From: Calditrichia bacterium
Lineage (GTDB): Bacteria > Calditrichota > Calditrichia > RBG-13-44-9 > J075
Assembly (NCBI GenBank): GCA_028284905.1
Contig: JANQQU010000084.1
Location: 1-64,000 of the forward strand
Reading direction: 5' to 3'
DNA length: 64,000 nt
The notes beneath the pieces were generated by a model. The model did not search any database and had not been told where the DNA came from. It saw only the letters and a list, made by a program, of their open reading frames with translations. This document shows positions 1-64,000 of this stretch, piece after piece; positions within the stretch are counted from its first letter, which is position 1; each line of letters opens with the position of its first letter. The position numbers and the translations under genes are program-made.

Positions 1-141
1 AATACAACTGCAGCAACGATTCCACTGGCGCTGTCCGAGATTGTTCATAACAACCAGTTGCAAAAAGATGATATCGTTGTTATGGCCGCCTTCGGTGCCG
101 GTTTTACCTGGGGAAGTCTGCTGCTAAGATGGGCGATATAA
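1..141 (+). CDS. fabH: 3-oxoacyl-ACP synthase III, C-terminal end (partial)
   Basis: Only the last 46 codons and the stop are inside the window; the gene begins upstream. The translated end starts with NTTAATIPLAL and carries FGAGFTWGS near its end. These match the C-terminal part of KAS III, where the Asn of the Cys-His-Asn triad sits in a GNTS/GNTT motif and the glycine-rich GFGAG(L/F)TWG segment closes the fold. FabH condenses acetyl-CoA with malonyl-ACP to start fatty-acid chains. It lies 48 bases before fabD, in the classic fabH-fabD-fabG-acpP-fabF order, which supports the call. The start and catalytic Cys and His cannot be seen. Confidence 0.9.
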   Translation, partial: NTTAATIPLALSEIVHNNQLQKDDIVVMAAFGAGFTWGSLLLRWAI

Positions 142-189
142 TCAGAAAATAAGTTTGAATGAAATACTAAATAATTGAGGAGATGCTTG

Positions 190-1113
190 ATGGGAAAGAC
201 CGCATTTTTATTTCCCGGACAGGGGTCGCAATATGTCGGAATGGGGCAGGATTTATACGAAGCCTATCCGAAAGTGAAAGAAATATTTGACCGCAGTGAA
301 GAGATCCTGGGATTTTCTTTAAAAGAGATTTGTTTTGAGGGCCCGATGGAAACCTTGAAACAAACCCAGTATACACAACCGGCAATTTTTACCCATAGCG
401 TTGCTGCTGATGCGTTATTAAAAGAAAAGGGCATTCGCCCGGATGCAACGGCCGGCCATAGTTTAGGCGAATATTCCGCATTGGTAAGTGCCGGTGCACT
501 TAACCTGGAAGATGGTGTCAAACTGGTAAAGATCCGCGGCGCCTTAATGCAGACGGCCGGTGAAAAAAATCCCGGCACTATGGCAGCCGTACTGGGAATG
601 ACGCCGGAGAAAATTGAAGCAGTTTGCGAAGAAGCAGCGTCTGCTGGTATTGTGCAACCGGCGAACTTTAACTGCCCGGGACAAATTGTGATTTCCGGCA
701 GCATTGAAGGTGTTCACCAGGCGATGGCACTGGCGAAAGAGAATGGCGCGCGGATGGTGAAAGAACTGCCGGTTAGTGGCGCGTTTCATTCCCCGCTAAT
801 GGGAGATGCCCTGACCGGATTGGTAGAAGCGTTAAACGAGGTGGATATTCGTACCGCAGATGTGCCCGTTTACAGTAATGTGAAAGCACAACCGGTGAGC
901 GATCCTGCGGAAATCCGTGAATTGCTGCAACAACAGCTGATGGCCCCGGTACGCTGGGAAGAAATCTTGCGCAATATGATCGCCGATGGCTGCGAAAACT
1001 TTTATGAAGTTGGTCCCGGCAAAGTATTACAGGGACTTCTGAAGCGAACCGATCGCCAGTATGCTTGTAAGGTAATCGGGAAAACAGATGATCTACAGAT
1101 GGAGAGTGAATAA
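190..1113 (+). CDS. fabD: Malonyl-CoA:ACP transacylase FabD
   Basis: This cytoplasmic enzyme of 307 residues, the usual FabD length, moves malonate from CoA to acyl carrier protein. It opens with FLFPGQGSQ. The catalytic Ser is in GHSLGEY (Ser91) and the partner His in AFHSPLM (His200). The ATG at 190 is chosen because GAGGAG lies 7-8 bases upstream. An in-frame TTG at 175 would place the ribosome site inside the gene and add MRRCL, which the family lacks. The stop overlaps the fabG start by one base (TAATG), indicating translational coupling. Confidence 0.96.
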   Translation: MGKTAFLFPGQGSQYVGMGQDLYEAYPKVKEIFDRSEEILGFSLKEICFEGPMETLKQTQYTQPAIFTHSVAADALLKEKGIRPDATAGHSLGEYSALVSAGALNLEDGVKLVKIRGALMQTAGEKNPGTMAAVLGMTPEKIEAVCEEAASAGIVQPANFNCPGQIVISGSIEGVHQAMALAKENGARMVKELPVSGAFHSPLMGDALTGLVEALNEVDIRTADVPVYSNVKAQPVSDPAEIRELLQQQLMAPVRWEEILRNMIADGCENFYEVGPGKVLQGLLKRTDRQYACKVIGKTDDLQMESE

Positions 1114-1856
1114 TGAATCTGAAGGATAAAGTCGTAATCGTTACCGGTTCTACTAAAGGAATCGGAAAAGAAATCGCCCTGGAATTTGGCCGCTGCGGCG
1201 CTAAAGTGGTTGTTTCCGGGAGAAATGAAGATCGGGCCAATGAAGTCTGTGAAGAGATTCGCGCGGCTGGCGGAGAAGCCACTGCTGTTATTGCGGATGT
1301 TTCCAAAATGGAAGATGCCCAGACGCTGATTGATAAAACCGCCGAAACATATGGCCGTATCGACGTTCTGGTGAATAATGCCGGTATTACCCGCGATAAC
1401 CTGATCATGCGGATGAAAGAAGAAGACTGGAATACCGTCGTCGACATCAACCTTAAAGGTACTTTCAATTGCGTCAAAAGCATTACCCGCCTGATGATGA
1501 AACAACGGGGTGGGAAGATTATTAATATCACTTCCGTTGTGGGCCAGATTGGTAACGCCGGTCAGGTAAATTATAGCGCATCGAAAGCCGGCATTATCGG
1601 ATTGACAAAATCTGTTGCGAAAGAACTGGCAACCCGCGGTATTACCTGTAACGCTATCGCACCGGGATTCATCGAAACGGACATGACTGACGTATTGGAT
1701 GAGAAAACCCGCGAAGGTTTATTGACGCAAATCCCCTTAAATCGCCTTGGGAGCGTTTCAGATATTGCCCGTGTTACAACCTTCCTGGCAAGCGATGCAG
1801 CAGACTATATTACCGGACAAACCATTAATGTTGATGGTGGCATGGTAATGATCTAA
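1113..1856 (+). CDS. fabG: 3-oxoacyl-ACP reductase FabG
   Basis: This 247-residue short-chain dehydrogenase performs the NADPH-dependent reduction of 3-oxoacyl-ACP. The N-terminal TGSTKGIG is the nucleotide-binding glycine motif, NNAG follows near residue 88, and the catalytic Tyr154-x3-Lys158 sits in YSASK. It ends with DVDGG-like residues near the C-terminus (NVDGGMVMI), as FabG proteins do. The ATG overlaps the fabD stop by one base. The neighbours make the fatty-acid role much more likely than other SDR functions. Confidence 0.95.
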   Translation: MNLKDKVVIVTGSTKGIGKEIALEFGRCGAKVVVSGRNEDRANEVCEEIRAAGGEATAVIADVSKMEDAQTLIDKTAETYGRIDVLVNNAGITRDNLIMRMKEEDWNTVVDINLKGTFNCVKSITRLMMKQRGGKIINITSVVGQIGNAGQVNYSASKAGIIGLTKSVAKELATRGITCNAIAPGFIETDMTDVLDEKTREGLLTQIPLNRLGSVSDIARVTTFLASDAADYITGQTINVDGGMVMI

Positions 1857-1912
1857 GTCTTTTATTAATAGGCTTATACATGGCAAAATTTGAGGGTGTA
1901 AGTAAGAAAAAA

Positions 1913-1941
1913 TTGAATTATTTTTAAAAAATGTTTTAATT
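1913..1941 (+). promoter_or_regulatory. Candidate promoter for acpP
   Basis: The 148-base gap before acpP is very AT-rich. It contains TTGAAT (1913-1918), a 17-base spacer and TTAATT (1936-1941), a weak sigma-70-like arrangement. A separate promoter would fit the high level of ACP normally needed. Support is only the motif spacing and the AT-richness. Confidence 0.3.
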
Positions 1942-2004
1942 TAATTCGCAATCGTTAAATTTGAGGCTCTTTTAATTTAATACCTAAAGTAAGTAGGAGG
2001 AATT

Positions 2005-2253
2005 ATGTCAGCAGATTTGAAGCAGAAAGTAAAAGAAATTATTGTCGACAAGTTGGGCGTAGCAGAAGATAAAATTAGTGATGAGGCCCATTTTATTGAT
2101 GATCTCGGCGCAGATTCTCTCGACACCGTTGAATTGGTAATGGCTTTCGAAGAAGAATTCTCCGTAGAGATTCCTGATGAAGATGCTCAGGAGATTACTA
2201 ACATTGTTAAGGCAATGGAGTATCTGAGCAAAGTAATGAAAGATGCCGACTAA
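2005..2253 (+). CDS. acpP: Acyl carrier protein
   Basis: This small acidic protein of 82 residues carries growing fatty acyl chains on a 4'-phosphopantetheine arm. The attachment Ser is Ser38 in the [11 protein letters not shown] motif, at the usual place. The start is fixed by a strong AGGAGG-type ribosome site (GTAGGAGGAATT before the ATG). It has its own upstream gap and a downstream hairpin, so it may be transcribed separately as well as with fabDG. Confidence 0.97.
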
Positions 2254-2288
2254 ACCGGAAATTATCCCGGACATGTATCGCTTTAAAA

Positions 2289-2325
2289 ACTTTACCGAGT
2301 CTTATGATTCGGTAAAGTGCTTTTT
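2289..2325 (+). terminator. Terminator-like hairpin after acpP
   Basis: ACTTTACCGA (2289-2298) pairs perfectly with TCGGTAAAGT (2309-2318), extended by G-T and T-A pairs to a 12-bp stem with a 6-base loop. The sequence GCTTTTT follows directly. It lies 36 bases after the acpP stop and 62 bases before fabF, so it may attenuate transcription into fabF rather than stop it fully. Confidence 0.75.
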
Positions 2326-2386
2326 GAGATGAATGTATTTTCCGTGACATGTCAAAGGATACCGGTAAAAAATTAAGGAATTTGTT

Positions 2387-3625
2387 ATGCAAAGACGAGT
2401 TGTAGTTACCGGTATGGGCGCTATAACCGCCATCGGTAACAACGTTAAAGATTTCTGGGAAGGTTTGCTGGAAGGGCGTAACGGTGTCGATAATATTGAA
2501 GGTTTTGATGTTTCCCTGCACAGCACAAAGTTTGGTGCGCAGGTAAAAGATTTCTCGGTCGAAGGCATTCTTGACCACCGGGAAACCCGCCGAATGGATA
2601 AATATACTCAATATGCCATGGTTGCATCGGAAGAGGCAATTCGCAATTCCGGACTGGACCTGGAGAAAATAGATGTTAACCGGGCTGGCGTTATTGTTGG
2701 TTCCGGTATTGGTGGATTACTCTCCTTTGAAACTGAGCATGAAAAGTTTCGCAAGGGTGGTCCCCGTCGTGTAAGTCCTTATTTCGTACCGCAGATGATT
2801 GCAGATATTGCTGCTGGCCAGATTTCCATCCGCTATGGTCTGAAAGGGCCGAATTACTCTGTTGTATCTGCCTGTGCAACGGCGAACCATGCTATTGGAG
2901 ATGCTGCACGCTTAATTAAATATGGTGATGCAGATGTAATGGTTACCGGTGGTTCCGAAGCGCCGATTACCCCAATGGGATTAGCTGGCTTCTGTTCGAT
3001 GAAAGCACTGTCAACCAGAAATGACGATCCCAAACATGCCAGTCGTCCATTCGATTTAAATCGGGATGGATTTGTCATTGGCGAAGGCGCCGGTATTGTT
3101 GTTCTGGAAGAACTGGAGCACGCTAAAAAACGTGGCGCAACGATTTACGCCGAAGTGGCTGGCGTCGGATTTACCGGAGATGCACACCATGTGACTGCCC
3201 CCGCCCCCGGTGGTGAAGGCGCGGTACGTGCGATGCGCCGTTGTGTAGAGGATGCCGGCTTAAATCTCGAAGATGTCGATTATATCAATGCGCACGGTAC
3301 TTCAACGCCGTTCAATGACAAAAACGAGTCGGCGGCCATTAAAACGGTTTTTGGAGAGCATGCTTATAAGCTGAATGTTAGCTCTACAAAATCGATGGTT
3401 GGTCACCTGTTAGGTGCGGCTGGTGGCGTAGAAATGATTGCCTGCGCGCTTGCTGTTAAAAACAACGTGATCCCCCCGACGATAAACTATGAGACGAAAG
3501 ACCCTGAGTGCGATTTGAATATTACACCGAATGAAGCCCAGGAAAGAACAGTGAATGCTGCCGTATCCAACACTTTCGGATTTGGTGGACATAACGCCTG
3601 TTTGTCTATCCGCAAATATGAATGA
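2387..3625 (+). CDS. fabF: 3-oxoacyl-ACP synthase II FabF
   Basis: A KAS II of 412 residues that elongates acyl-ACP with malonyl-ACP. The full catalytic triad is visible: Cys163 in SACATANHA, His303 in AHGTSTPFND and His340 in SMVGHLLGAAGG. It starts MQRRVVVTGMGA, and AAGGA lies about 7 bases before the ATG. It follows acpP as in many bacteria and is 16 bases from rnc. KAS I (FabB) is less likely given the length and gene order. Confidence 0.96.
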   Translation: MQRRVVVTGMGAITAIGNNVKDFWEGLLEGRNGVDNIEGFDVSLHSTKFGAQVKDFSVEGILDHRETRRMDKYTQYAMVASEEAIRNSGLDLEKIDVNRAGVIVGSGIGGLLSFETEHEKFRKGGPRRVSPYFVPQMIADIAAGQISIRYGLKGPNYSVVSACATANHAIGDAARLIKYGDADVMVTGGSEAPITPMGLAGFCSMKALSTRNDDPKHASRPFDLNRDGFVIGEGAGIVVLEELEHAKKRGATIYAEVAGVGFTGDAHHVTAPAPGGEGAVRAMRRCVEDAGLNLEDVDYINAHGTSTPFNDKNESAAIKTVFGEHAYKLNVSSTKSMVGHLLGAAGGVEMIACALAVKNNVIPPTINYETKDPECDLNITPNEAQERTVNAAVSNTFGFGGHNACLSIRKYE

Positions 3626-3641
3626 TGCGAGTTTTTAAAGT

Positions 3642-4442
3642 GTGAATGGATTAAAATCTTTTTTCAAAAAAATTTTTTCAAAAAAGATTGAAAAGGAATT
3701 GTCTCATCCGGGTGCTTCATCCGGGCAAATAAGCCCTGATGAAGCCCGGGTGATAGAAAGCTTTCAAAAACAATTCAAAATCAACTTTGATAATAAAGTA
3801 CTGATCGCGACAGCGTTAAAACACCGCTCGTACTTAAATATGACGAATGAACCAAGAACGCATTCCAATGAACGCCTGGAGTTCCTTGGGGATGCGGTTC
3901 TGGATCTTGTCGTTACCCATTTCCTATACGAGAAATTCCCCAAAAAAACAGAAGGTCATCTTTCCAAAGTAAAATCAATTTTGGTTAGTAAACCGGTTAT
4001 GGCAGACATTGCCGTTGATATGGCGCTCGGCGAGTTGGTACTAATGAACCGCGGTGAAGAAAAAACCGGCGGCCGCAAACGGAAATCAATTTTGGCAGAT
4101 GCATTTGAGGCGGTTATCGGTGCAATCTATCTGGATAAGGGATTAGTGGATGCCGAAGAGTTTATTCACACCTATTTATTAGTGGAATACAAGAAGATTT
4201 TACGGGAAAGTCTCTATCGAAATTATAAGAGCCTCCTACTGGAGTATGCACAGAGCAATGCCAAGTGCCTCCCGGACTACCGTGTGGTCGAAGAACTGGG
4301 GCCAGACCACGCCAAAGAATTTATCGTCGAAGTGTGGATCGCCCAGGAGCTCTTGGGAGAGGGGAAAGGGAAAAGCAAAAAAATTGCCGAACAGGAAGCC
4401 GCGAAACATGCGGTGCGTAAATTGGAAATCGAAGAAAAATAA
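3642..4442 (+). CDS. rnc: Ribonuclease III
   Basis: This double-strand-specific endoribonuclease processes rRNA precursors and structured mRNAs. The signature NERLEFLGDAVLD spans residues 76-88 with metal ligands Glu80 and Asp84. The second acidic pair is Asp153/Glu156 in ADAFEAVIGA. A double-stranded RNA-binding domain occupies about residues 190-266. At 266 residues it is longer than E. coli RNase III (226). The extra part is a basic N-terminal stretch of about 45 residues from a GTG start, which could be shorter if a later start is used. fabF-rnc adjacency is common. Confidence 0.93.
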   Translation: MNGLKSFFKKIFSKKIEKELSHPGASSGQISPDEARVIESFQKQFKINFDNKVLIATALKHRSYLNMTNEPRTHSNERLEFLGDAVLDLVVTHFLYEKFPKKTEGHLSKVKSILVSKPVMADIAVDMALGELVLMNRGEEKTGGRKRKSILADAFEAVIGAIYLDKGLVDAEEFIHTYLLVEYKKILRESLYRNYKSLLLEYAQSNAKCLPDYRVVEELGPDHAKEFIVEVWIAQELLGEGKGKSKKIAEQEAAKHAVRKLEIEEK

Positions 4443-4479
4443 CCTCATGGAAACCTGCTGATAACCGGCATATGAATAT

Positions 4480-4515
4480 CCGGTCGTGCAAATCCACCCG
4501 ACTGGTACGTTTTTT
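4480..4515 (+). terminator. Probable rho-independent terminator after rnc
   Basis: CCGGTCG (4480-4486) pairs with CGACTGG (4499-4505), a 7-bp stem with one G-U pair and a 12-base loop. A TTTTTT run at 4510-4515 follows after four bases. It separates the fatty-acid block from the exopolysaccharide locus. Confidence 0.5.
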
Positions 4516-4533
4516 CCCGCTTGAAAAATAAAG

Positions 4534-4562
4534 TTGCTTGACCATCCTGCGAAAAGTATATT
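4534..4562 (+). promoter_or_regulatory. Candidate promoter of the exopolysaccharide locus
   Basis: TTGCTT (4534-4539), a 17-base spacer and TATATT (4557-4562) lie between the rnc terminator and the Wza-like gene. The same layout (TTGCAT, 17 bases, TATATT) occurs at 25070-25098 before another transcription unit. The call rests on motif and position only. Confidence 0.35.
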
Positions 4563-4639
4563 TGCTCCCTAAAAATAAGCTTTTCAGATCAGATTTTATT
4601 TATCGAAATACTAGGTATTGAAATTCAGGAGACCTGACA

Positions 4640-5869
4640 TTGAAACGACTATTTGCTCTCTTCTTCATCTGCAGCATTTTATCTCATTTTACTTTTGCGC
4701 AGAATCAAGAGATTACCAAGAAAGACCGGGTGGATGTATTCGATTCCGACATGAACCAGTTGGAACGCTCTAACGAACAGCTTATTCCACAGGCGCAGTT
4801 GCTTGAACAAGTATTTGAACAGGAGATTGACCCGGAAAGTTATATATTAGGCCCGGGAGATCAGCTACTGATCAAGGTTTGGGGTATCCTGGAAAATCAA
4901 TTCCTTTCTGTCGTCTCACCGGAAGGGTATGTTCTGATTCCGTCAGTTGCAGAAGTGTTTGTGGCCAGAAAATCCCTGGCGGATGGATCTGCCGCAATTC
5001 AGTCCGCAATGGCTCAGGCTTTTCGGGATGCAAGTTTTTCAGTTAGCCTGGTAAAAATGCGTAAGTTTCGGGTGTTTGTAGTCGGAGAGGCAAATTTCCC
5101 CGGCACCTACTTTCTGAGGTCAGTCGATCGGGTCAGTGACGCTATCCAATTGGCCCAGGGGATTAGCACCTGGGGTGATGATACCCGTATTGAACTCCGC
5201 AATAAAGATGGTGAGACGCAAACCATCAACATTAACAATTTCTACCTGGAAGGGGATTTGGATAATAATCCTCCGCTTTCCGGTGGAGATGTTATCTATA
5301 TTCCATCTATCGATTTGAACAAGGAGTATGTGATTATCGAAGGAAATGTCGGTTCCCAGGGAATTTATCAGATTCGTGAGAATGAGACATTGCCCGCCTT
5401 TCTAACTCGCCTGCGTGCGATTAATCGTAATTCTGATATTGAAAACGTTATCCTTTTCCGCGGGGATGAGAAAAAGACCTACAATTTACTGCAGAAAGAC
5501 ACCCCGGCGAATAGCTTGCTGTTACAACGCGGGGATCGGGTTATGGTGCCAACCAATCGTAATCGCGTCTATGTTCGGGGGGAAGTCACTACACCCGGCG
5601 CATTCCCATACCTGGCAGATTATACCGCAAAAGATTATGCCGGTGCAGCCGGATTGCTGGAAACAGCGAAAGATTTGGATGAACTATTCGTCATTCGTAC
5701 CAAAACCGGGAAAGTTGAAAAAGGCGAAAATGTTGTTGTAGATAATGGTGATATTGTTGTCGTTCCCCGGAAATCCCGCGAGGCGTTTAAGGACATTATC
5801 ACGATCCTTACACCGATTATCAGTTTAGGAATTTCGGCAGTTGCCTTAATACAGGCGTCGAAGAATTAG
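4640..5869 (+). CDS. Wza/SLBB-type polysaccharide export protein
   Basis: This is a 409-residue outer-membrane exporter for exopolysaccharide. A Sec signal peptide ends near FTFAQ (about residue 21); no lipobox Cys is seen, unlike classic Wza lipoproteins. The Poly_export domain starts around residue 67 with YILGPGDQLLIKVWG. Soluble ligand-binding beta-grasp (SLBB) repeats follow, recognisable by recurring VxGEV/VxGNV-type strands (VVGEANFPGTY, IEGNVGSQGIY, VRGEVTTPGAF). A hydrophobic C-terminal helix (about 385-406) resembles the membrane-spanning helix of Wza. The TTG start at 4640 is chosen for CAGGAG 8-9 bases upstream and the intact signal peptide. It leads the locus and pairs with the Wzz-like protein. 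Confidence 0.88.
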   Translation: MKRLFALFFICSILSHFTFAQNQEITKKDRVDVFDSDMNQLERSNEQLIPQAQLLEQVFEQEIDPESYILGPGDQLLIKVWGILENQFLSVVSPEGYVLIPSVAEVFVARKSLADGSAAIQSAMAQAFRDASFSVSLVKMRKFRVFVVGEANFPGTYFLRSVDRVSDAIQLAQGISTWGDDTRIELRNKDGETQTININNFYLEGDLDNNPPLSGGDVIYIPSIDLNKEYVIIEGNVGSQGIYQIRENETLPAFLTRLRAINRNSDIENVILFRGDEKKTYNLLQKDTPANSLLLQRGDRVMVPTNRNRVYVRGEVTTPGAFPYLADYTAKDYAGAAGLLETAKDLDELFVIRTKTGKVEKGENVVVDNGDIVVVPRKSREAFKDIITILTPIISLGISAVALIQASKN

Positions 5870-5928
5870 TCATAAACCTGTAGTTCATCGATATCCGGGA
5901 TATTGCGGTTATATAAAAAGAGGAAAGT

Positions 5929-7041
5929 ATGCAGGAAAGAGAATTAACCCTGAAAGAGATAGTTGCAATCGTTTGGGACAAACGGAAAATGATTAGTTGG
6001 ATTGTCGGCGCTGTAAGCGTTTTGACGGCAATCGTAAGCTTGCTGTTGCCAGTTTGGTATAAATCTACAGTCGTTATTTTACCACCTTCATCGCAAAGCT
6101 CTTTTAGTGCTGCAAGCTTAATTGGGCAATTGGGCTTCGGTAGCTTTTTGGGTGAAGGGGAAGACGTAAATCGCTTTATGGCTTTGCTGAAAAGTCGCAC
6201 GATTATGGAGAAAATTGCTCACAAATATGATCTCCAAAATGTCTACGAAACTGAGGATATGGAGACAACCCTGCGCGCCCTTGATGGCAATTTGACCTAC
6301 GAGATTGGAGAAGAGAATCAATTAATCTGTTCGATTCTTGATCAGGACCAGGAGCGGGTGGCCGATATGGCAAATTACATCGCTCAATGCCTCGATAGTA
6401 TGAATATCGCCTTTTATACCGGGCAGGCCGGAAACACCCGTAAATTTATCGAATCCCGCGTGTTTATGACGCTGGACAGCCTGAAAATGCTCGAATCTCA
6501 ACTGACGAAATTGATGAAGAGTGAAGGCGTCATGAGCCTGGAAGACCAGGTCAGCGTTGCGATTGCAAAAGCCGCTGATATTAAAGCGGAGATCATGACC
6601 AAGGAAATTGAGTTTGAAGTAGCGCAGAAAACCATCAGCGCGAATAATTCCCAAATCCAGAAGCTGCAATTGGAATTAAACACGCTGAAAAGAAAATACC
6701 GGAGCGAGTTTTTCTCCGGCGAAGGTGATGGTTTAATTCCGGATTTATCAGCGGTGCCGGAGCTGGGCATTCAATTCTTGAGGCTGAAAAGACAATCAGA
6801 ATATTATATCAAAGTGTTGGAATTCCTGGGGCCGCAGTATGAGCAGTCCAAGATTGAAGAAGCCAAACAAATTCCAACACTGCAGGTGTTGGATCCTGGG
6901 GTTCGCCCGGAAAAAAAGGATAAACCGCGCCGGGCCAGAATGGTCATTATTGCATTTGTTTTAACCCTGGGGGCCAGCATTTATCTCGCCTTTTTCCTGG
7001 GAAGAATGGAGCGATTAAAAAATACTTCGGGCGAGAATTAA
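5929..7041 (+). CDS. Wzz/GumC-type chain-length determinant protein
   Basis: A 370-residue inner-membrane co-polymerase that sets polysaccharide length and bridges to the exporter. One transmembrane helix lies near residues 22-42 and another near 335-358. A large periplasmic region rich in coiled coil lies between them, and the proline-rich approach to the second helix (DPGVRPEKKDKPRR) is typical. It ends soon after the second helix, so it lacks a Wzc-type tyrosine kinase domain, and no kinase gene is present here. AGAGGA precedes the ATG. It follows the Wza-like gene by 59 bases. Confidence 0.85.
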   Translation: MQERELTLKEIVAIVWDKRKMISWIVGAVSVLTAIVSLLLPVWYKSTVVILPPSSQSSFSAASLIGQLGFGSFLGEGEDVNRFMALLKSRTIMEKIAHKYDLQNVYETEDMETTLRALDGNLTYEIGEENQLICSILDQDQERVADMANYIAQCLDSMNIAFYTGQAGNTRKFIESRVFMTLDSLKMLESQLTKLMKSEGVMSLEDQVSVAIAKAADIKAEIMTKEIEFEVAQKTISANNSQIQKLQLELNTLKRKYRSEFFSGEGDGLIPDLSAVPELGIQFLRLKRQSEYYIKVLEFLGPQYEQSKIEEAKQIPTLQVLDPGVRPEKKDKPRRARMVIIAFVLTLGASIYLAFFLGRMERLKNTSGEN

Positions 7042-7101
7042 AATTGTCTGGCTAAACGCTCAGTGCAATTTTAGGCAGGAAGGTTCATTGGTGATAAGGG
7101 G

Positions 7102-8610
7102 ATGACTGACAAAAGAAATGGTTTTATTTCGGAAATATCCTTTACGTTTGTCAGTCAGATAATTGTTACCATACTTAATATTGTCATTCTCAAAATCTTA
7201 TCTCAGGCGGTTACCGAAGAGGGAATGGGCGTTTATCTGATTAGCCGGCGTTTTATTGCCCTGGCTTATCCGGTGGTAACCTTGAACCTGAGTATGAGTC
7301 TGGCCAGATTTATCAGTTTTGAGAAAGATCGTGCCGGCACATTTTTGATTTCATCGACGTTGCTGCTAACGGTTATCTGTGCCTTCCTTGCGCTAATACT
7401 GGGCGTTATGCAGGAATATTTATCGGTTGTGTTGTTTGGTAGTACGGACTATTCCCGATTAATATTGCCTATGCTCTTTTTTCTCTATTCGAATTCTTTC
7501 CAGGTGTTATGTGTTAGTTTTTTCCGAGGGAAGCAGGACTTCAAGATGATGAATTTTCTTGATATCCTTTTCTGGATTGGAGGCACAACAGCACTACTGT
7601 TTTTGATCGTTACACCGGATGATTTCATTCAGTTTATGAATTTATACTTTCTGGTTTATGGTGGATTGATCTTTTTCATTAACTGGTTGCTGGTCATTCG
7701 ATATGGCACTCTAAAAATGGCAGATTTTAAACCGGTCACTACTTACTTGAATGCCGATTTTTGGAAGGCCGACAGAAAATTCCTGGGATACGGGTTCTCA
7801 CGGATTCCCAGTGGTTTCTTTATGGGGATGCTTTTCTTTGCCCCAATTTTAGCGGCATCGGATTTTATTTCGCTTGCTGCTGCGGCATACGTTGGTATGG
7901 TCGTCTCAATTGTTCGGATGATTCAGATTTTAGGGTTTCCATTTCGCAGTTTGTTTTTACCAAAAATCTCGACATTGCAGGCAAATAAGGATGACCATTT
8001 AATTGTTAAGTATAGTCAAATTGTTGTAGACTTTATCTTTACACTGCCGATGCTGCTAGGGCTTTTTTGTTATTTGCTGGCGCCGGAGTTAATTCTGCTC
8101 TGGTTCGGGGAAAAATATGCGGTCGTTATACCATACTTGAAAATCGTCTGCCCTTTTGTTGGGCTATTGTTGGGCTATGTCGTTGTTCAGGGCATTCTGG
8201 ATGGATTTGCCGATTATCCCTTCGTTAATATCGTAACATTTTCCGGAATGATATTAACATTGATAATAAGCGCAGTTGCAATCGTTTATTACAAGGATAT
8301 TCAAGTGCTTGTCATAGCCCTGGCTGCCGGAATTTCGCTGTTAGGACTCAGCTCAATTTACATTTTGATGCTGAAGCAGAAAGTGCGAATCATCAGTGGA
8401 AAAAATGTTGCCGCAATCTTGTGGTTTCTCCTGATTTTATTCGCTTTCAGTTATTTTGATGAATGGATGGGCGCAACATCGATAGTGGTGGCCCTAGGAC
8501 TAAAACTGACCACAATTGCCGGATGTCTGTTGGTTTCTCTGGGCATCTATAAATTACTGGCATTTGAATGGATCGATGAATTGTTGACGCGATTGCGTTT
8601 ATTTAATTAA
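7102..8610 (+). CDS. Wzx-like polysaccharide flippase (MATE/MOP superfamily)
   Basis: A 502-residue polytopic membrane protein with about 12-14 hydrophobic helices, the expected size for polysaccharide-transport flippases that move undecaprenyl-linked repeat units across the inner membrane. The first helix after a short basic N-terminus (FISEISFTFVSQIIVTILNI) and the KFLGYGFSRIPSG segment resemble Wzx/RfbX proteins. It lies between the Wzz-like and polymerase-like genes. The family is assigned from topology and context because Wzx sequences diverge strongly. A lipid II-type flippase is less likely here. Confidence 0.78.
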   Translation: MTDKRNGFISEISFTFVSQIIVTILNIVILKILSQAVTEEGMGVYLISRRFIALAYPVVTLNLSMSLARFISFEKDRAGTFLISSTLLLTVICAFLALILGVMQEYLSVVLFGSTDYSRLILPMLFFLYSNSFQVLCVSFFRGKQDFKMMNFLDILFWIGGTTALLFLIVTPDDFIQFMNLYFLVYGGLIFFINWLLVIRYGTLKMADFKPVTTYLNADFWKADRKFLGYGFSRIPSGFFMGMLFFAPILAASDFISLAAAAYVGMVVSIVRMIQILGFPFRSLFLPKISTLQANKDDHLIVKYSQIVVDFIFTLPMLLGLFCYLLAPELILLWFGEKYAVVIPYLKIVCPFVGLLLGYVVVQGILDGFADYPFVNIVTFSGMILTLIISAVAIVYYKDIQVLVIALAAGISLLGLSSIYILMLKQKVRIISGKNVAAILWFLLILFAFSYFDEWMGATSIVVALGLKLTTIAGCLLVSLGIYKLLAFEWIDELLTRLRLFN

Positions 8611-8624
8611 ACTTGATATCACTT

Positions 8625-10043
8625 ATGATTTCCAAAAGACTGGATCCGGACATTATCATCCTTCTCGGGCTGCCGTTTTTTCTCGGAGGAGGATTTCTGT
8701 TTTTACCCTACGAATCCTGGGGCGCATTCAGCGGTTTGATTTTGGGGTTATTTGTTTACGAGATGCTCACCTTTCATAAACGCTGGGTGTTTGGATTTAC
8801 CGGTCTTAATATTGTATCCATGCCGGCGGTTATTTTACTTTCCTACACGACCCTGATCGCTATGCCATCGATATACATATGTGCCATCAAGGATCATCCG
8901 GCCGTGGATACCTACTACATCGCAGTAATGAGCTTTTATTATCTCTATCCGTTGGGGTTGCTGTTTGCCGAAAAAATCTGGCCGTTAGATATGGCGAAAG
9001 CAAAAAAACTGCGTCAAACCGATTTAAGTGCCGATCCTCTCGATCCGTTGTTAGGTGAATTCCTCTATTTTCTTTTGTTGGTTGGCATTGCGATAACGGC
9101 ATTATACATCTTCCGGGTTAAAGTCATTCCACTCTTTGAACTTATTACTAACCCGGGAGAGGCGATAAAATTTTCCATTCTACGCGATGAAGCATTTAAG
9201 TTTCTGGAAGTGACTTTTGCAGAGCGTTATCTTATTCTCTGGCAGCGAGCGACCATCATGCCGGTGGGTATGGTTATCAGCCTTTTTCTATACCTTGTTT
9301 ACCGGAAAAAACAATACCTCTGGTTCCTCGGAATATTCTTTTTCCTGGGATTGTTCTTTAATTCCCTGACATTGGAAAAATCGCCAACCGCAGCGGTCTT
9401 CTTAATCCTACTGGCTTTCTTTTATCTTAGGAAAAAAACCTTTAGTTTTAAATTTGTTTTATTCTCTTTTGTTCTGGTAATGCTGTTGCCGGTGGCCATT
9501 GTGTATTTCAAATTCTTTGTTGATCATGATGATATTGCGACTTATATCCTGATATCAATGAGTAACCGAATATTTGTTATTCCCAGCGAAGCGCTGTATT
9601 TGCACTTCGAGATGTTTCCCAGATTTCACGAATTCCTTTATGGCCGCTCTTCCCAATTATTTTCCTGGCTGCATCACGAAGGTGGGGTAATGCTGCCCAG
9701 TATTGTTGCGGGTTATTGGTATAAAAATCCCCATTCTACTGTATACGCAAATGCAATCTATATCGGAAACTTCTGGGCCGATTTTGGAATGATTGGGGTC
9801 TTTACCTCCACTTTTTTTATCGGTATCATTATCCATTGGCTTAATCAGGTAACACTGAAAGTAGCCCGCTATCGCAAAAATATTGTCTATATGTTATTAA
9901 CATCGGTTGTTGTGCCGATTTTTACGATTAAATTTCTCAGTGCAAATTTTACCACCCTGTTTTTTTCCAGTGGTCTTATCGTACTGGTTGTCTTTTTGAT
10001 ATTCCTGGATAAATTCTTTTATAAATGGATTAAGCAGGAATGA
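8625..10043 (+). CDS. Wzy-like polymerase / O-antigen ligase-type membrane protein
   Basis: A 472-residue hydrophobic protein with about 11-12 membrane helices and a large periplasmic loop late in the sequence (around residues 335-385, rich in aromatic, His and Arg residues). This is the layout of Wzy polymerases, which join repeat units on the periplasmic side. Sequence identity in the family is low, so the call rests on topology, size and its place directly after the flippase. The ATG at 8625 is used; an in-frame TTG at 8613 would add four residues and neither has a clear ribosome site. Confidence 0.62.
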   Translation: MISKRLDPDIIILLGLPFFLGGGFLFLPYESWGAFSGLILGLFVYEMLTFHKRWVFGFTGLNIVSMPAVILLSYTTLIAMPSIYICAIKDHPAVDTYYIAVMSFYYLYPLGLLFAEKIWPLDMAKAKKLRQTDLSADPLDPLLGEFLYFLLLVGIAITALYIFRVKVIPLFELITNPGEAIKFSILRDEAFKFLEVTFAERYLILWQRATIMPVGMVISLFLYLVYRKKQYLWFLGIFFFLGLFFNSLTLEKSPTAAVFLILLAFFYLRKKTFSFKFVLFSFVLVMLLPVAIVYFKFFVDHDDIATYILISMSNRIFVIPSEALYLHFEMFPRFHEFLYGRSSQLFSWLHHEGGVMLPSIVAGYWYKNPHSTVYANAIYIGNFWADFGMIGVFTSTFFIGIIIHWLNQVTLKVARYRKNIVYMLLTSVVVPIFTIKFLSANFTTLFFSSGLIVLVVFLIFLDKFFYKWIKQE

Positions 10044-10167
10044 TGATAAAACATTGTTAGATTGGTTTTGCAGAAACGCTTATTGATTTAAGTAAATATC
10101 TTTTTATATACCGATTACAGAATTACACGCGCATGGTTGCCACCACAATAGAGAACGGTTTTCCGGT

Positions 10168-11334
10168 ATGAAAAAAATGCTTTTCCTGACATCTCGCTTG
10201 CCATTTCCACCGATTGGGGGCGATAAACTTAGAACGTTTAATTTCCTGAAATACATAAAGGAAAGATACGAAGTGACACTGGTGTCATTTGTTGAACATG
10301 AAATGGAGCTGGAATATCTGGAAGAATACCGGGATTATTATGATGAAGTGATTACAATACTTCTCCCCCGAATGAAATCCTATCTGAATTGCATGGTGGG
10401 ATTATTTAGCAGCACCCCGTTACAAATCCATTATTACAATTCTGGTAAACTGAGGAAGATTGTCGAAGATGAACTTCAAAAAGGCTATGATTTCATCTTT
10501 TGTCATTTAATCCGTATGGGGCAGTATTTACCAGCGGATAAAGAGATCTTGAAGGTTGTGGATTTTACCGATGCTATTTCTCTGAATTATGATCGCAGTA
10601 AGCAGTACCGAAAAGGGGTCTTTTCCCTGATAAATTCCATAGAATCCCGCCGCGTCTTAAATTATGAACATGATGTTATACGCCGTGCGGATATTTCCAT
10701 ATTTATCTCCAGTATTGATGCCGAATTTCTGAAAAACAACGAAAACCGTGAGAAGATTAAGATTGTTGCGAACGGTGTTGATTTAGAGCGATTCCAATAT
10801 TACGATGGCGAATACGACAGCAATAATATTTGCTTTGTCGGGAATATGCGCACCTTTCCGAATACCGATGCTGTTTTGTTTTTTGTAAAAGAGGTATTCC
10901 CGCAATTAAAAGCGAAAAAGGCCGACTTGCGATTTTATATCGTTGGTACCGAGCCCGGAAAAAGTGTACAGCAATTACATAATGGTGAGGATATTATCGT
11001 TACCGGGTTTGTTGACGATGTGATTCCCTATATCAACAATTCTGCATTGTTAATTGCACCGATGCGCGTCGGCGCCGGGGTCCAAAATAAAATACTTGAG
11101 GCGATGGCGCTGGGAACGCCGGTTGTGACGACATCAATCGGTGCTGAAGGGCTGGCACAGGAGAACCTGTTGATTGGTGATACGCCAGCAGCGCTTACGG
11201 AAAAGATTCTTGAGCTGGTTAATAATCCAGAAACCCGGCGGGGAAAAGCCAGTGCCGGCAGAAAATATATCGAATCGCAATTTAAATGGGAACAGGTACT
11301 CAGTAGCCTGGACGACTGTTTAAACCTGAAATGA
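10168..11334 (+). CDS. GT4 family glycosyltransferase
   Basis: A cytoplasmic GT-B fold glycosyltransferase of 388 residues. The N-terminus has LTSRLPFPPIGGDKLRTF, where the PPxGGDKLR stretch resembles the sugar transferases found beside exosortase/PEP-CTERM polysaccharide loci. Following parts are IVANGVDLERF (about 201-211), VGNMRTFPNTDAV, and the donor-binding GAGVQNKILEAMALGTPVV near residue 310. It overlaps the sulfotransferase start by four bases (ATGA), suggesting that the two act on the same glycan. Donor and acceptor sugars cannot be read from the sequence. Confidence 0.85.
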   Translation: MKKMLFLTSRLPFPPIGGDKLRTFNFLKYIKERYEVTLVSFVEHEMELEYLEEYRDYYDEVITILLPRMKSYLNCMVGLFSSTPLQIHYYNSGKLRKIVEDELQKGYDFIFCHLIRMGQYLPADKEILKVVDFTDAISLNYDRSKQYRKGVFSLINSIESRRVLNYEHDVIRRADISIFISSIDAEFLKNNENREKIKIVANGVDLERFQYYDGEYDSNNICFVGNMRTFPNTDAVLFFVKEVFPQLKAKKADLRFYIVGTEPGKSVQQLHNGEDIIVTGFVDDVIPYINNSALLIAPMRVGAGVQNKILEAMALGTPVVTTSIGAEGLAQENLLIGDTPAALTEKILELVNNPETRRGKASAGRKYIESQFKWEQVLSSLDDCLNLK

Positions 11335-12341
11335 TACCAAGCGGATCTGTTATGAAACCAGTGTTTATCGGTGGGACTGGCCGGAGTGGCACCACGATTT
11401 TAAAGCAGGTGCTGATGCATCATCCACAGATTGCCGCTATTCCCCGCGAACTACGTGTGATTGTCGATCCTTATGGCGCATTGGATTTAAAGCAGGCATT
11501 AAGTGAGCGTTGGTCCCCATACAATGCCGATCACGCTATTCGCAATTTCCGTAAATTAATGATGAAATCCCGCAGTGTGTCAATATGGGCACGGGCGGAA
11601 CGAAAATTCTTTCCGAAATTTGGTGTTGCCCCACGACGATATATCACCATGGGGTTTGATAAGCATTTTGGTAAACCCTACTACCGCAATCGCCTGAAGA
11701 AGTTGCTGAATGATCTTTCCTACCATGTGGCCCGGGGAAACTGGGACGGAACGCCATCCTTGCAATTACGTCCGGAAATATACGAAACAGATTATTTGCC
11801 GAATGAAACGATCGATACGTTGCTTGGGAATTTTTTCCGGGATTTGTATGCACAAAGAAATCCGGATGGCAGCAAAACGCACTGGATCGAAGATACGCCA
11901 TACAATTTGTTACAGGTGCCGGAATTGCTGGATCTGTTCCCGGATATGAAATTCCTGCATATTTACCGGGATTTAAGAGATGTGCTCGCCTCTTACTTTC
12001 GTCACGACTGGGGCGGAGATGATATGACTGCTACCGCCCGCCGTTTGGCTAATATCATTAAACGCTGGTTAATCATTCGGGAATCGCTACCTGCGGATAT
12101 GTTCCTGGAAGTGCGGCTGGAAGCATTGGCGAAAGCGCCGGAGGCAGAATTTCGGAAAATCTGCGACTTTATCGGGATGCCGTTTGCAGACCAGCTAAAG
12201 GATAATGTCGCCGCCCTGAATGTTGACCGTATGCATGGCGGCCGTTGGCAGCGGGAAATTCCCGCAGATAAACAGGAAGAGATCGTTGAGATTTTAGCAC
12301 CGGCTCTCTCCGCATACGATTATATCGCAGCAAAAAAGTAA
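11331..12341 (+). CDS. Sulfotransferase family protein
   Basis: A 336-residue protein with the PAPS-binding signatures of P-loop sulfotransferases. The 5'-phosphosulfate loop is FIGGTGRSGTTIL near the N-terminus, and the 3'-phosphate motif is HIYRDLRDVLASYF around residue 210. Such enzymes move sulfate from PAPS onto sugars or other hydroxyl groups. It overlaps the preceding GT4 gene by ATGA and sits inside an exopolysaccharide locus, so a sulfated polymer is a reasonable inference. The start could also be the ATG at 11352, just before the P-loop strand. Confidence 0.82.
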   Translation: MIPSGSVMKPVFIGGTGRSGTTILKQVLMHHPQIAAIPRELRVIVDPYGALDLKQALSERWSPYNADHAIRNFRKLMMKSRSVSIWARAERKFFPKFGVAPRRYITMGFDKHFGKPYYRNRLKKLLNDLSYHVARGNWDGTPSLQLRPEIYETDYLPNETIDTLLGNFFRDLYAQRNPDGSKTHWIEDTPYNLLQVPELLDLFPDMKFLHIYRDLRDVLASYFRHDWGGDDMTATARRLANIIKRWLIIRESLPADMFLEVRLEALAKAPEAEFRKICDFIGMPFADQLKDNVAALNVDRMHGGRWQREIPADKQEEIVEILAPALSAYDYIAAKK

Positions 12342-12428
12342 AACGATTGATGACCTGAGAATTGCCTACAATAATCGAATAAATGATATTTTTCACTAGC
12401 ATTTTGCTTTCGATTGTATTAAGCAGTT

Positions 12429-13580
12429 ATGATGAATGAGAAAAAAACCAAAATAGCTGTCTGTAGCTCTGCCCACCCCTATGACGATGCCCGTATTTTT
12501 CATCGTCAGGCTCATTCTCTCGCCCGCCATTTTGATGTCACAATCTTTGCCTGCGCACCATTTCAGGATAAAACCACTGAAGAAAATATTCGCATTCAGG
12601 GACTACCGGAGTGGCAGAAAAAATCTTCCCGGATCAAGAACCTGTTTCTGCTGATGAAAAAAGTGCATCGCTCAGATGCCGAGGTGTTCATTTTTCACGA
12701 TACGGTTGGCATGCTGCTTATTCCATTGGTGAAAATATTTAAGCGCAAAAAAATTATTTACGATATCCACGAAAATTTTCATGGTTTTATCCAGGAGAAA
12801 ACCTGGATTCCCAAACCATTACGCTGGCTGGCAGCAAAGGGATATATGCTGGCGGAAAGCGTTGCTCTCTGGTTCACGGATATGGTCTGGTTTGCAGTTC
12901 AGGATATCGGTGATCATTATAACCATATTAACCGCATTCCAAAATTGTTGGTCGGAAATTACCCGCCGTTAAAGCAATTCAATGCTGTCGAAAGAGAAAC
13001 TGTCTCTCCAAAAAATCGCTTTTTCTTTGTTGGGAGTATTGATGCAGATCGCAGTATTTTGCAGATTATCGCCGGTTTTGACGCGTTTGCCAAAAAGGAA
13101 AAAAGTTATCAGCTGCTGATCGGGGGCGTGTATTACAGCGAGGAATTCCGGAATGCTGTCGCCAGTGCGGTGGAAAAGAGCGCAGCCGCATCGCGCATCA
13201 TTCTGATGGATAAAATTCCCTACCCGGAAGTGCCTAAATATATTGCCGAATCAAAAGCCGGACTGGCAGTATATCAACCGACCTATAATTTTTTGAGAAG
13301 TATGCCGAATAAGCTTTTTGAATACCTGGGAATGGGGATTCCGGTGATAACGTCAAATTTCCCGAATTTTCAGTTTGTTAACGGTGAAACAGAGTGCGGC
13401 GTTTGTGTCGATCCGAATGACGTAAATGCGATTGCTGAAGCGATGCATTATCTGGCAGAGGATGACAGCCGGCGTCAGCAAATGGGCGAAAATGGAAAAA
13501 CACTGGTAGAAGAGAAGTTTAACTGGGAAATTGCGGAACGGGAAATCATACAGGCTGTTTACAAATTAGCAGGACAATAA
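12429..13580 (+). CDS. GT4-like glycosyltransferase
   Basis: A 383-residue GT-B type glycosyltransferase. The N-terminal domain begins KIAVCSSAHPYDDARIFHRQ, where the DDARIFHRQ stretch recurs in glycosyltransferases acting on polysaccharides. HENFHGF follows near residue 115. The C-terminal donor site carries MPNKLFEYLGMGIPVITS (about 295-312), with the Glu typical of retaining GT4 enzymes. It is the second GT4-type gene of the locus. Its acceptor is unknown. Starts at 12429 and 12432 are adjacent ATGs. Confidence 0.82.
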   Translation: MMNEKKTKIAVCSSAHPYDDARIFHRQAHSLARHFDVTIFACAPFQDKTTEENIRIQGLPEWQKKSSRIKNLFLLMKKVHRSDAEVFIFHDTVGMLLIPLVKIFKRKKIIYDIHENFHGFIQEKTWIPKPLRWLAAKGYMLAESVALWFTDMVWFAVQDIGDHYNHINRIPKLLVGNYPPLKQFNAVERETVSPKNRFFFVGSIDADRSILQIIAGFDAFAKKEKSYQLLIGGVYYSEEFRNAVASAVEKSAAASRIILMDKIPYPEVPKYIAESKAGLAVYQPTYNFLRSMPNKLFEYLGMGIPVITSNFPNFQFVNGETECGVCVDPNDVNAIAEAMHYLAEDDSRRQQMGENGKTLVEEKFNWEIAEREIIQAVYKLAGQ

Positions 13581-13682
13581 GGATGCTCGGTTTCAATGCT
13601 ATTTCAACCCGAAAGCATTAGAATTGAATAACAACTTGTCAGTATTAAGCGTAAACCATGGAAGTAAACTTTGGAGTAAGAT

Positions 13683-15977
13683 ATGACTTCATTCGGAAAA
13701 ATCACTGTTTTCACTGTTTGTTTTTTACTGTCTGTGTTTCTCCCTTCGTTCGGAGATGAAAAACAGGTGCTGGAAAACGAAAATGTTTATATCAGCTTAG
13801 TGCTGGACAGTGAGAGCCAGCGGGTTTACATCGATGAGATTATAGATAAAACCAATTCAAATTATATCTCCCTTTTTGATAATGATGAACGCCCGGCACC
13901 AATATGGGGGCTGCAGATGGAAGGAAAAACGAATTACCTGTTTTCAAACAATGTTCGTTTTATTCGCTGGGAAACGCCGTCGAATGATCAATTGGGAATC
14001 GTGTGGGAATTGAAAAATGATTCCGACCTGGGGGACTTACGATTCACCGCGACCATTACTCTCAAACGGAGTATTTATTGGGACTTCTCCGTCGAGGCCA
14101 TTGGACGTAACCCGCAATCATTTAATCTCCAATGGCTGGAATATCCCTATCTCGGGGATCTGAATCCGGATGACCTGAATATGGTTTTACCACAGGGGTG
14201 GGGGAGAGAGTATCATAATCCCGGCGCATTTTCCGGATATTACAAATACCCGACAAAAGATGCGAATATGCAGTTTATGGCATATTACCGGCAAGGAAAT
14301 AAGCATGGTTTATATTTTGCAGCCAATGATAGCAGCGGTTTCCAGAAGTTGATTCGCCATAACCTGATCAAATCCCGTAATGATCCTTCCCGCAGTAATA
14401 TCCGCGCATCTATCCGTACTATTCCCAGCGTGCAAAAAAATAGTGTTTCCTGGCAGTTACCGTTTCCGATGGAAATACGTCCGTTTACCGGTGGGTGGTT
14501 TGAGGCCTCTCGGATATATCGATTGTTTGTAGATGGCTGGAAAGCACCAAATCAGCGCAATGGCATTAATGACTGGACATTCGACAACGATCTCTTTTTG
14601 CTGGTGCTGGCGGCAAATGTCGATGGGGGAAAATTAATGGAACCGGGCAGCGGCCGACCCCTGCATGAAAAATTGAAAACGTTGATGGAAGACCTTGATG
14701 CCAATACCGCTGCGATCCATCTAAATCGCTGGCATAACCATCGCTTTGATGATAACTATCCAAACTATTTTCCCCCCAAAAGCGGCTTCGAAGATTTTCT
14801 GGCAGAAATGAAATCGATGAATGTCAAAGTATTACCCTATATTAATGCCAGAATTGCTGATATCGACGTCGCCAATACAGAAAGCAGCATCTACGATAAC
14901 GCCAGCCAGGGCGTATCCGGGGATTTTTTCCGTGTGAAGCATAATGTTAACCAATTTCTGACAATGTGCCCGAATACCGAGTACTGGCAGAATAAAATCC
15001 GCACAATTTCCGAGCGCCTCTTAAAAGAGTATGGGGTCGATGGGGTATACTATGATGAAGTCGGCACTGCCCCCTCTTACCTCTGTGTAAACGCATCTCA
15101 TAATCATCCTGAGGATCAGGTCTATCGCTTGTTTAGCGGCAATCAAGCGCCTTTCAATTTTGCTTCCGGAAATCGTTGGACAAAAGCTGTGAATCGTTTG
15201 TTTAACCCTGAAGCTGTTTCGATGACGGAAGATAATGGGGAAGTATATAATGCCGATATCCACCTGATGGTCAATCACGAATTGAAAATCTATAAAGGGG
15301 GATGTAACGATTTTCAGGAAGAGCCGTCAACAACGATTCCTCTCTTTCCGGCAGTCTACTCCGGTAAAAAACAAACTTTAGGCTTCAGCCGCCACTATCT
15401 CGCCGAAAATGGCCGAACGCTACCCTCTTGCAATGGGAATATCGATGTCGATTTTTTAAATGGCGGTATGTTTAAAATGGCTCTGAATTTTCTTTACGGA
15501 TCGCACATTAGTTGGGTGAGCCACACTTACTTGCTGGAAAACGAGGGACTTCGGGATTATATGAAATCATTGCTTCAGCAGCGGAAAGTGATTCGCGATT
15601 ATTTCAATTTTGGCGAAATGTGGTTTCCCCCGGCTGTTGAAATGGCTGATAATACTGCCCGGGCCCTGATTGAGGAGGACCTGAAGCTTCGTGGCGAAAG
15701 GGTTGGCAAATACCAGTTTTTTGAAGATCCGCTACAAGCAACATTCTGGAAATATACAGATGATGATACCCAGAAGTTTGCTGTAATGATTACGAATTTT
15801 ACCCAGAATGAGGCCAGCGCAAATGAAATTTCTCTCCGCTTGCCTGCCGGAAATTATTTTGAGCAGGACTTGAGTGAAACGGAGCGAAAAAAAGTAAAAA
15901 GTAATGGCGAATATGTCCTTAAAGATGTTACACTATCGGCGCTAAGCGTGAAGGTTTTTGAATTTGAAAGACGCTGA
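13683..15977 (+). CDS. Secreted glycoside-hydrolase-like protein (possible DUF6259 family)
   Basis: A 764-residue exported protein with a signal peptide over about residues 1-24. The first ~290 residues look like a beta-sandwich rich in Trp and Tyr. A central part (about 300-560) reads like a (beta/alpha)8 barrel: VKVLPYINAR, then GVDGVYYDEVG, then SMTEDNGEVYNADI. The Asp/Glu at the strand ends could be catalytic. A short beta domain closes the protein. This layout resembles the DUF6259 type of uncharacterised glycosidase-like proteins, from memory only. In a polysaccharide locus it could trim or release polymer. GGAG lies before the ATG. Substrate and activity are unknown. Confidence 0.6.
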   Translation: MTSFGKITVFTVCFLLSVFLPSFGDEKQVLENENVYISLVLDSESQRVYIDEIIDKTNSNYISLFDNDERPAPIWGLQMEGKTNYLFSNNVRFIRWETPSNDQLGIVWELKNDSDLGDLRFTATITLKRSIYWDFSVEAIGRNPQSFNLQWLEYPYLGDLNPDDLNMVLPQGWGREYHNPGAFSGYYKYPTKDANMQFMAYYRQGNKHGLYFAANDSSGFQKLIRHNLIKSRNDPSRSNIRASIRTIPSVQKNSVSWQLPFPMEIRPFTGGWFEASRIYRLFVDGWKAPNQRNGINDWTFDNDLFLLVLAANVDGGKLMEPGSGRPLHEKLKTLMEDLDANTAAIHLNRWHNHRFDDNYPNYFPPKSGFEDFLAEMKSMNVKVLPYINARIADIDVANTESSIYDNASQGVSGDFFRVKHNVNQFLTMCPNTEYWQNKIRTISERLLKEYGVDGVYYDEVGTAPSYLCVNASHNHPEDQVYRLFSGNQAPFNFASGNRWTKAVNRLFNPEAVSMTEDNGEVYNADIHLMVNHELKIYKGGCNDFQEEPSTTIPLFPAVYSGKKQTLGFSRHYLAENGRTLPSCNGNIDVDFLNGGMFKMALNFLYGSHISWVSHTYLLENEGLRDYMKSLLQQRKVIRDYFNFGEMWFPPAVEMADNTARALIEEDLKLRGERVGKYQFFEDPLQATFWKYTDDDTQKFAVMITNFTQNEASANEISLRLPAGNYFEQDLSETERKKVKSNGEYVLKDVTLSALSVKVFEFERR

Positions 15978-16111
15978 CAGGTATTCACAACAGTGCCATT
16001 ATTTGGAACCACTTGTAACTTTCTTGCGGATAACGGATACTGGATAAATTTAAGCGGCACTGTTCTTATGCCAATAGTTTCAGAGATAATTTTTTAACCC
16101 AAAGGTGAGAT

Positions 16112-17218
16112 ATGAAAGTACCATTTGTAGACCTGAAAGCACAGTACCAATCGATTCGTTCGGAAATTCTCCCGCAGTTAGAAGCTGTATGCGAGAATAC
16201 CAGTTTTGTTCTCGGCCCATTTGTGAAAGAGTTTGAAGAGGCCTATGCAAAGTTTTGCGATGCGAAGCATGCCATCGCTGTAAATAATGGCACCTCTGCC
16301 GATCAGTTAGCGATTATGGCGATGATTAAACCTGGTGATGAAGTAATTACTCCACCAAACACTTTTTTTGCGACAACCGAAGCTATTACCGCTGCCGGCG
16401 GTAAGCCGGTTTTTGTCGATATTGAAGAAGATAGTTATAATATTGACCCGGCAAAAATAGAGGCCGCGATTACCCCAAAAACCCGCATGATAGTGCCGAT
16501 CCACCTTTATGGGCAACCCGCAGATATGGACCCGATAATGGATATCGCGAAAAAGCATAACCTTTATGTTGTCGAAGATGCTGCCCAGGCACATGGTGCG
16601 GACTACAAGGGACGGCGGGCTGGCTCTATTGGTGATGCAGCTGCTTTCTCATTCTACCCCGGTAAAAATCTTGGTGCTTACGGAGAAGCCGGTGCAGTGA
16701 CGACAAATTCCGAAGAGGTTGCCGATTTTGTAAAACTCTATCGTGATCATGGTTCAAAAACAAAATATGTGCATGATATTGAAGGGCATAACATGCGGAT
16801 GTCCGGTTTCCAGGGAGCAGTGCTGGGCGTAAAGCTGAAACATCTGCCTGGTTGGACGGACAACCGCCGCCGGAATGCTGCGCTCTACAATGAGCATCTA
16901 AGCGGTGTGGACGGAGTGATTACACCAAAAGAGATGCCCTATGCAAAGCATGTCTATCATCTCTATGTCATTCGGGTGAAAAACCGCGAAGGTCTGCAGT
17001 CATATCTTGCTGACCAGGGAATTGCCAGCGGCTTTCATTATAAAATTCCCCTGCACCTGCAAAAAGCCTATGAAGGTATGGGACATAAATCCGGCGATTT
17101 TCCGGTTACTGAAAAAGTGATGGAAGAGATTCTTTCTCTGCCGATGTACCCGGAATTATCTGCCGAGCAGATTGCGTATGTGGCAAATGCCGTAAAGGAA
17201 TTTATTGCTAAATCATAA
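16112..17218 (+). CDS. DegT/DnrJ/EryC1/StrS family sugar aminotransferase
   Basis: A PLP-dependent aminotransferase of 368 residues that converts a nucleotide-linked keto-sugar into an amino sugar. The N-terminus VPFVDLKAQY is characteristic. VEDAAQAHGA contains the PLP-ring Asp, and the Schiff-base Lys is Lys185 in FYPGKNLGAYGEAG. It resembles the WbpE/VioA group. The next gene is a Gfo/Idh/MocA dehydrogenase, and such pairs make 3-amino-uronic or similar sugars. A good ribosome site (AAAGGTGAG) precedes the ATG. The exact sugar is not determinable. Confidence 0.9.
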   Translation: MKVPFVDLKAQYQSIRSEILPQLEAVCENTSFVLGPFVKEFEEAYAKFCDAKHAIAVNNGTSADQLAIMAMIKPGDEVITPPNTFFATTEAITAAGGKPVFVDIEEDSYNIDPAKIEAAITPKTRMIVPIHLYGQPADMDPIMDIAKKHNLYVVEDAAQAHGADYKGRRAGSIGDAAAFSFYPGKNLGAYGEAGAVTTNSEEVADFVKLYRDHGSKTKYVHDIEGHNMRMSGFQGAVLGVKLKHLPGWTDNRRRNAALYNEHLSGVDGVITPKEMPYAKHVYHLYVIRVKNREGLQSYLADQGIASGFHYKIPLHLQKAYEGMGHKSGDFPVTEKVMEEILSLPMYPELSAEQIAYVANAVKEFIAKS

Positions 17219-17311
17219 GTAAAACCGGTTTTTAAAATTACCCGGAGAAACCAATCAGTTAAAACGGTGAACTGAAGCGAAAATTGAGTTGAAAAGAAAA
17301 AGGAAGCGAAC

Positions 17312-18319
17312 ATGTTAAACGTAGGCATCGTCGGGGTTGGATATTGGGGACCAAATATTGTCCGGAATTTTTCCGCCAATAAAAATACAAATGTATTAAT
17401 GGTTGCAGATTTGAAGCAGGACCGCCTGGATCTGATCGAATCTAATTATCCAACCGTGGAGACAACCCGGGATGTTAAGGATATTATCAACCATCCGAAA
17501 ATTGATGCTGTGGCGATCTGCACACCGGTATTTACCCATTACGAAATCGCCAAGGCTGCACTGGAAGCCGGCAAACACATTCTCATCGAAAAACCAATGA
17601 CATCAACTTCTGCGCAATCGGAAGAGCTGATTAATCTCGCCGAACAGAAAAACCTGACGATTATGGTCGATCATACTTTTCTGTTTACCGGCGCCGTTCG
17701 CAAGATTAAGGAGATGGTCGATGGCGGGGAAATCGGTGATATCTACTATTTTGATTCCGTGCGGGTGAATCTCGGATTGTTTCAGCATGATATCAATGTG
17801 ATCTGGGATTTGGCGCCGCATGATATTTCCATTATGGATTTTATTATTCCCCATAAAGCGGAAGCAGTTAGTGCAACCGGCGCGGATCATGTCGGGCGCG
17901 GCCTGGAAGATGTGGCATATATGACCGTTTACTACCCGAATAATATTATTGCCCATATTCACGTGAACTGGCTCTCACCGGTAAAAATTCGCCAGACCCT
18001 GATCGGTGGCTCCCGCCAGATGATCGTTTGGGACGATAACTCTCCCAGCGAGAAAATCAAGATTTACGATAAGGGGATTGAAGTAATCAAAACCCAGGAT
18101 CAGATTTATAATACGTTGATTCAGTATCGTACCGGCGATATGATTAGCCCGAACATTCCTCCCTCCGAAGCGCTGGCGATCGAAATGGCGCATTTTGTTG
18201 ATTGTGTGACCAATGGAAAGAAGCCGATTTCCGATGGCCATTTGGGACATGCCGTTGTCAAAATTCTGGAATCTTCAGAAAAATCAATCAAAAATCGCGG
18301 TAAAGAAATCCTGCTTTAA
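17312..18319 (+). CDS. Gfo/Idh/MocA family nucleotide-sugar dehydrogenase
   Basis: A 335-residue NAD(P)-dependent oxidoreductase. The Rossmann motif is GIVGVGYWGPNIVRNF, EKPMTSTSAQSEELI carries the EKP motif near residue 94, and LAPHDISIMDF contains the conserved His. It is probably the partner of the aminotransferase before it, oxidising the C3 or a nearby hydroxyl of a UDP-sugar so that it can be aminated, as in the WbpB/WbpE pair. That role is inferred from the pairing. AAGGA precedes the ATG, and a strong terminator follows the gene. Confidence 0.87.
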   Translation: MLNVGIVGVGYWGPNIVRNFSANKNTNVLMVADLKQDRLDLIESNYPTVETTRDVKDIINHPKIDAVAICTPVFTHYEIAKAALEAGKHILIEKPMTSTSAQSEELINLAEQKNLTIMVDHTFLFTGAVRKIKEMVDGGEIGDIYYFDSVRVNLGLFQHDINVIWDLAPHDISIMDFIIPHKAEAVSATGADHVGRGLEDVAYMTVYYPNNIIAHIHVNWLSPVKIRQTLIGGSRQMIVWDDNSPSEKIKIYDKGIEVIKTQDQIYNTLIQYRTGDMISPNIPPSEALAIEMAHFVDCVTNGKKPISDGHLGHAVVKILESSEKSIKNRGKEILL

Positions 18320-18342
18320 CGCTACGTTTTATAAAGACCTTG

Positions 18343-18389
18343 CCGCTCCATTCGACTTTCTTTTGGAAAGATGGATGGGGCGGTTTTTT
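18343..18389 (+). terminator. Rho-independent terminator after the Gfo/Idh gene
   Basis: CCGCTCCAT (18343-18351) pairs with ATGGGGCGG (18375-18383), with one G-U pair, and an inner CTTTC/GAAAG stem adds to it. TTTTTT follows at 18384-18389. This closes the first part of the exopolysaccharide locus. Confidence 0.8.
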
Positions 18390-18487
18390 ATCCATTCCTG
18401 CAAAACCGGGAACTCGTAACCTTTAATTGGTATTTGATGCTGTCGGTGCTATATTACTCGCATTTCTCATATGGAGAAGTACGCAAG

Positions 18488-20179
18488 ATGCATTATGCCG
18501 GAAATAAGAAAATGAAGCGAATGAATTTACAACGTTCTCCCAGAATCCTCCACCTGTTAATACCCACCCTGCTATTGATTTCCAGCTTTGTAGCCGGTCA
18601 GGTCGTTTATGAGCCTTTGCATCGCGATGTTTATGACTATTTATCCCGCCTCAGCCAAAAAGGTGTTATCGAATACAACGATATTATCAAGCCGTTGTCC
18701 CGGCAGTATATCGCTGGAAAATTAACAGAAATTTCCGGGCAGGTTGATCAATTAAATACGCTGGAAAAACAGGAACTGGCTTTTTTTCAGCAAGAATTTT
18801 ATCATGAGCTTAATCCGGTGAATCCTTCCGAAGAAAGCCGTTATAGCTTCCTGGGAAAAGATGCCGCGGAGCGCTATCGCCTTTTTTCCTATCGCAGTGA
18901 ATTATTGGATTTGAACCTGAGCCCGATCTACGGTCTGGTAAACGGCCGCAACGATGGTGAGAGTGAAAGCGCCCGCTGGAATGGTGCATATCTTTACGGA
19001 CGCCTGGGAGAAAATATTGGCTTCAGCTTCGATTTCCGCGATAATCTCCAAAAAGGAAAAAACCTGGATATTGATAAAGCCTTTTCCCCGGAAACCGGCG
19101 TCGATGCAGAATTCTTTCCGGAGCGGGATGCCATCGAGTTCAGTGAGGTCCATACTACACTCGCTTATAACTGGACCTGGGGAAGTATCGCCTGGGGGAA
19201 GGATTTTCTTAATTGGGGACAGGCAGAAAGCGGGCAGATTGTACTTTCTTCCAAAGCGCCATCTTTTCCTTTTATCCGATTGGATTTACAGCCGGCAAAG
19301 TGGCTGCACTTCAATTATTTTCACGGTTGGTTAATCTCGAATGTTGTCGACTCCAGCCAGGTGTTTCCCAGCCTGATCGCGGGCAATAACAGTTTTAAAA
19401 ACCGGGAAAAATATTTAGCCTCGCATACGGTAACGCTGACACCAAAGCGGGGGTTGGATATCTCCCTGGGCGAATCGATCGTTTATAGCGATCAATTAGA
19501 AATCGCCTATCTGATGCCGTTAATGTTCTTCCGCCTGGCCGATCATTATCTCTCCAGCAGGCAAAATAGTGCCGGCAGCAATGCCCAGCTTTTTGCTGCA
19601 CTCAGTTCCCGGAATCATATTCCCAATACGCATCTGCATTTTACACTTTTTATTGATGATCTCTCGATTGCGAAAATCTTTGACGACGAGAACCATATTA
19701 ATCATGTCGCAGCGACATTCGGCGCTTCAGTAACAGATTTGCTTATCCCGAACCTCACGGTTTCAGGAGAATACACCCGCATTAATCCATTCGTTTACAA
19801 GCACTTTATTCCCACCGAATTATATACCAGCTCCAGCTATGGGATGGGCCATTGGATGGGCCATAATAGTGATTTACTGTACGGAAAATTGAACTACCGG
19901 ATTCGCCGCGGATTGCAAGTAAGCGCCTGGGGACAAAAAGTACGTAAAGGGGGAGAGGGAGAAGTGGTCGATCAATATCGATGGCCTCATAAACCATTTT
20001 TGTTCGGACTGAATGACCGGTTTAACGAATGGGGCGGCGAAGTTTCGTATGAGTTGACTCATGAACTCTTCCTCGGGGCAGAATTTCGGCGCCAAACGAT
20101 TAACCGGGAACAAGCCGAAGGACCCGCGCTGGAAACCAACAACAACCGGTTTTTCTTCTCTCTTTATTATGGGCGATAG
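18488..20179 (+). CDS. Wzi-like capsule assembly outer-membrane protein
   Basis: A 563-residue exported protein. After a basic start, a hydrophobic segment ending FVAGQ acts as signal peptide. A short helical part (about residues 40-110) precedes a long region of alternating beta strands that ends in FFFSLYYGR, as expected of an outer-membrane barrel. The WGKDFLNWGQ and YLMPLMFFR segments suggest the capsule-assembly Wzi family, which holds polysaccharide at the surface. The ATG at 18488 is chosen, with GGAG 11 bases upstream. An open frame back to 18371 begins inside the preceding terminator and is rejected. Confidence 0.68.
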   Translation: MHYAGNKKMKRMNLQRSPRILHLLIPTLLLISSFVAGQVVYEPLHRDVYDYLSRLSQKGVIEYNDIIKPLSRQYIAGKLTEISGQVDQLNTLEKQELAFFQQEFYHELNPVNPSEESRYSFLGKDAAERYRLFSYRSELLDLNLSPIYGLVNGRNDGESESARWNGAYLYGRLGENIGFSFDFRDNLQKGKNLDIDKAFSPETGVDAEFFPERDAIEFSEVHTTLAYNWTWGSIAWGKDFLNWGQAESGQIVLSSKAPSFPFIRLDLQPAKWLHFNYFHGWLISNVVDSSQVFPSLIAGNNSFKNREKYLASHTVTLTPKRGLDISLGESIVYSDQLEIAYLMPLMFFRLADHYLSSRQNSAGSNAQLFAALSSRNHIPNTHLHFTLFIDDLSIAKIFDDENHINHVAATFGASVTDLLIPNLTVSGEYTRINPFVYKHFIPTELYTSSSYGMGHWMGHNSDLLYGKLNYRIRRGLQVSAWGQKVRKGGEGEVVDQYRWPHKPFLFGLNDRFNEWGGEVSYELTHELFLGAEFRRQTINREQAEGPALETNNNRFFFSLYYGR

Positions 20180-20191
20180 CTAAAAGAAATA

Positions 20192-20269
20192 TCCAATATT
20201 GAATATCCAATGATCAATGCTAAAGTGATAACAAGAACTGTACTTGGGAATTGGACATTGAATATTGGA
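20192..20269. repeat. Intergenic inverted repeat with TCCAAT units (copy 1)
   Basis: The arm at 20192-20211 (TCCAATATTGAATATCCAAT) is complementary at 18 of 20 positions to 20250-20269 (ATTGGACATTGAATATTGGA). Each arm repeats the TCCAAT/ATTGGA unit. The spacer is 38 bases. A related copy lies at 58734-58804, with the 12-mer AATTGGACATTG in common. There is no T-run, so it is not a standard terminator. Confidence 0.75.
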
Positions 20270-20309
20270 CATTGAAAATTGATGTTTGTTAAATTGCGGC
20301 AGCCAATCC

Positions 20310-22820
20310 ATGAAATTATTTAGTGTGTTGATAATATCTTTAGCGATTTCCCTGCTGGCGGTAAAGCTTACCCGCCAATGGGCGATTCGTTTGCAGATCG
20401 GCGCACTGCCCACCGCTCGTAAAATTCATGAATCATTTATTCCGGTCCTGGGGGGCATTGGTATTTTTTGTGGCCTGGCTGGGGGAATGTTAGCCGCAGA
20501 ATTGCTCGGTGTTCTGCCTGCGAATGCCTGGGGAAAACATCTCCATTTCTGGGTTGGATTGCTGCTGATTACTGCTGTCGGATTAATCGATGATATTCGC
20601 GGTATTCATCACCTGCAGAAATTCGCCGGAGAATTAATCGCGGCAATCCTCGCTGTTGCTGGCGGATGCATCATCGAAGCTTTTTTTAGTCCTACCGGTA
20701 CTGCCCTTAATCTTGGTTGGTTTAGTTATCCATTTACAGTGTTGTGGATTATGTTTATCATCAATGCGGTGAATCTGCTTGATGGCCTGGATGGTCTTGC
20801 CAGCGGCATCAGCCTGATTACAGCCTGCGGATTTTTGGTTATTGCCGCACTGGGCGGCCTTTCCTATTGGGTTGTTTTACCCATCGCCCTGATAGGTGGT
20901 CTACTGGGTTTTCTTCGCTATAATTATCGCCCGGCGTCAATTTTTATGGGAGATGTCGGCAGCTTGATGCTCGGTTATATTCTCGCCTGCCTGTCCATCG
21001 AAGTTTTAAAAGTTGCCGGTAGTCATCGGGTTTATTTTCTGGCTTCGCTGGTGATGTTAGGAATGCCGGTAACCGATACCCTGATTTCTTTCTTCCGTCG
21101 AATGGGACGGGGAGACCATCCCTTTAAACCGGATCGCGAGCACATTCATCATCGCCTTTTAAAACTGGGATTATCTCATCTGGATTCTGTCTGGATGATG
21201 TATTATTTCACGGCCCTTTTTGTTGCCCTGGCCATCCTGATGGTTACATACCAGGAATTTTTTGGCATTCTTCTTTTTGTTGTCGCCCTTTCTTTCTCAT
21301 TGTTTTGGGCCTGGCGACTGGGTTATTTGGAAACCCGCAAGGTGGTTAGCTTCGGCGTTAACGAATTGGAAACCCGGGCAGCAATTCGTCCGCAAATCCA
21401 TGCCGATTCGGTTTGGCACAAAATTGCGATTCTTTGTGGGGATATAATCTCCATAAATTTTGCAATGTATCTTACCTGGTGGTTTAAATTTCAATCTGGG
21501 ATGATTAATCCGCTCACCATAAAATCGCTGCAGGATTATTTTACCGCGCCGGTCTGGCTGGTTTTTACCGGCGCCTGGCTAATTCTTTTTTGGCTGAATG
21601 GATTATATCGGATGACCTGGGACGTCTCCCGCTATGATAAAATTCTCCGGGTCAGTAAGATTATTTCATTCGGGATTTTCTTTATCCTCATCCTGATGAA
21701 CATTGACTTATTGATGAACAGCAATGCTATTGAAAGAACGATGTTCAATAGCAATCAAATATCTACCCTGGCGTTTTACTGGGTGATTATGTGTATCGCG
21801 GTGAATGCTGCCCGTATGCTGATTATTATCGTCGAGAAGAAATATCATCTCTTCGAATATTCTTTTAAAAACACCCTGGTAATTGGCACTACCCGCCAGG
21901 CGAAAAATATTATTCGGGATATCGAAAAAAATCCCCATATGCTCCATAAGATTGTTGGTGTGGTCGATCGGAAAGCCAAGTGCGAAACGTTTGAGAATTA
22001 TCCACTGCTGGGGGACTATAATGATTTACCAAAATTGATTTATGAGCATAAAATCGAAGAGATCATTATTGCGATCCGGGATACTGCCCGGGAAGATCTG
22101 CTCAATATTATCGGGGTCTGCGATCGTTTGCAGGTGGTCATAAAGACCTTGCCTTCTTTGCAGAGTATTTTTGCCGGTAAATCTCCCGAGCTCGCCGGTT
22201 ATTCCCTGGTGCGGGCCTTCCCGGAAAAAATGATGCTGTGGCAGTGGGGAATTAAGCGCTTGATTGATATCTCTTTTGCCGTAATTTGTTTGCTGCTTAC
22301 ATTGCCTTTCTGGCTGACACTGGCATTGATTGTTCGTTACAATTTCCGGGAAAGCATTATCGTTAAAACGCCAATTATGGGGAAAAATGGCCGGGTGTTC
22401 AATATGTACCTTTTTCGTCTGGATAAGAATACTGCCGAGACTCCGAACGCCTATCACGGCGAACTACCGCCGGGGAAACTGACGCCGTTGGGCAACTTTC
22501 TCTACAAAACGCATATTTACAAATTTCCACAGCTTTTTAACATTCTGCGTGGGGATATGAGTTTAGTTGGCCCCCGCCCGGAATCGTTGGAATGGTATCG
22601 TAAACATCAGAATCATTTCCGCTTTCTGCATCGGCGGGTAACGGTTCGCCCCGGCATAACCGGAATGGCACAATTCAAATATCGCTACGAAGAATCCCAG
22701 AAAAAATTGCAGGAACGAGTGCGGTCAGATGTCTTCTATGGAGAAAACATCACCCTTAGCCTGGACCTGCGGATAATTATCAGAAGCCTTTTTTTGCTAT
22801 TTAAAAACGCATCAGCATGA
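20310..22820 (+). CDS. WecA/TagO-type initiating transferase fused to a degenerate WbaP-like module
   Basis: An 836-residue inner-membrane fusion. Residues ~1-340 are a polytopic polyprenyl-phosphate HexNAc-1-phosphate transferase with all expected motifs: LIDDIRG, NLLDGLDGLASG, FMGDVGS and REHIHHRLL. A second part follows with about four membrane helices (~370-510), a Rossmann domain (NTLVIGTTRQAKNIIRDIE, ~530 on) and a bacterial sugar-transferase domain (KRLIDISFAV to the end) that keeps GDMSLVGPRPE. In that last domain the catalytic region reads FNMYLFRLDKNT (697-708), without the Asp-Glu dyad of KFRTMxxDE, and DELPQ is replaced by YKFPQ (737-741). The N-terminal domain therefore probably starts glycan synthesis. 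The ATG at 20310 is used; a TTG at 20286 is less likely. Confidence 0.82.
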   Translation: MKLFSVLIISLAISLLAVKLTRQWAIRLQIGALPTARKIHESFIPVLGGIGIFCGLAGGMLAAELLGVLPANAWGKHLHFWVGLLLITAVGLIDDIRGIHHLQKFAGELIAAILAVAGGCIIEAFFSPTGTALNLGWFSYPFTVLWIMFIINAVNLLDGLDGLASGISLITACGFLVIAALGGLSYWVVLPIALIGGLLGFLRYNYRPASIFMGDVGSLMLGYILACLSIEVLKVAGSHRVYFLASLVMLGMPVTDTLISFFRRMGRGDHPFKPDREHIHHRLLKLGLSHLDSVWMMYYFTALFVALAILMVTYQEFFGILLFVVALSFSLFWAWRLGYLETRKVVSFGVNELETRAAIRPQIHADSVWHKIAILCGDIISINFAMYLTWWFKFQSGMINPLTIKSLQDYFTAPVWLVFTGAWLILFWLNGLYRMTWDVSRYDKILRVSKIISFGIFFILILMNIDLLMNSNAIERTMFNSNQISTLAFYWVIMCIAVNAARMLIIIVEKKYHLFEYSFKNTLVIGTTRQAKNIIRDIEKNPHMLHKIVGVVDRKAKCETFENYPLLGDYNDLPKLIYEHKIEEIIIAIRDTAREDLLNIIGVCDRLQVVIKTLPSLQSIFAGKSPELAGYSLVRAFPEKMMLWQWGIKRLIDISFAVICLLLTLPFWLTLALIVRYNFRESIIVKTPIMGKNGRVFNMYLFRLDKNTAETPNAYHGELPPGKLTPLGNFLYKTHIYKFPQLFNILRGDMSLVGPRPESLEWYRKHQNHFRFLHRRVTVRPGITGMAQFKYRYEESQKKLQERVRSDVFYGENITLSLDLRIIIRSLFLLFKNASA

Positions 22821-24913
22821 AAAAAATACCGGACATATCAGTTGTCATCGTTAACTATAACGTCAAGGAATATCTTGACCAGGCGTTGCTCTCATTGCAG
22901 CGGGCGTTAAAAGATATTTCCCACGAAATCTTCGTTGTCGATAACGCCTCCGTGGATAATAGCGTGCCGCATATCCGCCAGCACTTTCCCGATGTAACAT
23001 TGATTGCCAGCGAAGAGAATCTTGGATTCGGAAAGGCAAATAACATCGCCCTGGAAAAAGTGCGCGGAGAGTTCGTGGTGTTGATTAATCCCGATACGGT
23101 TGTCCAGGAAGATACTTTCGAAAAACTGCTGACGTTTTTTCGGGAGACCCCGGACGCCGGTGCAGCGACCTGTAAAATCCTCAATCCGGACGGATCATTT
23201 GCAGTGGATTGCCGCCATAGCATTCCCACACCGATGATCGCCCTCTGGAAAGTGTTGGGACTCAGCAAGCTTTTCCCCCGCAGTAAAACCTTTGCACAAT
23301 ACAATCTTACCTATCTCGATACAGAGAAAACCTACACCGTTCCGGCGATCTCCGGATCGTTTATGATGATCAAAAAATCTGTGCTGGACGCCATCGGCCA
23401 CTTTGACGAACGTTTTTTCATGTATTGTGAAGATATCGATTTATGCCATCGCATTAATCTGGGTGGTTTTAAAATATTCTATGTGCCTACTACTCAAATT
23501 ATTCATTACAAGGGGGAAAGCACCAAGAAGAACAATCTGGATTATGTCATCACGTTTAATAAGGCGCTCTATCAGTTTTTCGAAAAGCATTACGCATCAA
23601 AGACCCTGTTTGTCTTTCGCTGGATTATCGTTCTGGGGATTGTGGCTCGTGGCGTGTTTATCTATCTACGGAATTTTTTGAATCAGCACTTTGCCCAAAT
23701 CCTCGATACGCTCATTTTAAACGTGGCAATTATTGTTGCTTTCATGATTCGCCTCTCTTTTAAGGACGGCTTTTCCTGGTATACTTTTTTTCATTCAGAC
23801 GGAATCATCAACCTGATATCAATTGGGATATTTTGGATAAATGCTTATTATCTTGAGGTTTATCCTCATCATCGCTTTTCTATTCAGGGAATCATAAAAG
23901 CAAATGTTCTCACTTTTTTATTGCTGGCAGCGCTAACCTTTTTTCTGAAGCAGTTTGCTTTTTCCCGAATGGTAGTTCTCATGGCAGCATTTTTCTCTCC
24001 GTTGTTGATGATGGGCTGGCGCAGCGTGCTGAAGCGCTATCACCGTGGCGATCATTCGGCCTGGGGGAAAGATCTCTTTACAAAGCCGACCCTGATTGTC
24101 GGTAACGACAGTAGTGTGGCCGCACTATTTGAAAAGATTCGCGATATGAAAGATATGAGCTACGAATTGCTTGGCGTTGTTACGATTGACGGTGATGAAA
24201 GTGCCTTCGATAATCGCCATATTCCAGTGTTGGGCAGCCTGGAACATCTGGGGGAATTGATTGGCATTCACAAAGTTCGACAAGTGATTTTTTCCTCAGA
24301 AACCCTCAGTTATGAGCAAATTCTGAAAACGATGAGCGATTTGGGAATGCCGGCACTGGAATACAAAATTGCCCCTTCGAATCTGGAAGTAATGATTGGT
24401 AAATCAACAATTGATCGCTTAACCGACTATCCGCTTCTCGATATTGAATATGCGATTGGAAAACCGTTTAATCGTTTTGTTAAGCGAGGATTTGATATCT
24501 TTCTGGGCATATTTCTTTTCATTATCTTACTGCCGGTAGCTGTCCCGCTTTATTTACTTAACTTTAAGAAGTTGCAAAAGTTAACCATTATTGGTAAAAA
24601 ACAGCAGAATTTCACCTTGAAGCAGTTGGGCAGCTTACGTCCCAAAAAGCTGTTGAATTTCTGGTTGTTCCTTCGTGAAATTATCCGCGGAAATGTCTCA
24701 TTTGTCGGTGCGCCTTTGCTGGAAAGTAGTAATCCTTCTCAAAGCGAGACCGATTATTGGTATCAGCCGGGCATAACCGGACTGGTGCAAATTAACCGAA
24801 AAAAAATTATTGCGCCGAACGATATGGAAAAATACCACATCTTTTATCTGAAGAACCAATCACTGATGCTCGATCTGGAAATACTTATAAAATCTTTCTT
24901 TAACCTGCTTTAA
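22817..24913 (+). CDS. GT2 glycosyltransferase fused to a degenerate WbaP-like membrane module
   Basis: A 698-residue protein. Residues ~1-260 form a GT2 glycosyltransferase: VVIVNYN, NPDTVV (DxD-like) and FFMYCEDIDLCHR, resembling rhamnosyltransferases. After it come about four to five membrane helices (~265-400), a Rossmann domain (PTLIVGNDSSVAALF, ~425 on), then a reduced sugar-transferase-like tail. KRGFDIFLGIF, GNVSFVGAPLL and PGITGLVQI survive, but the KFRTM-DE segment and DELPQ are missing. It overlaps the preceding gene by ATGA and has the same tail architecture, so the two proteins probably work as a pair. It likely adds the second or a later sugar to the lipid carrier. Confidence 0.8.
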   Translation: MKKIPDISVVIVNYNVKEYLDQALLSLQRALKDISHEIFVVDNASVDNSVPHIRQHFPDVTLIASEENLGFGKANNIALEKVRGEFVVLINPDTVVQEDTFEKLLTFFRETPDAGAATCKILNPDGSFAVDCRHSIPTPMIALWKVLGLSKLFPRSKTFAQYNLTYLDTEKTYTVPAISGSFMMIKKSVLDAIGHFDERFFMYCEDIDLCHRINLGGFKIFYVPTTQIIHYKGESTKKNNLDYVITFNKALYQFFEKHYASKTLFVFRWIIVLGIVARGVFIYLRNFLNQHFAQILDTLILNVAIIVAFMIRLSFKDGFSWYTFFHSDGIINLISIGIFWINAYYLEVYPHHRFSIQGIIKANVLTFLLLAALTFFLKQFAFSRMVVLMAAFFSPLLMMGWRSVLKRYHRGDHSAWGKDLFTKPTLIVGNDSSVAALFEKIRDMKDMSYELLGVVTIDGDESAFDNRHIPVLGSLEHLGELIGIHKVRQVIFSSETLSYEQILKTMSDLGMPALEYKIAPSNLEVMIGKSTIDRLTDYPLLDIEYAIGKPFNRFVKRGFDIFLGIFLFIILLPVAVPLYLLNFKKLQKLTIIGKKQQNFTLKQLGSLRPKKLLNFWLFLREIIRGNVSFVGAPLLESSNPSQSETDYWYQPGITGLVQINRKKIIAPNDMEKYHIFYLKNQSLMLDLEILIKSFFNLL

Positions 24914-25069
24914 TAATCTCTTCTTATAATACGTTTGAACTGGCGTAGATAATTGGAAATCAGCCTTCATTAAAAACACTCCCTTTCAGAGTAATCGGCA
25001 ATTGTTAATTGACCCTCAAGTCAGTTATGTCTACCACTATAAATACGGCACCAGAAGGGAATTTTCGGC

Positions 25070-25098
25070 TTGCATTTTCAAGGCGGAGCCGATATATT
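25070..25098 (+). promoter_or_regulatory. Candidate promoter before the TPR lipoprotein
   Basis: TTGCAT (25070-25075), a 17-base spacer and TATATT (25093-25098) lie in the 231-base gap after the exopolysaccharide locus. A perfect palindrome GTATAACTTATAC (25119-25131) follows just downstream, between this site and the gene, where a repressor could bind. Low certainty. Confidence 0.35.
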
Positions 25099-25144
25099 TA
25101 GCCGCTATTGAACAATAAGTATAACTTATACAGGGTAGAAGCAT

Positions 25145-25561
25145 ATGAAGTCTAAACTTCTGATAATTTCCGGAATTTTTTTCCTGGCTGCTTTATTATC
25201 TTGCGAGCAGAAAATGGGCGAAAAAGAGTATTTTGATATGGCCCAACAATATATGGAACAGCAAAATTGGGATAAAGCTGCAGAATATTTTGAGAAAACA
25301 TACGGCGAATTCCCCGATGGTTTGTTCTCCTCCAAATCCCTCTTTATGATCGGATATATTAATGCCAACCATCTGAAAAATTTTGATAAAGCACGGAAGT
25401 TCTATCAGGAATTTGTCGATAAGTATCCTGATCATGATTTAGCTAATGATGCTAAATACGAGCTGGAGCACATGGGGAAAAGTGCTGATGAATTACCATT
25501 TTTGAAAGACTCCAATGGCACTGAGGGTGAAACTACTTCCCAGACCGTTTCCGAAAAATAA
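25145..25561 (+). CDS. Small TPR lipoprotein, BamD/YbgF-like
   Basis: A 138-residue lipoprotein. The signal peptide ends with the lipobox LLSC, so the mature protein begins at Cys20. Two tetratricopeptide-like helical pairs follow (AQQYMEQQNWDKAAEYFEK and the matching FDKARKFYQEFVDKYPDH), with the aromatic and PD pattern of BamD/CpoB-type outer-membrane lipoproteins. At about half the size of BamD it is probably not the essential Bam subunit. It forms its own unit, with a terminator right after it. The partner is unknown. Confidence 0.75.
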   Translation: MKSKLLIISGIFFLAALLSCEQKMGEKEYFDMAQQYMEQQNWDKAAEYFEKTYGEFPDGLFSSKSLFMIGYINANHLKNFDKARKFYQEFVDKYPDHDLANDAKYELEHMGKSADELPFLKDSNGTEGETTSQTVSEK

Positions 25562-25583
25562 TCACCAAATATATTTTATACAC

Positions 25584-25614
25584 AGGGGTGTAGTTGTCGA
25601 CTTCACCCCTTTTT
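25584..25614 (+). terminator. Rho-independent terminator
   Basis: AGGGGTG (25584-25590) pairs with CACCCCT (25604-25610), followed by a TTTTATTTT tract. It lies 22 bases after the TPR lipoprotein stop. Confidence 0.85.
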
Positions 25615-25776
25615 ATTTTAGTCCGTATCCCTTTCAGAAGCACAGAAGACAATTGAAGTGTCTTGAAATAAACTGCTTGCGAAAATCAATGGTTGAAAAA
25701 GAACTATTTTGTGAATAGATCTGTCTTAGTGAATATCATTGAAATTTATTCGGCTTGCTTTTGGGAAGGATGAAGA

Positions 25777-26778
25777 TTGGCCAGAACCTGTAATCGTCGT
25801 GTAAAGATCAGACAAAACAAACGTGTACAGACAATGAGGAATTTAAAAGCGCATGTAATATCGGTAACGCTGCTGTTGATTTTATCCGGCGTAATGAGTG
25901 GGCAGACCAATGATAGTCTGCAAACAGAAGCGTCCTTAATCCCCCCTGTTTTAGAACTCCGAACATATGTTGAAGAAAGCGAAGTGCCGCAGAACCGGCA
26001 GGTGGTTTATCATCTGGAGCTGTCCTGGGTAGGGGATATGCGGCGATTCCAGATTATGCAAATCCCTCAGCCGGAGTTAACCAATTTGTTGTTGGAATCC
26101 AGCAGTGCCTCGAACAAAAGAGAGATTCTCGAGAGTGGGGAGTATCGTTGCATTAAAACATCAACCTATCGCTTTAATCCGGTCGATATTGGTATGGCCT
26201 ACATTAGTGCGATGGAAATTAAATACCAGGATACCGTTAGCGGAGATGTTGACGCACTTTTTTCGCAACGATTATCGGTTAAGGTCATTGACCCTATAGC
26301 AGAGGGCGGTGCCGGACTAAACGCGCTGATATATATTATTCTGCTGGCAATATTTACTGCTGCCGTTGTTTACTTCATTATTCTGTTTATCAAAAGACGA
26401 AGAGAGGTAAAAACCGCGCCAGAACCGATGATATCCCGGGCAGAAATCTTTCATCAGAAGTTAGCGCAGGAAGTGGATCCGAAGGGAACAAATCTGCCGG
26501 AGATGACCGATTTAATGTCCCGGATCTTTCGCGATTATCTATCCGAGGCATTTCAGGTGCCGACGACGGAATCCAATACCGCCAGAATTTTGACGCAATT
26601 AAAGGATGAGGGAATCGAGGAAGTAAATCTGCAAAAAATTGAAGAACTTTTTAGCAAATTAGATGTAATAAAGTTTGCCGGTGGTACTGTAAACCCCGCT
26701 GAATTTTCTATGATGTATGGTATCGTAGAAAATTTTCTTTTTGAAAGGAAAAAACTAGAAGACGCTGAAAATGCATAG
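25777..26778 (+). CDS. BatD-like single-span membrane protein, first gene of the bat operon
   Basis: A 333-residue protein with a signal sequence (VTLLLILSGVMSGQ), a periplasmic beta-rich domain of about 130 residues, one membrane helix (ALIYIILLAIFTAAVVYFII, near 182-205) and a cytoplasmic helical domain. The cytoplasmic part (MSRIFRDYLSEAF, TARILTQL, LDVIKFAGG) resembles the tail of BatD and DUF4381-type proteins and recurs in the protein at 29792. The TTG at 25777 has AAGGA six bases upstream but gives a long basic leader. The ATG at 25834 gives a normal signal peptide but no ribosome site. It stands 14 bases before moxR. Confidence 0.65.
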   Translation: MARTCNRRVKIRQNKRVQTMRNLKAHVISVTLLLILSGVMSGQTNDSLQTEASLIPPVLELRTYVEESEVPQNRQVVYHLELSWVGDMRRFQIMQIPQPELTNLLLESSSASNKREILESGEYRCIKTSTYRFNPVDIGMAYISAMEIKYQDTVSGDVDALFSQRLSVKVIDPIAEGGAGLNALIYIILLAIFTAAVVYFIILFIKRRREVKTAPEPMISRAEIFHQKLAQEVDPKGTNLPEMTDLMSRIFRDYLSEAFQVPTTESNTARILTQLKDEGIEEVNLQKIEELFSKLDVIKFAGGTVNPAEFSMMYGIVENFLFERKKLEDAENA

Positions 26779-26792
26779 TCGAAGGAGAAATG

Positions 26793-27782
26793 ATGCAAGT
26801 TGATATTGAAGCGATCAATGCCAGGATTGCAAAAGAAAGCGCCTTTATCGATAAGGTTCAGGAAGAAGTTGGCAAAGTAATCGTTGGCCAGGCTTATATG
26901 ATCGAACGTCTGCTGATCGGATTGCTCGCCAATGGACACATTTTGCTGGAGGGGGTGCCGGGATTGGCAAAAACCCTTACTGTCAGCACACTCTCGAATA
27001 TCATCGATTGTAAATTTCAACGCTTGCAATTTACCCCGGACCTGCTGCCGGCGGACTTGCTCGGAACACTTATTTACAATCAAAAAACCGCCCAGTTTAC
27101 CACTCACAAAGGACCGATCTTTGCCAACCTGATTCTTGCAGACGAAATTAACCGTTCGCCGGCAAAAGTGCAGAGCGCTTTGCTGGAAGCCATGCAGGAA
27201 CGCCAGGTAACGATTGGGGACGAGACCTTCCCGCTGGAAGATCCTTTCCTGGTGATGGCGACCCAAAACCCGATTGAACAGGAAGGTACCTATCCGCTCC
27301 CGGAAGCACAGGTAGACCGTTTTATGCTCAAGTTGAGAGTTTCTTATCCGACCAAGGAGGAAGAGCTGGAAATTATCCGCCGCATGGCTGGTGGCAGCAA
27401 GCCGGTCGTTAAGCCGGTGATCAAACCGAAAGATATCATCTCCGCCCGCAGTGTTGTCAATGAAGTTTATATGGATGAAAAAATTGAACGGTATATCGTC
27501 GATATTGTCTTCGCCACTCGTGAGCCGGAAAATTATGGCCTTGCCGATCTGAAGCCGCTTATTGCCTTTGGCGCTTCTCCCCGTGCATCGATTAACCTGA
27601 AAGCGGCAGCAAAGGCTCACGCATTTTTGCGCCATCGTGGCTATGTTACCCCAGAAGATGTAAAAGCAATTGGTATGGACGTATTGCGCCATCGTATTAT
27701 GGTAACTTACGAAGCGGAAGCGGAAGAAATTATGTCGGAAGATGTTGTTCGTCGCGTGTTAAACCAGGTCGAAGTACCTTAA
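26793..27782 (+). CDS. MoxR family AAA+ ATPase
   Basis: A 329-residue chaperone-like ATPase of the MoxR (AAA_3) group. Walker A is GVPGLAKT with Lys60. Walker B is LILADEINRSPAKVQSALLE, sensor 1 is ATQNPIEQEGTYPLPEAQ, and sensor 2 lies near FGASPRASI. MoxR proteins act with vWA-domain proteins to activate or assemble envelope or metal-containing complexes. Here the partners are the DUF58 protein next to it and BatA/BatB. The ATG at 26793 is 5 bases after GGAG; the ATG at 26790 is too close. Confidence 0.93.
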   Translation: MQVDIEAINARIAKESAFIDKVQEEVGKVIVGQAYMIERLLIGLLANGHILLEGVPGLAKTLTVSTLSNIIDCKFQRLQFTPDLLPADLLGTLIYNQKTAQFTTHKGPIFANLILADEINRSPAKVQSALLEAMQERQVTIGDETFPLEDPFLVMATQNPIEQEGTYPLPEAQVDRFMLKLRVSYPTKEEELEIIRRMAGGSKPVVKPVIKPKDIISARSVVNEVYMDEKIERYIVDIVFATREPENYGLADLKPLIAFGASPRASINLKAAAKAHAFLRHRGYVTPEDVKAIGMDVLRHRIMVTYEAEAEEIMSEDVVRRVLNQVEVP

Positions 27783-27804
27783 TCAGAAGATTGCCTAAAC
27801 AACT

Positions 27805-28698
27805 ATGGATACCAAAGAACTTTTAAAAAGAGTCCGGCAAATCGAAATTAATATTCGTGGTGTCGTGAACGAAGTATTTGCCGGCGAATACCATTCCGTC
27901 TTTAAAGGACGCGGTATGGAATTCGCGGAAGTGCGCGAATACCAGCATGGTGATGATGTCCGAAATATCGACTGGAATGTCTCTGCACGGATGAATCGCC
28001 CGTTTGTGAAAGTCTTCGATGAAGAGCGGGAGCTAACCGTTATGTTGTTGTTCGATTGCAGCGCCTCGGAAGTGTTCGGGAGCCGTGGACAGGTGAAGCG
28101 CGATGTTGCTACGGAAATTGCGGCACTGATGGCTTCTTCTGCTATTAAGAACAACGATAAAGTCGGACTGATTATCTTCAGTGACAAGATCGAAAAATTC
28201 GTACCGCCGCGGAAAGGCCGCCAGCACGTGCTGCGGGTAATTCGTGAGCTGATTTATATGCTCGATGATGACAATGTTCAGCGCCATACCAATACGGATA
28301 TCGCCGTTGCCCTGGAATATCTGAATCAGATTGTCAAACGGCGTGCAACGGTTTTTCTTATTAGCGACTTTATGGCCGATGGCTTTGAGAAAGATCTGCA
28401 GATTGCCAATAAACGTCATGATCTGGTGGGCATCCGCATCGTGGATCCCCTGGAAGAAAAACTGCCGGCAGTGGGCTTGATCGAGCTCGAAGATCTGGAA
28501 ACCGGGGAAGTAATGCTGCTGGATACTTCTCAGCAAGCGATTCGCAAATCCATTAGTGATAATGCCAGTGGCGAAAAATTGAAGCTGGAACGTTTTTTTA
28601 AGTCCATCGGGATGGATTTTATCGACATTTATACCCATGAATCATATGTACGACCATTAACAAAATTCTTCCGGATGCGGGCCAAGCGTTTTCATTGA
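27805..28698 (+). CDS. DUF58 domain protein
   Basis: A 297-residue cytoplasmic protein with the DUF58 signature FKGRGMEFAEVREYQHGDDVRNIDW split over residues ~32-56, followed by a vWA-like fold. The metal site is partly kept (LFDCSASEVFG instead of DxSxS). A DUF58 gene almost always follows moxR, and the pair is thought to work together, with DUF58 as the adaptor or substrate-facing partner. It lies 22 bases downstream of moxR and 21 bases before the lipoprotein gene. Its molecular activity is not established. Confidence 0.9.
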   Translation: MDTKELLKRVRQIEINIRGVVNEVFAGEYHSVFKGRGMEFAEVREYQHGDDVRNIDWNVSARMNRPFVKVFDEERELTVMLLFDCSASEVFGSRGQVKRDVATEIAALMASSAIKNNDKVGLIIFSDKIEKFVPPRKGRQHVLRVIRELIYMLDDDNVQRHTNTDIAVALEYLNQIVKRRATVFLISDFMADGFEKDLQIANKRHDLVGIRIVDPLEEKLPAVGLIELEDLETGEVMLLDTSQQAIRKSISDNASGEKLKLERFFKSIGMDFIDIYTHESYVRPLTKFFRMRAKRFH

Positions 28699-28719
28699 TT
28701 GTGAACAGGAATCAGGACT

Positions 28720-29811
28720 ATGAAACATTATTTACAAGATTATGATAGAAAGCATGTCATTGCCCCAAAGGGATCTCAATGGGACGAGAGTAAAGCGACG
28801 AAGCAATCTATCGTTGAAAATTATGGGATTGCTTCTTTGGGCAAAAAGCGCCCACTCGCAATGACGAGTTTCAAGGGATATATTGTTTTATTGGCGGGGT
28901 TATTATTAGGCTGTTTGTTGCTCCCGGCCTGTAGTGGTGGAGAGCCGCCGCTTTCTGCGGAAAAGAAGCGGGAAATTGCCAATGTGCTCTATAATCAGCA
29001 GCTCTACAGTCAATCGGCGAAAGAGTATGAGGAATACCTTAGTAAGTATAATCTGGATGCCAAAGAGCAGGGCAATATCGCCTATAAAATTGCAGATATT
29101 TATTTCGAACGTCTGCGCGATTACGAAAACGCCCTGGCATTCTACCTCAAGTCCAAACACCTTTCCGCGAATGATAATCTGAAATCGGAAATCGAAAAGA
29201 AAATTGTGCAATGCCTGGAACGCCTGAATCGTTCCGGCGATGCCCGTCAGGTTATTCAGCAAACTTCTGCTTTAGATGACAGTCAGAAGCCAGTCGTGCG
29301 TCCCGGCGAAGTAGTCGCAAAAATAGGGGATCGGGAGATCACCACCGGCGATCTCGCTTTTTACATCAATCAAATGCCTCCGCAGGCGCAGCAGGCTTTT
29401 CAGAATGCAGAAAACAAGCGGGAGTTGTTAAGGCAGTTCGTTGCCCAGGAAGTGCTTTATGATGCTGCAAAGCGATTAGGGCTGGACGAAGATAAAGAAG
29501 TGCTCGAGGGTATCTTCCAGGCGAAAAAAGCGTTAATGACCGAAAAAATGCTTCGCGATGAAATCGAAAAAGAATCCAATCTGGATAATTACACCAACGC
29601 CGATGTAGAAACTTACTATCAGGCAAATAAAGAGCGCTACGCCGAAAAAGATGACGACGGTAAGGTAAAACGTATTCGTCCTTTTAATGAAGTCGCGCAG
29701 CAGGCTGCCCAGGATTTTATTCAGGAAAAACAGCAAAGTGCATATCAGGGAATCGTTGAACGGCTAATGAAAGCGGAAAAGGTTGTTTTTTATGAAGATA
29801 AAATCCAGTAA
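28720..29811 (+). CDS. TPR and SurA-N-like lipoprotein with repeat-encoded N-terminus
   Basis: The frame of 363 codons has a good ribosome site (AGGA 9 bases before the ATG). Its first 47 codons are nearly all a palindromic repeat, and a normal lipoprotein signal (MTSFKGYIVLL to LLPAC) begins only at the ATG at 28861. That start would give 316 residues but has no ribosome site. The mature part has two or three TPR units, then a region like the N-terminal chaperone domain of SurA-type isomerases (VVAKIGDREITTGDLAF, LRQFVAQEVLYDAA). No complete parvulin active domain is visible. It may help fold envelope proteins handled by the Bat system. Confidence 0.75.
   Translation: MKHYLQDYDRKHVIAPKGSQWDESKATKQSIVENYGIASLGKKRPLAMTSFKGYIVLLAGLLLGCLLLPACSGGEPPLSAEKKREIANVLYNQQLYSQSAKEYEEYLSKYNLDAKEQGNIAYKIADIYFERLRDYENALAFYLKSKHLSANDNLKSEIEKKIVQCLERLNRSGDARQVIQQTSALDDSQKPVVRPGEVVAKIGDREITTGDLAFYINQMPPQAQQAFQNAENKRELLRQFVAQEVLYDAAKRLGLDEDKEVLEGIFQAKKALMTEKMLRDEIEKESNLDNYTNADVETYYQANKERYAEKDDDGKVKRIRPFNEVAQQAAQDFIQEKQQSAYQGIVERLMKAEKVVFYEDKIQ
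28756..28865. repeat. 110-bp palindromic repeat (GTCATTGC...GCAATGAC)
   Basis: Outer arms GTCATTGC (28756-28763) and GCAATGAC (28858-28865) and inner arms AAGCAATC (28801-28808) and GATTGCTT (28827-28834) are perfectly complementary, with GAGTAAAGCGACGAAGCAAT between them. This has the look of the dispersed GTCATTGCGAG/GAAGCAATC hairpin repeats seen in many bacterial genomes (recalled, not searched). It covers most of the first 47 codons of the lipoprotein gene. Confidence 0.7.
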
Positions 29812-30793
29812 GACATTTGGATATGCTTACCGGGTCCTCTTTGCGATCTGCTTTCTGGCGAGTAGCCTGCTCTGGGGGCAGGAGACCCTGATCGATGTTT
29901 CCGCGGCGGTTGATAAGTCGATTATCACTATTGGCGATCGGGTTACTTATACCCTGACGATCGACCGCAATAAGGAATTGCAAGTTCACGATCCCGGAAA
30001 GGGGACGAATCTTGGCGCTTTCGAAGTAAAAGACTATAAAATTTTCGAACCGGAAATTCGCGGCGATCGGATTATTGAAAAGTTTGAGTATTCGATATCG
30101 GTATATGATACTGGTAAATTTGTCATACCGCCCTTTCCTGTAGCGTATCTAACTTCTGACACTACCAGTCAATACCAGTTTATTACTGCCGAGCCGCTGG
30201 AGATTTATGCGAAAAGCATTCTTAGCGACCCCAATGCGGATATTAAGGATATTGCGCCGCCGTTTTTTATTCCTCCGGATTATCTGCGGCTGGCACTCAT
30301 CGGTCTAGGCATTTTATTGCTGCTCGTGCTTGCCTGGCTGGGATATCGCTACTATCGTAAACGGAAGGAAAATCAACCGATTTTCAAGAAGAAAGTAGTG
30401 CGGCCGCCCCACGAGATTGCCCTGGAGGCGTTGGCAGCACTAGAAGGCAGTAAATTACTGGCGGAAGGAAAAGAGAAGGCATTTTTTACTGAATTGTCAA
30501 ATATTACCCGACAATATATCGAAGGTCGCTTCTTTATCAAGGCAATGGAAGAAACAACGTCGGAGATAGTAACATCGCTGCAGGATAATGATGTGCGGAG
30601 TGAAAATCTGGATTTTGCACGGAAGTCCCTGCAGAATTGTGACCTGGTGAAGTTCGCCAAATATCTTCCCGGGGAAAAAGGAGCGACATCCACCGTATTG
30701 TTGACCCGGAAATTTATAGAGCAGACAATGTTGACCTACGAAAGTGAAACCGGGGAAGACGCGCCATTGGAAACTGAGAAAGCTGAGTCCTAG
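29792..30793 (+). CDS. BatD-like/DUF4381-like single-span membrane protein
   Basis: A 333-residue protein with a signal peptide ending LLWGQ, a periplasmic beta-sandwich (about 30-150), one membrane helix (LALIGLGILLLLVLAWLGYR, ~168-187) and a cytoplasmic helical domain. The helical domain has FFTELSNITRQYIEGRF, TTSEIVTSL and NCDLVKFAKY, the pattern of BatD and DUF4381 tails. It parallels the protein at 25777. The ATG at 29792 overlaps the preceding gene by 20 bases; a TTG at 29783 is also in frame. It directly precedes batA. The family name is uncertain. Confidence 0.68.
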   Translation: MKIKSSKTFGYAYRVLFAICFLASSLLWGQETLIDVSAAVDKSIITIGDRVTYTLTIDRNKELQVHDPGKGTNLGAFEVKDYKIFEPEIRGDRIIEKFEYSISVYDTGKFVIPPFPVAYLTSDTTSQYQFITAEPLEIYAKSILSDPNADIKDIAPPFFIPPDYLRLALIGLGILLLLVLAWLGYRYYRKRKENQPIFKKKVVRPPHEIALEALAALEGSKLLAEGKEKAFFTELSNITRQYIEGRFFIKAMEETTSEIVTSLQDNDVRSENLDFARKSLQNCDLVKFAKYLPGEKGATSTVLLTRKFIEQTMLTYESETGEDAPLETEKAES

Positions 30794-30797
30794 TATT

Positions 30798-31793
30798 ATG
30801 TTTCGATTTGCAAATCCGGAATATTTGTTTTTGTTGATAATCATCCCGTTGATTGCTGTGTATTACCTGCGGAGGCAGCGGCGGTTGAGCGGGCATGTAA
30901 AGTTCTCAACACTGCGTCATTTGAAAAAAGTGCCGAGAACTTTGAAGCAAACCTTGCGTCGTTATCTGTTTCTGCTGCGCTTGGGTGTTTTAGCATTACT
31001 TATTCTTGGGCTGGCCCGCCCGCAATCCGGCAGCAAGCAGGAAGAGATTATTACGGAAGGTATCGACATCGTGCTGGCGTTGGATGTAAGTAGTTCCATG
31101 CTGGCAGAAGATTTTCGCCCGGAGAATCGCCTGGGTGCCTCGAAAGAAGTTGCGAAGGAATTTGTCGAGGGACGCACCAATGACCCGATTGGTATGGTCG
31201 TCTTTGCCGGAGAGGCTTTTAGTCAGTGCCCATTAACCCTGGACTATGGCGTGCTGATGCAGATAATGGATCAAACTGATATTGCGCCGAGTGAATGGGA
31301 TGGTACCGCAATCGGTAATGGCCTGGCAACTGCCGTCGCCCGATTGAAGGACAGCAAGGCGAAGAGCAAAGTTGTCATTCTCTTGACCGATGGTGAAAAT
31401 AACGCCGGAGAGGTTGATCCGGTTACTGCTGCGCAGGTTGCCCAGACGTTTGATATTCGGGTATATACGATTGGCGTAGGATCGCGTGGTACCGCGCCAA
31501 TTCCGCGTGTCGATCCACTGTTTGGCAAGCGCTACGTGCAGGTGCCGGTATCCATTGATGAAGATTTGCTGAAGCGGATTGCTGCAATTACCGAAGGGCA
31601 ATACTTCCGGGCGACCAATACGGAAAAGCTGCGGGAAATTTATGCGCAGATCGATGAGCTGGAAAAAACTAAAATCGAAGTTAAAGAGTTTACAAAATAC
31701 AGTGAGTTGTTCATCAATTATGCTGGTGCGGCGTTGTTGCTGCTGTTGCTGGAAGTGTTGTTGATGAATACCTATTTACGAAAATTACCATAA
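30798..31793 (+). CDS. batA: BatA-type vWA membrane protein
   Basis: A 331-residue protein with two N-terminal membrane helices (near 8-25 and 55-75), a von Willebrand A domain and a C-terminal helix (LFINYAGAALLLLLLEVLLM). The metal-binding site is complete: LDVSSSM (DxSxS), DGTAIGNGLA and LTDGENN. The opening FANPEYLFLLIIIP is typical of BatA/BatB. These proteins are linked to aerotolerance and envelope stress. The ATG at 30798 gives this family start; the open frame from 30744 overlaps the previous gene and is rejected. Confidence 0.9.
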   Translation: MFRFANPEYLFLLIIIPLIAVYYLRRQRRLSGHVKFSTLRHLKKVPRTLKQTLRRYLFLLRLGVLALLILGLARPQSGSKQEEIITEGIDIVLALDVSSSMLAEDFRPENRLGASKEVAKEFVEGRTNDPIGMVVFAGEAFSQCPLTLDYGVLMQIMDQTDIAPSEWDGTAIGNGLATAVARLKDSKAKSKVVILLTDGENNAGEVDPVTAAQVAQTFDIRVYTIGVGSRGTAPIPRVDPLFGKRYVQVPVSIDEDLLKRIAAITEGQYFRATNTEKLREIYAQIDELEKTKIEVKEFTKYSELFINYAGAALLLLLLEVLLMNTYLRKLP

Positions 31794-31797
31794 TGCT

Positions 31798-31840
31798 CGT
31801 TGACCGTTGCCAGATTCCAAACAACGAACAACGAACAACG
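31798..31840. repeat. Short CAACGAA tandem repeat with inverted partner
   Basis: CAACGAA repeats 2.7 times at 31822-31840. An upstream CGTTGACCGTTG (31798-31809) can pair with it at 10 of 12 positions. It fills the 61-base gap between batA and batB and ends just before the batB ribosome site. Confidence 0.55.
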
Positions 31841-31854
31841 ATAAGGAATAAACA

Positions 31855-32889
31855 GTGTTACGTTTTGGAAATCCTGAATTCTTCCACTTATTTTGGCTGC
31901 TCCCGGCGCTGATCATTTTCTTCGTCTGGGTATTTCGCTACAAAAAGAAATTGCTGCTGCGGTTGGGAGACGAGGAGCTGGTCAATCGTTTGACTGCCAG
32001 CGTTAGCCGCAAGAAGCAGGTCTGGAAAGTGGTTTTGATCGTATTCGGCTTTTCCCTGCTCGCTTTCGCATTGACCGATCCACAAATTGGCACACGCCTG
32101 GAAGAGGTGAAGCGGGAAGGAATAGATGTCTTTATTGCACTGGATGTTTCCAAGAGCATGTTGGCTGAAGATGTCGCGCCCAGTCGTTTTGAAAAGGCAA
32201 AACATGAAATTTCCGAATTCATTAGCCGTCTGCAGGGCGACCGGGTTGGGCTGATTGTTTTCTCCGGACTCGCCTTTGTCCAATGCCCCCTGACGCTGGA
32301 TTACGGCGCTGCCAAGCTCTTTCTTGATGATGTTTATATTGGTATAGTGCCTTCGCCGGGCACGGCTATATCCGAAGCGATTAAAACGGCAGAGAAATCT
32401 TTCGTTGCGAAAGAACTGAAGCATAAAGCCCTGATTATCATTACCGATGGGGAAGACCATGAAGAAGATCCTGTGCCTATTGCCCGGGAAGCAGCAAAGG
32501 CCGGTATGAAGATCTACACCGTCGGGATTGGTTCTCCGCAGGGCGCACCCATTCCGGAATTTGACCGGAATGGCAATCGCCTCGGTTATAAGAAAGATCG
32601 AAGCGGGCAGATTATTACTACCAAATTGGACATTGCTACCCTGGAAAAAATCGCCTTTGAAACCGATGGCAAGTTTTATATTTCCAGCAGCGGTTCCGCA
32701 GAGCTGGATAGAATCTACGATGAGCTTTACCAGATGGATAAAAAAGAACTCTCTTCCCGGCAGTTCACCCAGTATGAGAATCGCTTTCAGATTTTCCTTT
32801 TACTGGCGCTCCTCCTGTTAGTCATAGAAGCTGTTCTGGGCGAACGTCGTAAAATAAAAAAGATTCAATCGGCAGGACAAACCTCATGA
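31855..32889 (+). CDS. batB: BatB-type vWA membrane protein
   Basis: A 344-residue paralogue of the preceding BatA, with the same plan: FGNPEFFHLFWLLPALII start, second helix near 60-80, vWA domain, and a C-terminal helix (IFLLLALLLLVIEAVLG). The metal site is intact in LDVSKSM, SPGTAISEAI and ITDGEDHEED. The GTG start at 31855 has AAGGA seven bases upstream. It overlaps the next TPR gene by ATGA. BatA and BatB probably form a membrane complex with the MoxR ATPase. Confidence 0.9.
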   Translation: MLRFGNPEFFHLFWLLPALIIFFVWVFRYKKKLLLRLGDEELVNRLTASVSRKKQVWKVVLIVFGFSLLAFALTDPQIGTRLEEVKREGIDVFIALDVSKSMLAEDVAPSRFEKAKHEISEFISRLQGDRVGLIVFSGLAFVQCPLTLDYGAAKLFLDDVYIGIVPSPGTAISEAIKTAEKSFVAKELKHKALIIITDGEDHEEDPVPIAREAAKAGMKIYTVGIGSPQGAPIPEFDRNGNRLGYKKDRSGQIITTKLDIATLEKIAFETDGKFYISSSGSAELDRIYDELYQMDKKELSSRQFTQYENRFQIFLLLALLLLVIEAVLGERRKIKKIQSAGQTS

Positions 32890-33575
32890 AAAGGATAACT
32901 TCTCCGACTATGATAAATCGATGCTGGCAGGGGATGCTTTTGCTGATGTTCTTTGCCGGTTCGGTATTGCTCGCCGCGCCACCGCAGGATAAACTGAAGA
33001 AAGGCGTCGAAGCTTTCCAGGGAGAGCAATGGGATGAAGCGCTGAATTATTTTCAGGATGCGTTGGTTGATGAGCCGGAAAACCCATTGGTGCATTACAA
33101 TGTTGGCACCGCGCTCTACAAAAAAGAACGTTATGAAGATGCATTGGCATCCTTTGAAAAGTCCCTGCAAACGGAAGATATTTCCTTACAGCAGCAAACA
33201 TACTATAATCGTGGAAATGTGCTTTATCGCCTGGAGAAATACCAGGAAGCAGTTGAAGCCTATAAGAAGGCGCTGGATATACAACCGGAAGATATGGCCG
33301 CGAAACACAACCTGGAGCTGGTCCGCGCAAAACTAAAAGAGATGGCAGATAAGCAACAGCAGCAACAGCAGGATCAGGAAGATCAGGAGCAAATCGAGCC
33401 ATCGGAATATGCCAAGCAGCTGAAGGCGCAGGCGGAAATTCTCGTCGGGCAGAAGCTCTACAACGAAGCGCTTAATTTAATGATGCGTGGATTACAAACC
33501 GATGAAACAGTTGCGGCGTTTCAGGATTTCATTCAACGGATAAAAGATATTGTCGATATCGAGGAAGCAATATGA
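32886..33575 (+). CDS. TPR protein of the bat operon
   Basis: A 229-residue exported protein (signal peptide ending VLLAAP) with three tetratricopeptide repeats over about residues 35-150: WDEALNYFQDALVDEPEN, YEDALASFEKSLQ and YQEAVEAYKKALDIQPED. A glutamine-rich linker (QQQQQQDQEDQEQ) follows, then two more helices. It overlaps batB and the next gene by ATGA on both sides. It fits the BatC-type TPR subunit, here apparently in two copies in a row, so it is likely a periplasmic scaffold. Confidence 0.8.
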   Translation: MKRITSPTMINRCWQGMLLLMFFAGSVLLAAPPQDKLKKGVEAFQGEQWDEALNYFQDALVDEPENPLVHYNVGTALYKKERYEDALASFEKSLQTEDISLQQQTYYNRGNVLYRLEKYQEAVEAYKKALDIQPEDMAAKHNLELVRAKLKEMADKQQQQQQDQEDQEQIEPSEYAKQLKAQAEILVGQKLYNEALNLMMRGLQTDETVAAFQDFIQRIKDIVDIEEAI

Positions 33576-34114
33576 AACGATTGACCTGGCTATTTATATT
33601 ACTGATCGCATTCAGTTACCAGCTAGCTGCGCAAACTGCTGACGATTATTATCATCAGGGCGCACAGCATTATATTGGGGCACAGCTGGCACCAGCCATT
33701 GCGGCTGTGGAGAAAGGGCTGGAAATTGCCCCGGATGATCCGAAATTGCAGACCTTAATGGAAAAGCTCAAGGAAGAACAAGAGAAGCAACAACAGCAAC
33801 AACAGCAGCAGCAACAAAATCAGCAACAGCAACAAGAACAGCAGCAGCAAGAGCAGCAACAGCAGGATCAGGAAAATCAGGATCAGCAAGATCAAAAAGA
33901 TGAGCAAGAGCAGCAAGAGAAGCAGCAACAGCAACAACAGCAGCAAGATGAGCAGGAGCAACAGCAGCAACCGTTGTCTGAAGAAGAGAAAAAAGAACTT
34001 TCTAAAGAAGAAGCAGAACGTATTTTACAGGCTTTGCGTAGTAAAGAAAAAGAAAACAAAGAGCTGAAGCAGGTAAAAGCCCGCGGAAAACGGACAACGG
34101 AAAAAGATTGGTAA
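33572..34114 (+). CDS. BatC-like TPR protein with long glutamine-rich tract
   Basis: A 180-residue exported protein (signal peptide ending QLAAQ). One TPR-like unit (YYHQGAQHYIGAQLAPAIAA, ~26-45) is followed by a tract of about 65 residues (~72-134) made almost only of Gln with some Glu and Asp, encoded by mixed CAA and CAG codons. The end carries LSKEEAERILQALRSKE and closes with TEKDW, the type of short conserved tail I associate with BatC proteins. The tract makes this the most compositionally extreme gene of the window. It probably extends as a flexible periplasmic linker. Confidence 0.8.
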   Translation: MKRLTWLFILLIAFSYQLAAQTADDYYHQGAQHYIGAQLAPAIAAVEKGLEIAPDDPKLQTLMEKLKEEQEKQQQQQQQQQQNQQQQQEQQQQEQQQQDQENQDQQDQKDEQEQQEKQQQQQQQQDEQEQQQQPLSEEEKKELSKEEAERILQALRSKEKENKELKQVKARGKRTTEKDW

Positions 34115-34202
34115 ATTCATCGGTTATTGAAAAGATGCCGAATGCCGCAAACCTTTTTTACCTTTCGGCAGTAAATTCCATAAATATGGGAATTTGAAGT
34201 AA

Positions 34203-36023
34203 ATGAAAAAAATATCTGAAATACACAGTACCGGCTTCAGGATTCTGATGCTGGCGATACTTTTTCTGGGGATGCAATCCCTTTCTGCACAGGATTTGAA
34301 GTTGACCGCCAGTGTCGATCGAAATCCGGTTGGGGTGAGTGAGCCATTTGTTTATCAGTTGGTCGTTAGTGGAACCACGCAAAATTTGCCGAATATCGAA
34401 TTACCGGATCTCTCCAGCTTTACCCTTTTAAGCGGACCCAATCAGTCGAGCAGTTTTAACATGGTCAATGGTGCTGTAACGACCAGTCGCACTTATTCCA
34501 TGGAATTGCTACCGAAAAAAGCCGGGAAACATACTTTCCCCGCGGTGGCCGTGGAGTATCGCGGGAGAACCTATCGCTCGAATGCCGTGACGGTAACAAT
34601 CTCGGCCAATGCCAGTGGGAGCAGCAATACCCAATCCAGTCGCCGCAACGTAAACGAACCCTATATGCGGGCGGTGCCTTCAAAAAGAACCGTTTATGTC
34701 AACGAGCCGTTCAATGTCAGCTTCAAGGTTTATTTCCGACAGCCGGTTCGGAATCTGAATTATATCAAGCAGCCGGAGACGGTTGGTTTTTGGGTAGAAG
34801 AATTCGAGATTCCATCGAATATCCCCGTCGAAAAAGAGGTGATCAATGGGGTGGAATACAATGTTGCCACCGTCAAGAAACTGGCCCTCTTTCCGACTAA
34901 ATCCGGAGAGTTGAGTGTTTCCCCGATGCAGCTTTCCGTAAACGTACAAAAAAATCGCCGTCGGGATCCTTTTAGTATGCTCGATAATTTCTTCGATGAT
35001 CCGCTGGGGCGTACCGTGCGAAAAGTGCTGACCACAAAAGCGATCAAAATAAACGTAAGACCGGTGCCGCAAAAAGGTAAACCGGCCGATTACAGCGGTC
35101 TGGTTGGAAGCTTTACTATGCGTGCCAGTTTGGATAAATCCAGCGTGGAAGCGAATCAGGCGCTCTCTTACAAAATCCGGGTAAACGGGAACAGTAACCT
35201 GAAATCTCTCAATAATCTGGAGATTCCCTTTCCTAATAGTTTTGAAGTGTATGATCCGAAAGTGAAAGATAATACCAATCTTTCCAGTGGATATTTTAAG
35301 GCCAGCCGGGAGTTGGAATATGTGCTTATTCCCCGAACAGCCGGTGATTTTCAGATTAAGCCCTTTAGACTTTCCTTTTTCGATCCGGCGAGCAAGACTT
35401 ATAAAACGCTAACGTCTCCGCAATACGACATCACAGTGAGTGAGGGAAAAGACCTGACCAGTGGCATCAACAGTCAGTATTTGCAAAAATCCGATGTCCA
35501 GCTGATTGGTAAGGACATTCATTTTATTAAGGAAGATGCACTGAGTTTGATTCCCCTTGGCTATAAGCCCTATTCCGGTGGGTGGTTCTGGCTGGCGTTG
35601 ATACTGCCGCTGGCTTTCTTTGGCATTGCCTATGGGTATCGTAATCATCAGGAAAAGATGTCTACGAATGTCGAATATGCGCGCAGACGGACAGCTTTGA
35701 AACAAGCCAGTAAACGCCTGAAAACAGCGGAAGCATTTCTGAAAAAAGAAGCGTTTGCCGATTTCTATGGAGAAACAGCGCGGGGATTGATCGGATTCGT
35801 CGCAGATAAGACCAATCATGCCGCCGCTGGTTTATTGCGGGATGATGTTCTGAAAATTCTCAAAGAGCGGGAATTGGAGAGCAGTTTAATAGATGAATAT
35901 ATGAAGTGCCTTGATGAGGCAGATTTCCGGCGATTTGCCGCCAGTGCAGTTACCAGTGACGAAGCGACAGCATTCTATAACCGCGCACTGGAAATACTGG
36001 CGAAGCTGGGCAAATCTTTTTAG
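34203..36023 (+). CDS. batD: BatD family protein
   Basis: A 606-residue protein with signal peptide (ends QSLSAQ), several immunoglobulin-like periplasmic domains over ~25-440 (the first begins LKLTASVDRNPVGVSEPFVYQL), one membrane helix (GWFWLALILPLAFFGIAYGY, ~458-478) and a cytoplasmic helical tail (FYGETARGLIGFVA, DEADFRRFAAS). This is the layout of the oxygen-tolerance protein BatD. It follows the TPR genes and precedes batE, the usual order. No strong ribosome site is seen before the ATG, though GAAG lies nearby. Confidence 0.9.
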   Translation: MKKISEIHSTGFRILMLAILFLGMQSLSAQDLKLTASVDRNPVGVSEPFVYQLVVSGTTQNLPNIELPDLSSFTLLSGPNQSSSFNMVNGAVTTSRTYSMELLPKKAGKHTFPAVAVEYRGRTYRSNAVTVTISANASGSSNTQSSRRNVNEPYMRAVPSKRTVYVNEPFNVSFKVYFRQPVRNLNYIKQPETVGFWVEEFEIPSNIPVEKEVINGVEYNVATVKKLALFPTKSGELSVSPMQLSVNVQKNRRRDPFSMLDNFFDDPLGRTVRKVLTTKAIKINVRPVPQKGKPADYSGLVGSFTMRASLDKSSVEANQALSYKIRVNGNSNLKSLNNLEIPFPNSFEVYDPKVKDNTNLSSGYFKASRELEYVLIPRTAGDFQIKPFRLSFFDPASKTYKTLTSPQYDITVSEGKDLTSGINSQYLQKSDVQLIGKDIHFIKEDALSLIPLGYKPYSGGWFWLALILPLAFFGIAYGYRNHQEKMSTNVEYARRRTALKQASKRLKTAEAFLKKEAFADFYGETARGLIGFVADKTNHAAAGLLRDDVLKILKERELESSLIDEYMKCLDEADFRRFAASAVTSDEATAFYNRALEILAKLGKSF

Positions 36024-36086
36024 ACGCAGAGATGAAAATGACTTCCCGATATGTGAATGCCGGGAATTGTGAAGGTGAAGAGTGAG

Positions 36087-36860
36087 ATGAAACAGGTGAA
36101 TAAGGGATGGTTTGCTGCTTTCTGGCTGCTGCTGTTATTGACAGTTTCGGCGGTCGGGCAAAGTGGCACAAAATACTTTTTTGAACAGGGGAATCAGGCC
36201 TATCGGGATGGCGAATATGCTGCCGCCCTGGAATGGTATATGAAAATCCCTGCCGCCGGTTATGAGAGCAGCCAGGTTTATTACAATATTGGAAATTGCC
36301 ATTATAAGTTAGGCAATATCGGCCCCACTGTGTTGTTCTATGAGAAAGCCTACAAGCTGGCACCGAATGATAGCGAAATCCGGGAAAACCTTGCCCTGGC
36401 CAACCTCAGGGTGGTTGATCATATTGAAATGCCCCCAAAGTTTTTCCTGTTTGAATGGTGGGACAGTTTCATGGTACTTTTTAACATACCGGATCTGACA
36501 AAAATCTCCTTATTCTTCTATATCCTGTTAGTGGGATTATTAGCACTGTTGTTGTTCAGCCGGGGAACCACTTGGCGGCGCTGGGTTGTCTATGCGGTTT
36601 ATTCCGCGCTGGTTTTAACCGTCATCGCTAGTTATTTGCTGATTGCTAATATTTACGATGATCGCAATACCACGGAAGGAATAGTGTTGGCGAAGTCCCT
36701 AAATGTGCAAAGTGCGCCGGATGCCGGCAGCACGGATATCTTTGTCTTACATGAAGGGGCAAAAGTAACCTTGGATGAAACGCGCGGTGAATGGGTGAAG
36801 ATAAGTTTACCGGATGGCAAAACCGGCTGGATGCGTCAGAATCTGCTCGGGGAAATTTAA
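36087..36860 (+). CDS. batE: BatE-type TPR and SH3 membrane protein
   Basis: A 257-residue protein. The signal peptide (ends SAVGQ) leads into two TPR units (YFFEQGNQAYRDGEYAAALE and VYYNIGNCHYKLGNIG). Two membrane helices follow (about 140-160 and 168-188), then a C-terminal SH3-like domain (LNVQSAPDAGSTDIFVLHEG, GEWVKISLPDGKTGWMRQ). This TPR-TM-TM-SH3 order is that of BatE. The ATG at 36087 is preferred over the ATG at 36057, which would add ten non-hydrophobic residues and has no ribosome site. It ends the operon. Confidence 0.85.
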   Translation: MKQVNKGWFAAFWLLLLLTVSAVGQSGTKYFFEQGNQAYRDGEYAAALEWYMKIPAAGYESSQVYYNIGNCHYKLGNIGPTVLFYEKAYKLAPNDSEIRENLALANLRVVDHIEMPPKFFLFEWWDSFMVLFNIPDLTKISLFFYILLVGLLALLLFSRGTTWRRWVVYAVYSALVLTVIASYLLIANIYDDRNTTEGIVLAKSLNVQSAPDAGSTDIFVLHEGAKVTLDETRGEWVKISLPDGKTGWMRQNLLGEI

Positions 36861-36951
36861 GGAGAGTGGCAGTAGCAGTAGCACCAGGCAGGTTTTAAGT
36901 TGCCGGGAGCGGAAATTAAAATTTCGTTTGGCTAAAGAAGAGTAGTTCTTT

Positions 36952-37028
36952 CCACTGCCACTGCCACTGCCACTGCCACTGCCACTGCCACTGCCACTGC
37001 CACTGCCACTGCCACTGCCACTGCCACT
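36952..37028. repeat. CCACTG hexamer tandem array (12.8 copies)
   Basis: A perfect array of the hexamer CCACTG runs from 36952 to 37028. An upstream GTGGCAGTAGCAGTAGCA stretch (36866-36883) is nearly complementary to it. It sits between the convergent ends of batE (+) and the TonB receptor (-), stopping 5 bases from the latter's stop, so a folded form could end transcription from both sides. Confidence 0.9.
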
Positions 37029-37033
37029 ATCGA

Positions 37034-39871
37034 TTAAAAAGAAAACCCTGCCCGTGCAATCGCGACTCTGCCAATCGAAGGTGCCCCGGCAAATTCCCGA
37101 TACTTCACACTGAATAAATTCTTCACCGCACCGTCAATCCGGAACCCGGGAATAATCTTACCAAAATCAAATCCCAGATTAACATCAGTAATATAAAGCG
37201 GATCGACACCACCGACGCCATTGCCATATGGTTTCGGTAAGCCGCTAACATATGGACCGGAGCGAATCGGATAAGATTCTGCATAGCGGAAGGAAGCGCC
37301 AAAAGTAACGCCTTTCGGAACAGTGAAAACCAGCCCACCTTTAAATTTTACCCGCGGGACGTTTAGGGCGACATTGAGGCTGGTATTGGTTTCTTTTAGT
37401 TCCTCGTTGTCGAAAAAATTGTCGCTGATGAGAGAGAGGTTCGCAAACAGCGTCAGGTTTTTTTCCGCCAGGTATTGAATGCTGATGTCCGTTCCAAAAT
37501 ATTGAACTTCACCGTAATTACGGTAGGTAAGCAACGCGCCGACCTGATTCGGTCCGGTAGAAGGCAATAAACCGCCGGACTCGCTGACGGGATCCGGTTG
37601 AACAACCGCAGCGGGGGTTTGGCTGAAGAAGTTGGTCAATGTGCCGGTGACAACGCTGGGATCCAGCCCGATCTGATCGAGGAGTGCCCGCACTTCTGCA
37701 TCCCCGGAGCTGAGGATGTCAATCATACGGCCGCGAATATATTCTGTCGGTAAATAAATGTATGGGGTTTCCAGAGCCAGCGGGCCAACAAAATTTTGTT
37801 TCTGCGTATAATATCCATCGATGGAAATCAAAAAGCGATTTTCAATCAATCCTTTGTAGCCTAATTCGAACCGTTGAGTAGTGCTTTCCTGTAATGGGGA
37901 AATATCTTCCAGGTTATCTATCTGCTGATATCCCGGACGATTCAGATTCGGCATGCCCAGCAGTGCACCGGTCGTTTCTCCTGAGTTTAAAGCCCTTCGA
38001 CCGAGTAAGTCCATCAAGCTTAAAAAAGCATCGCTTTGCGTTTGGCTGAAAAATTTGAACTGTGCCGGAATATCCCCTTCCGGGTCGGCAAGCACATCCT
38101 GTAAATTCGCCAGGGTTTGCAGATAAACAACCCCAACCGGAAACTGATCGAAAGAATAACGGTCGCCAAAGGGGTTAATTGTTGCATCGGATAAAGATGC
38201 GAATGTCGTTACCAGGCGATCGTTCCGAAAGTTGTTAAAAGTAAATCCGTTGAGCGCTCCCATTGCCTGAAAGCCGAGTGTATATGTGCCATTACGATTG
38301 AAAGTTGTTTCATCAAGCGTGACATCCAGATACATCTCAGTGTTGGAAGGAAAGGAGACACCCCGGTTAAACATGCCGCGGATGATGTGATCTTTGGAAG
38401 GGTGATAGAGAATGCCAAATCTTGGTGAGAGATGGGATTTGTCAAAAATATCATCATTGTCTATCCGGGTGGCGGCGTTTATTTCGAACTTCGAAGAAAT
38501 TTTATAATGGGCATTCAGATATGCACCCATAATGTTGTTTTCAAGATCGACTTCATTGCGGCCATAGCGGGTCTGATCCGTATCCAACTGAACACGATTC
38601 ATATCGCCGCCAACAACAAACTGGAGATTTTTGTAAGCAGAATTAAAATGATACTGCGCCTGGCCGTAAAGCTGTGTGCTTTTGTCCAGATACCGATCGC
38701 CATTGGTATAATTCAGGAATGTTCCTTCAGTATTCATTTTGGTGTATGCCTGGGCGAAAAGGCCACCGGCATTAAGGCGAACCTGGCCATACATATGGAC
38801 AAGGCTATCAACATACATGCTGCCCAAATCGCTGAGAATATTGGCGTCCAACCGGGAATATCCCGCATTGGCGGATAAGGAAATGTTATCGGCAAATCGT
38901 ATCTTAAAAAGGCCATTCAGGTTAAGGCGTTCATAATCCGTATTGCGTTGCAATCCTTCCAGATCTCGGGCCAGCTCTTTTTGATCCTGACGATCCAGCG
39001 GATCCAATTCCCAGTCCACGCCCTTGGCATATTCCCCGGAAATGCTGTATCCGACGCGGTTGAAGAGGGCGTAGGAGTTGCGAAAGTTGATCATTGAGGT
39101 GGATCTTTCCCCGCTGGCATAGGAAAGGAAAGTGCCCGGCTGGGTAAAGGGGTCTTTCGAGATGTAGTGGATAACGCCGGCATCCGCCCCAACGCCATAT
39201 ACAACCGATTCGTTGCCGGGAATAACCTCCACCCGATCGATATTCTGTAATACCGAAGAGATACCGGAATGGAGACTTAAGCCCAATCCGGGAATTGATA
39301 CCTGGCGATGATCCGACAATATGTAGGCTGTGTTGTTGGTGACGCTGTTCATTCCCCCGATGCCAATAACCCGCTGGTTCAGTCCGGTGCTGACCATGTC
39401 GATACCCATCACGTCTTTCAATGGTGAAAGCGATCCCGGGTAAACTTCACCGACAGTGACATTGCGATCCATGATTGCCAGGGGGGTTGCCACCTTCAGG
39501 GCTCTTTGCTTATGGCCGGCTGCACTGGATATGTTGCGGGCGTTATAGCTTATGGACGTGGAGCGCATTGTCAGATTGATGACAATCGTAGTGTCGTTAA
39601 AGAAAGGGATATCAAAGTAGCGCTGACGGAGATAACCATCGGCAGAAATCCGCACCGGGTAATGCCCATCCGGTACTTCCTTGATCAGGTAATAACCCTT
39701 TCGGTCGGTAAACGCTTTTTTCGCTGCGCCCTGAACGTCGATTTTCGCGCCAATGACCGGATCGCCACTGAATTGATCCAGGATGCGGCCCCGTAAGACG
39801 TTTGTCTGGGCATTCGCAAATAGAGAAAGCAGTATTAGGTAAAAAATGATACGAAACATGGCAGTATTCAT
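37034..39871 (-). CDS. TonB-dependent outer-membrane receptor with N-terminal carboxypeptidase-like domain
   Basis: A 945-residue active-transport receptor. A signal peptide (ends LFANAQ) is followed by a CarboxypepD_reg-like domain (LRGRILDQFSGDPVIGAKI, ~25-105) and a plug domain (~130-245) containing IDRVEVIPGNESVVYGVGA, the conserved end of the plug. A long beta barrel then ends in a Phe (ARAGFSF), as barrel-assembly signals do. It lacks the size and motifs of a SusC protein and has no SusD partner beside it. The substrate is unknown. It is a lone minus-strand gene in a mostly plus-strand region. Confidence 0.9.
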   Translation of the reverse strand: MNTAMFRIIFYLILLSLFANAQTNVLRGRILDQFSGDPVIGAKIDVQGAAKKAFTDRKGYYLIKEVPDGHYPVRISADGYLRQRYFDIPFFNDTTIVINLTMRSTSISYNARNISSAAGHKQRALKVATPLAIMDRNVTVGEVYPGSLSPLKDVMGIDMVSTGLNQRVIGIGGMNSVTNNTAYILSDHRQVSIPGLGLSLHSGISSVLQNIDRVEVIPGNESVVYGVGADAGVIHYISKDPFTQPGTFLSYASGERSTSMINFRNSYALFNRVGYSISGEYAKGVDWELDPLDRQDQKELARDLEGLQRNTDYERLNLNGLFKIRFADNISLSANAGYSRLDANILSDLGSMYVDSLVHMYGQVRLNAGGLFAQAYTKMNTEGTFLNYTNGDRYLDKSTQLYGQAQYHFNSAYKNLQFVVGGDMNRVQLDTDQTRYGRNEVDLENNIMGAYLNAHYKISSKFEINAATRIDNDDIFDKSHLSPRFGILYHPSKDHIIRGMFNRGVSFPSNTEMYLDVTLDETTFNRNGTYTLGFQAMGALNGFTFNNFRNDRLVTTFASLSDATINPFGDRYSFDQFPVGVVYLQTLANLQDVLADPEGDIPAQFKFFSQTQSDAFLSLMDLLGRRALNSGETTGALLGMPNLNRPGYQQIDNLEDISPLQESTTQRFELGYKGLIENRFLISIDGYYTQKQNFVGPLALETPYIYLPTEYIRGRMIDILSSGDAEVRALLDQIGLDPSVVTGTLTNFFSQTPAAVVQPDPVSESGGLLPSTGPNQVGALLTYRNYGEVQYFGTDISIQYLAEKNLTLFANLSLISDNFFDNEELKETNTSLNVALNVPRVKFKGGLVFTVPKGVTFGASFRYAESYPIRSGPYVSGLPKPYGNGVGGVDPLYITDVNLGFDFGKIIPGFRIDGAVKNLFSVKYREFAGAPSIGRVAIARAGFSF

Positions 39872-40219
39872 GAGGATTTAAACATTCCTTTGTTTAATTG
39901 AATTCACAATAAATGAAAAAGATCGGGCGCGCGGGGTAGATTACGCCAATGCTGGATTATACAATAAATGCCGGTGAGTTTTGTGAGGCAGTAACATTAT
40001 TTGAAAATGAATTTCAAATTTCCTGAGAAACATAATAAAAGGGCTTTAGCAAGGGGAGGAGATTACCTTAGGGATAAATAACAGGTATATTTTTTAACGA
40101 AGAATTATAAGAAATTTCGAATAAATTAAACCATTCAGTCCCCAGATGATGTTTGTCACAATAAAGATGGGTAAAAATGCTTTTTTCTATCAAAATGAAT
40201 CTCAATACAGGAGTCTCTG
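39872..40219. promoter_or_regulatory. Divergent intergenic region with palindrome
   Basis: This 348-base AT-rich gap separates the divergent TonB receptor and Ig lipoprotein, so it must hold promoters for both. Its clearest element is a perfect inverted repeat, ATTTGAAA (39999-40006), five bases, TTTCAAAT (40012-40019), of the size of an operator. I see no convincing open frame and no clear -35/-10 pair. Confidence 0.45.
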
Positions 40220-40909
40220 ATGATAAAGCTGCGTAACATGGGAAATCAGCTGAAATTACTCTGCTTAACATTTTTTTTGATCGCAGTCGTTGCCGGATGT
40301 TTGCGCGAACCGGATGACGGACCGCCGCGGGTCAATATTCTTAACCCAAGTAATGGTGATTTTGTAAATGGCGTTGTACCGATTGTTGCATCCGCCTCTG
40401 ATGATAAAGAGGTCGAAAAAATCAAAATTTTGATTGATGGGCAGGAAGTAGCTTCAGCCGATGCGGATATGGTCTCTTATAATTGGGATACAGACCCGAT
40501 TGCGGATAATCTCAATCATGTTATTGCTGCTTACGCCTTAGACGAAGAAGGAAATATTGGCGCTTCGGATTTAGTGACGGTTCGAATTCTGGAAACACCG
40601 TTAATTGGCGCTGTGCCGACGATCTTGTTCGTTTTTCCCGACCCGACCGCAAACAATGTTTTTTCGAAAGCAGTTACCCCAACAATTCAGGTTGTGGTAG
40701 ATGCAGACGACGATAAGCCGTTGGATCGTGTAGATTTTTACATTGATGGACAATTGATGAGCAGAGATTCTATTCCTGATCCGCTTTATCGCTATGATTG
40801 GGATATTACCCAGGAATTGAGCGAAATTGACCATACCATCTACGTCGTTGCATACGATACGGACAATAACTCTGCAGCCGCTCTGGCCGCGGTAACGATT
40901 GTGGATTAA
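40220..40909 (+). CDS. Lipoprotein with two Ig-like repeats
   Basis: A 229-residue lipoprotein with lipobox VVAGC (Cys near residue 27). Two immunoglobulin-like beta domains follow, each with the pattern [I/V]xI[L/F]xP...VxFYIDG or KILIDG, ending in a YNWDT/YRYDWD segment and an AYA/VAYD strand. It is a shorter paralogue of the lipoprotein at 41299-42573, sharing GPP[R/V], NWDT, PIADN and NIG(A/P)S. AGGAG lies six bases before the ATG. It is probably a surface or periplasmic binding protein; the ligand is unknown. Confidence 0.82.
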   Translation: MIKLRNMGNQLKLLCLTFFLIAVVAGCLREPDDGPPRVNILNPSNGDFVNGVVPIVASASDDKEVEKIKILIDGQEVASADADMVSYNWDTDPIADNLNHVIAAYALDEEGNIGASDLVTVRILETPLIGAVPTILFVFPDPTANNVFSKAVTPTIQVVVDADDDKPLDRVDFYIDGQLMSRDSIPDPLYRYDWDITQELSEIDHTIYVVAYDTDNNSAAALAAVTIVD

Positions 40910-41298
40910 TGCCGCTTCGCCTCATTTACTAATTAAATTCCCTCAGCAAAGCAAAGACTCCTTCTTAATGCCATCAAGCTGCGGCAGATTACCGCAGCTG
41001 ATGATTCCTTCTAAACTGTTTTCACCCTTGCTCCAAATATCGAACTCTGAAAAACATACAAAGCGTTAATGAATTATTGCCGAATACCGCAATAGCAAAA
41101 CATTATCCCCTGGGAAAATTTGAAACAATGCCAGGGATCAATAACACTACATATCCTATATAAAACTATAAGATAACCCCGAGCATACAGCTCGGGGGAT
41201 AGAATATGTATAAAGAGCAAAAAAAATCCCCTAACCCAAAAGGGCAGGGGATTGAAATTTATAGGAGCGTATATGGTGCTCGTAGTTCTGTTTGATGC
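40910..41298. other. Convergent intergenic region with two hairpins and a terminator
   Basis: Between the two convergent lipoprotein genes there is no convincing gene. Two perfect 8-bp hairpins occur, AGCTGCGG/CCGCAGCT (40977-40984 with 40992-40999) and CCCCGAGC/GCTCGGGG (41177-41184 with 41190-41197), neither with a T-run. The minus-strand terminator listed next is also here. Confidence 0.6.
41219..41253 (-). terminator. Rho-independent terminator of the minus-strand Ig lipoprotein
   Basis: Read on the minus strand, AATCCCCT (from 41253 back to 41246) pairs with AGGGGATT (41232 back to 41225) with an inner CCC/GGG, then a run of eight T follows. It lies 45 bases after the stop of the gene that ends at 41299. 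Confidence 0.88.
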
Positions 41299-42573
41299 TT
41301 AGGGAACCAGTCGAATGGTTCCCATAACCACGCCAACATTGCCGGAAGGATCAAATGCCCGAACAAAGATAGAGTGGTCGATGTCGACAACGTAGTTAGT
41401 TAAATCCCACTGAATTTCGTAGAGTGGGTCGCTGTCTGTGCCCATCAGAACGCCATCAATGTAAAATTCCACATTGGTAATTCCGAAATCGTCCCGGGCA
41501 TTGGCAACAACGTTAATCGTGTTGTTGAAAGCACTTTTCGAGATGATGTTGCCGGCCACCGGGAAAATCAATTCAACAACCGGAACGTCGGTATCCGGAA
41601 TAACATTGGAGGCAACAGTGACGTTGATAAAATTAGCCGATACATTAAATCCCAGTTGGTCATAAGCGACTGAGAAAATGGTATGGCGCGAGTTATTCGG
41701 CAGATTCGAGGTTTCCCACTGATAGGTGAAGGGGAAAGTTGTTGAAGTGCCGCGATAGGCGCCGTCAATAAAAAAGCGAACGCTGTCGACTGGGTTGAAT
41801 TCTACATTGCTGACATGGGTAACTACGTTAACAAGACCGCTGACGGTTTGGTTTTCAATCGGATTTTCGATGACGGCAATCGGTGCAGTAATGTTACCGG
41901 GATTATCCGAAGCGATAGTCACCGAGGTAACGCTGGAAGTCACGTTAAATCCAAATCGGTCATAGGCAATACCAAAAATTGTGTGGGAAGAACCATTTAC
42001 TAAATTCGAGGCGTCCCATTCATAGATATACGGAAACGTCACATCCGTCACAACTTTTTCGCCATCGATAAAGATTGCAACACTATCGATCGGGTTGTTA
42101 ATGTCCGGATCGACACCAATAGCAACGTTAACTAGCCCGCCGACACTCTGGGCATTCAACGGATTTTGCACGGTCACCAGTTGCGGCAATGTATCGGAAA
42201 CCTGGGCAAATACCTGAACGGAAGTAATTGCGGAAGGCCCAATATTATCATCATCATCGACGGCATATGCAACGACATGATGATTGCGATTATCAGCAAT
42301 CGGCGCGGTATCCCAGTTAAAAGTTGCCTGGTCGCCCTCTTGCTCGAGGACCTGCACACCATCAACGAATACCCGAATAAACTGGACATTCTTTTCGTCA
42401 ACAGCAGTAACGATTACCGGTACGTTTCCCCGAACAACGTCGCCGGAAGTTGGGCTAAGAATTGTTGTTACCGGCGGTCCCTGATCAGTTTGATCGACAC
42501 AACCGGTTGCTACTATAGCGGTAAAAAATGTTAATGTCAGAAGTAGTAAAAATTTTAATCCACGATTTTCCAT
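41299..42573 (-). CDS. Lipoprotein with four Ig-like repeats
   Basis: A 424-residue lipoprotein with lipobox VATGC. Four immunoglobulin-like domains of about 90-100 residues follow. The middle two are near copies (GLVNV, NP[I/V]DSVxFFIDG, FP[Y/F]xYxW, NSRHTIF, AYDxxGFNV) and the outer two resemble the shorter paralogue at 40220. The ATG at 42573 is chosen: on the minus strand AGGAG lies eight bases upstream and the signal peptide then starts at once (MENRGLKFLLLL). The open frame extends 31 codons further upstream without such support. Confidence 0.85.
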   Translation of the reverse strand: MENRGLKFLLLLTLTFFTAIVATGCVDQTDQGPPVTTILSPTSGDVVRGNVPVIVTAVDEKNVQFIRVFVDGVQVLEQEGDQATFNWDTAPIADNRNHHVVAYAVDDDDNIGPSAITSVQVFAQVSDTLPQLVTVQNPLNAQSVGGLVNVAIGVDPDINNPIDSVAIFIDGEKVVTDVTFPYIYEWDASNLVNGSSHTIFGIAYDRFGFNVTSSVTSVTIASDNPGNITAPIAVIENPIENQTVSGLVNVVTHVSNVEFNPVDSVRFFIDGAYRGTSTTFPFTYQWETSNLPNNSRHTIFSVAYDQLGFNVSANFINVTVASNVIPDTDVPVVELIFPVAGNIISKSAFNNTINVVANARDDFGITNVEFYIDGVLMGTDSDPLYEIQWDLTNYVVDIDHSIFVRAFDPSGNVGVVMGTIRLVP

Positions 42574-42884
42574 GTGAGAAGCTCCTGTGATTTGTTTTGT
42601 TGGCGCTAAATAAGACGGTAAGGAAAGCATTTTTGAGGTTTGCTTTGTGATAAGTATCATAAACAAAATGCCTTAAACTTTTCGATACAGTATGTTCATT
42701 TTTTGTTAATAATTTGTTTGTTATAATGATCTTTGAAATGGTGGAAAATTCTCAATCTTTTCAAACGGCAGGTAAAATTCTTCAAATAGCCGGGAAAAAA
42801 TTGCATTAATAATTTCCCTTGAATCACCGTCGATTATGCGTTATTTTTTGGGGTTGCATTTATTTTAAGTGAAGGAATTCAAAT
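42574..42884. other. Divergent intergenic region
   Basis: This 311-base gap lies between the minus-strand Ig lipoprotein and the plus-strand SPOR lipoprotein. It is AT-rich and contains a TATAAT at 42722-42727 (plus strand) without a good -35 at the usual distance. I see no gene or strong repeat in it. Confidence 0.35.
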
Positions 42885-43484
42885 ATGATACATGCCTTAA
42901 GATCAATCTCCCTCAAATTGTTCATTAGTACTTTCCTGGCGATGGTTGTTTTTTCATGCGCCAGCACAAATAGTAATGCGGTACGGAATCCGGACCGGGA
43001 CCCGGTCGCAACCATGCCAGTGGTTGACGAATCATTCGATCCGGTAACCCTGGAAGATGAAGATTTAGATTTCCCGGAAAACAATACTCGCCTGGACGAA
43101 GAAAGCAACACCAGCCTGCCTGGAGAAAACACCGGAAATAATACAACGGCCAGTCCGGCGGAGAATCGCCAGATTAATGGGTATCGTGTGCAGCTGTTTG
43201 CCACCCGGGACAATGAGATTGGCGAACTGGAAAAGAAGAAAGCGGAATTCCTCTTTGCAGAGGATGAAGTCGCAGTATATATCGAATATGATTCTCCCAT
43301 GTATAAAATTCGCGTCGGGGATTGCCAGTCCCGGGAAGATGCGGAAGCACTTCGGGATATTGCCCGCAGAAAAGATTATGTTTCTGCCTGGGTAGTGCCT
43401 ACCAAAGTTAACTCAAATCCGATTTTGCCGATGATGCAGGATGTTAATAGCGGCGCCGGCGGAAACGCGAACGATTTCCAATAA
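42885..43484 (+). CDS. SPOR-domain lipoprotein
   Basis: A 199-residue lipoprotein with lipobox VVFSC (Cys near residue 25), a low-complexity acidic and Asn/Thr-rich linker (~26-95) and a C-terminal SPOR-like domain (~97-175): YRVQLFATRDNE, EYDSPMYKIRVGDCQSREDA and AWVVP. SPOR domains bind peptidoglycan stripped of stem peptides at division sites. The lipid anchor suggests it tethers the outer membrane to septal peptidoglycan. It stands 50 bases before yebC. Confidence 0.83.
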   Translation: MIHALRSISLKLFISTFLAMVVFSCASTNSNAVRNPDRDPVATMPVVDESFDPVTLEDEDLDFPENNTRLDEESNTSLPGENTGNNTTASPAENRQINGYRVQLFATRDNEIGELEKKKAEFLFAEDEVAVYIEYDSPMYKIRVGDCQSREDAEALRDIARRKDYVSAWVVPTKVNSNPILPMMQDVNSGAGGNANDFQ

Positions 43485-43534
43485 TCATGTGAATATCCAG
43501 AATTTAAGAAACCGGAAGGAAATACGGAGGACCT

Positions 43535-44284
43535 ATGGCGGGACATTCCAAATGGGCCAATATTAAGTTCCGTAAGGAGCGGCAAGACGCCAAAAAAAGT
43601 AAGGTTTTTACCAAAGTGATCAAGGAAATTACCATCGCTGCACGTTTAGGTGGTGGTGATATCGATTCCAATCCTCGTTTGCGTTCGGCAATCCAGGCGG
43701 CGAAAGCAGCCAATTTGCCAATGAAGAACGTTGAAAACGCCATCCAGAAAGGCACCGGGGAGCTGCCCGGTATGGTGTTGGAGGAGATTGTTTATGAAGG
43801 TTATGGACCGGGCGGCGTCGCGCTCTATGTTCTCTGTACAACTGATAATAAGAACCGCACGGTTGGAGAAGTTCGTCATTTAATGTCCAAATATGGGGGC
43901 AACCTTGGGGAAAGTGGTTGCGTTGGCTGGATGTTTGATAAAAAAGGTCTGATCCGCGTAAATCGGGAAAATCACGATGAAGAAGAGTTGATGATGGCGG
44001 CAATCGACGCCGGTGCGGATGATATTGTCAGCGAAGAAGATGCATATGAAGTTTATACCTCCTTTGAGGAAATGTATAATGTAAAGGCGAATCTTGATGC
44101 CGCCGGCATCGAATCGGATTCTGCCGAGATCACTTTTATTCCGCAAAATACAGTGCCGCTGGATAAAAAGAAGGCCGAGTCGATGTTGAAATTGATGGAT
44201 GCGCTGGAAGATAATGATGATGTTCAGAATGTATTCGCCAATTTTGATATTGATGATGAAGTAATGGAAAGCTTAAGCTCTTGA
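43535..44284 (+). CDS. yebC: YebC/PmpR family protein
   Basis: A 249-residue protein starting [21 protein letters not shown], the family signature (the family usually has KHRK; here it is KFRK). [15 protein letters not shown] and [13 protein letters not shown] follow. The family includes DNA-binding regulators and, from recent work, factors that help translation of polyproline stretches. A strong CGGAGG site precedes the ATG. It overlaps the ruvC start, and yebC-ruvC-ruvA-ruvB is a common order. Confidence 0.95.
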
Positions 44285-44778
44285 TCATTTTGGGAATAGA
44301 TCCGGGACTGGCTACGACTGGCTTTGGGGTAATAGAAGTTGCCGGAAATAGAGTGCATTGCCGGGGATTCGGGGGAATCAGCAGTAAAGGTAAAGAACCG
44401 TTGTCAATTCGCCTGAATAAGATTTACGACGGTGTCCGGGAAGCAGTGGAAACATATCAGCCGGAACATTGTGCGATTGAAGACGTCTTTTATCATGAGA
44501 ATGTAAACACCGCCATTGTGATGGGACATGCCCGGGGCGTTGCTATGCTGGCTGCGCAACAATCCGGCGTCACAGTGTTTGAATATGCTGCCAGAGAAGT
44601 AAAAATGTCAACCGTTGGAAACGGGGCTGCTTCCAAAAAACAGGTGCAGGCGATGGTGCAGCGTTTACTCGCTTTAAAAGCGCTGCCAAAACCTCAGGAT
44701 GCCGCAGATGCCTTAGCAGTAGCCCTGTGCCATCATCATCGTATAAAATTCCGTATGCTTAAAACCGCAGCAAAGTGA
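44281..44778 (+). CDS. ruvC: Holliday junction endonuclease RuvC
   Basis: A 165-residue resolvase that cuts four-way DNA junctions after branch migration by RuvAB. The four catalytic acids are visible: Asp7 in [12 protein letters not shown], Glu67 in AIEDVFY, and Asp140 and Asp143 in PQDAADALA. The start is a TTG at 44281 overlapping the yebC stop by four bases. It gives the canonical N-terminus MIILGIDPG, so translation is probably coupled. Confidence 0.95.
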
Positions 44779-44784
44779 CCAGGG

Positions 44785-45393
44785 ATGATCGAAAGAATAT
44801 CAGGTAAAATTATTGAAAAGAATCCGGCATTCTGTATTCTCGATTGTCATGGTATCGGCATCGGATTGCACATCTCTCTGAGTACTTTTGAATATTTGGA
44901 GCAACATCCCGGGGATCAACCGGCAATGTTGAGTACTTATCTGCATGTTCGCGAAGACGCCCTGCAGTTGTTTGGTTTCTCGTCGGCTGCAGAAAAGCAG
45001 ATGTTTCAGCTGCTCATCGGAATATCCGGCGTTGGTCCAAAGTTGGCTATCGCAGTGCTTTCCGGCATTGCCCCGGATGAGCTTAGTAATGCCATTGCCA
45101 GCGAGAACGTTCGGGTGCTGACAGGTATCTCCGGTGTCGGGAAAAAAACCGCTCAGCGGATTATTTTGGAATTGAAAGAAAAGATCGGGCAGCAGTTCGG
45201 TGAAATTGACAGCACCGCTGCACCGGTAGCGGGTGGAGAGACCCGGGAAAAAGCAATGCAAGCGGTGATGGCCCTGGTTGCACTTGGTTATAAGCAGCCC
45301 GATGCCCAGCGCGCTGTAAACAATATTATTAAAGCCCATGGTGGTGATGCATCCATCGAGATAATGGTAAAGCAAGCATTGAGAGAGCTCTAA
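44785..45393 (+). CDS. ruvA: Holliday junction branch migration protein RuvA
   Basis: A 202-residue protein that binds Holliday junctions and loads RuvB. Domain I is the OB fold ([19 protein letters not shown]). Domain II has two helix-hairpin-helix motifs ([15 protein letters not shown] and [17 protein letters not shown]). Domain III, which contacts RuvB, is the C-terminal ~50 residues after an acidic linker. It lies six bases after ruvC and one base before ruvB. Confidence 0.96.
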
Positions 45394-45394
45394 G

Positions 45395-46435
45395 ATGACC
45401 GATAAGAATTATCCGGACAGAGACGCGATCGATCCGTTTGCCAATCTGGAAGATCAGGCGTTTGAAGCAGCGCTGCGGCCATCTGCCTTCGATGATTTCG
45501 TCGGACAGCGGAAAGTCGTGGAAAATCTGCGGATTTTTATCGAAGCAGCCCGCCAACGGCAGGAAGCGCTGGATCATGTGCTGCTCTATGGTCCTCCCGG
45601 GTTGGGTAAAACAACCCTTGCTTATATTATTGCCTCTGAAATGGAGGTGAATGTTACCACCACTTCCGGACCGGTGCTGGACAAAGCCGGAGATCTCGCA
45701 GGATTGTTGACAAACCTGCAGGAACCGGATGTGCTTTTTATAGATGAAATACATCGCCTGAATAATGTGGTAGAAGAATACCTCTATTCTGCGATGGAAG
45801 ATTATAAACTGGATATTATGATCGATCGTGGTGCGAATGCCCGAACCATCCAGATCACCCTGCCCAGATTTACCCTGGTTGGGGCAACCACCAGAGCTGG
45901 ATTGCTAACAGCACCAATGCGGGCGCGTTTTGGCGTGGTATTGCGATTGGATTATTACCAGGCGGAAGATCTCTTTCATATTATTCACCGCTCCGCCCGT
46001 CTTTTGAAAGTGGAAATAGACGATGAAGGGGCGATGGAAATTGCCCGCCGTTCCCGGGGAACACCGCGGGTGGCAAATCGACTATTGCGCCGCACCCGGG
46101 ATTTTGCCCAGGTGAAAGCAGACGGAAACATCACCAAAGAAGTTGCCGATCAGGCCCTGTTGATGCTGGAAGTTGATGAGATGGGATTGGATGAGATGGA
46201 TAAGCGAATTATCCGTGCGATTATCGAAAAATACAATGGCGGCCCGGTAGGCCTAAATACATTGGCTGTTGCTGTCGGTGAGGAGAGCGACACCATTGAG
46301 GAAATATATGAACCGTTTTTGATTCAGGAAGGATTTATCAAACGGACACCACGCGGCAGAGTAGCGACGCCATTTGCATATGAACACTTTAACTACGGAC
46401 AAAAAAGGAATGGAACTCAGCAAGAACTTTTTTGA
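45395..46435 (+). CDS. ruvB: Holliday junction helicase RuvB
   Basis: A 346-residue AAA+ motor for branch migration. Walker A is [11 protein letters not shown] and Walker B is [10 protein letters not shown]. Sensor 1 lies in [11 protein letters not shown], and the arginine finger region is near MRARFG. The C-terminal winged helix includes [15 protein letters not shown], a family hallmark. It starts one base after the ruvA stop and its end overlaps the queA start by 26 bases. Confidence 0.97.
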
Positions 46436-47480
46436 TGACGATCATGTCAAGCTCAAACTGGCCGATTTCACATACGAATTGCCGGAAAAATTAATCGCTC
46501 AATACCCTCTGAAGGAGCGCGAATCCTGTCGGATGATGGTGCTGGACCGGAGCAAAAAGGATATCAAAGGACAGGAATTTAATAATATCCTCGATTATCT
46601 TTCTCCCGGCGACTGTCTGGTTGTCAATAACACCCGGGTTTTTCCGGCGAGATTAATTGGCACAAAAGACAAAACCGGCGCCAAGGTGGAAGTCTTCCTT
46701 CTCCGTAATCTGGAAAACGGCATTTGGGAAGTAATGGTGAAGCCGGCGAGAAAAGTGCGTCTGGGCAACAAGATTGTCTTTAGCAAGGATTTTACTTGCG
46801 ATATTATCGACAATACTGTTTCCGGTGGCCGGATTATTGAAGTGCATTGCAATGGCAGCTTTTTCGACGTACTTGAGGAAGTTGGGCAGACGCCGTTGCC
46901 GCCTTATATTAAACGCCAACCGGAAGATATAGACCGAGAATACTATCAAACCGTATACGCCAGCGAGCGCGGCGCTGTTGCCGCACCAACCGCTGGCTTG
47001 CATTTTACGGAAGATATTCTCAATGCTGCAAAAGAAAAAGGGGTTCATATTGTCCCGATTACTCTGCATGTCGGTTTAGGTACTTTCCGTCCGGTACAGG
47101 TAGACGATATTTCCCGGCACCAGATGCATTCCGAATACTACGATGTAAGTGAGGAAGCGGCAGAAACGATTAATAATGCGAAAACTAATGGAAATAAGGT
47201 GATTGCTGTTGGGACGACTTCTGTTCGAGTGTTGGAAACCGTTGCCGGCAGAAATGGATTTATCCGTTTCGGAAAAGGCTGGACAGATAAATTTATTTTC
47301 CCGCCTTATCAGTTCCAGATTGTTGATCAATTGATTACTAACTTTCATCTGCCTGAATCTACATTGCTAATGTTGACTTCCGCATTTGCTGGATATGAAT
47401 TTACAATGAATGCTTATAAGCAGGCAGTGAGTGAAAAATATCGATTCTTTAGTTACGGGGATTGCATGCTAATTCTCTAA
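46410..47480 (+). CDS. queA: S-adenosylmethionine:tRNA ribosyltransferase-isomerase QueA
   Basis: A 356-residue enzyme of queuosine synthesis that transfers and isomerises the ribosyl part of SAM onto preQ1-modified tRNA. Family segments are visible: [49 protein letters not shown] and [12 protein letters not shown]. The ATG at 46410 overlaps the end of ruvB, and the open frame starting at 46374 lies deeper in ruvB without a better ribosome site. ruvB-queA adjacency is common. A strong terminator follows. Confidence 0.94.
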
Positions 47481-47520
47481 TGATGATATCAGAATTATGA
47501 TTTAACACTTTTTTATCTTT

Positions 47521-47557
47521 TCCCGGCATTTCTTTCCAGAATTGCCGGGATTTTTTT
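47521..47557 (+). terminator. Rho-independent terminator after queA
   Basis: TCCCGGCA (47521-47528) pairs with TGCCGGGA (47543-47550), a perfect 8-bp stem, followed by seven T. It closes the yebC-ruvCAB-queA unit before the mraZ promoter region. Confidence 0.92.
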
Positions 47558-47574
47558 ATCTATAAATTCCTTCC

Positions 47575-47785
47575 TCCACTTTCCTCCACATCATTCCACT
47601 TTTTCTTTTATACGAATCGAAATTTATAATTCCCCCAAAACCTGTTGGAAATAAAGTGTTTACCCCAAAAAAGGTGAATTCTGGAAAATATTATTAAAAA
47701 AATTTTTTTCAATTTTTGAGTTTTTGCTTGATTTATTGTGGAAAACGGTAGATATTTGTGACAAGAAGTGGAGAAAATTCCACTT
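47575..47785. promoter_or_regulatory. Putative MraZ operator region upstream of mraZ
   Basis: Three TCCAC boxes start at 47575, 47585 and 47595, exactly 10 bases apart. A GTGGA lies at 47738-47742, and AAGTGGA (47766-47772) faces TCCACTT (47779-47785) as a palindrome 32 bases before mraZ. MraZ is known to bind short repeated boxes containing TGGG or AAAGTG in front of its own gene. These repeats therefore probably form an autoregulatory operator. The rest of this 336-base gap is AT-rich with no gene. Confidence 0.65.
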
Positions 47786-47816
47786 TTTTCCATCAAAGTA
47801 GTATACAAAGGATGAT

Positions 47817-48257
47817 ATGAGCGGTTTTTGGGGTAGTTACAGAAATACACTGGACAGCAAAGGTCGCATCAACTTCCCGGCTAAATTTCGCAAGAATTTG
47901 ATCAAGGAAGATGATGATACGCTGATATTGGTGCGCGGCACAGAACGCTGCATCGGTGTATTTCCATTGTCTGCCTGGAACCATACAATAGAAGATATTA
48001 AGCAAAAAGTAGGAACTGGTAAGGAATTCGGTATTGTATCCAGACGATTAATGTATCAGGCAAGTGAGCAAAAAGTTGATAAGCAAGGAAGACTCAACTT
48101 GCCGGCAAACCTGATTGAATATGCACAACTCGAGGGGGATGTACTGGTAGTTGGGTATGAAAACAAAATCGAAATCTGGGATCACGACAAATATCAGGAA
48201 TATGTTGAGACGACTGAAAGCGCTTATCTGAAAATCGCTGAGGATCTTGACATATAA
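47817..48257 (+). CDS. mraZ: Transcriptional regulator MraZ
   Basis: A 146-residue AbrB-like DNA-binding protein that regulates the division and cell-wall cluster. Two SpoVT/AbrB-type halves are seen, each with the DxKGRxxxP pattern: LDSKGRINFPAKFR (~11-24) and VDKQGRLNLPANL (~84-96). AAAGGA lies four bases before the ATG. It is the first gene of the dcw cluster and is followed by rsmH, the near-universal order. Confidence 0.95.
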   Translation: MSGFWGSYRNTLDSKGRINFPAKFRKNLIKEDDDTLILVRGTERCIGVFPLSAWNHTIEDIKQKVGTGKEFGIVSRRLMYQASEQKVDKQGRLNLPANLIEYAQLEGDVLVVGYENKIEIWDHDKYQEYVETTESAYLKIAEDLDI

Positions 48258-48371
48258 CATTGTCTTTCCGGCGCAAAAATGCACAGCATAAGTTAAGGAC
48301 GTGCATTGTTAAATCGGCGCCAAAATAAGGCTGAAAAGCCGATAAAGAATTTTTTGCAAGGATCGCATATC

Positions 48372-49325
48372 ATGAACGGTGGTTTCCATCGGCCGGTGCT
48401 GGAAGAGCAGGCTGTTAAATTTCTGGTGGCCCGAAAGGGTGGGGTTTATGTCGATTGCACACTTGGCGGTGGTGGGCATAGCTTTGGTATTCTGAATAAT
48501 ACCGCTTCAGATGCTTTTCTGGTTGGCATAGATGCCGACCCGGAAGCCATTGCGTTCGCTACAGATCGCTTATCGTCATTTCCCAATAAATACCTGCGTA
48601 ACATTTTTTATGACCAGCTGGAAGTTGTCCTGTATGAGGCAGGAAAATATCCGGTGGATGGTGTTCTCTACGACCTGGGGATTTCCTCCTGGCAAATAGA
48701 CCAGCAGCGACGTGGTTTTAGTTTTCGTGGAGACGGTGAATTGGATATGCGTTTTGGCAGCGCTCAAAAAAGCAGTGCCGCTGATGTGCTAAATACCTAT
48801 CCCCGGGAAGAATTGGAAAGAATCATTCGGGAGTTCGGAGAAGAGCGGCATTGGCGTGCTATCGCCAGAGATATTGTTGAGAAAAGAACCCAGGGGGAAA
48901 TTCGCTACGTTAGCGAATTGACTGAGATTGTTCGGAATATTACCGGGGAGCGTTTTCTCAATAAATCTCTGGCGCGGGTGTTTCAGGCGATCAGGATTGA
49001 GGTTAATAATGAATTGGATCGTCTGAAAGCATCTTTAGAGAGCGCTTTTCAGATGCTGCGCGAGGGAGGGCGGATTGTTGTGATCAGCTATCATTCACTG
49101 GAAGACCGGATCGTGAAAAATTTTATGAAGGAGAAAAATAAAAGCTGCGTTTGCCCTCCGGAACTGCCGGCCTGTATGTGTGATAAAGTGCAGGAGCTCA
49201 AGCTGGTGACCAGGAAACCCATGGTGCCGGATGCAGCAGAAATTGCCGAAAATAGCCGGGCGCGTTCAGCCAAAATGCGTGTGGCAGAAAAAGTAGTGCC
49301 TTACACCGGGGAGGAGATGGCCTGA
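48372..49325 (+). CDS. rsmH: 16S rRNA (cytosine1402-N4)-methyltransferase RsmH
   Basis: A 317-residue SAM-dependent methyltransferase acting on the ribosomal P-site region. Motifs are HRPVLEEQAV at the start, YVDCTLGGGGHSFGIL (SAM loop), LYDLGISSWQID, RRGFSFRGDGELDMR, and ISYHSLEDRIVKNFMK. The ATG at 48372 is chosen because CAAGGA lies nine bases before it and the family begins here. An open frame back to 48306 adds 22 unrelated residues. The stop overlaps the ftsL start (TGATG). Confidence 0.95.
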   Translation: MNGGFHRPVLEEQAVKFLVARKGGVYVDCTLGGGGHSFGILNNTASDAFLVGIDADPEAIAFATDRLSSFPNKYLRNIFYDQLEVVLYEAGKYPVDGVLYDLGISSWQIDQQRRGFSFRGDGELDMRFGSAQKSSAADVLNTYPREELERIIREFGEERHWRAIARDIVEKRTQGEIRYVSELTEIVRNITGERFLNKSLARVFQAIRIEVNNELDRLKASLESAFQMLREGGRIVVISYHSLEDRIVKNFMKEKNKSCVCPPELPACMCDKVQELKLVTRKPMVPDAAEIAENSRARSAKMRVAEKVVPYTGEEMA

Positions 49326-49903
49326 TGGGACGATCCGATACCCGCGTGAGTAGTACCCGAAAAACCTACCGGAAAACCAGTAGCGGCTCCGGCAGAACCC
49401 GTAAACCTGTGGCTGGCAGCAGTGCAGGCAGCCGTAAGAAAAATACGGTTAAGACGACCAGAAAGAAAACCACCACCACATCAAAGAACCAAAGAAAAAA
49501 GAGCCCGAAGAAAACTGCGGCAAAACGGAAATCAACAAAAGCCCGCAGTAAAAGTAAGGAAACCATCAAAAAAGGCGTTCGCCGGGCTTTGCTGGACTTT
49601 TACACCATCAGCCTCATTTTTTTAGGGCTGTTGATCGTCAGTTCGATGTTCCTGGTATATCAGTGGAAGGATTTTTGGATCACTGAATACGGAAAAGATA
49701 TCGGACGTTTGCAGGGAAAAATTTTTACGTTGACCAGCGAGTTAAGCCATAATCAGGCGACAGTAAATCACCTACAGCAGCAAGTTGAAAAGGTTGCCCC
49801 GAAAAAGTTGGGGCTACAGCCGTCTTTAAAAGAACCTATCGTATTTAAAGTGAATCAGAATAAGTTGGAATATTATGTTCGGAAAGACCAGGGGAAAGAA
49901 TAA
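49325..49903 (+). CDS. ftsL: FtsL-like division protein with long basic N-terminal tail
   Basis: A 192-residue bitopic membrane protein in the ftsL position between rsmH and ftsI. Residues ~1-92 are almost only Lys, Arg, Ser, Thr, Gly and Ala, much like a histone H1 tail. One membrane helix follows (FYTISLIFLGLLIVSSMFLVY, ~93-113), then a periplasmic coiled coil (IGRLQGKIFTLTSELSHNQ). The helix plus coiled coil is the FtsL plan, and FtsL helps recruit and activate FtsWI. The basic tail is unusual, as most FtsL proteins have short cytoplasmic parts. The gene overlaps ftsI by 29 bases. Confidence 0.75.
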   Translation: MGRSDTRVSSTRKTYRKTSSGSGRTRKPVAGSSAGSRKKNTVKTTRKKTTTTSKNQRKKSPKKTAAKRKSTKARSKSKETIKKGVRRALLDFYTISLIFLGLLIVSSMFLVYQWKDFWITEYGKDIGRLQGKIFTLTSELSHNQATVNHLQQQVEKVAPKKLGLQPSLKEPIVFKVNQNKLEYYVRKDQGKE

Positions 49904-52016
49904 GAAACGGCAGAAAGCCGACGGTGCATTTTATGATCAACCGGAAAATCGCCTTTATATTCTCGGCGCTTTCTGGAGTTTTTGCTTTCTGCTCATTCTG
50001 CTCAAGCTTGCCTATGTTCAGGTTGCAGAATATAAGCGCTACCGTACTGTTGCCAAGGGGCATCTGGAACAGAAACGCGAACTGCCGGCCCAGCGTGGTA
50101 ATATTACCGATCGTAACGGTCAGTTGTTGGGCGTGGATTTAGTGCATTATTCTCTGGCGGTGAAGCCCAGTGCTATTGCGGATCAAAAGAAGCTCGCTAA
50201 GCAAATTGGAAAAATTCTTGGGAAGCCCTCGGATAAATTGCTCAAACGAATGAAGGCGAATGAGAATTTTGCCTACCTGGATCATCGGGTGAATTATGAG
50301 AAAGCAAACGCTCTTAAAGCTTTGAAAATTAATGGTTTGATTCTGGAGAAAAAATTTAGTCGTTATTATCCTTATAAGAATATGGCTGCCCAGGCGATTG
50401 GTTATTGCGACTTTGAAAATGCGCCAAAAGGAGGCCTTGAAGAAGAGTTTGACAGCTATCTGAAAGGGAAGCCCGGCACTTCGATTTATCTGCGGGATGC
50501 GCTCGGCAATCAATTTCCTAATTGGGATTTCCCCATGGAAGCGCCGGTAAATGGCATGAATGTGGAAACGACCTTGAATATGGTATATCAGGGCATTCTT
50601 GAAGATGAGCTTAAGCGTGCCGTTTCGACGCACCGGGCCAGCAATGGCGCGGCAGTATTGCTGGATCCGAACACCGGTGAAGTGCTCGGAATGGCAAATT
50701 ATCCCGGATTTGATCCAAACCGTTATAATGAATTCGATATCGCCAGTTTTCGGAATAAAACGATTACAGATCTCTACGAGCCGGGCTCGACATTTAAAAT
50801 GGTTTCCCTGGCGCTTTGTATCGAGCAGCTGAACCTGGACCTCAACAAAGAGTTGGTCTTCTGTGAGAATGGCAAAATGACCTTGGCGGAAAATACGGTC
50901 CATGATCATGAGCCCTATGCGTATCTGACAGCGAAAAGCGTTTTCGAAAACTCCAGTAATATTGGGGTTATCAAGCTTGCACAGAAATTTAAGGCGCCGA
51001 TGTATTACCGCTACGCTCGTGATTTCGGTTTTGGGGCAACTACTGGGATCGATTTACCAGCGGAAGCAATGGGTATCCTGAACAAGCCGAAAGATTATTC
51101 CCGTTATTCCCTCGCATACATGAGCATCGGTTATGAGGTTTCAACGACACCGCTGCAGGTCGCATCCGCTTACGCTGCTATTGCCAACAAAGGGAAGTTG
51201 ATGCAACCGTATTTGGTGAAAAGAATTGTGGACAGCAATGGCAAAGTGCACATGGAGCGTAAGCCGCAATTGATTCGCCAGGTGGTTAAGCCGGAAACTG
51301 CTGCAAGGATGAAGCAAATTCTGCAAGGTGTTGTTGAGAACGGCACTGGAAAAACGGCAAAAGTGAGTGGTATTGCAATCGCCGGAAAAACCGGTACCGC
51401 GCAGAAATATGATTCAAAAATGAAGAAATATTCTAAGAGTAATCACGTCGGTTCGTTTGCCGGCTTTTTCCCGGTTGACGATCCCCGCTTCGTTTTAATG
51501 GTGGTGATTAATAACCCGCGCAATGGCTATTATGGCAGTCAGGTCGCTGCGCCGGCTTTCAGCAATATCGCCCATCGGATAATCGGAGTGCCGGTGATTC
51601 GTGAAGATGAAGATAATGTAGAACGGGCCCAATTGGAATTGCCTTCACTGGATAACTTTGTTTACCCAATGGAAGGAATGGAAGTGAGTCGGGCGGTTCG
51701 CATGTTGCAGGATAAGGAAGTGAAATTTCAGCTGGTGGGAAATGGCAGCGTCATCTACCGGCAGGAGCCCGCGGCTTACAGCACTTTAGATAAGGATGCA
51801 GGTATCACACTCTTTACGGAAACCCAGAAAGTGAAACCGGGCAATGTGATGCCCCGACTGATAGGGTTGTCCCTGAAAGAAGCATTGCAAAGCGTCTCCC
51901 AATGGCAAATCCAGGTTGAAGTGGAAGGAACCGGCATGGTTCGGGAACAGTTCCCGGCACCCGGTAAGAAAATGAAAGATCAGAAGATCATTAAATTGGT
52001 GTGTAGTCCGATATGA
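49875..52016 (+). CDS. ftsI: Division-specific penicillin-binding protein FtsI with a PASTA domain
   Basis: A 713-residue class B PBP that cross-links septal peptidoglycan. A basic N-terminus and one membrane helix (~32-50) lead to the dimerisation domain (RGNITDRNGQLL). The transpeptidase domain follows with Ser305 in EPGSTFK, Ser360-x-Asn362 in ENSSNIG and Lys505-Thr-Gly in AGKTGTAQK. The C-terminus carries one clear PASTA repeat (MPRLIGLSLKEALQSV, ~655-713) and perhaps a degenerate one before it. It overlaps ftsL by 29 bases and murE by ATGA. Confidence 0.94.
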   Translation: MFGKTRGKNKKRQKADGAFYDQPENRLYILGAFWSFCFLLILLKLAYVQVAEYKRYRTVAKGHLEQKRELPAQRGNITDRNGQLLGVDLVHYSLAVKPSAIADQKKLAKQIGKILGKPSDKLLKRMKANENFAYLDHRVNYEKANALKALKINGLILEKKFSRYYPYKNMAAQAIGYCDFENAPKGGLEEEFDSYLKGKPGTSIYLRDALGNQFPNWDFPMEAPVNGMNVETTLNMVYQGILEDELKRAVSTHRASNGAAVLLDPNTGEVLGMANYPGFDPNRYNEFDIASFRNKTITDLYEPGSTFKMVSLALCIEQLNLDLNKELVFCENGKMTLAENTVHDHEPYAYLTAKSVFENSSNIGVIKLAQKFKAPMYYRYARDFGFGATTGIDLPAEAMGILNKPKDYSRYSLAYMSIGYEVSTTPLQVASAYAAIANKGKLMQPYLVKRIVDSNGKVHMERKPQLIRQVVKPETAARMKQILQGVVENGTGKTAKVSGIAIAGKTGTAQKYDSKMKKYSKSNHVGSFAGFFPVDDPRFVLMVVINNPRNGYYGSQVAAPAFSNIAHRIIGVPVIREDEDNVERAQLELPSLDNFVYPMEGMEVSRAVRMLQDKEVKFQLVGNGSVIYRQEPAAYSTLDKDAGITLFTETQKVKPGNVMPRLIGLSLKEALQSVSQWQIQVEVEGTGMVREQFPAPGKKMKDQKIIKLVCSPI

Positions 52017-53461
52017 AACGCGTTTCCGAAATAGTCGCCGACATTCCGGTACTCGGAACAAGTGGCGACCTTTCCACGCTGGTGAAATCGTTACAGTATG
52101 ATTCCCGCCGGGTCAGTGAGTCCGATGCATTCGTCGCCATCCGGGGCGGCGTAGTGGACGGGCATCGCTATATTCGCGAGGCATACGAAAGAGGATGCCG
52201 GGTGTTCTTTGTAGAGGAAGCACCGGAATTCGCCGATGTCGTTGTCGTTCAGTTGGAGGATACTCGCCGCGGATTACCATACCTGGCCCGGAATTTTTAT
52301 GAGCGCGTTTCGGATCAGATGAAGTTGATTGGTATTACCGGCACCAATGGAAAGACAACGACAGCTTACCTGATACATTCTATACTGCAGTCTGCTGAGT
52401 GGCGGGCTGGATTAATCAGCACCGTCGAAGCGGTTGTCGGAAAGAAACATATTCCCAGTGTGCATACGACGCCTGAATCGTTAGACCTGGCTGGAATGCT
52501 TGCCGAGATGTATCGCCGGGGGATTAAAAGTGCAGTCATGGAAGTGTCTTCTCATGCATTGGCGCTGAATCGTGTGGACGGACTGAATTGGACTGCTGCC
52601 GTGTTTACGAATTTAGGGCATGACCATCTCGATTTTCATGGCGATATGGAAAGTTACTTTGCAGAAAAACGGAAGTTGTTCGAGCGTTTGCGTGAGTGCG
52701 ACCGGGCAATTGTTAACCTGGACGACCCCTATGGTGAAGCACTGATTGAAGCAACAAACGGCGATGTGTTGACCTATGCTTTTTCAAATGATGCCGCAAC
52801 AGTTTCTGTGCGCTCGATTCACACGCTAAAAGAAGGAATGGCCCTGGAGCTCAATGTGCCTTCCGGCGTTATGCGTTTTACAACATCGTTGATAGGGAAG
52901 TTTAATGTTTACAATATCTTGGCCGCTGTTACAACTGCCCTTTCGCTGGGCGTTGTGGAATCGCAAATCAGCGCGGGATTGACTGCCTTAAAAAGGGTGC
53001 CGGGCCGTTGTGAAAGTTATGATACGACCGGTGGATACAAAATTGTTATTGATTATGCCCATGCCCCGGAGGCGCTAGAACGTGTTCTGCAGGCGATGTT
53101 AGCCCTTCGTCCGCGTGCTCTCTCTGTAGTGTTTGGCTGCGGTGGCGACCGGGATCGTGAGAAGCGGCCGAAGATGGGCAAAATTGCCGAAAATTATGCG
53201 GATAAAATCTATTTAACGAACGATAATCCACGTAGCGAAGACCCGGAAGAGATTATCGCGGAAATATTATCCGGCATTTACAATCGGGATAAAGTTGAAG
53301 TAATTCCGAACCGGGAAGCAGCGATTGTTGCCGCCCTGAAAAATGCCCGTAAGGGTGAAATTGTTTTATTGGCTGGGAAAGGACATGAAACCAGTCAGAC
53401 TTTTTCCGATGGAAAAGTTCATTTTGATGAACGGGACGTCATACGCGAGTGGCTGATATGA
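52013..53461 (+). CDS. murE: UDP-MurNAc-tripeptide synthetase MurE (meso-DAP type)
   Basis: A 482-residue ATP-dependent ligase that adds the third amino acid to the peptidoglycan precursor. The ATP loop is GITGTNGKTTTAYL. VHTTPESLDLA and MEVSSHALALNRVDG are family segments. DNPRSEDP (Asp404-Asn-Pro-Arg407) is the motif that selects meso-diaminopimelate rather than lysine. This tells us the cross-link chemistry expected in the organism. It overlaps its neighbours by ATGA on both sides. Confidence 0.95.
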   Translation: MKRVSEIVADIPVLGTSGDLSTLVKSLQYDSRRVSESDAFVAIRGGVVDGHRYIREAYERGCRVFFVEEAPEFADVVVVQLEDTRRGLPYLARNFYERVSDQMKLIGITGTNGKTTTAYLIHSILQSAEWRAGLISTVEAVVGKKHIPSVHTTPESLDLAGMLAEMYRRGIKSAVMEVSSHALALNRVDGLNWTAAVFTNLGHDHLDFHGDMESYFAEKRKLFERLRECDRAIVNLDDPYGEALIEATNGDVLTYAFSNDAATVSVRSIHTLKEGMALELNVPSGVMRFTTSLIGKFNVYNILAAVTTALSLGVVESQISAGLTALKRVPGRCESYDTTGGYKIVIDYAHAPEALERVLQAMLALRPRALSVVFGCGGDRDREKRPKMGKIAENYADKIYLTNDNPRSEDPEEIIAEILSGIYNRDKVEVIPNREAAIVAALKNARKGEIVLLAGKGHETSQTFSDGKVHFDERDVIREWLI

Positions 53462-54861
53462 GTTCGGAACGGGAAATGAAACTTGGATCTTTCTTAGCTG
53501 GTTACGGTGGTTTAAAAGAAACAAGCGGCAATGTAGAGAACATTGACTACCGCCGAATTTCGATTGATAGCCGTACGATTGCTCCCGGGGAGCTCTTTGT
53601 TGCGATTAAAGGAGAAGTGCACGATGGCCATCGCTTCGTGGAAAAAGCGTTCGGGAAAATGGCAGGCGCGGTAGTCGTAGAGGCTGAATGGTTCGGGAAA
53701 AATCAGCAACTATCCGAGAATAGAAATATGGTGGTTGTCGCAGATACGCTGGATTTCCTGCAGCAGCTCGGCGCCTATCACCGACGCCAGATGGATGTCA
53801 CTGTGGTCGGCATAACCGGATCGAATGGGAAAACAACCACTCGGGAAATGATCGCAGCAGTGTTGAGCAAAAAATACCGGGTTTTTCAAAGCGAAGGCAA
53901 TAAAAACAACCATATCGGGTTGCCACTGATGTTACTGAAACTGCAAGAATCCCATGAAATCGCCGTGATTGAAATGGGCACGAATCACCCCGGGGAAATA
54001 GGACTGTTGGCGAGCTTAAGTGCGCCGGATGTTTCTGTGATTACCAATATTGGCAAAGGGCACATTGGTTTCTTCGGCACCCTGGCGGCGGTTTATGAAG
54101 AGAAGACAGCATTATTCCGTCAGACAAAACCCGGTGGTACGATTGTTTTGAATACAGATGACCCTTTATTGAAGAATTACCCCTATGGAGAGATGAAATG
54201 TGTTACGGTTGGGTTTCAGGGAATGGCGAATATCGCTGGCGAGGTATTGGGCGCAGACCGGCTGGGACGGTATGAGTTAAGTGCTGGTCCAGATCTGCGA
54301 GCCCGCCTTGGCGTGCCGGGTAAGCACAATACAACCAATGCTTTACTGACGGTTGCTGTCGGGGAACAATTTGCCGTTGGGCATCCGGAAATTTCCCGGG
54401 CTTTAGCGGATTTCTCGCCCGCCGATCAACGGATGGAAGTGTTCGAAAAAGGGGAAACCGTCTTTGTTAATGATGCTTACAATGCCAACCCGAATTCGAT
54501 GCAAGCCGCGGTTGATTATGTCGCTGAGCTGGCAGTAAAGAAGGGGAAAAGAATTCTGGCGCTGGGCGATATGCTTGAACTGGGGGACCTGGCCGAAAGT
54601 GAGCATTATGCATTAGGGGAATACATTGCCGGGAAAAAAATTGATGTGGTCTTCCTCTATGGACCTGAATCCCGTCATACCGGGGAAGGCATTACCGCCA
54701 GAAATAAGCAAATTGATGTCCGCTGGCGGGAGACTCACGAAGCAATTGCCGAAGAACTGGCAGCGTTATTACAGGATGACAATGTTGTGCTTTTAAAAGG
54801 ATCACGGGGGATGAAAATGGAACGCGTTTTAGCTTTGCTGCCGAATTTACAGGAAAGTTGA
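53458..54861 (+). CDS. murF: UDP-MurNAc-pentapeptide synthetase MurF
   Basis: A 467-residue ligase adding D-Ala-D-Ala to the UDP-MurNAc-tripeptide. The Mur ligase ATP loop is GITGSNGKTTTREM. EMGTNHPGEI, NVFVNDAYN-like VNDAYNANPNSM and LGDMLELG are MurF features. The ATG at 53458 overlaps the murE stop (ATGA). A GTG at 53449 is in frame but would only extend into murE. A 99-base gap without features follows before mraY. Confidence 0.94.
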   Translation: MSSEREMKLGSFLAGYGGLKETSGNVENIDYRRISIDSRTIAPGELFVAIKGEVHDGHRFVEKAFGKMAGAVVVEAEWFGKNQQLSENRNMVVVADTLDFLQQLGAYHRRQMDVTVVGITGSNGKTTTREMIAAVLSKKYRVFQSEGNKNNHIGLPLMLLKLQESHEIAVIEMGTNHPGEIGLLASLSAPDVSVITNIGKGHIGFFGTLAAVYEEKTALFRQTKPGGTIVLNTDDPLLKNYPYGEMKCVTVGFQGMANIAGEVLGADRLGRYELSAGPDLRARLGVPGKHNTTNALLTVAVGEQFAVGHPEISRALADFSPADQRMEVFEKGETVFVNDAYNANPNSMQAAVDYVAELAVKKGKRILALGDMLELGDLAESEHYALGEYIAGKKIDVVFLYGPESRHTGEGITARNKQIDVRWRETHEAIAEELAALLQDDNVVLLKGSRGMKMERVLALLPNLQES

Positions 54862-54960
54862 AACGCAGTGTGTGGATGGCAGGCAGGAAGCTGCGAGAAT
54901 ATAAACGACACCGGACTCCAGTGAACGGATGATGGCATCGAGAAGCCGATAGGGAAAATT

Positions 54961-56070
54961 ATGCTGGCAGATCTACTGTTTCAATATAGCGATATCTTCA
55001 GTCCGCTGAACCTGTTCCGTTACATTACGGTGCGGGCGGCTTTTGCAGCAATTACTGCGTTGCTGTTTAGCTTTGTAATCGGCCCAAGGATTATCGATTA
55101 TTTGCGCAAAAATCAGTTAGGCGAGGAGATTCGCACCGATGGTCCCGATACGCATCAGGTGAAAAAAGGAACCCCGACGATGGGCGGTATTATTGTTCTT
55201 GGCGCGACTTTTGTTTCACTTTTGCTCTGGGCTAAGCTCTCGAACTTCTACATCCAGCTGTTGTTTTTAGCAACCTTCTGGATGGGCGTTGTCGGTTTTA
55301 TCGATGATTATTTGAAAGTCGTTAAAAAAATGAAAAAGGGATTAATCGCCCGTTATAAGCTGATCGGGCAGATCACCCTGGGATTAATAATCGGATCGCT
55401 GCTTTACTTTAATCCGGAATTAAATGCCCGGGATATTCATGATAGTACTACAATCCCTTTCTTTAAAAACTGGATGTTCTCTTTTGAGATACTCTATATC
55501 CCAATGGTGGTATTTGTGATAACCGGATTTTCCAATGCTGTAAATCTAACTGACGGCCTGGATGGATTGGCCAGCGGTCTGGTCGCTATTTCCATGCTGG
55601 CTATTGCCGGGATTAGCTATGTGACCGGTCACGTAAACTTCAGTACCTATCTCAATATCGTTTACTTGCCGGGGAGTGGGGAATTAGCGGTGTATTGCCT
55701 GGGCATCTTTGGCGCAGCAATGGGATTCCTCTGGTTTAACACCCATCCGGCGGAAGTTTTTATGGGAGACACCGGCTCCCTGGCCCTGGGCAGCACGCTG
55801 GGGGCAGCAGCTGTTTTGATTAAGAAAGAATTTTTGCTGGTGCTGATTGGTGGCGTATTCGTCGCGGAAACGATCAGCGTAATTATCCAAACCAGCTACT
55901 TTAAATATACCCGGAAAAAATATGGTGAAGGAAAACGGGTGTTTTTGATGACCCCAATCCATCATCATTTCGAATTAAAAGGATGGAGAGAATCGAAAGT
56001 TGTTGTGCGCTTCTGGATTATCGGCGCGTTACTGGCCTTGTTCAGTTTAGCAACATTTAAGATTCGCTAA
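54961..56070 (+). CDS. mraY: Phospho-MurNAc-pentapeptide transferase MraY
   Basis: A 369-residue integral membrane enzyme making lipid I from UDP-MurNAc-pentapeptide and undecaprenyl phosphate. There are about ten membrane helices. Family motifs are KKGTPTMGG near residue 66, FIDDYLKV (Asp pair), NLTDGLDGLASG, FMGDTGSLALG and MTPIHHHFELKGW. It is related to the N-terminal domain of the fusion protein at 20310 but is clearly the MraY branch because of the HHHFE motif and gene order. Confidence 0.96.
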   Translation: MLADLLFQYSDIFSPLNLFRYITVRAAFAAITALLFSFVIGPRIIDYLRKNQLGEEIRTDGPDTHQVKKGTPTMGGIIVLGATFVSLLLWAKLSNFYIQLLFLATFWMGVVGFIDDYLKVVKKMKKGLIARYKLIGQITLGLIIGSLLYFNPELNARDIHDSTTIPFFKNWMFSFEILYIPMVVFVITGFSNAVNLTDGLDGLASGLVAISMLAIAGISYVTGHVNFSTYLNIVYLPGSGELAVYCLGIFGAAMGFLWFNTHPAEVFMGDTGSLALGSTLGAAAVLIKKEFLLVLIGGVFVAETISVIIQTSYFKYTRKKYGEGKRVFLMTPIHHHFELKGWRESKVVVRFWIIGALLALFSLATFKIR

Positions 56071-56072
56071 AT

Positions 56073-56131
56073 AAGTTCAAAGTTCAGGGTTTAAAGTTCA
56101 AAGTTAACTCTAAACCCTGAACTCTGAACTT
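56073..56131. repeat. Inverted repeat between mraY and murD
   Basis: The 21-base arms 56073-56093 and 56111-56131 are complementary at 20 of 21 positions, with a 17-base loop. The left arm is itself built from AAGTTCA units, and the same unit recurs in the loop (56094-56105). No T-run follows. It fills the gap between mraY and murD and ends 10 bases before the murD ATG. Confidence 0.9.
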
Positions 56132-56141
56132 GAGAAAGTAT

Positions 56142-57563
56142 ATGACAGAGAAACGTGAACATTATTTAGCATCACAAGCGGAACGCCGCCGGCAATTGTC
56201 GGGGGCGACAGTGGCAATTATTGGTGCCGCCCGCAGTGGTATTGCGCTGGCAAAGTTGTTACGCCAGGCTGGCGCTGATGTATTGCTAAGCGATGCGCGT
56301 GAATCTGTGCCGGAAACAGCAGAATTATTGGCGGACGGTATTCGGGTAGAATTAGGCAAGAATAGTGATGATTTACTGAAGGCGGATTTTCTCTGTGTTA
56401 GTCCCGGTGTGCCGTTGGATATTCCTGTTTTGCAGCAGGCTGAAAAAGCAAAATTACCGGTTTATGGCACGCTGGAAGTGTCCAGCTGGTTTTGTGGTGC
56501 GCCGGTAATCGCAATAACTGGTAGTAATGGAAAAACCACAACCACCAGTCTGATTGGGGACATGTGCCGTTCGCATTTTCAGAGAGTCATTGTTGGTGGC
56601 AATATTGGCATACCATTGGCCGGAGAGGTGATGAATAATCGGGATGCAGAGATTGCTGTTCTTGAAGTTAGCAGCGCACAGTTGGAAACAATCTCTCATT
56701 TTCATCCCGGTATTGCCGTGTTTACAAATTTGTCGCCGAATCATCTCGACAGATATGGAAAGTATGAAGCATATGTGGCAGCGAAAATGAATATGCTGAA
56801 AAATATGAATGCCACGGATATCATTATCTACAATGCGGATGATGAACTCCTCACGGAGCAATTGACGAAAAGCGCTGCCCGGCAATTGCCCATTAGCCTG
56901 ACACCGTTGTCTACAGGCGCATGGTGGGAAGGAGAAGCGATTCGAATTCGCTGGGAATCCCACGATTGCCGGATACCCGCAGGGGATAGCAGCTTGAAAG
57001 GCAAGCATAATCGTTACAACATGTTAACTGCTGCTTGTGCTGCTATTGTTGCTGGTGTTCCAGCTGCGAATATACCGGAAGTTTTCCGTTCTTTCCCGGG
57101 CATCGAACATCGCCTGGAATCTGTGGCGACTATCGATGGTGTTGAGTATATCAACGATTCCAAGGCTACTTCGGTAAAAGCACTAGGCGTTGCGCTGGAA
57201 AGTTTTCAACAGCCATTGTTTCTGATCGCCGGCGGTAAGGATAAGGGCGGAGATTATAGCAGCCTCAATCCTTTACTGAAAGCAAAAGTGCGTGGTATTG
57301 CACTATTAGGAGAGGCAAAAGCCCGGATGAAAAAAGCCTGGGAAGAATTGTTGCCGGTATACCCAGTATTGACGCTTGCCGCAGCTGTAGAAATCGCAGC
57401 CGAAAAAACGCTCCCCGGAGATGCTGTATTATTATCTCCGGCATGCTCCAGTTTCGATATGTTCGATAGCTATGAGCAGCGGGGCCGGCTGTTTAAAGAA
57501 ATTGTATTACAGATGAATAATAATGGAAATCGTAAACCGGCAGGACAGCCAATTTTATCATGA
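56142..57563 (+). CDS. murD: UDP-MurNAc-L-alanine:D-glutamate ligase MurD
   Basis: A 473-residue ligase adding D-Glu to UDP-MurNAc-L-Ala. The N-terminal Rossmann part has IIGAARSGIALAKLL, the ATP loop is ITGSNGKTTTTSLIG, and VLEVSSAQLE, NHLDRYG and NDSKATSVKA follow. The ATG at 56142 is preferred. A TTG at 56130 lies in the inverted repeat arm and would add four residues. The N-terminus is about 20 residues longer than usual before the first strand. It overlaps ftsW by ATGA. Confidence 0.93.
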   Translation: MTEKREHYLASQAERRRQLSGATVAIIGAARSGIALAKLLRQAGADVLLSDARESVPETAELLADGIRVELGKNSDDLLKADFLCVSPGVPLDIPVLQQAEKAKLPVYGTLEVSSWFCGAPVIAITGSNGKTTTTSLIGDMCRSHFQRVIVGGNIGIPLAGEVMNNRDAEIAVLEVSSAQLETISHFHPGIAVFTNLSPNHLDRYGKYEAYVAAKMNMLKNMNATDIIIYNADDELLTEQLTKSAARQLPISLTPLSTGAWWEGEAIRIRWESHDCRIPAGDSSLKGKHNRYNMLTAACAAIVAGVPAANIPEVFRSFPGIEHRLESVATIDGVEYINDSKATSVKALGVALESFQQPLFLIAGGKDKGGDYSSLNPLLKAKVRGIALLGEAKARMKKAWEELLPVYPVLTLAAAVEIAAEKTLPGDAVLLSPACSSFDMFDSYEQRGRLFKEIVLQMNNNGNRKPAGQPILS

Positions 57564-58729
57564 AAAAACGTTATTTTGACACAACTTTGGTTTTCACCTT
57601 TTTTGCCCTGATGCTGCTGGGAATCATCATGGTTTACAGTGCCAGTGCATTCTATGCCCAAAAGTATTTTGGTGATCACTTTTACTTCCTGAAACGTCAT
57701 CTGGTTTATCTCTTTATCGGGTTAATCGGAATGGCTGTGGCTTATAGCATGCCTTATAAGAAGCTGCGAGGGTATACATGGATACCGCTTTTCATCAGCG
57801 CAATAATACTTTTTTACACTGCGTTTATTGAGCGGGGCCGCTGGATGCATATTGGGCCGATGCACTTTCAGGTCGTGGATGTCGCCAAGTTTGCGGTTAT
57901 TCTCTTTTTTGCGGATTCGTTAAGCCGGAAAGAAAGAAGCATGAAAAGCTATAGCGAAGGATTGTTTCCGCACTTGTTCTACCTGGCTGTGTTTGCCGCT
58001 TTGGTATTGCGTCACCCGGATTTTAGTAGTGCCGCGCTGTTGGTGATGATTGGTGTAACTATGTTGTTTGCCGCACCGGTAAAAGTGTCTCACCTCGGGT
58101 ATACCGGAGCCGCTTTGATCCCATTTGCGATTATCCCGGTGATTATATCACCCTATAAGCTCCAGCGGGTAATGGCCTTTCTGAAGCCGGATGATGATAT
58201 TCAGGGCATTGGTTATCAGGTGCATCAATCTCTGGTGAGTCTTGGCAATGGCGGCATTACCGGGGTGGGATTTGCCGGCAGTACACAGAAAATGTTCTTC
58301 CTGCCGGAAGCGCACACGGATTTTATCTTTGCCATCATTGGCGAAGAGTGGGGACTGATTGGCACTGCTGCAGTGGTTGGATTGTTCGGAATCATCTTTA
58401 TGCGGGGATTAAAGATTGCCCGCTTGTCGGAAAACCGGTTTTACGCATATCTGGCAATTGGTATTACCGCGCATTTCACCTTGTATGCGATTGTGAACAT
58501 GATGGTTACCTTGCGCTTGATGCCCGCGACTGGCTTGCCGTTGCCATTCATTAGCTATGGTGGCACAGCGTTACTCTTTTCCTGCATTTACGCCGGAATG
58601 TTACTAAAACTATCGAATTTAACACTGGGACGGAAGCGAGTGCGTAAACCAGTTACCAGTAGTCGAAAGAAGAAAAGTAGCCGTGGTCGAAAGCCGGCAT
58701 ATGTGCCAGCCGGCAGAGGGCGACGGTAG
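57560..58729 (+). CDS. ftsW: Septal peptidoglycan polymerase FtsW
   Basis: A 389-residue SEDS-family polytopic protein that polymerises lipid II at the septum with FtsI. About ten membrane helices are visible. Family segments are MVYSASAFYA, GNGGITGVGFAGSTQKMFFLPEAHTDF split over ~233-258, and LPLPFISYGGTALL near 320. The C-terminal ~38 residues are strongly basic (RKKKSSRGRK). RodA and SpoVE are alternatives, but the position between murD and murG supports FtsW. Confidence 0.94.
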   Translation: MKKRYFDTTLVFTFFALMLLGIIMVYSASAFYAQKYFGDHFYFLKRHLVYLFIGLIGMAVAYSMPYKKLRGYTWIPLFISAIILFYTAFIERGRWMHIGPMHFQVVDVAKFAVILFFADSLSRKERSMKSYSEGLFPHLFYLAVFAALVLRHPDFSSAALLVMIGVTMLFAAPVKVSHLGYTGAALIPFAIIPVIISPYKLQRVMAFLKPDDDIQGIGYQVHQSLVSLGNGGITGVGFAGSTQKMFFLPEAHTDFIFAIIGEEWGLIGTAAVVGLFGIIFMRGLKIARLSENRFYAYLAIGITAHFTLYAIVNMMVTLRLMPATGLPLPFISYGGTALLFSCIYAGMLLKLSNLTLGRKRVRKPVTSSRKKKSSRGRKPAYVPAGRGRR

Positions 58730-58733
58730 AGAG

Positions 58734-58804
58734 AATTTCCAATATCCAATATTCAATGTTGAATATTCAAGTATTTGAAAATTGGAAATTGGACATTGGA
58801 AATT
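58734..58804. repeat. Intergenic inverted repeat with TCCAAT units (copy 2)
   Basis: The arms 58734-58756 and 58782-58804 are complementary at 20 of 23 positions, and each repeats TCCAAT/ATTGGA. It shares AATTGGACATTG (58787-58798) with the copy at 20192-20269. It fills the ftsW-murG gap. No T-run follows. Confidence 0.75.
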
Positions 58805-58832
58805 GGATATTACAAAGGGATAGACTGCTCTG

Positions 58833-59936
58833 ATGAAAAAACGGGTATTAATCGCTGGAGGTGGCACAGGTGGCCATGTTTATCCGGCACTGGCAATCAT
58901 CGAAGCATTAAAAGAAAAGGCTGAAATCGAATGTCTCTACGTCGGTGGGAAAAATGGTATCGAAACCAAGATAGTGCCTCCGCTGGGTATTCCCATGGCG
59001 ACCATCTGGATTGCCGGATTTTCCCGCAGCTGGACATTGAAGAACCTACTTTTTCCGGTGAAGCTGTTGAGTAGCCTGTTTAAAAGCCGGCAAATTATCC
59101 GGCAATTTGCCCCGGACGTTGCAGTCGGCACCGGGGGATATGTCAGTGGTCCGCCGTTGTATGTTGCCGCGAAAATGAAGGTGCCGGTACTCATTCAGGA
59201 GCAGGATGCATACCCGGGCGTAACAACACGCTTGCTTGCGAAATATGCCCGGAAAGTTTGTCTCTCTTTTGAAGCGGCCAAAAAACATTTCCCGGAATTA
59301 CTGGAAAAGTTGACGGTAACCGGTAATCCGATTCGGGGAAACCTGGATAAAGGTAATCGCCGGAAGGCACTTGAAAACTGGGATTTGAAAGGCGGCCGAA
59401 AAACGATTTTCATCTTCGGTGGCAGCCAGGGTGCCCGCTCGATCAACATAGCGATGAGCGCGATATTACCAGAAATCTTGGAAAAATACGATGCTCAGGT
59501 ACTCTGGCAAACCGGGCGCGGCCAGTTTGAGGCAGTAATGGCAGCCAACACCTTGAAAAGCGACCGTGTAAAGATTGTCCCATACGTGGAAAAAATGAAT
59601 GATGCCTATGCCTGCGCAGATGTCATCGTTTGCCGGGCTGGCGCCAGTAGTTTGGCTGAGCTGGCTTTGGTTGCTAAGCCGACAGTTCTCGTGCCCTATC
59701 CTTACGCTGCCGGAGATCATCAGGTGCATAATTCCCGCATGATGGCAGATGCCGGTGCCGCACTGATGGTTCAGGAAGGCGAGCGTTGGGAAATAAAGTT
59801 GCAAAGTGCCCTGGAAAAAATACTGGATGACAAAAAATTGCAGAAAAGCATGCCGGCCGCCTGGCAGGAAATCGCCCGGCCAAATGCCGCTGCAGAAATA
59901 GCCAAAGAAATACTGGCACTCGCAAACGAAAAATGA
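58833..59936 (+). CDS. murG: Lipid II synthase MurG
   Basis: A 367-residue peripheral membrane GT28 enzyme that adds GlcNAc to lipid I. Motifs are AGGGTGGHVYPALAI at the N-terminus, GTGGYVSGPPL near 92, IQEQDAYPG, FGGSQGARSIN (donor domain), and CRAGASSLAELAL with PYPYAAGDHQ. It overlaps murC by ATGA. AAAGGGA precedes the ATG. Confidence 0.96.
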   Translation: MKKRVLIAGGGTGGHVYPALAIIEALKEKAEIECLYVGGKNGIETKIVPPLGIPMATIWIAGFSRSWTLKNLLFPVKLLSSLFKSRQIIRQFAPDVAVGTGGYVSGPPLYVAAKMKVPVLIQEQDAYPGVTTRLLAKYARKVCLSFEAAKKHFPELLEKLTVTGNPIRGNLDKGNRRKALENWDLKGGRKTIFIFGGSQGARSINIAMSAILPEILEKYDAQVLWQTGRGQFEAVMAANTLKSDRVKIVPYVEKMNDAYACADVIVCRAGASSLAELALVAKPTVLVPYPYAAGDHQVHNSRMMADAGAALMVQEGERWEIKLQSALEKILDDKKLQKSMPAAWQEIARPNAAAEIAKEILALANEK

Positions 59937-61339
59937 GTGTGTTGATTGACATTAAAAAGGCCCGTCGCATTCACTTTGTCGGCATTGGCGGGGCAGGAAT
60001 GAGCAGTATCGCAGAAATTTTAATTGAAAGTGGTTACCAGGTGAGCGGATCAGATTTACAACTGACAGCAGTAACAGAGCGTTTGCGCGAAAACGGCGCA
60101 ATGCTCTTTGCCGGACATCACTCCGAAAATTTACCGGATGTTGATCTGCTTGTCTTTTCATCTGCGGTCAGCAAGGCTAACCCGGAATTGTTAGCAGCAA
60201 AGTCCCGCAGTATCCCGTGCGTCCGCCGGGCGGAAATGCTTGGTTTGATGATGGCCGAACATCGCGGTATCGCTATTGCCGGAACGCATGGCAAAACAAC
60301 GACCAGCGCATTGGTTGGGGCAGTTTTACAATCAGCAGGATTAAATCCCACAATGGTTGTCGGGGGACAATTGCATCGTCCGGAAAATGCAACTCCGGAG
60401 AGGGGAGAGTGGCTGATTGCTGAAGCGGATGAATACGATCGCAGTATGCTGGCATTGCAGCCGGAAATCGCTGTCATCAACAATGTTGAAGCGGAGCATT
60501 TTGATTGTTACCGGGATGAAGCAGATTTGATTGACACCTTTCTGGCATTTGCCGGCGCTGCCAAAGAGACACTCGTTTGCCTGGATGATGAAAATTTAAA
60601 GAAAATGATTCCCGATTTTGATACGCCACCGTTTACCTATGGTTTAAACAGGGCTGCAGCGCTGAGAGCTAAAACGTTAGAGAATAGTGCCGCCGGCAGC
60701 CGCTTCAAGGTCTATTTGCATGAAGATGAACTCGGAGAAGTTGTTTTACCTTTGCATGGTGACCATAATATACAGAATGCCCTGGCGGCTGTGGCAGTAG
60801 GTTTGAAAGTCGGTGTAACATTTCAACAAATAGTTGAAGGATTGCGCACCTTTCCGGGCGTAGGGCGGCGTTTCGAAATTAAGGCTGAGCTAAATGAGAT
60901 TATGATTGTCGATGATTATGCCCATCATCCGACGGAAGTGCAGGCAACACTTGCCGGGGTAAGCGCCAGCTGGCCGGAAAAACGTATTGTTGTGGTTTTT
61001 CAGCCGCATCTCTACAGCAGAACCCAGCAGTTCTTTACAGAATTTGCCCAGGCCTTTTTGAACGCTGATGTTTTGATTGTGGCCGATATTTACCCCGCCC
61101 GGGAAACGCCGATCCCCGGAGTTTCGGGTAGCATGATTAGTGAAACTGCGAAAATGCTGGGGATGGAAAATGTGCAGTATATCGCAGATATGAACGAGAT
61201 TCCGGCACTCATTCTGCCCCAGCTTCAAAGCGGAGATATGCTGATAACCATGGGGGCCGGCGATATTTGGAAGACCGGTGAAAAAATCATTGATGAACTG
61301 CTTCAAAATTCAGGGAATGGACATGAGAAGAAGCACTAA
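59933..61339 (+). CDS. murC: UDP-MurNAc:L-alanine ligase MurC
   Basis: A 468-residue ligase that starts the stem peptide. The N-terminus has HFVGIGGAGMSSIAEIL. The ATP loop is IAGTHGKTTTSALVG with the His that marks MurC, and DEYDRSMLAL and DDYAHHPTEV follow. MurB, which often lies next to it or is fused to it, is absent here. Its end overlaps the ftsQ start by 17 bases. Confidence 0.96.
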   Translation: MSVLIDIKKARRIHFVGIGGAGMSSIAEILIESGYQVSGSDLQLTAVTERLRENGAMLFAGHHSENLPDVDLLVFSSAVSKANPELLAAKSRSIPCVRRAEMLGLMMAEHRGIAIAGTHGKTTTSALVGAVLQSAGLNPTMVVGGQLHRPENATPERGEWLIAEADEYDRSMLALQPEIAVINNVEAEHFDCYRDEADLIDTFLAFAGAAKETLVCLDDENLKKMIPDFDTPPFTYGLNRAAALRAKTLENSAAGSRFKVYLHEDELGEVVLPLHGDHNIQNALAAVAVGLKVGVTFQQIVEGLRTFPGVGRRFEIKAELNEIMIVDDYAHHPTEVQATLAGVSASWPEKRIVVVFQPHLYSRTQQFFTEFAQAFLNADVLIVADIYPARETPIPGVSGSMISETAKMLGMENVQYIADMNEIPALILPQLQSGDMLITMGAGDIWKTGEKIIDELLQNSGNGHEKKH

Positions 61340-62090
61340 AAAGAAATTAGGGAAAATGCTGTATCCGACCCCGCAAACTGCGGTGAATCTGCTGATATGG
61401 GCAGTGATCCTTTATGGCGCCGGATATTTTGTCAATTATCTCATTCACAATAGCCGTTTTTTCCTGGTGAAAAAGGTCGAAGTGACCGGAAATCGCTACC
61501 TGGAAACGACGGTGGTTAAAGATAGCGTAAAAGTGATCAATAATCAGAGAATGTTCAGTGTTAATTTGCCCGAAGTCACCGATGACTTGCTGAAAAATAA
61601 ATATATTCGCGGCGTCAGTGTGTCCCGTGTTTTGCCGTCAACAATTCTGGTTGATGTGCAGGAGCGGGAGCCCTTTCTCTACATGGTCGATAAATCTATT
61701 TACATGGTTGACGAAACCGGATTGATACTAAAGAAATTACCCAGAATGCCCATGGGAAAATTGCCAATCGTAACCGGAGTACCTGTTGCTGAAATGCAGA
61801 ACGATAGCACTGCATTACCGTCTACCATTGCGCTGATTCAACGTATCAAGGAAGTCGACCCGAGCCTGTTATCCCTGATTTCCGAAATAAACATCAATAA
61901 AAATAAACAGCCGGAACTTGTTTTGATTAAAGGTGCTGCCAGAGTTAAGCTGGGCGATACCAATCAATACGAGCGCCTCTATATTCTCAGTGAGTTTTTA
62001 AACAAGAAGCCAATAATCGAAAAGTTGCAGGAAATTAAGCAGATCGATCTGACATTTGCTGATCGAATCGTTGTTCAAAATAAAGGTTAA
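61323..62090 (+). CDS. ftsQ: Cell division protein FtsQ/DivIB
   Basis: A 255-residue bitopic protein with a basic cytoplasmic N-terminus, a membrane helix (AVNLLIWAVILYGAGYFVNYL, ~19-39), a POTRA domain (VKKVEVTGNRYLETTVV, ~51-120) and an FtsQ beta domain. It links early and late divisome proteins. The ATG at 61323 lies six bases after AGGGA; the ATG at 61317 is too close to it. The order murC-ftsQ-ftsA-ftsZ is standard. Confidence 0.9.
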   Translation: MRRSTKKKLGKMLYPTPQTAVNLLIWAVILYGAGYFVNYLIHNSRFFLVKKVEVTGNRYLETTVVKDSVKVINNQRMFSVNLPEVTDDLLKNKYIRGVSVSRVLPSTILVDVQEREPFLYMVDKSIYMVDETGLILKKLPRMPMGKLPIVTGVPVAEMQNDSTALPSTIALIQRIKEVDPSLLSLISEININKNKQPELVLIKGAARVKLGDTNQYERLYILSEFLNKKPIIEKLQEIKQIDLTFADRIVVQNKG

Positions 62091-62110
62091 TCATAAAAAG
62101 AGCGCTTGAG

Positions 62111-63346
62111 ATGGAAGGACGTATAATAACAGGATTAGATATCGGCACAACGAAAATTTGTGCGGTAATTGTCAAGGAGGATCCGGACGGTACCCTGAAT
62201 GTGGTGGGTATCGGCAGTTCTCCCTCGCATGGATTGCGAAAAGGTGTGGTCGTCAATATCGACAAGACGGTCAATGCTGTCCGCTCTGCGCTGGAAGAAG
62301 CGGAAACGATGGCAGGCATTGAGGCCGAATCGGTATTTGTTGGTATTGCCGGCGATCATATTCGCAGTATTAACAGTAAAGGCATGGTCGGGGTTTCCCG
62401 GGATGATCATGAGATAACACCGGAAGACGTGGAGCGCGCGATAAATGCAGCGAAAGCGCTTGCCCTGCCGATCGACCGGGAAATTATTCATGTGATTCCC
62501 CAGGAATTCATCGTGGACGATCAGGATGGTATTCATGATCCGGTAGGTATGTCCGGTGTTCGCCTGGAAGTGGAAGTGCACATCGTTACCGCAGCGGTTA
62601 CTTCGGCGCAGAATATCGTGCGAAGCGTGCAGCGCGCCGGATACGAAGTGGAAGAAATCGTGCTGGAACCACTGGCATCGAGCCTGGCAGTTCTGGACGA
62701 AGATGAGCAAAACCTTGGCGTGGCACTGGTTGACCTCGGTGGCGGTACCTGCGATATTGCTATGTTTTTCGATGGGCACATCCAGCATACATCGGTTGTT
62801 GCTCTCGGTGGGCAGCATGTGACCAACGATATCGCTATTGGTCTGCGAACCCCGCCGGAACAGGCAGAAGCCATCAAGGTGAAGAACAGCACCGTTAGCC
62901 GGGATAATTTGACTGCGCAGGACACGATTATGGTGCCCGGTGTTGGCGGTCGCCCCCCACGGACAATTTCCAAATCCGTTTTGGTGGACATTGTTGCCCC
63001 GCGAATGGAAGAAATGGTGACATTGATTTACCAAAAAATGAAGAAGTCCGAATTGCTGGAGCTGATGGCTGCCGGGGCGGTTATTACTGGTGGCGGCGCT
63101 TTGCTGGAAGGCACTGCGGCGATGGCAGAAGAAATTTGGGGCGTCCCGGTTCGTTTAGGTGTTCCCAAGCATCTTGGTGGATTAACAGATACTGTGCAAA
63201 GCCCGATTTATAGTACCGCGGTAGGACTTTGCCTCTATGCACCTCGCTATCATGAAGATGGACCGTTAACCTCTGAAGGTGAGGGCGACGTCGTTTGGGA
63301 TGATGTATTAGGTAGTTTTAAACAATTTTTTAAACGTTTTTTCTAG
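62111..63346 (+). CDS. ftsA: Cell division protein FtsA
   Basis: A 411-residue actin-fold protein that anchors FtsZ to the membrane. Phosphate loop 1 is GLDIGTTKICAVIV, phosphate 2 is VDLGGGTCDIAMF, and ITGGGALLEGTAAMAEE is the adenosine motif. Domain 1C lies at ~80-165. The C-terminus VLGSFKQFFKRFF is the amphipathic membrane-binding helix. It is followed 54 bases later by ftsZ. Confidence 0.97.
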   Translation: MEGRIITGLDIGTTKICAVIVKEDPDGTLNVVGIGSSPSHGLRKGVVVNIDKTVNAVRSALEEAETMAGIEAESVFVGIAGDHIRSINSKGMVGVSRDDHEITPEDVERAINAAKALALPIDREIIHVIPQEFIVDDQDGIHDPVGMSGVRLEVEVHIVTAAVTSAQNIVRSVQRAGYEVEEIVLEPLASSLAVLDEDEQNLGVALVDLGGGTCDIAMFFDGHIQHTSVVALGGQHVTNDIAIGLRTPPEQAEAIKVKNSTVSRDNLTAQDTIMVPGVGGRPPRTISKSVLVDIVAPRMEEMVTLIYQKMKKSELLELMAAGAVITGGGALLEGTAAMAEEIWGVPVRLGVPKHLGGLTDTVQSPIYSTAVGLCLYAPRYHEDGPLTSEGEGDVVWDDVLGSFKQFFKRFF

Positions 63347-63400
63347 TTCACGGAAGAAGGTAAAGACTTAGACAGTAATCATTAATTTAAGGAGGCGTAA

Positions 63401-64000
63401 ATGGCCATTGAATTTGACGAAAGAGCTGAGCTGAACGCTAAGTTGAAGGTGATCGGCGTTGGTGGCGCCGGTGGAAATGCGATTAATACGATGGTTGATG
63501 CCGGACTGGCCGGTGTTGATTTTATCTCTATTAATACGGATTCGCAGTCACTGGAGCAGAATAAGGCGCAAACCCGAATCCAGATCGGGAAACAATTAAC
63601 CCAGGGACTCGGTGCCGGCGCAAACCCGGAAGTCGGTCGTAAGGCGATGGATGAAGACCGGGAAGAAATCAAGAAAGTGCTCTCCGGCGCGGACATGGTA
63701 TTTGTTACCGCTGGCATGGGCGGTGGTACCGGTACTGGTGCTGCACCCGTCGTGGCAGAAATTGCCAAGGAGTTGGGCGCATTAACCGTTGGCATCGTGA
63801 GTAAGCCGTTCAATTTTGAAGGACTGAAGCGTTTACAGCGTGCCGAAGCAGGCATCGATGAAATGCGCAAAACCGTAGATACGCTTATTGTCATTCCCAA
63901 TCAGCGTCTGTTTGCAGTTGTAGACAAATCTACCCCGTTGCTCGACGCTTTTAAAGTTGCTGATGACGTACTGCTCCATGCAACCAAAGGGATTTCCGAT
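63401..64000 (+). CDS. ftsZ: Cell division protein FtsZ (partial, cut by window end)
   Basis: The first 200 residues are present. The tubulin-like GTPase domain has [16 protein letters not shown], the tubulin signature [10 protein letters not shown] near residue 107, and the IPNQRLF segment. The ATG at 63401 follows an AAGGAGG site seven bases upstream. The C-terminal half, including the T7 catalytic loop and the FtsA-binding tail, lies beyond the window. Confidence 0.97.

Follow-up and report, generated by a model that had tools for sequence, protein, structure and literature searches.

Two-way degeneration in a WecA-WbaP fusion family, and the pairing of its Calditrichota members with a tailed GT2 glycosyltransferase

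We describe a protein family in which a WecA-type polyPGT and a WbaP-type large monoPGT (Lg-PGT) are fused in one chain, and in which either half appears to have lost its active site while the rest of the domain was kept. Initiating PGTs belong to two unrelated superfamilies, which are normally alternatives for the same job. The member studied here, gene 1, lies in a 64,000-nucleotide stretch of a Calditrichota contig (JANQQU010000084.1; the window) and has an intact WecA half and a seemingly dead monoPGT half. It is followed directly by gene 2, a GT2 glycosyltransferase with a reduced and likewise apparently dead WbaP-like tail. An earlier note on this DNA had proposed that the two tails pair and hold the first two enzymes of the pathway together on the lipid carrier. 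We consider the dual-PGT fusion family with its two-way degeneration to be the stronger finding. A fused family in which either PGT dies and its shell stays would allow the function of the non-catalytic regions of WbaP-type enzymes to be tested in nature's own variants.

The source genome is 8.55 Mb in size, and the features of the locus are collected in Table 1. The two reading frames share an ATGA, which confirms the overlap of adjacent genes that had been noticed earlier. Homologues of the Wzi-like gene stand upstream of the pair in 14 of the 21 Calditrichota loci and are its commonest upstream neighbour; Wza-like, Wzz-like, GT1, sulfotransferase, aminotransferase and Gfo/Idh genes complete the locus within the window.

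Table 1. Features of the gene 1-gene 2 locus (window coordinates; numbers after domain names are E-values)
Feature	Position	Strand	Description or basis
Wzi-like capsule assembly gene	18371..20179	+	PF14052, 7.9e-8; 5' of the gene 1-gene 2 pair
Gene 1	20310..22820	+	ATG start, 836 aa; WecA-type polyPGT and apparently dead WbaP-like large monoPGT tail
PolyPGT (WecA-like) domain, gene 1	20310..21329	+	PF00953 (Glycos_transf_4), 3.2e-40; motifs intact
Four-helix membrane bundle, gene 1 WbaP-like tail	21402..21845	+	AlphaFold2 model, alignment to WbaP
Rossmann-like DUF, gene 1	21846..22151	+	Pfam (CoA_binding_3, 4.7e-12), AlphaFold2 model, alignment to WbaP
Linker with segment matching the WbaP domain-swap hairpin, gene 1	22152..22235	+	8t53 alignment; low pLDDT at 624-630
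Pseudo-monoPGT domain, gene 1	22236..22805	+	PF02397 (Bac_transf), 4.9e-43
Y737-K738 replacing the catalytic Asp-Glu, gene 1	22518-22523	+	YK in 29/30 homologues
ATGA overlap, gene 1 stop and gene 2 start	22817..22820	+	four bases common to both ORFs
Gene 2	22817..24913	+	698 aa; GT2 and reduced, apparently dead WbaP-like tail
GT2 domain, gene 2	22817..23536	+	PF00535 (Glycos_transf_2), 1.1e-23; NPDT (91-94) and CED (204-206) invariant
Four-helix bundle and Rossmann DUF, gene 2 tail	23687..24370	+	Pfam (CoA_binding_3, 3.1e-12), model, alignment to WbaP
K529-E544, at the place of the WbaP swap hairpin (Asn251-Gln268), gene 2	24401..24448	+	alignment
Re-entrant helix and monoPGT remnant, gene 2	24473..24901	+	PF02397 (Bac_transf), 2.1e-12, profile positions 96-177 of 179 only; alignment

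Gene 1 has the order WecA-type polyPGT, four TM helices, Rossmann DUF and monoPGT domain, and gene 2 the order GT2, four-helix bundle, Rossmann DUF and truncated monoPGT domain. The earlier reading of both proteins as an active domain followed by helices, a Rossmann domain and a degenerate sugar-transferase domain is borne out by Pfam and by alignment to WbaP. In the front half of gene 1 we observed all the motifs of a WecA-type enzyme (DD, NxxNxxDGxDGLA, FMGD and HIHHR), and their residues (D94-D95, N155/D158/D161, D215 and H278/H280/H281) are invariant or nearly so among 29 homologues. The fold and every catalytic motif are those of WecA and MraY (PF00953); gene 1 differs from them in its WbaP-like tail of roughly 470 residues and in its score against the curated WecA model (130 bits, under the cut-off of 326 bits). 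A search of the genome for Glycos_transf_4 members returned just gene 1 and a second protein, at 55258-55818 of the window, which from its place there is presumably MraY; no further WecA-type enzyme was present. This sole occurrence and the conserved motifs support the assignment of gene 1 as the initiating transferase. The AlphaFold2 model of gene 1 (pLDDT 80.9) matched MraY structures (TM up to 0.81) and PglC (8e37, TM 0.77), both by target length, as well as WbaP (8t53, E 1.8e-11).

The tail of gene 1 has the bundle, the PF13727 DUF and the PF02397 domain of a WbaP-type large monoPGT in that order, and lacks the catalytic Asp-Glu dyad. YKFPQ stands where DELPQ is expected, KFRSM is lost as well, and the dyad position is Tyr-Lys in all homologues but one, which has Asn-Arg. 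Six monoPGT proteins are encoded elsewhere in the same genome, and Asp-Glu was present in all of those whose active site was read (at least four). The mechanism of monoPGTs proceeds through a covalent Asp-phosphosugar intermediate. The GPRP and PGxTG motifs and other conserved positions remain in the gene 1 domain, as might be expected if the tail were still active through other residues; however, neither the nucleophilic Asp nor the Glu beside it is left, KFRSM is gone too, and we reject residual monoPGT activity on these motifs as extremely improbable.

The dead domain of gene 1 is not decaying, since its conservation matches that of the live WecA domain and its YK is fixed: mean column identity is 0.56 at the lost dyad and 0.56 in the C-terminal part, compared to 0.50 in the WecA domain. 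The segment corresponding to the WbaP hairpin, at 0.50 against 0.56 for the C-terminus of the tail, is not the best conserved part. If the dead domains had lost their function recently and were now disappearing, this would agree with the stepwise erosion of the gene 2 tail in Bacteroidota described below. In gene 1, however, the loss predates the whole phylum and the domain is still intact and conserved in 30 homologues, with YK not drifting and the frame uninterrupted by a stop codon in 29 of the 30. We therefore regard the relic explanation as very unlikely.

The same fusion of WecA and large PGT was found in 17 genomes outside Calditrichota. In 14 of them (L184, L186, L187, L236-L240 and L242-L247; L241 is L184 again and was not counted separately) the monoPGT half has an intact dyad and KFRSM-type motif, and DD and HxHHRL are present in the WecA half. 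Each of these chains combines two unrelated initiating transferases, apparently both live. The mirror image of gene 1 was observed in L248, L249 and L250 (genomes G425, G417 and G404), where the monoPGT Asp-Glu is intact and the WecA half is without DD, DGxDG, FMGD and HIHHRL. In the tail tree the fusions form one clade (support 100/98) in which Calditrichota are monophyletic (100/100) and L248-L250 fall within the dual-active clade of their own phylum (100/100); the tree of the WecA halves also has a single fusion clade (97/85). On these trees, the gene 1 family appears to descend from one WecA-WbaP fusion. The simplest history would be a single fusion, dual-active at first, whose monoPGT half died on the Calditrichota stem and whose WecA half died in another lineage. 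This replaces the possibility that a WecA gene captured an adjacent live Lg-PGT (such as that in L086) within Calditrichota, as the fusion seems to be older and to have been dual-active. A separate clade, L265-L270, comprises proteins of 598-648 aa with WecA, membrane bundle and Rossmann DUF and without a monoPGT domain.

As either half may die and both are nevertheless kept, a structural function of the dead part is probable, with dimerisation by way of the hairpin known from WbaP as the likeliest, and the two-way degeneration suggests that either half is of structural use independently of catalysis. MonoPGT architectures were reportedly surveyed in the main by O'Toole et al. 2021 (cited in PMC10942596), which was outside our search; the open-access literature that was searched held no description of a poly/mono PGT fusion, and a prior description is possible. 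The Bi-PGTs, as summarised in PMC10942596, are similar in that a monoPGT domain is joined to another functional domain, whereas in the present proteins that other domain is a GT2 or a PGT from the second superfamily, and the monoPGT domain is apparently dead in Calditrichota.

Gene 2 was also read correctly as a GT2: its front half has a GT-A fold with intact NPD and ED motifs, and a Foldseek search with its AlphaFold2 model (pLDDT 76.7) returned matches dominated by GT2 proteins. It resembles the WbbL-type GT2 rhamnosyltransferases in following a WecA-type initiator and in a weak match to TIGR01556 (46 bits, below the cut-off of 200), and differs from them in being membrane-bound through a dead Lg-PGT tail. 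In this tail the bundle and the DUF are present and the monoPGT domain is truncated. The Pfam range and the alignment confirm the earlier observation that the catalytic stretch KFRSM ... DELPQ is deleted while GNVSFVGAPLL and PGITGLVQI are kept. The stretch holding K529-E544 is the best conserved of the tail, with a column identity of 0.64, while the Rossmann part reaches 0.41 and the loop 0.22.

We compared the two tails with each other and with WbaP. Aligned end to end, the tail profiles matched cryo-EM WbaP (8t53) with E-values of 2e-54 for gene 1 and 1.7e-32 for gene 2, and matched each other in hhalign with probability 100 and an E-value of 1.8e-51. As judged by these profiles, both likenesses are far beyond chance. 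WbaP and other Lg-PGTs (8t53, 9s7s, 9s8l) have the same succession of bundle, Rossmann DUF, hairpin and monoPGT domain; both window tails differ from them in the missing catalytic dyad and in the other enzyme fused in front, and gene 2 also in its truncated PGT. The identity of the two tails is about 21-23% (23% for the window pair). In a quick tree they fall into separate clades, and the gene 2 tails form a clade of their own (support 99) apart from the gene 1 tails and from the sampled live large PGTs. Therefore, the pair was not made by copying a tail within the operon, and duplication there was rejected. The earlier claim that both genes bear the same tail thus holds for the architecture, while the tails are not recent duplicates.

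WbaP forms a homodimer, for which hairpin crosslinks have been published, and its protomers swap the hairpin Asn251-Gln268 (PMC10942596); the hairpin is likewise treated as a dimer element in PMC12802240. The swap-hairpin segment aligns in both window tails. In the monomer models, low-confidence places lie at or just after this segment (624-630 in gene 1, 539-548 in gene 2), and the published monomer model of WbaP also has moderate confidence at the hairpin region (PMC10942596).

The pairing of the two genes was surveyed in 40 Calditrichota genomes. Of these, 35 carry gene 1 and 36 carry gene 2 (35 at E 1e-60, and a fragment in G001 on the contig of gene 1), and the pair is present in 35. The four genomes lacking both are each less than 90% complete, and in G010 gene 2 lies at a contig end and gene 1 was not found. 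Among the 23 genomes with at least 90% completeness and low contamination, gene 2 is present in all and gene 1 in all but G010. At every one of the 21 Calditrichota loci, gene 1 precedes gene 2 in the same orientation. Within the phylum, the co-occurrence search thus gave strict pairing, with the genes adjacent wherever the contig shows it. At one locus (L072) about 0.84 kb separates them. One genome, G034, has the pair in two copies (contigs C139 and C17), and the C17 copy, which is near that of G022, may be contamination. A Calditrichota pair, with 61% identity in the GT2 part, also occurs in L095 (JAGHBR010000427.1), a sequence titled Caldisericaceae; the genome is probably misnamed.

Outside the phylum, gene 2 homologues with a full tail were observed in several other groups (G360, G098, G085, G094, G230, G368 and G118), and here the claim that the two genes always occur together broke down. 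The fusion occurs without a gene 2 homologue in G236 and G367 (14 further fusion genomes were outside this check), and a gene 2 homologue occurs without a gene-1-type partner in G230 and G368. Such single occurrences are what the earlier note had named as speaking against its proposal, and an obligate pair is excluded in general. Gene-1-type large PGTs or fusions were present in 10 of 16 genomes with a gene 2 homologue compared to 19 of 329 without (Fisher 2e-8), a test that ignores shared ancestry, uses an approximate genome total and scored only the top candidates of each genome. In the Ignavibacteriaceae locus L086 a live gene-1-type large PGT is followed by a second GT, read by eye as of the polyprenol-phosphate type, and then by the gene 2 homologue, the PGT being two genes upstream.

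These data bear on whether the tails bind each other specifically, in an obligate gene 1-gene 2 hetero-oligomer in which the initiating enzyme would hand its Und-PP-sugar to the GT2. The fact that the genes are strictly adjacent and retained together in Calditrichota, the co-occurrence outside the phylum, the near-adjacency in L086 and the hairpin in both tails would all fit such an oligomer, as would the report of Corynebacterium WecA and WbbL in one complex through UbiA (PMC4213368). However, direct contact between WecA and WbbL was negative in the same study, each of our proteins occurs without the other, G094 has both on separate contigs, and shared operons and shared ancestry account for much of the co-occurrence. 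We consider this hand-over complex rather unlikely. A hairpin-swapped heterodimer is not favoured, as the tails are old and share so little identity. What stands of the proposed paired-tail unit is the strict pairing within the phylum and the hairpin in both tails, and the correlation outside the phylum, uncorrected for ancestry, leaves a partnership plausible; the unit is not general, and the tails come from two separate lineages.

Taken as a whole, the data are best explained, with somewhat better than even confidence, by dead tails that serve as dimerisation scaffolds on the first- and second-step enzymes. In a Wzx/Wzy-type surface polysaccharide locus, gene 1 would be the dedicated initiator, whose WecA half puts a sugar-1-phosphate on undecaprenyl phosphate, and the second sugar would be added by gene 2. 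In gene 1, the WbaP-like part would be the monoPGT half of the ancient dual-PGT fusion, which lost its Asp-Glu in the Calditrichota ancestor and has since served as a scaffold for dimerisation in the membrane, where it perhaps still senses nucleotides; the tail of gene 2 would be an older, separately derived dead version of the same fold. We infer that the tails most likely keep the enzymes dimeric at the membrane; these dimers would be homodimers or, within Calditrichota, partly mixed ones of gene 1 and gene 2. Such a mixed tail assembly is possible in this phylum, although the odds are against it. We hold as similarly doubtful the broader proposal of a lineage-wide unit, in which polyPGT and GT2 are joined by paired dead Lg-PGT tails, built on a fusion family that was resolved in two directions and always keeps the dead half as a scaffold. 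Several observations count against our preferred explanation: outside the phylum fusions and gene 2 proteins are also met singly, the hairpin segment is not the most conserved portion of the gene 1 tail, the two tails are old and of low identity, and Bacteroidota have nearly lost the gene 2 tail.

The tails could instead act within each protein, as membrane anchors or nucleotide (UMP) sensors, and form no scaffold between enzymes. The DUF of WbaP binds uridine nucleotides and UMP inhibits WbaP (PMC10942596), the Rossmann domain is retained in both tails, and the clade of 598-648 aa has it with WecA and the bundle in the absence of a PGT domain. This explanation, however, does not account for the GPRP/PGxTG part of the dead PGT being as conserved as the live WecA domain, and an anchor is unneeded on a WecA half that by itself spans the membrane several times; we give it only tentative credence.

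The retention of either dead half in the fusion family suggests that the dead parts hold the machinery of a surface-sugar pathway together, and with this pair it becomes possible to test, in a concrete case, whether the first two steps are physically coupled on a scarce lipid carrier. To our knowledge, such coupling on the lipid carrier is often assumed and rarely shown. The EpsZ-EpsW system of Myxococcus xanthus (PMC12802240) is comparable in that the activity of its Lg-PGT is proposed to depend on whether the enzyme is dimeric; its partner, unlike gene 2, is a response regulator and not a second-step glycosyltransferase.

In Bacteroidota the gene 2 tail is reduced stepwise, and Bacteroidaceae keep little beyond part of the Rossmann domain. 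As the tail is nearly gone, it is dispensable there; a large PGT was not found within the fetched flanks of these reduced forms. Six sequences from Bacteroidaceae/Bacteroidales (L119, L131-L133, L141 and L145) are GT2 proteins in which no more than a degenerate remnant of the tail is left at the C-terminus. Another GT2 with a dead large-PGT tail, at 4516-7521 of L203 (G212), forms a long branch among the live large PGTs, not with gene 2, and is perhaps a GT2-tail fusion of independent origin.
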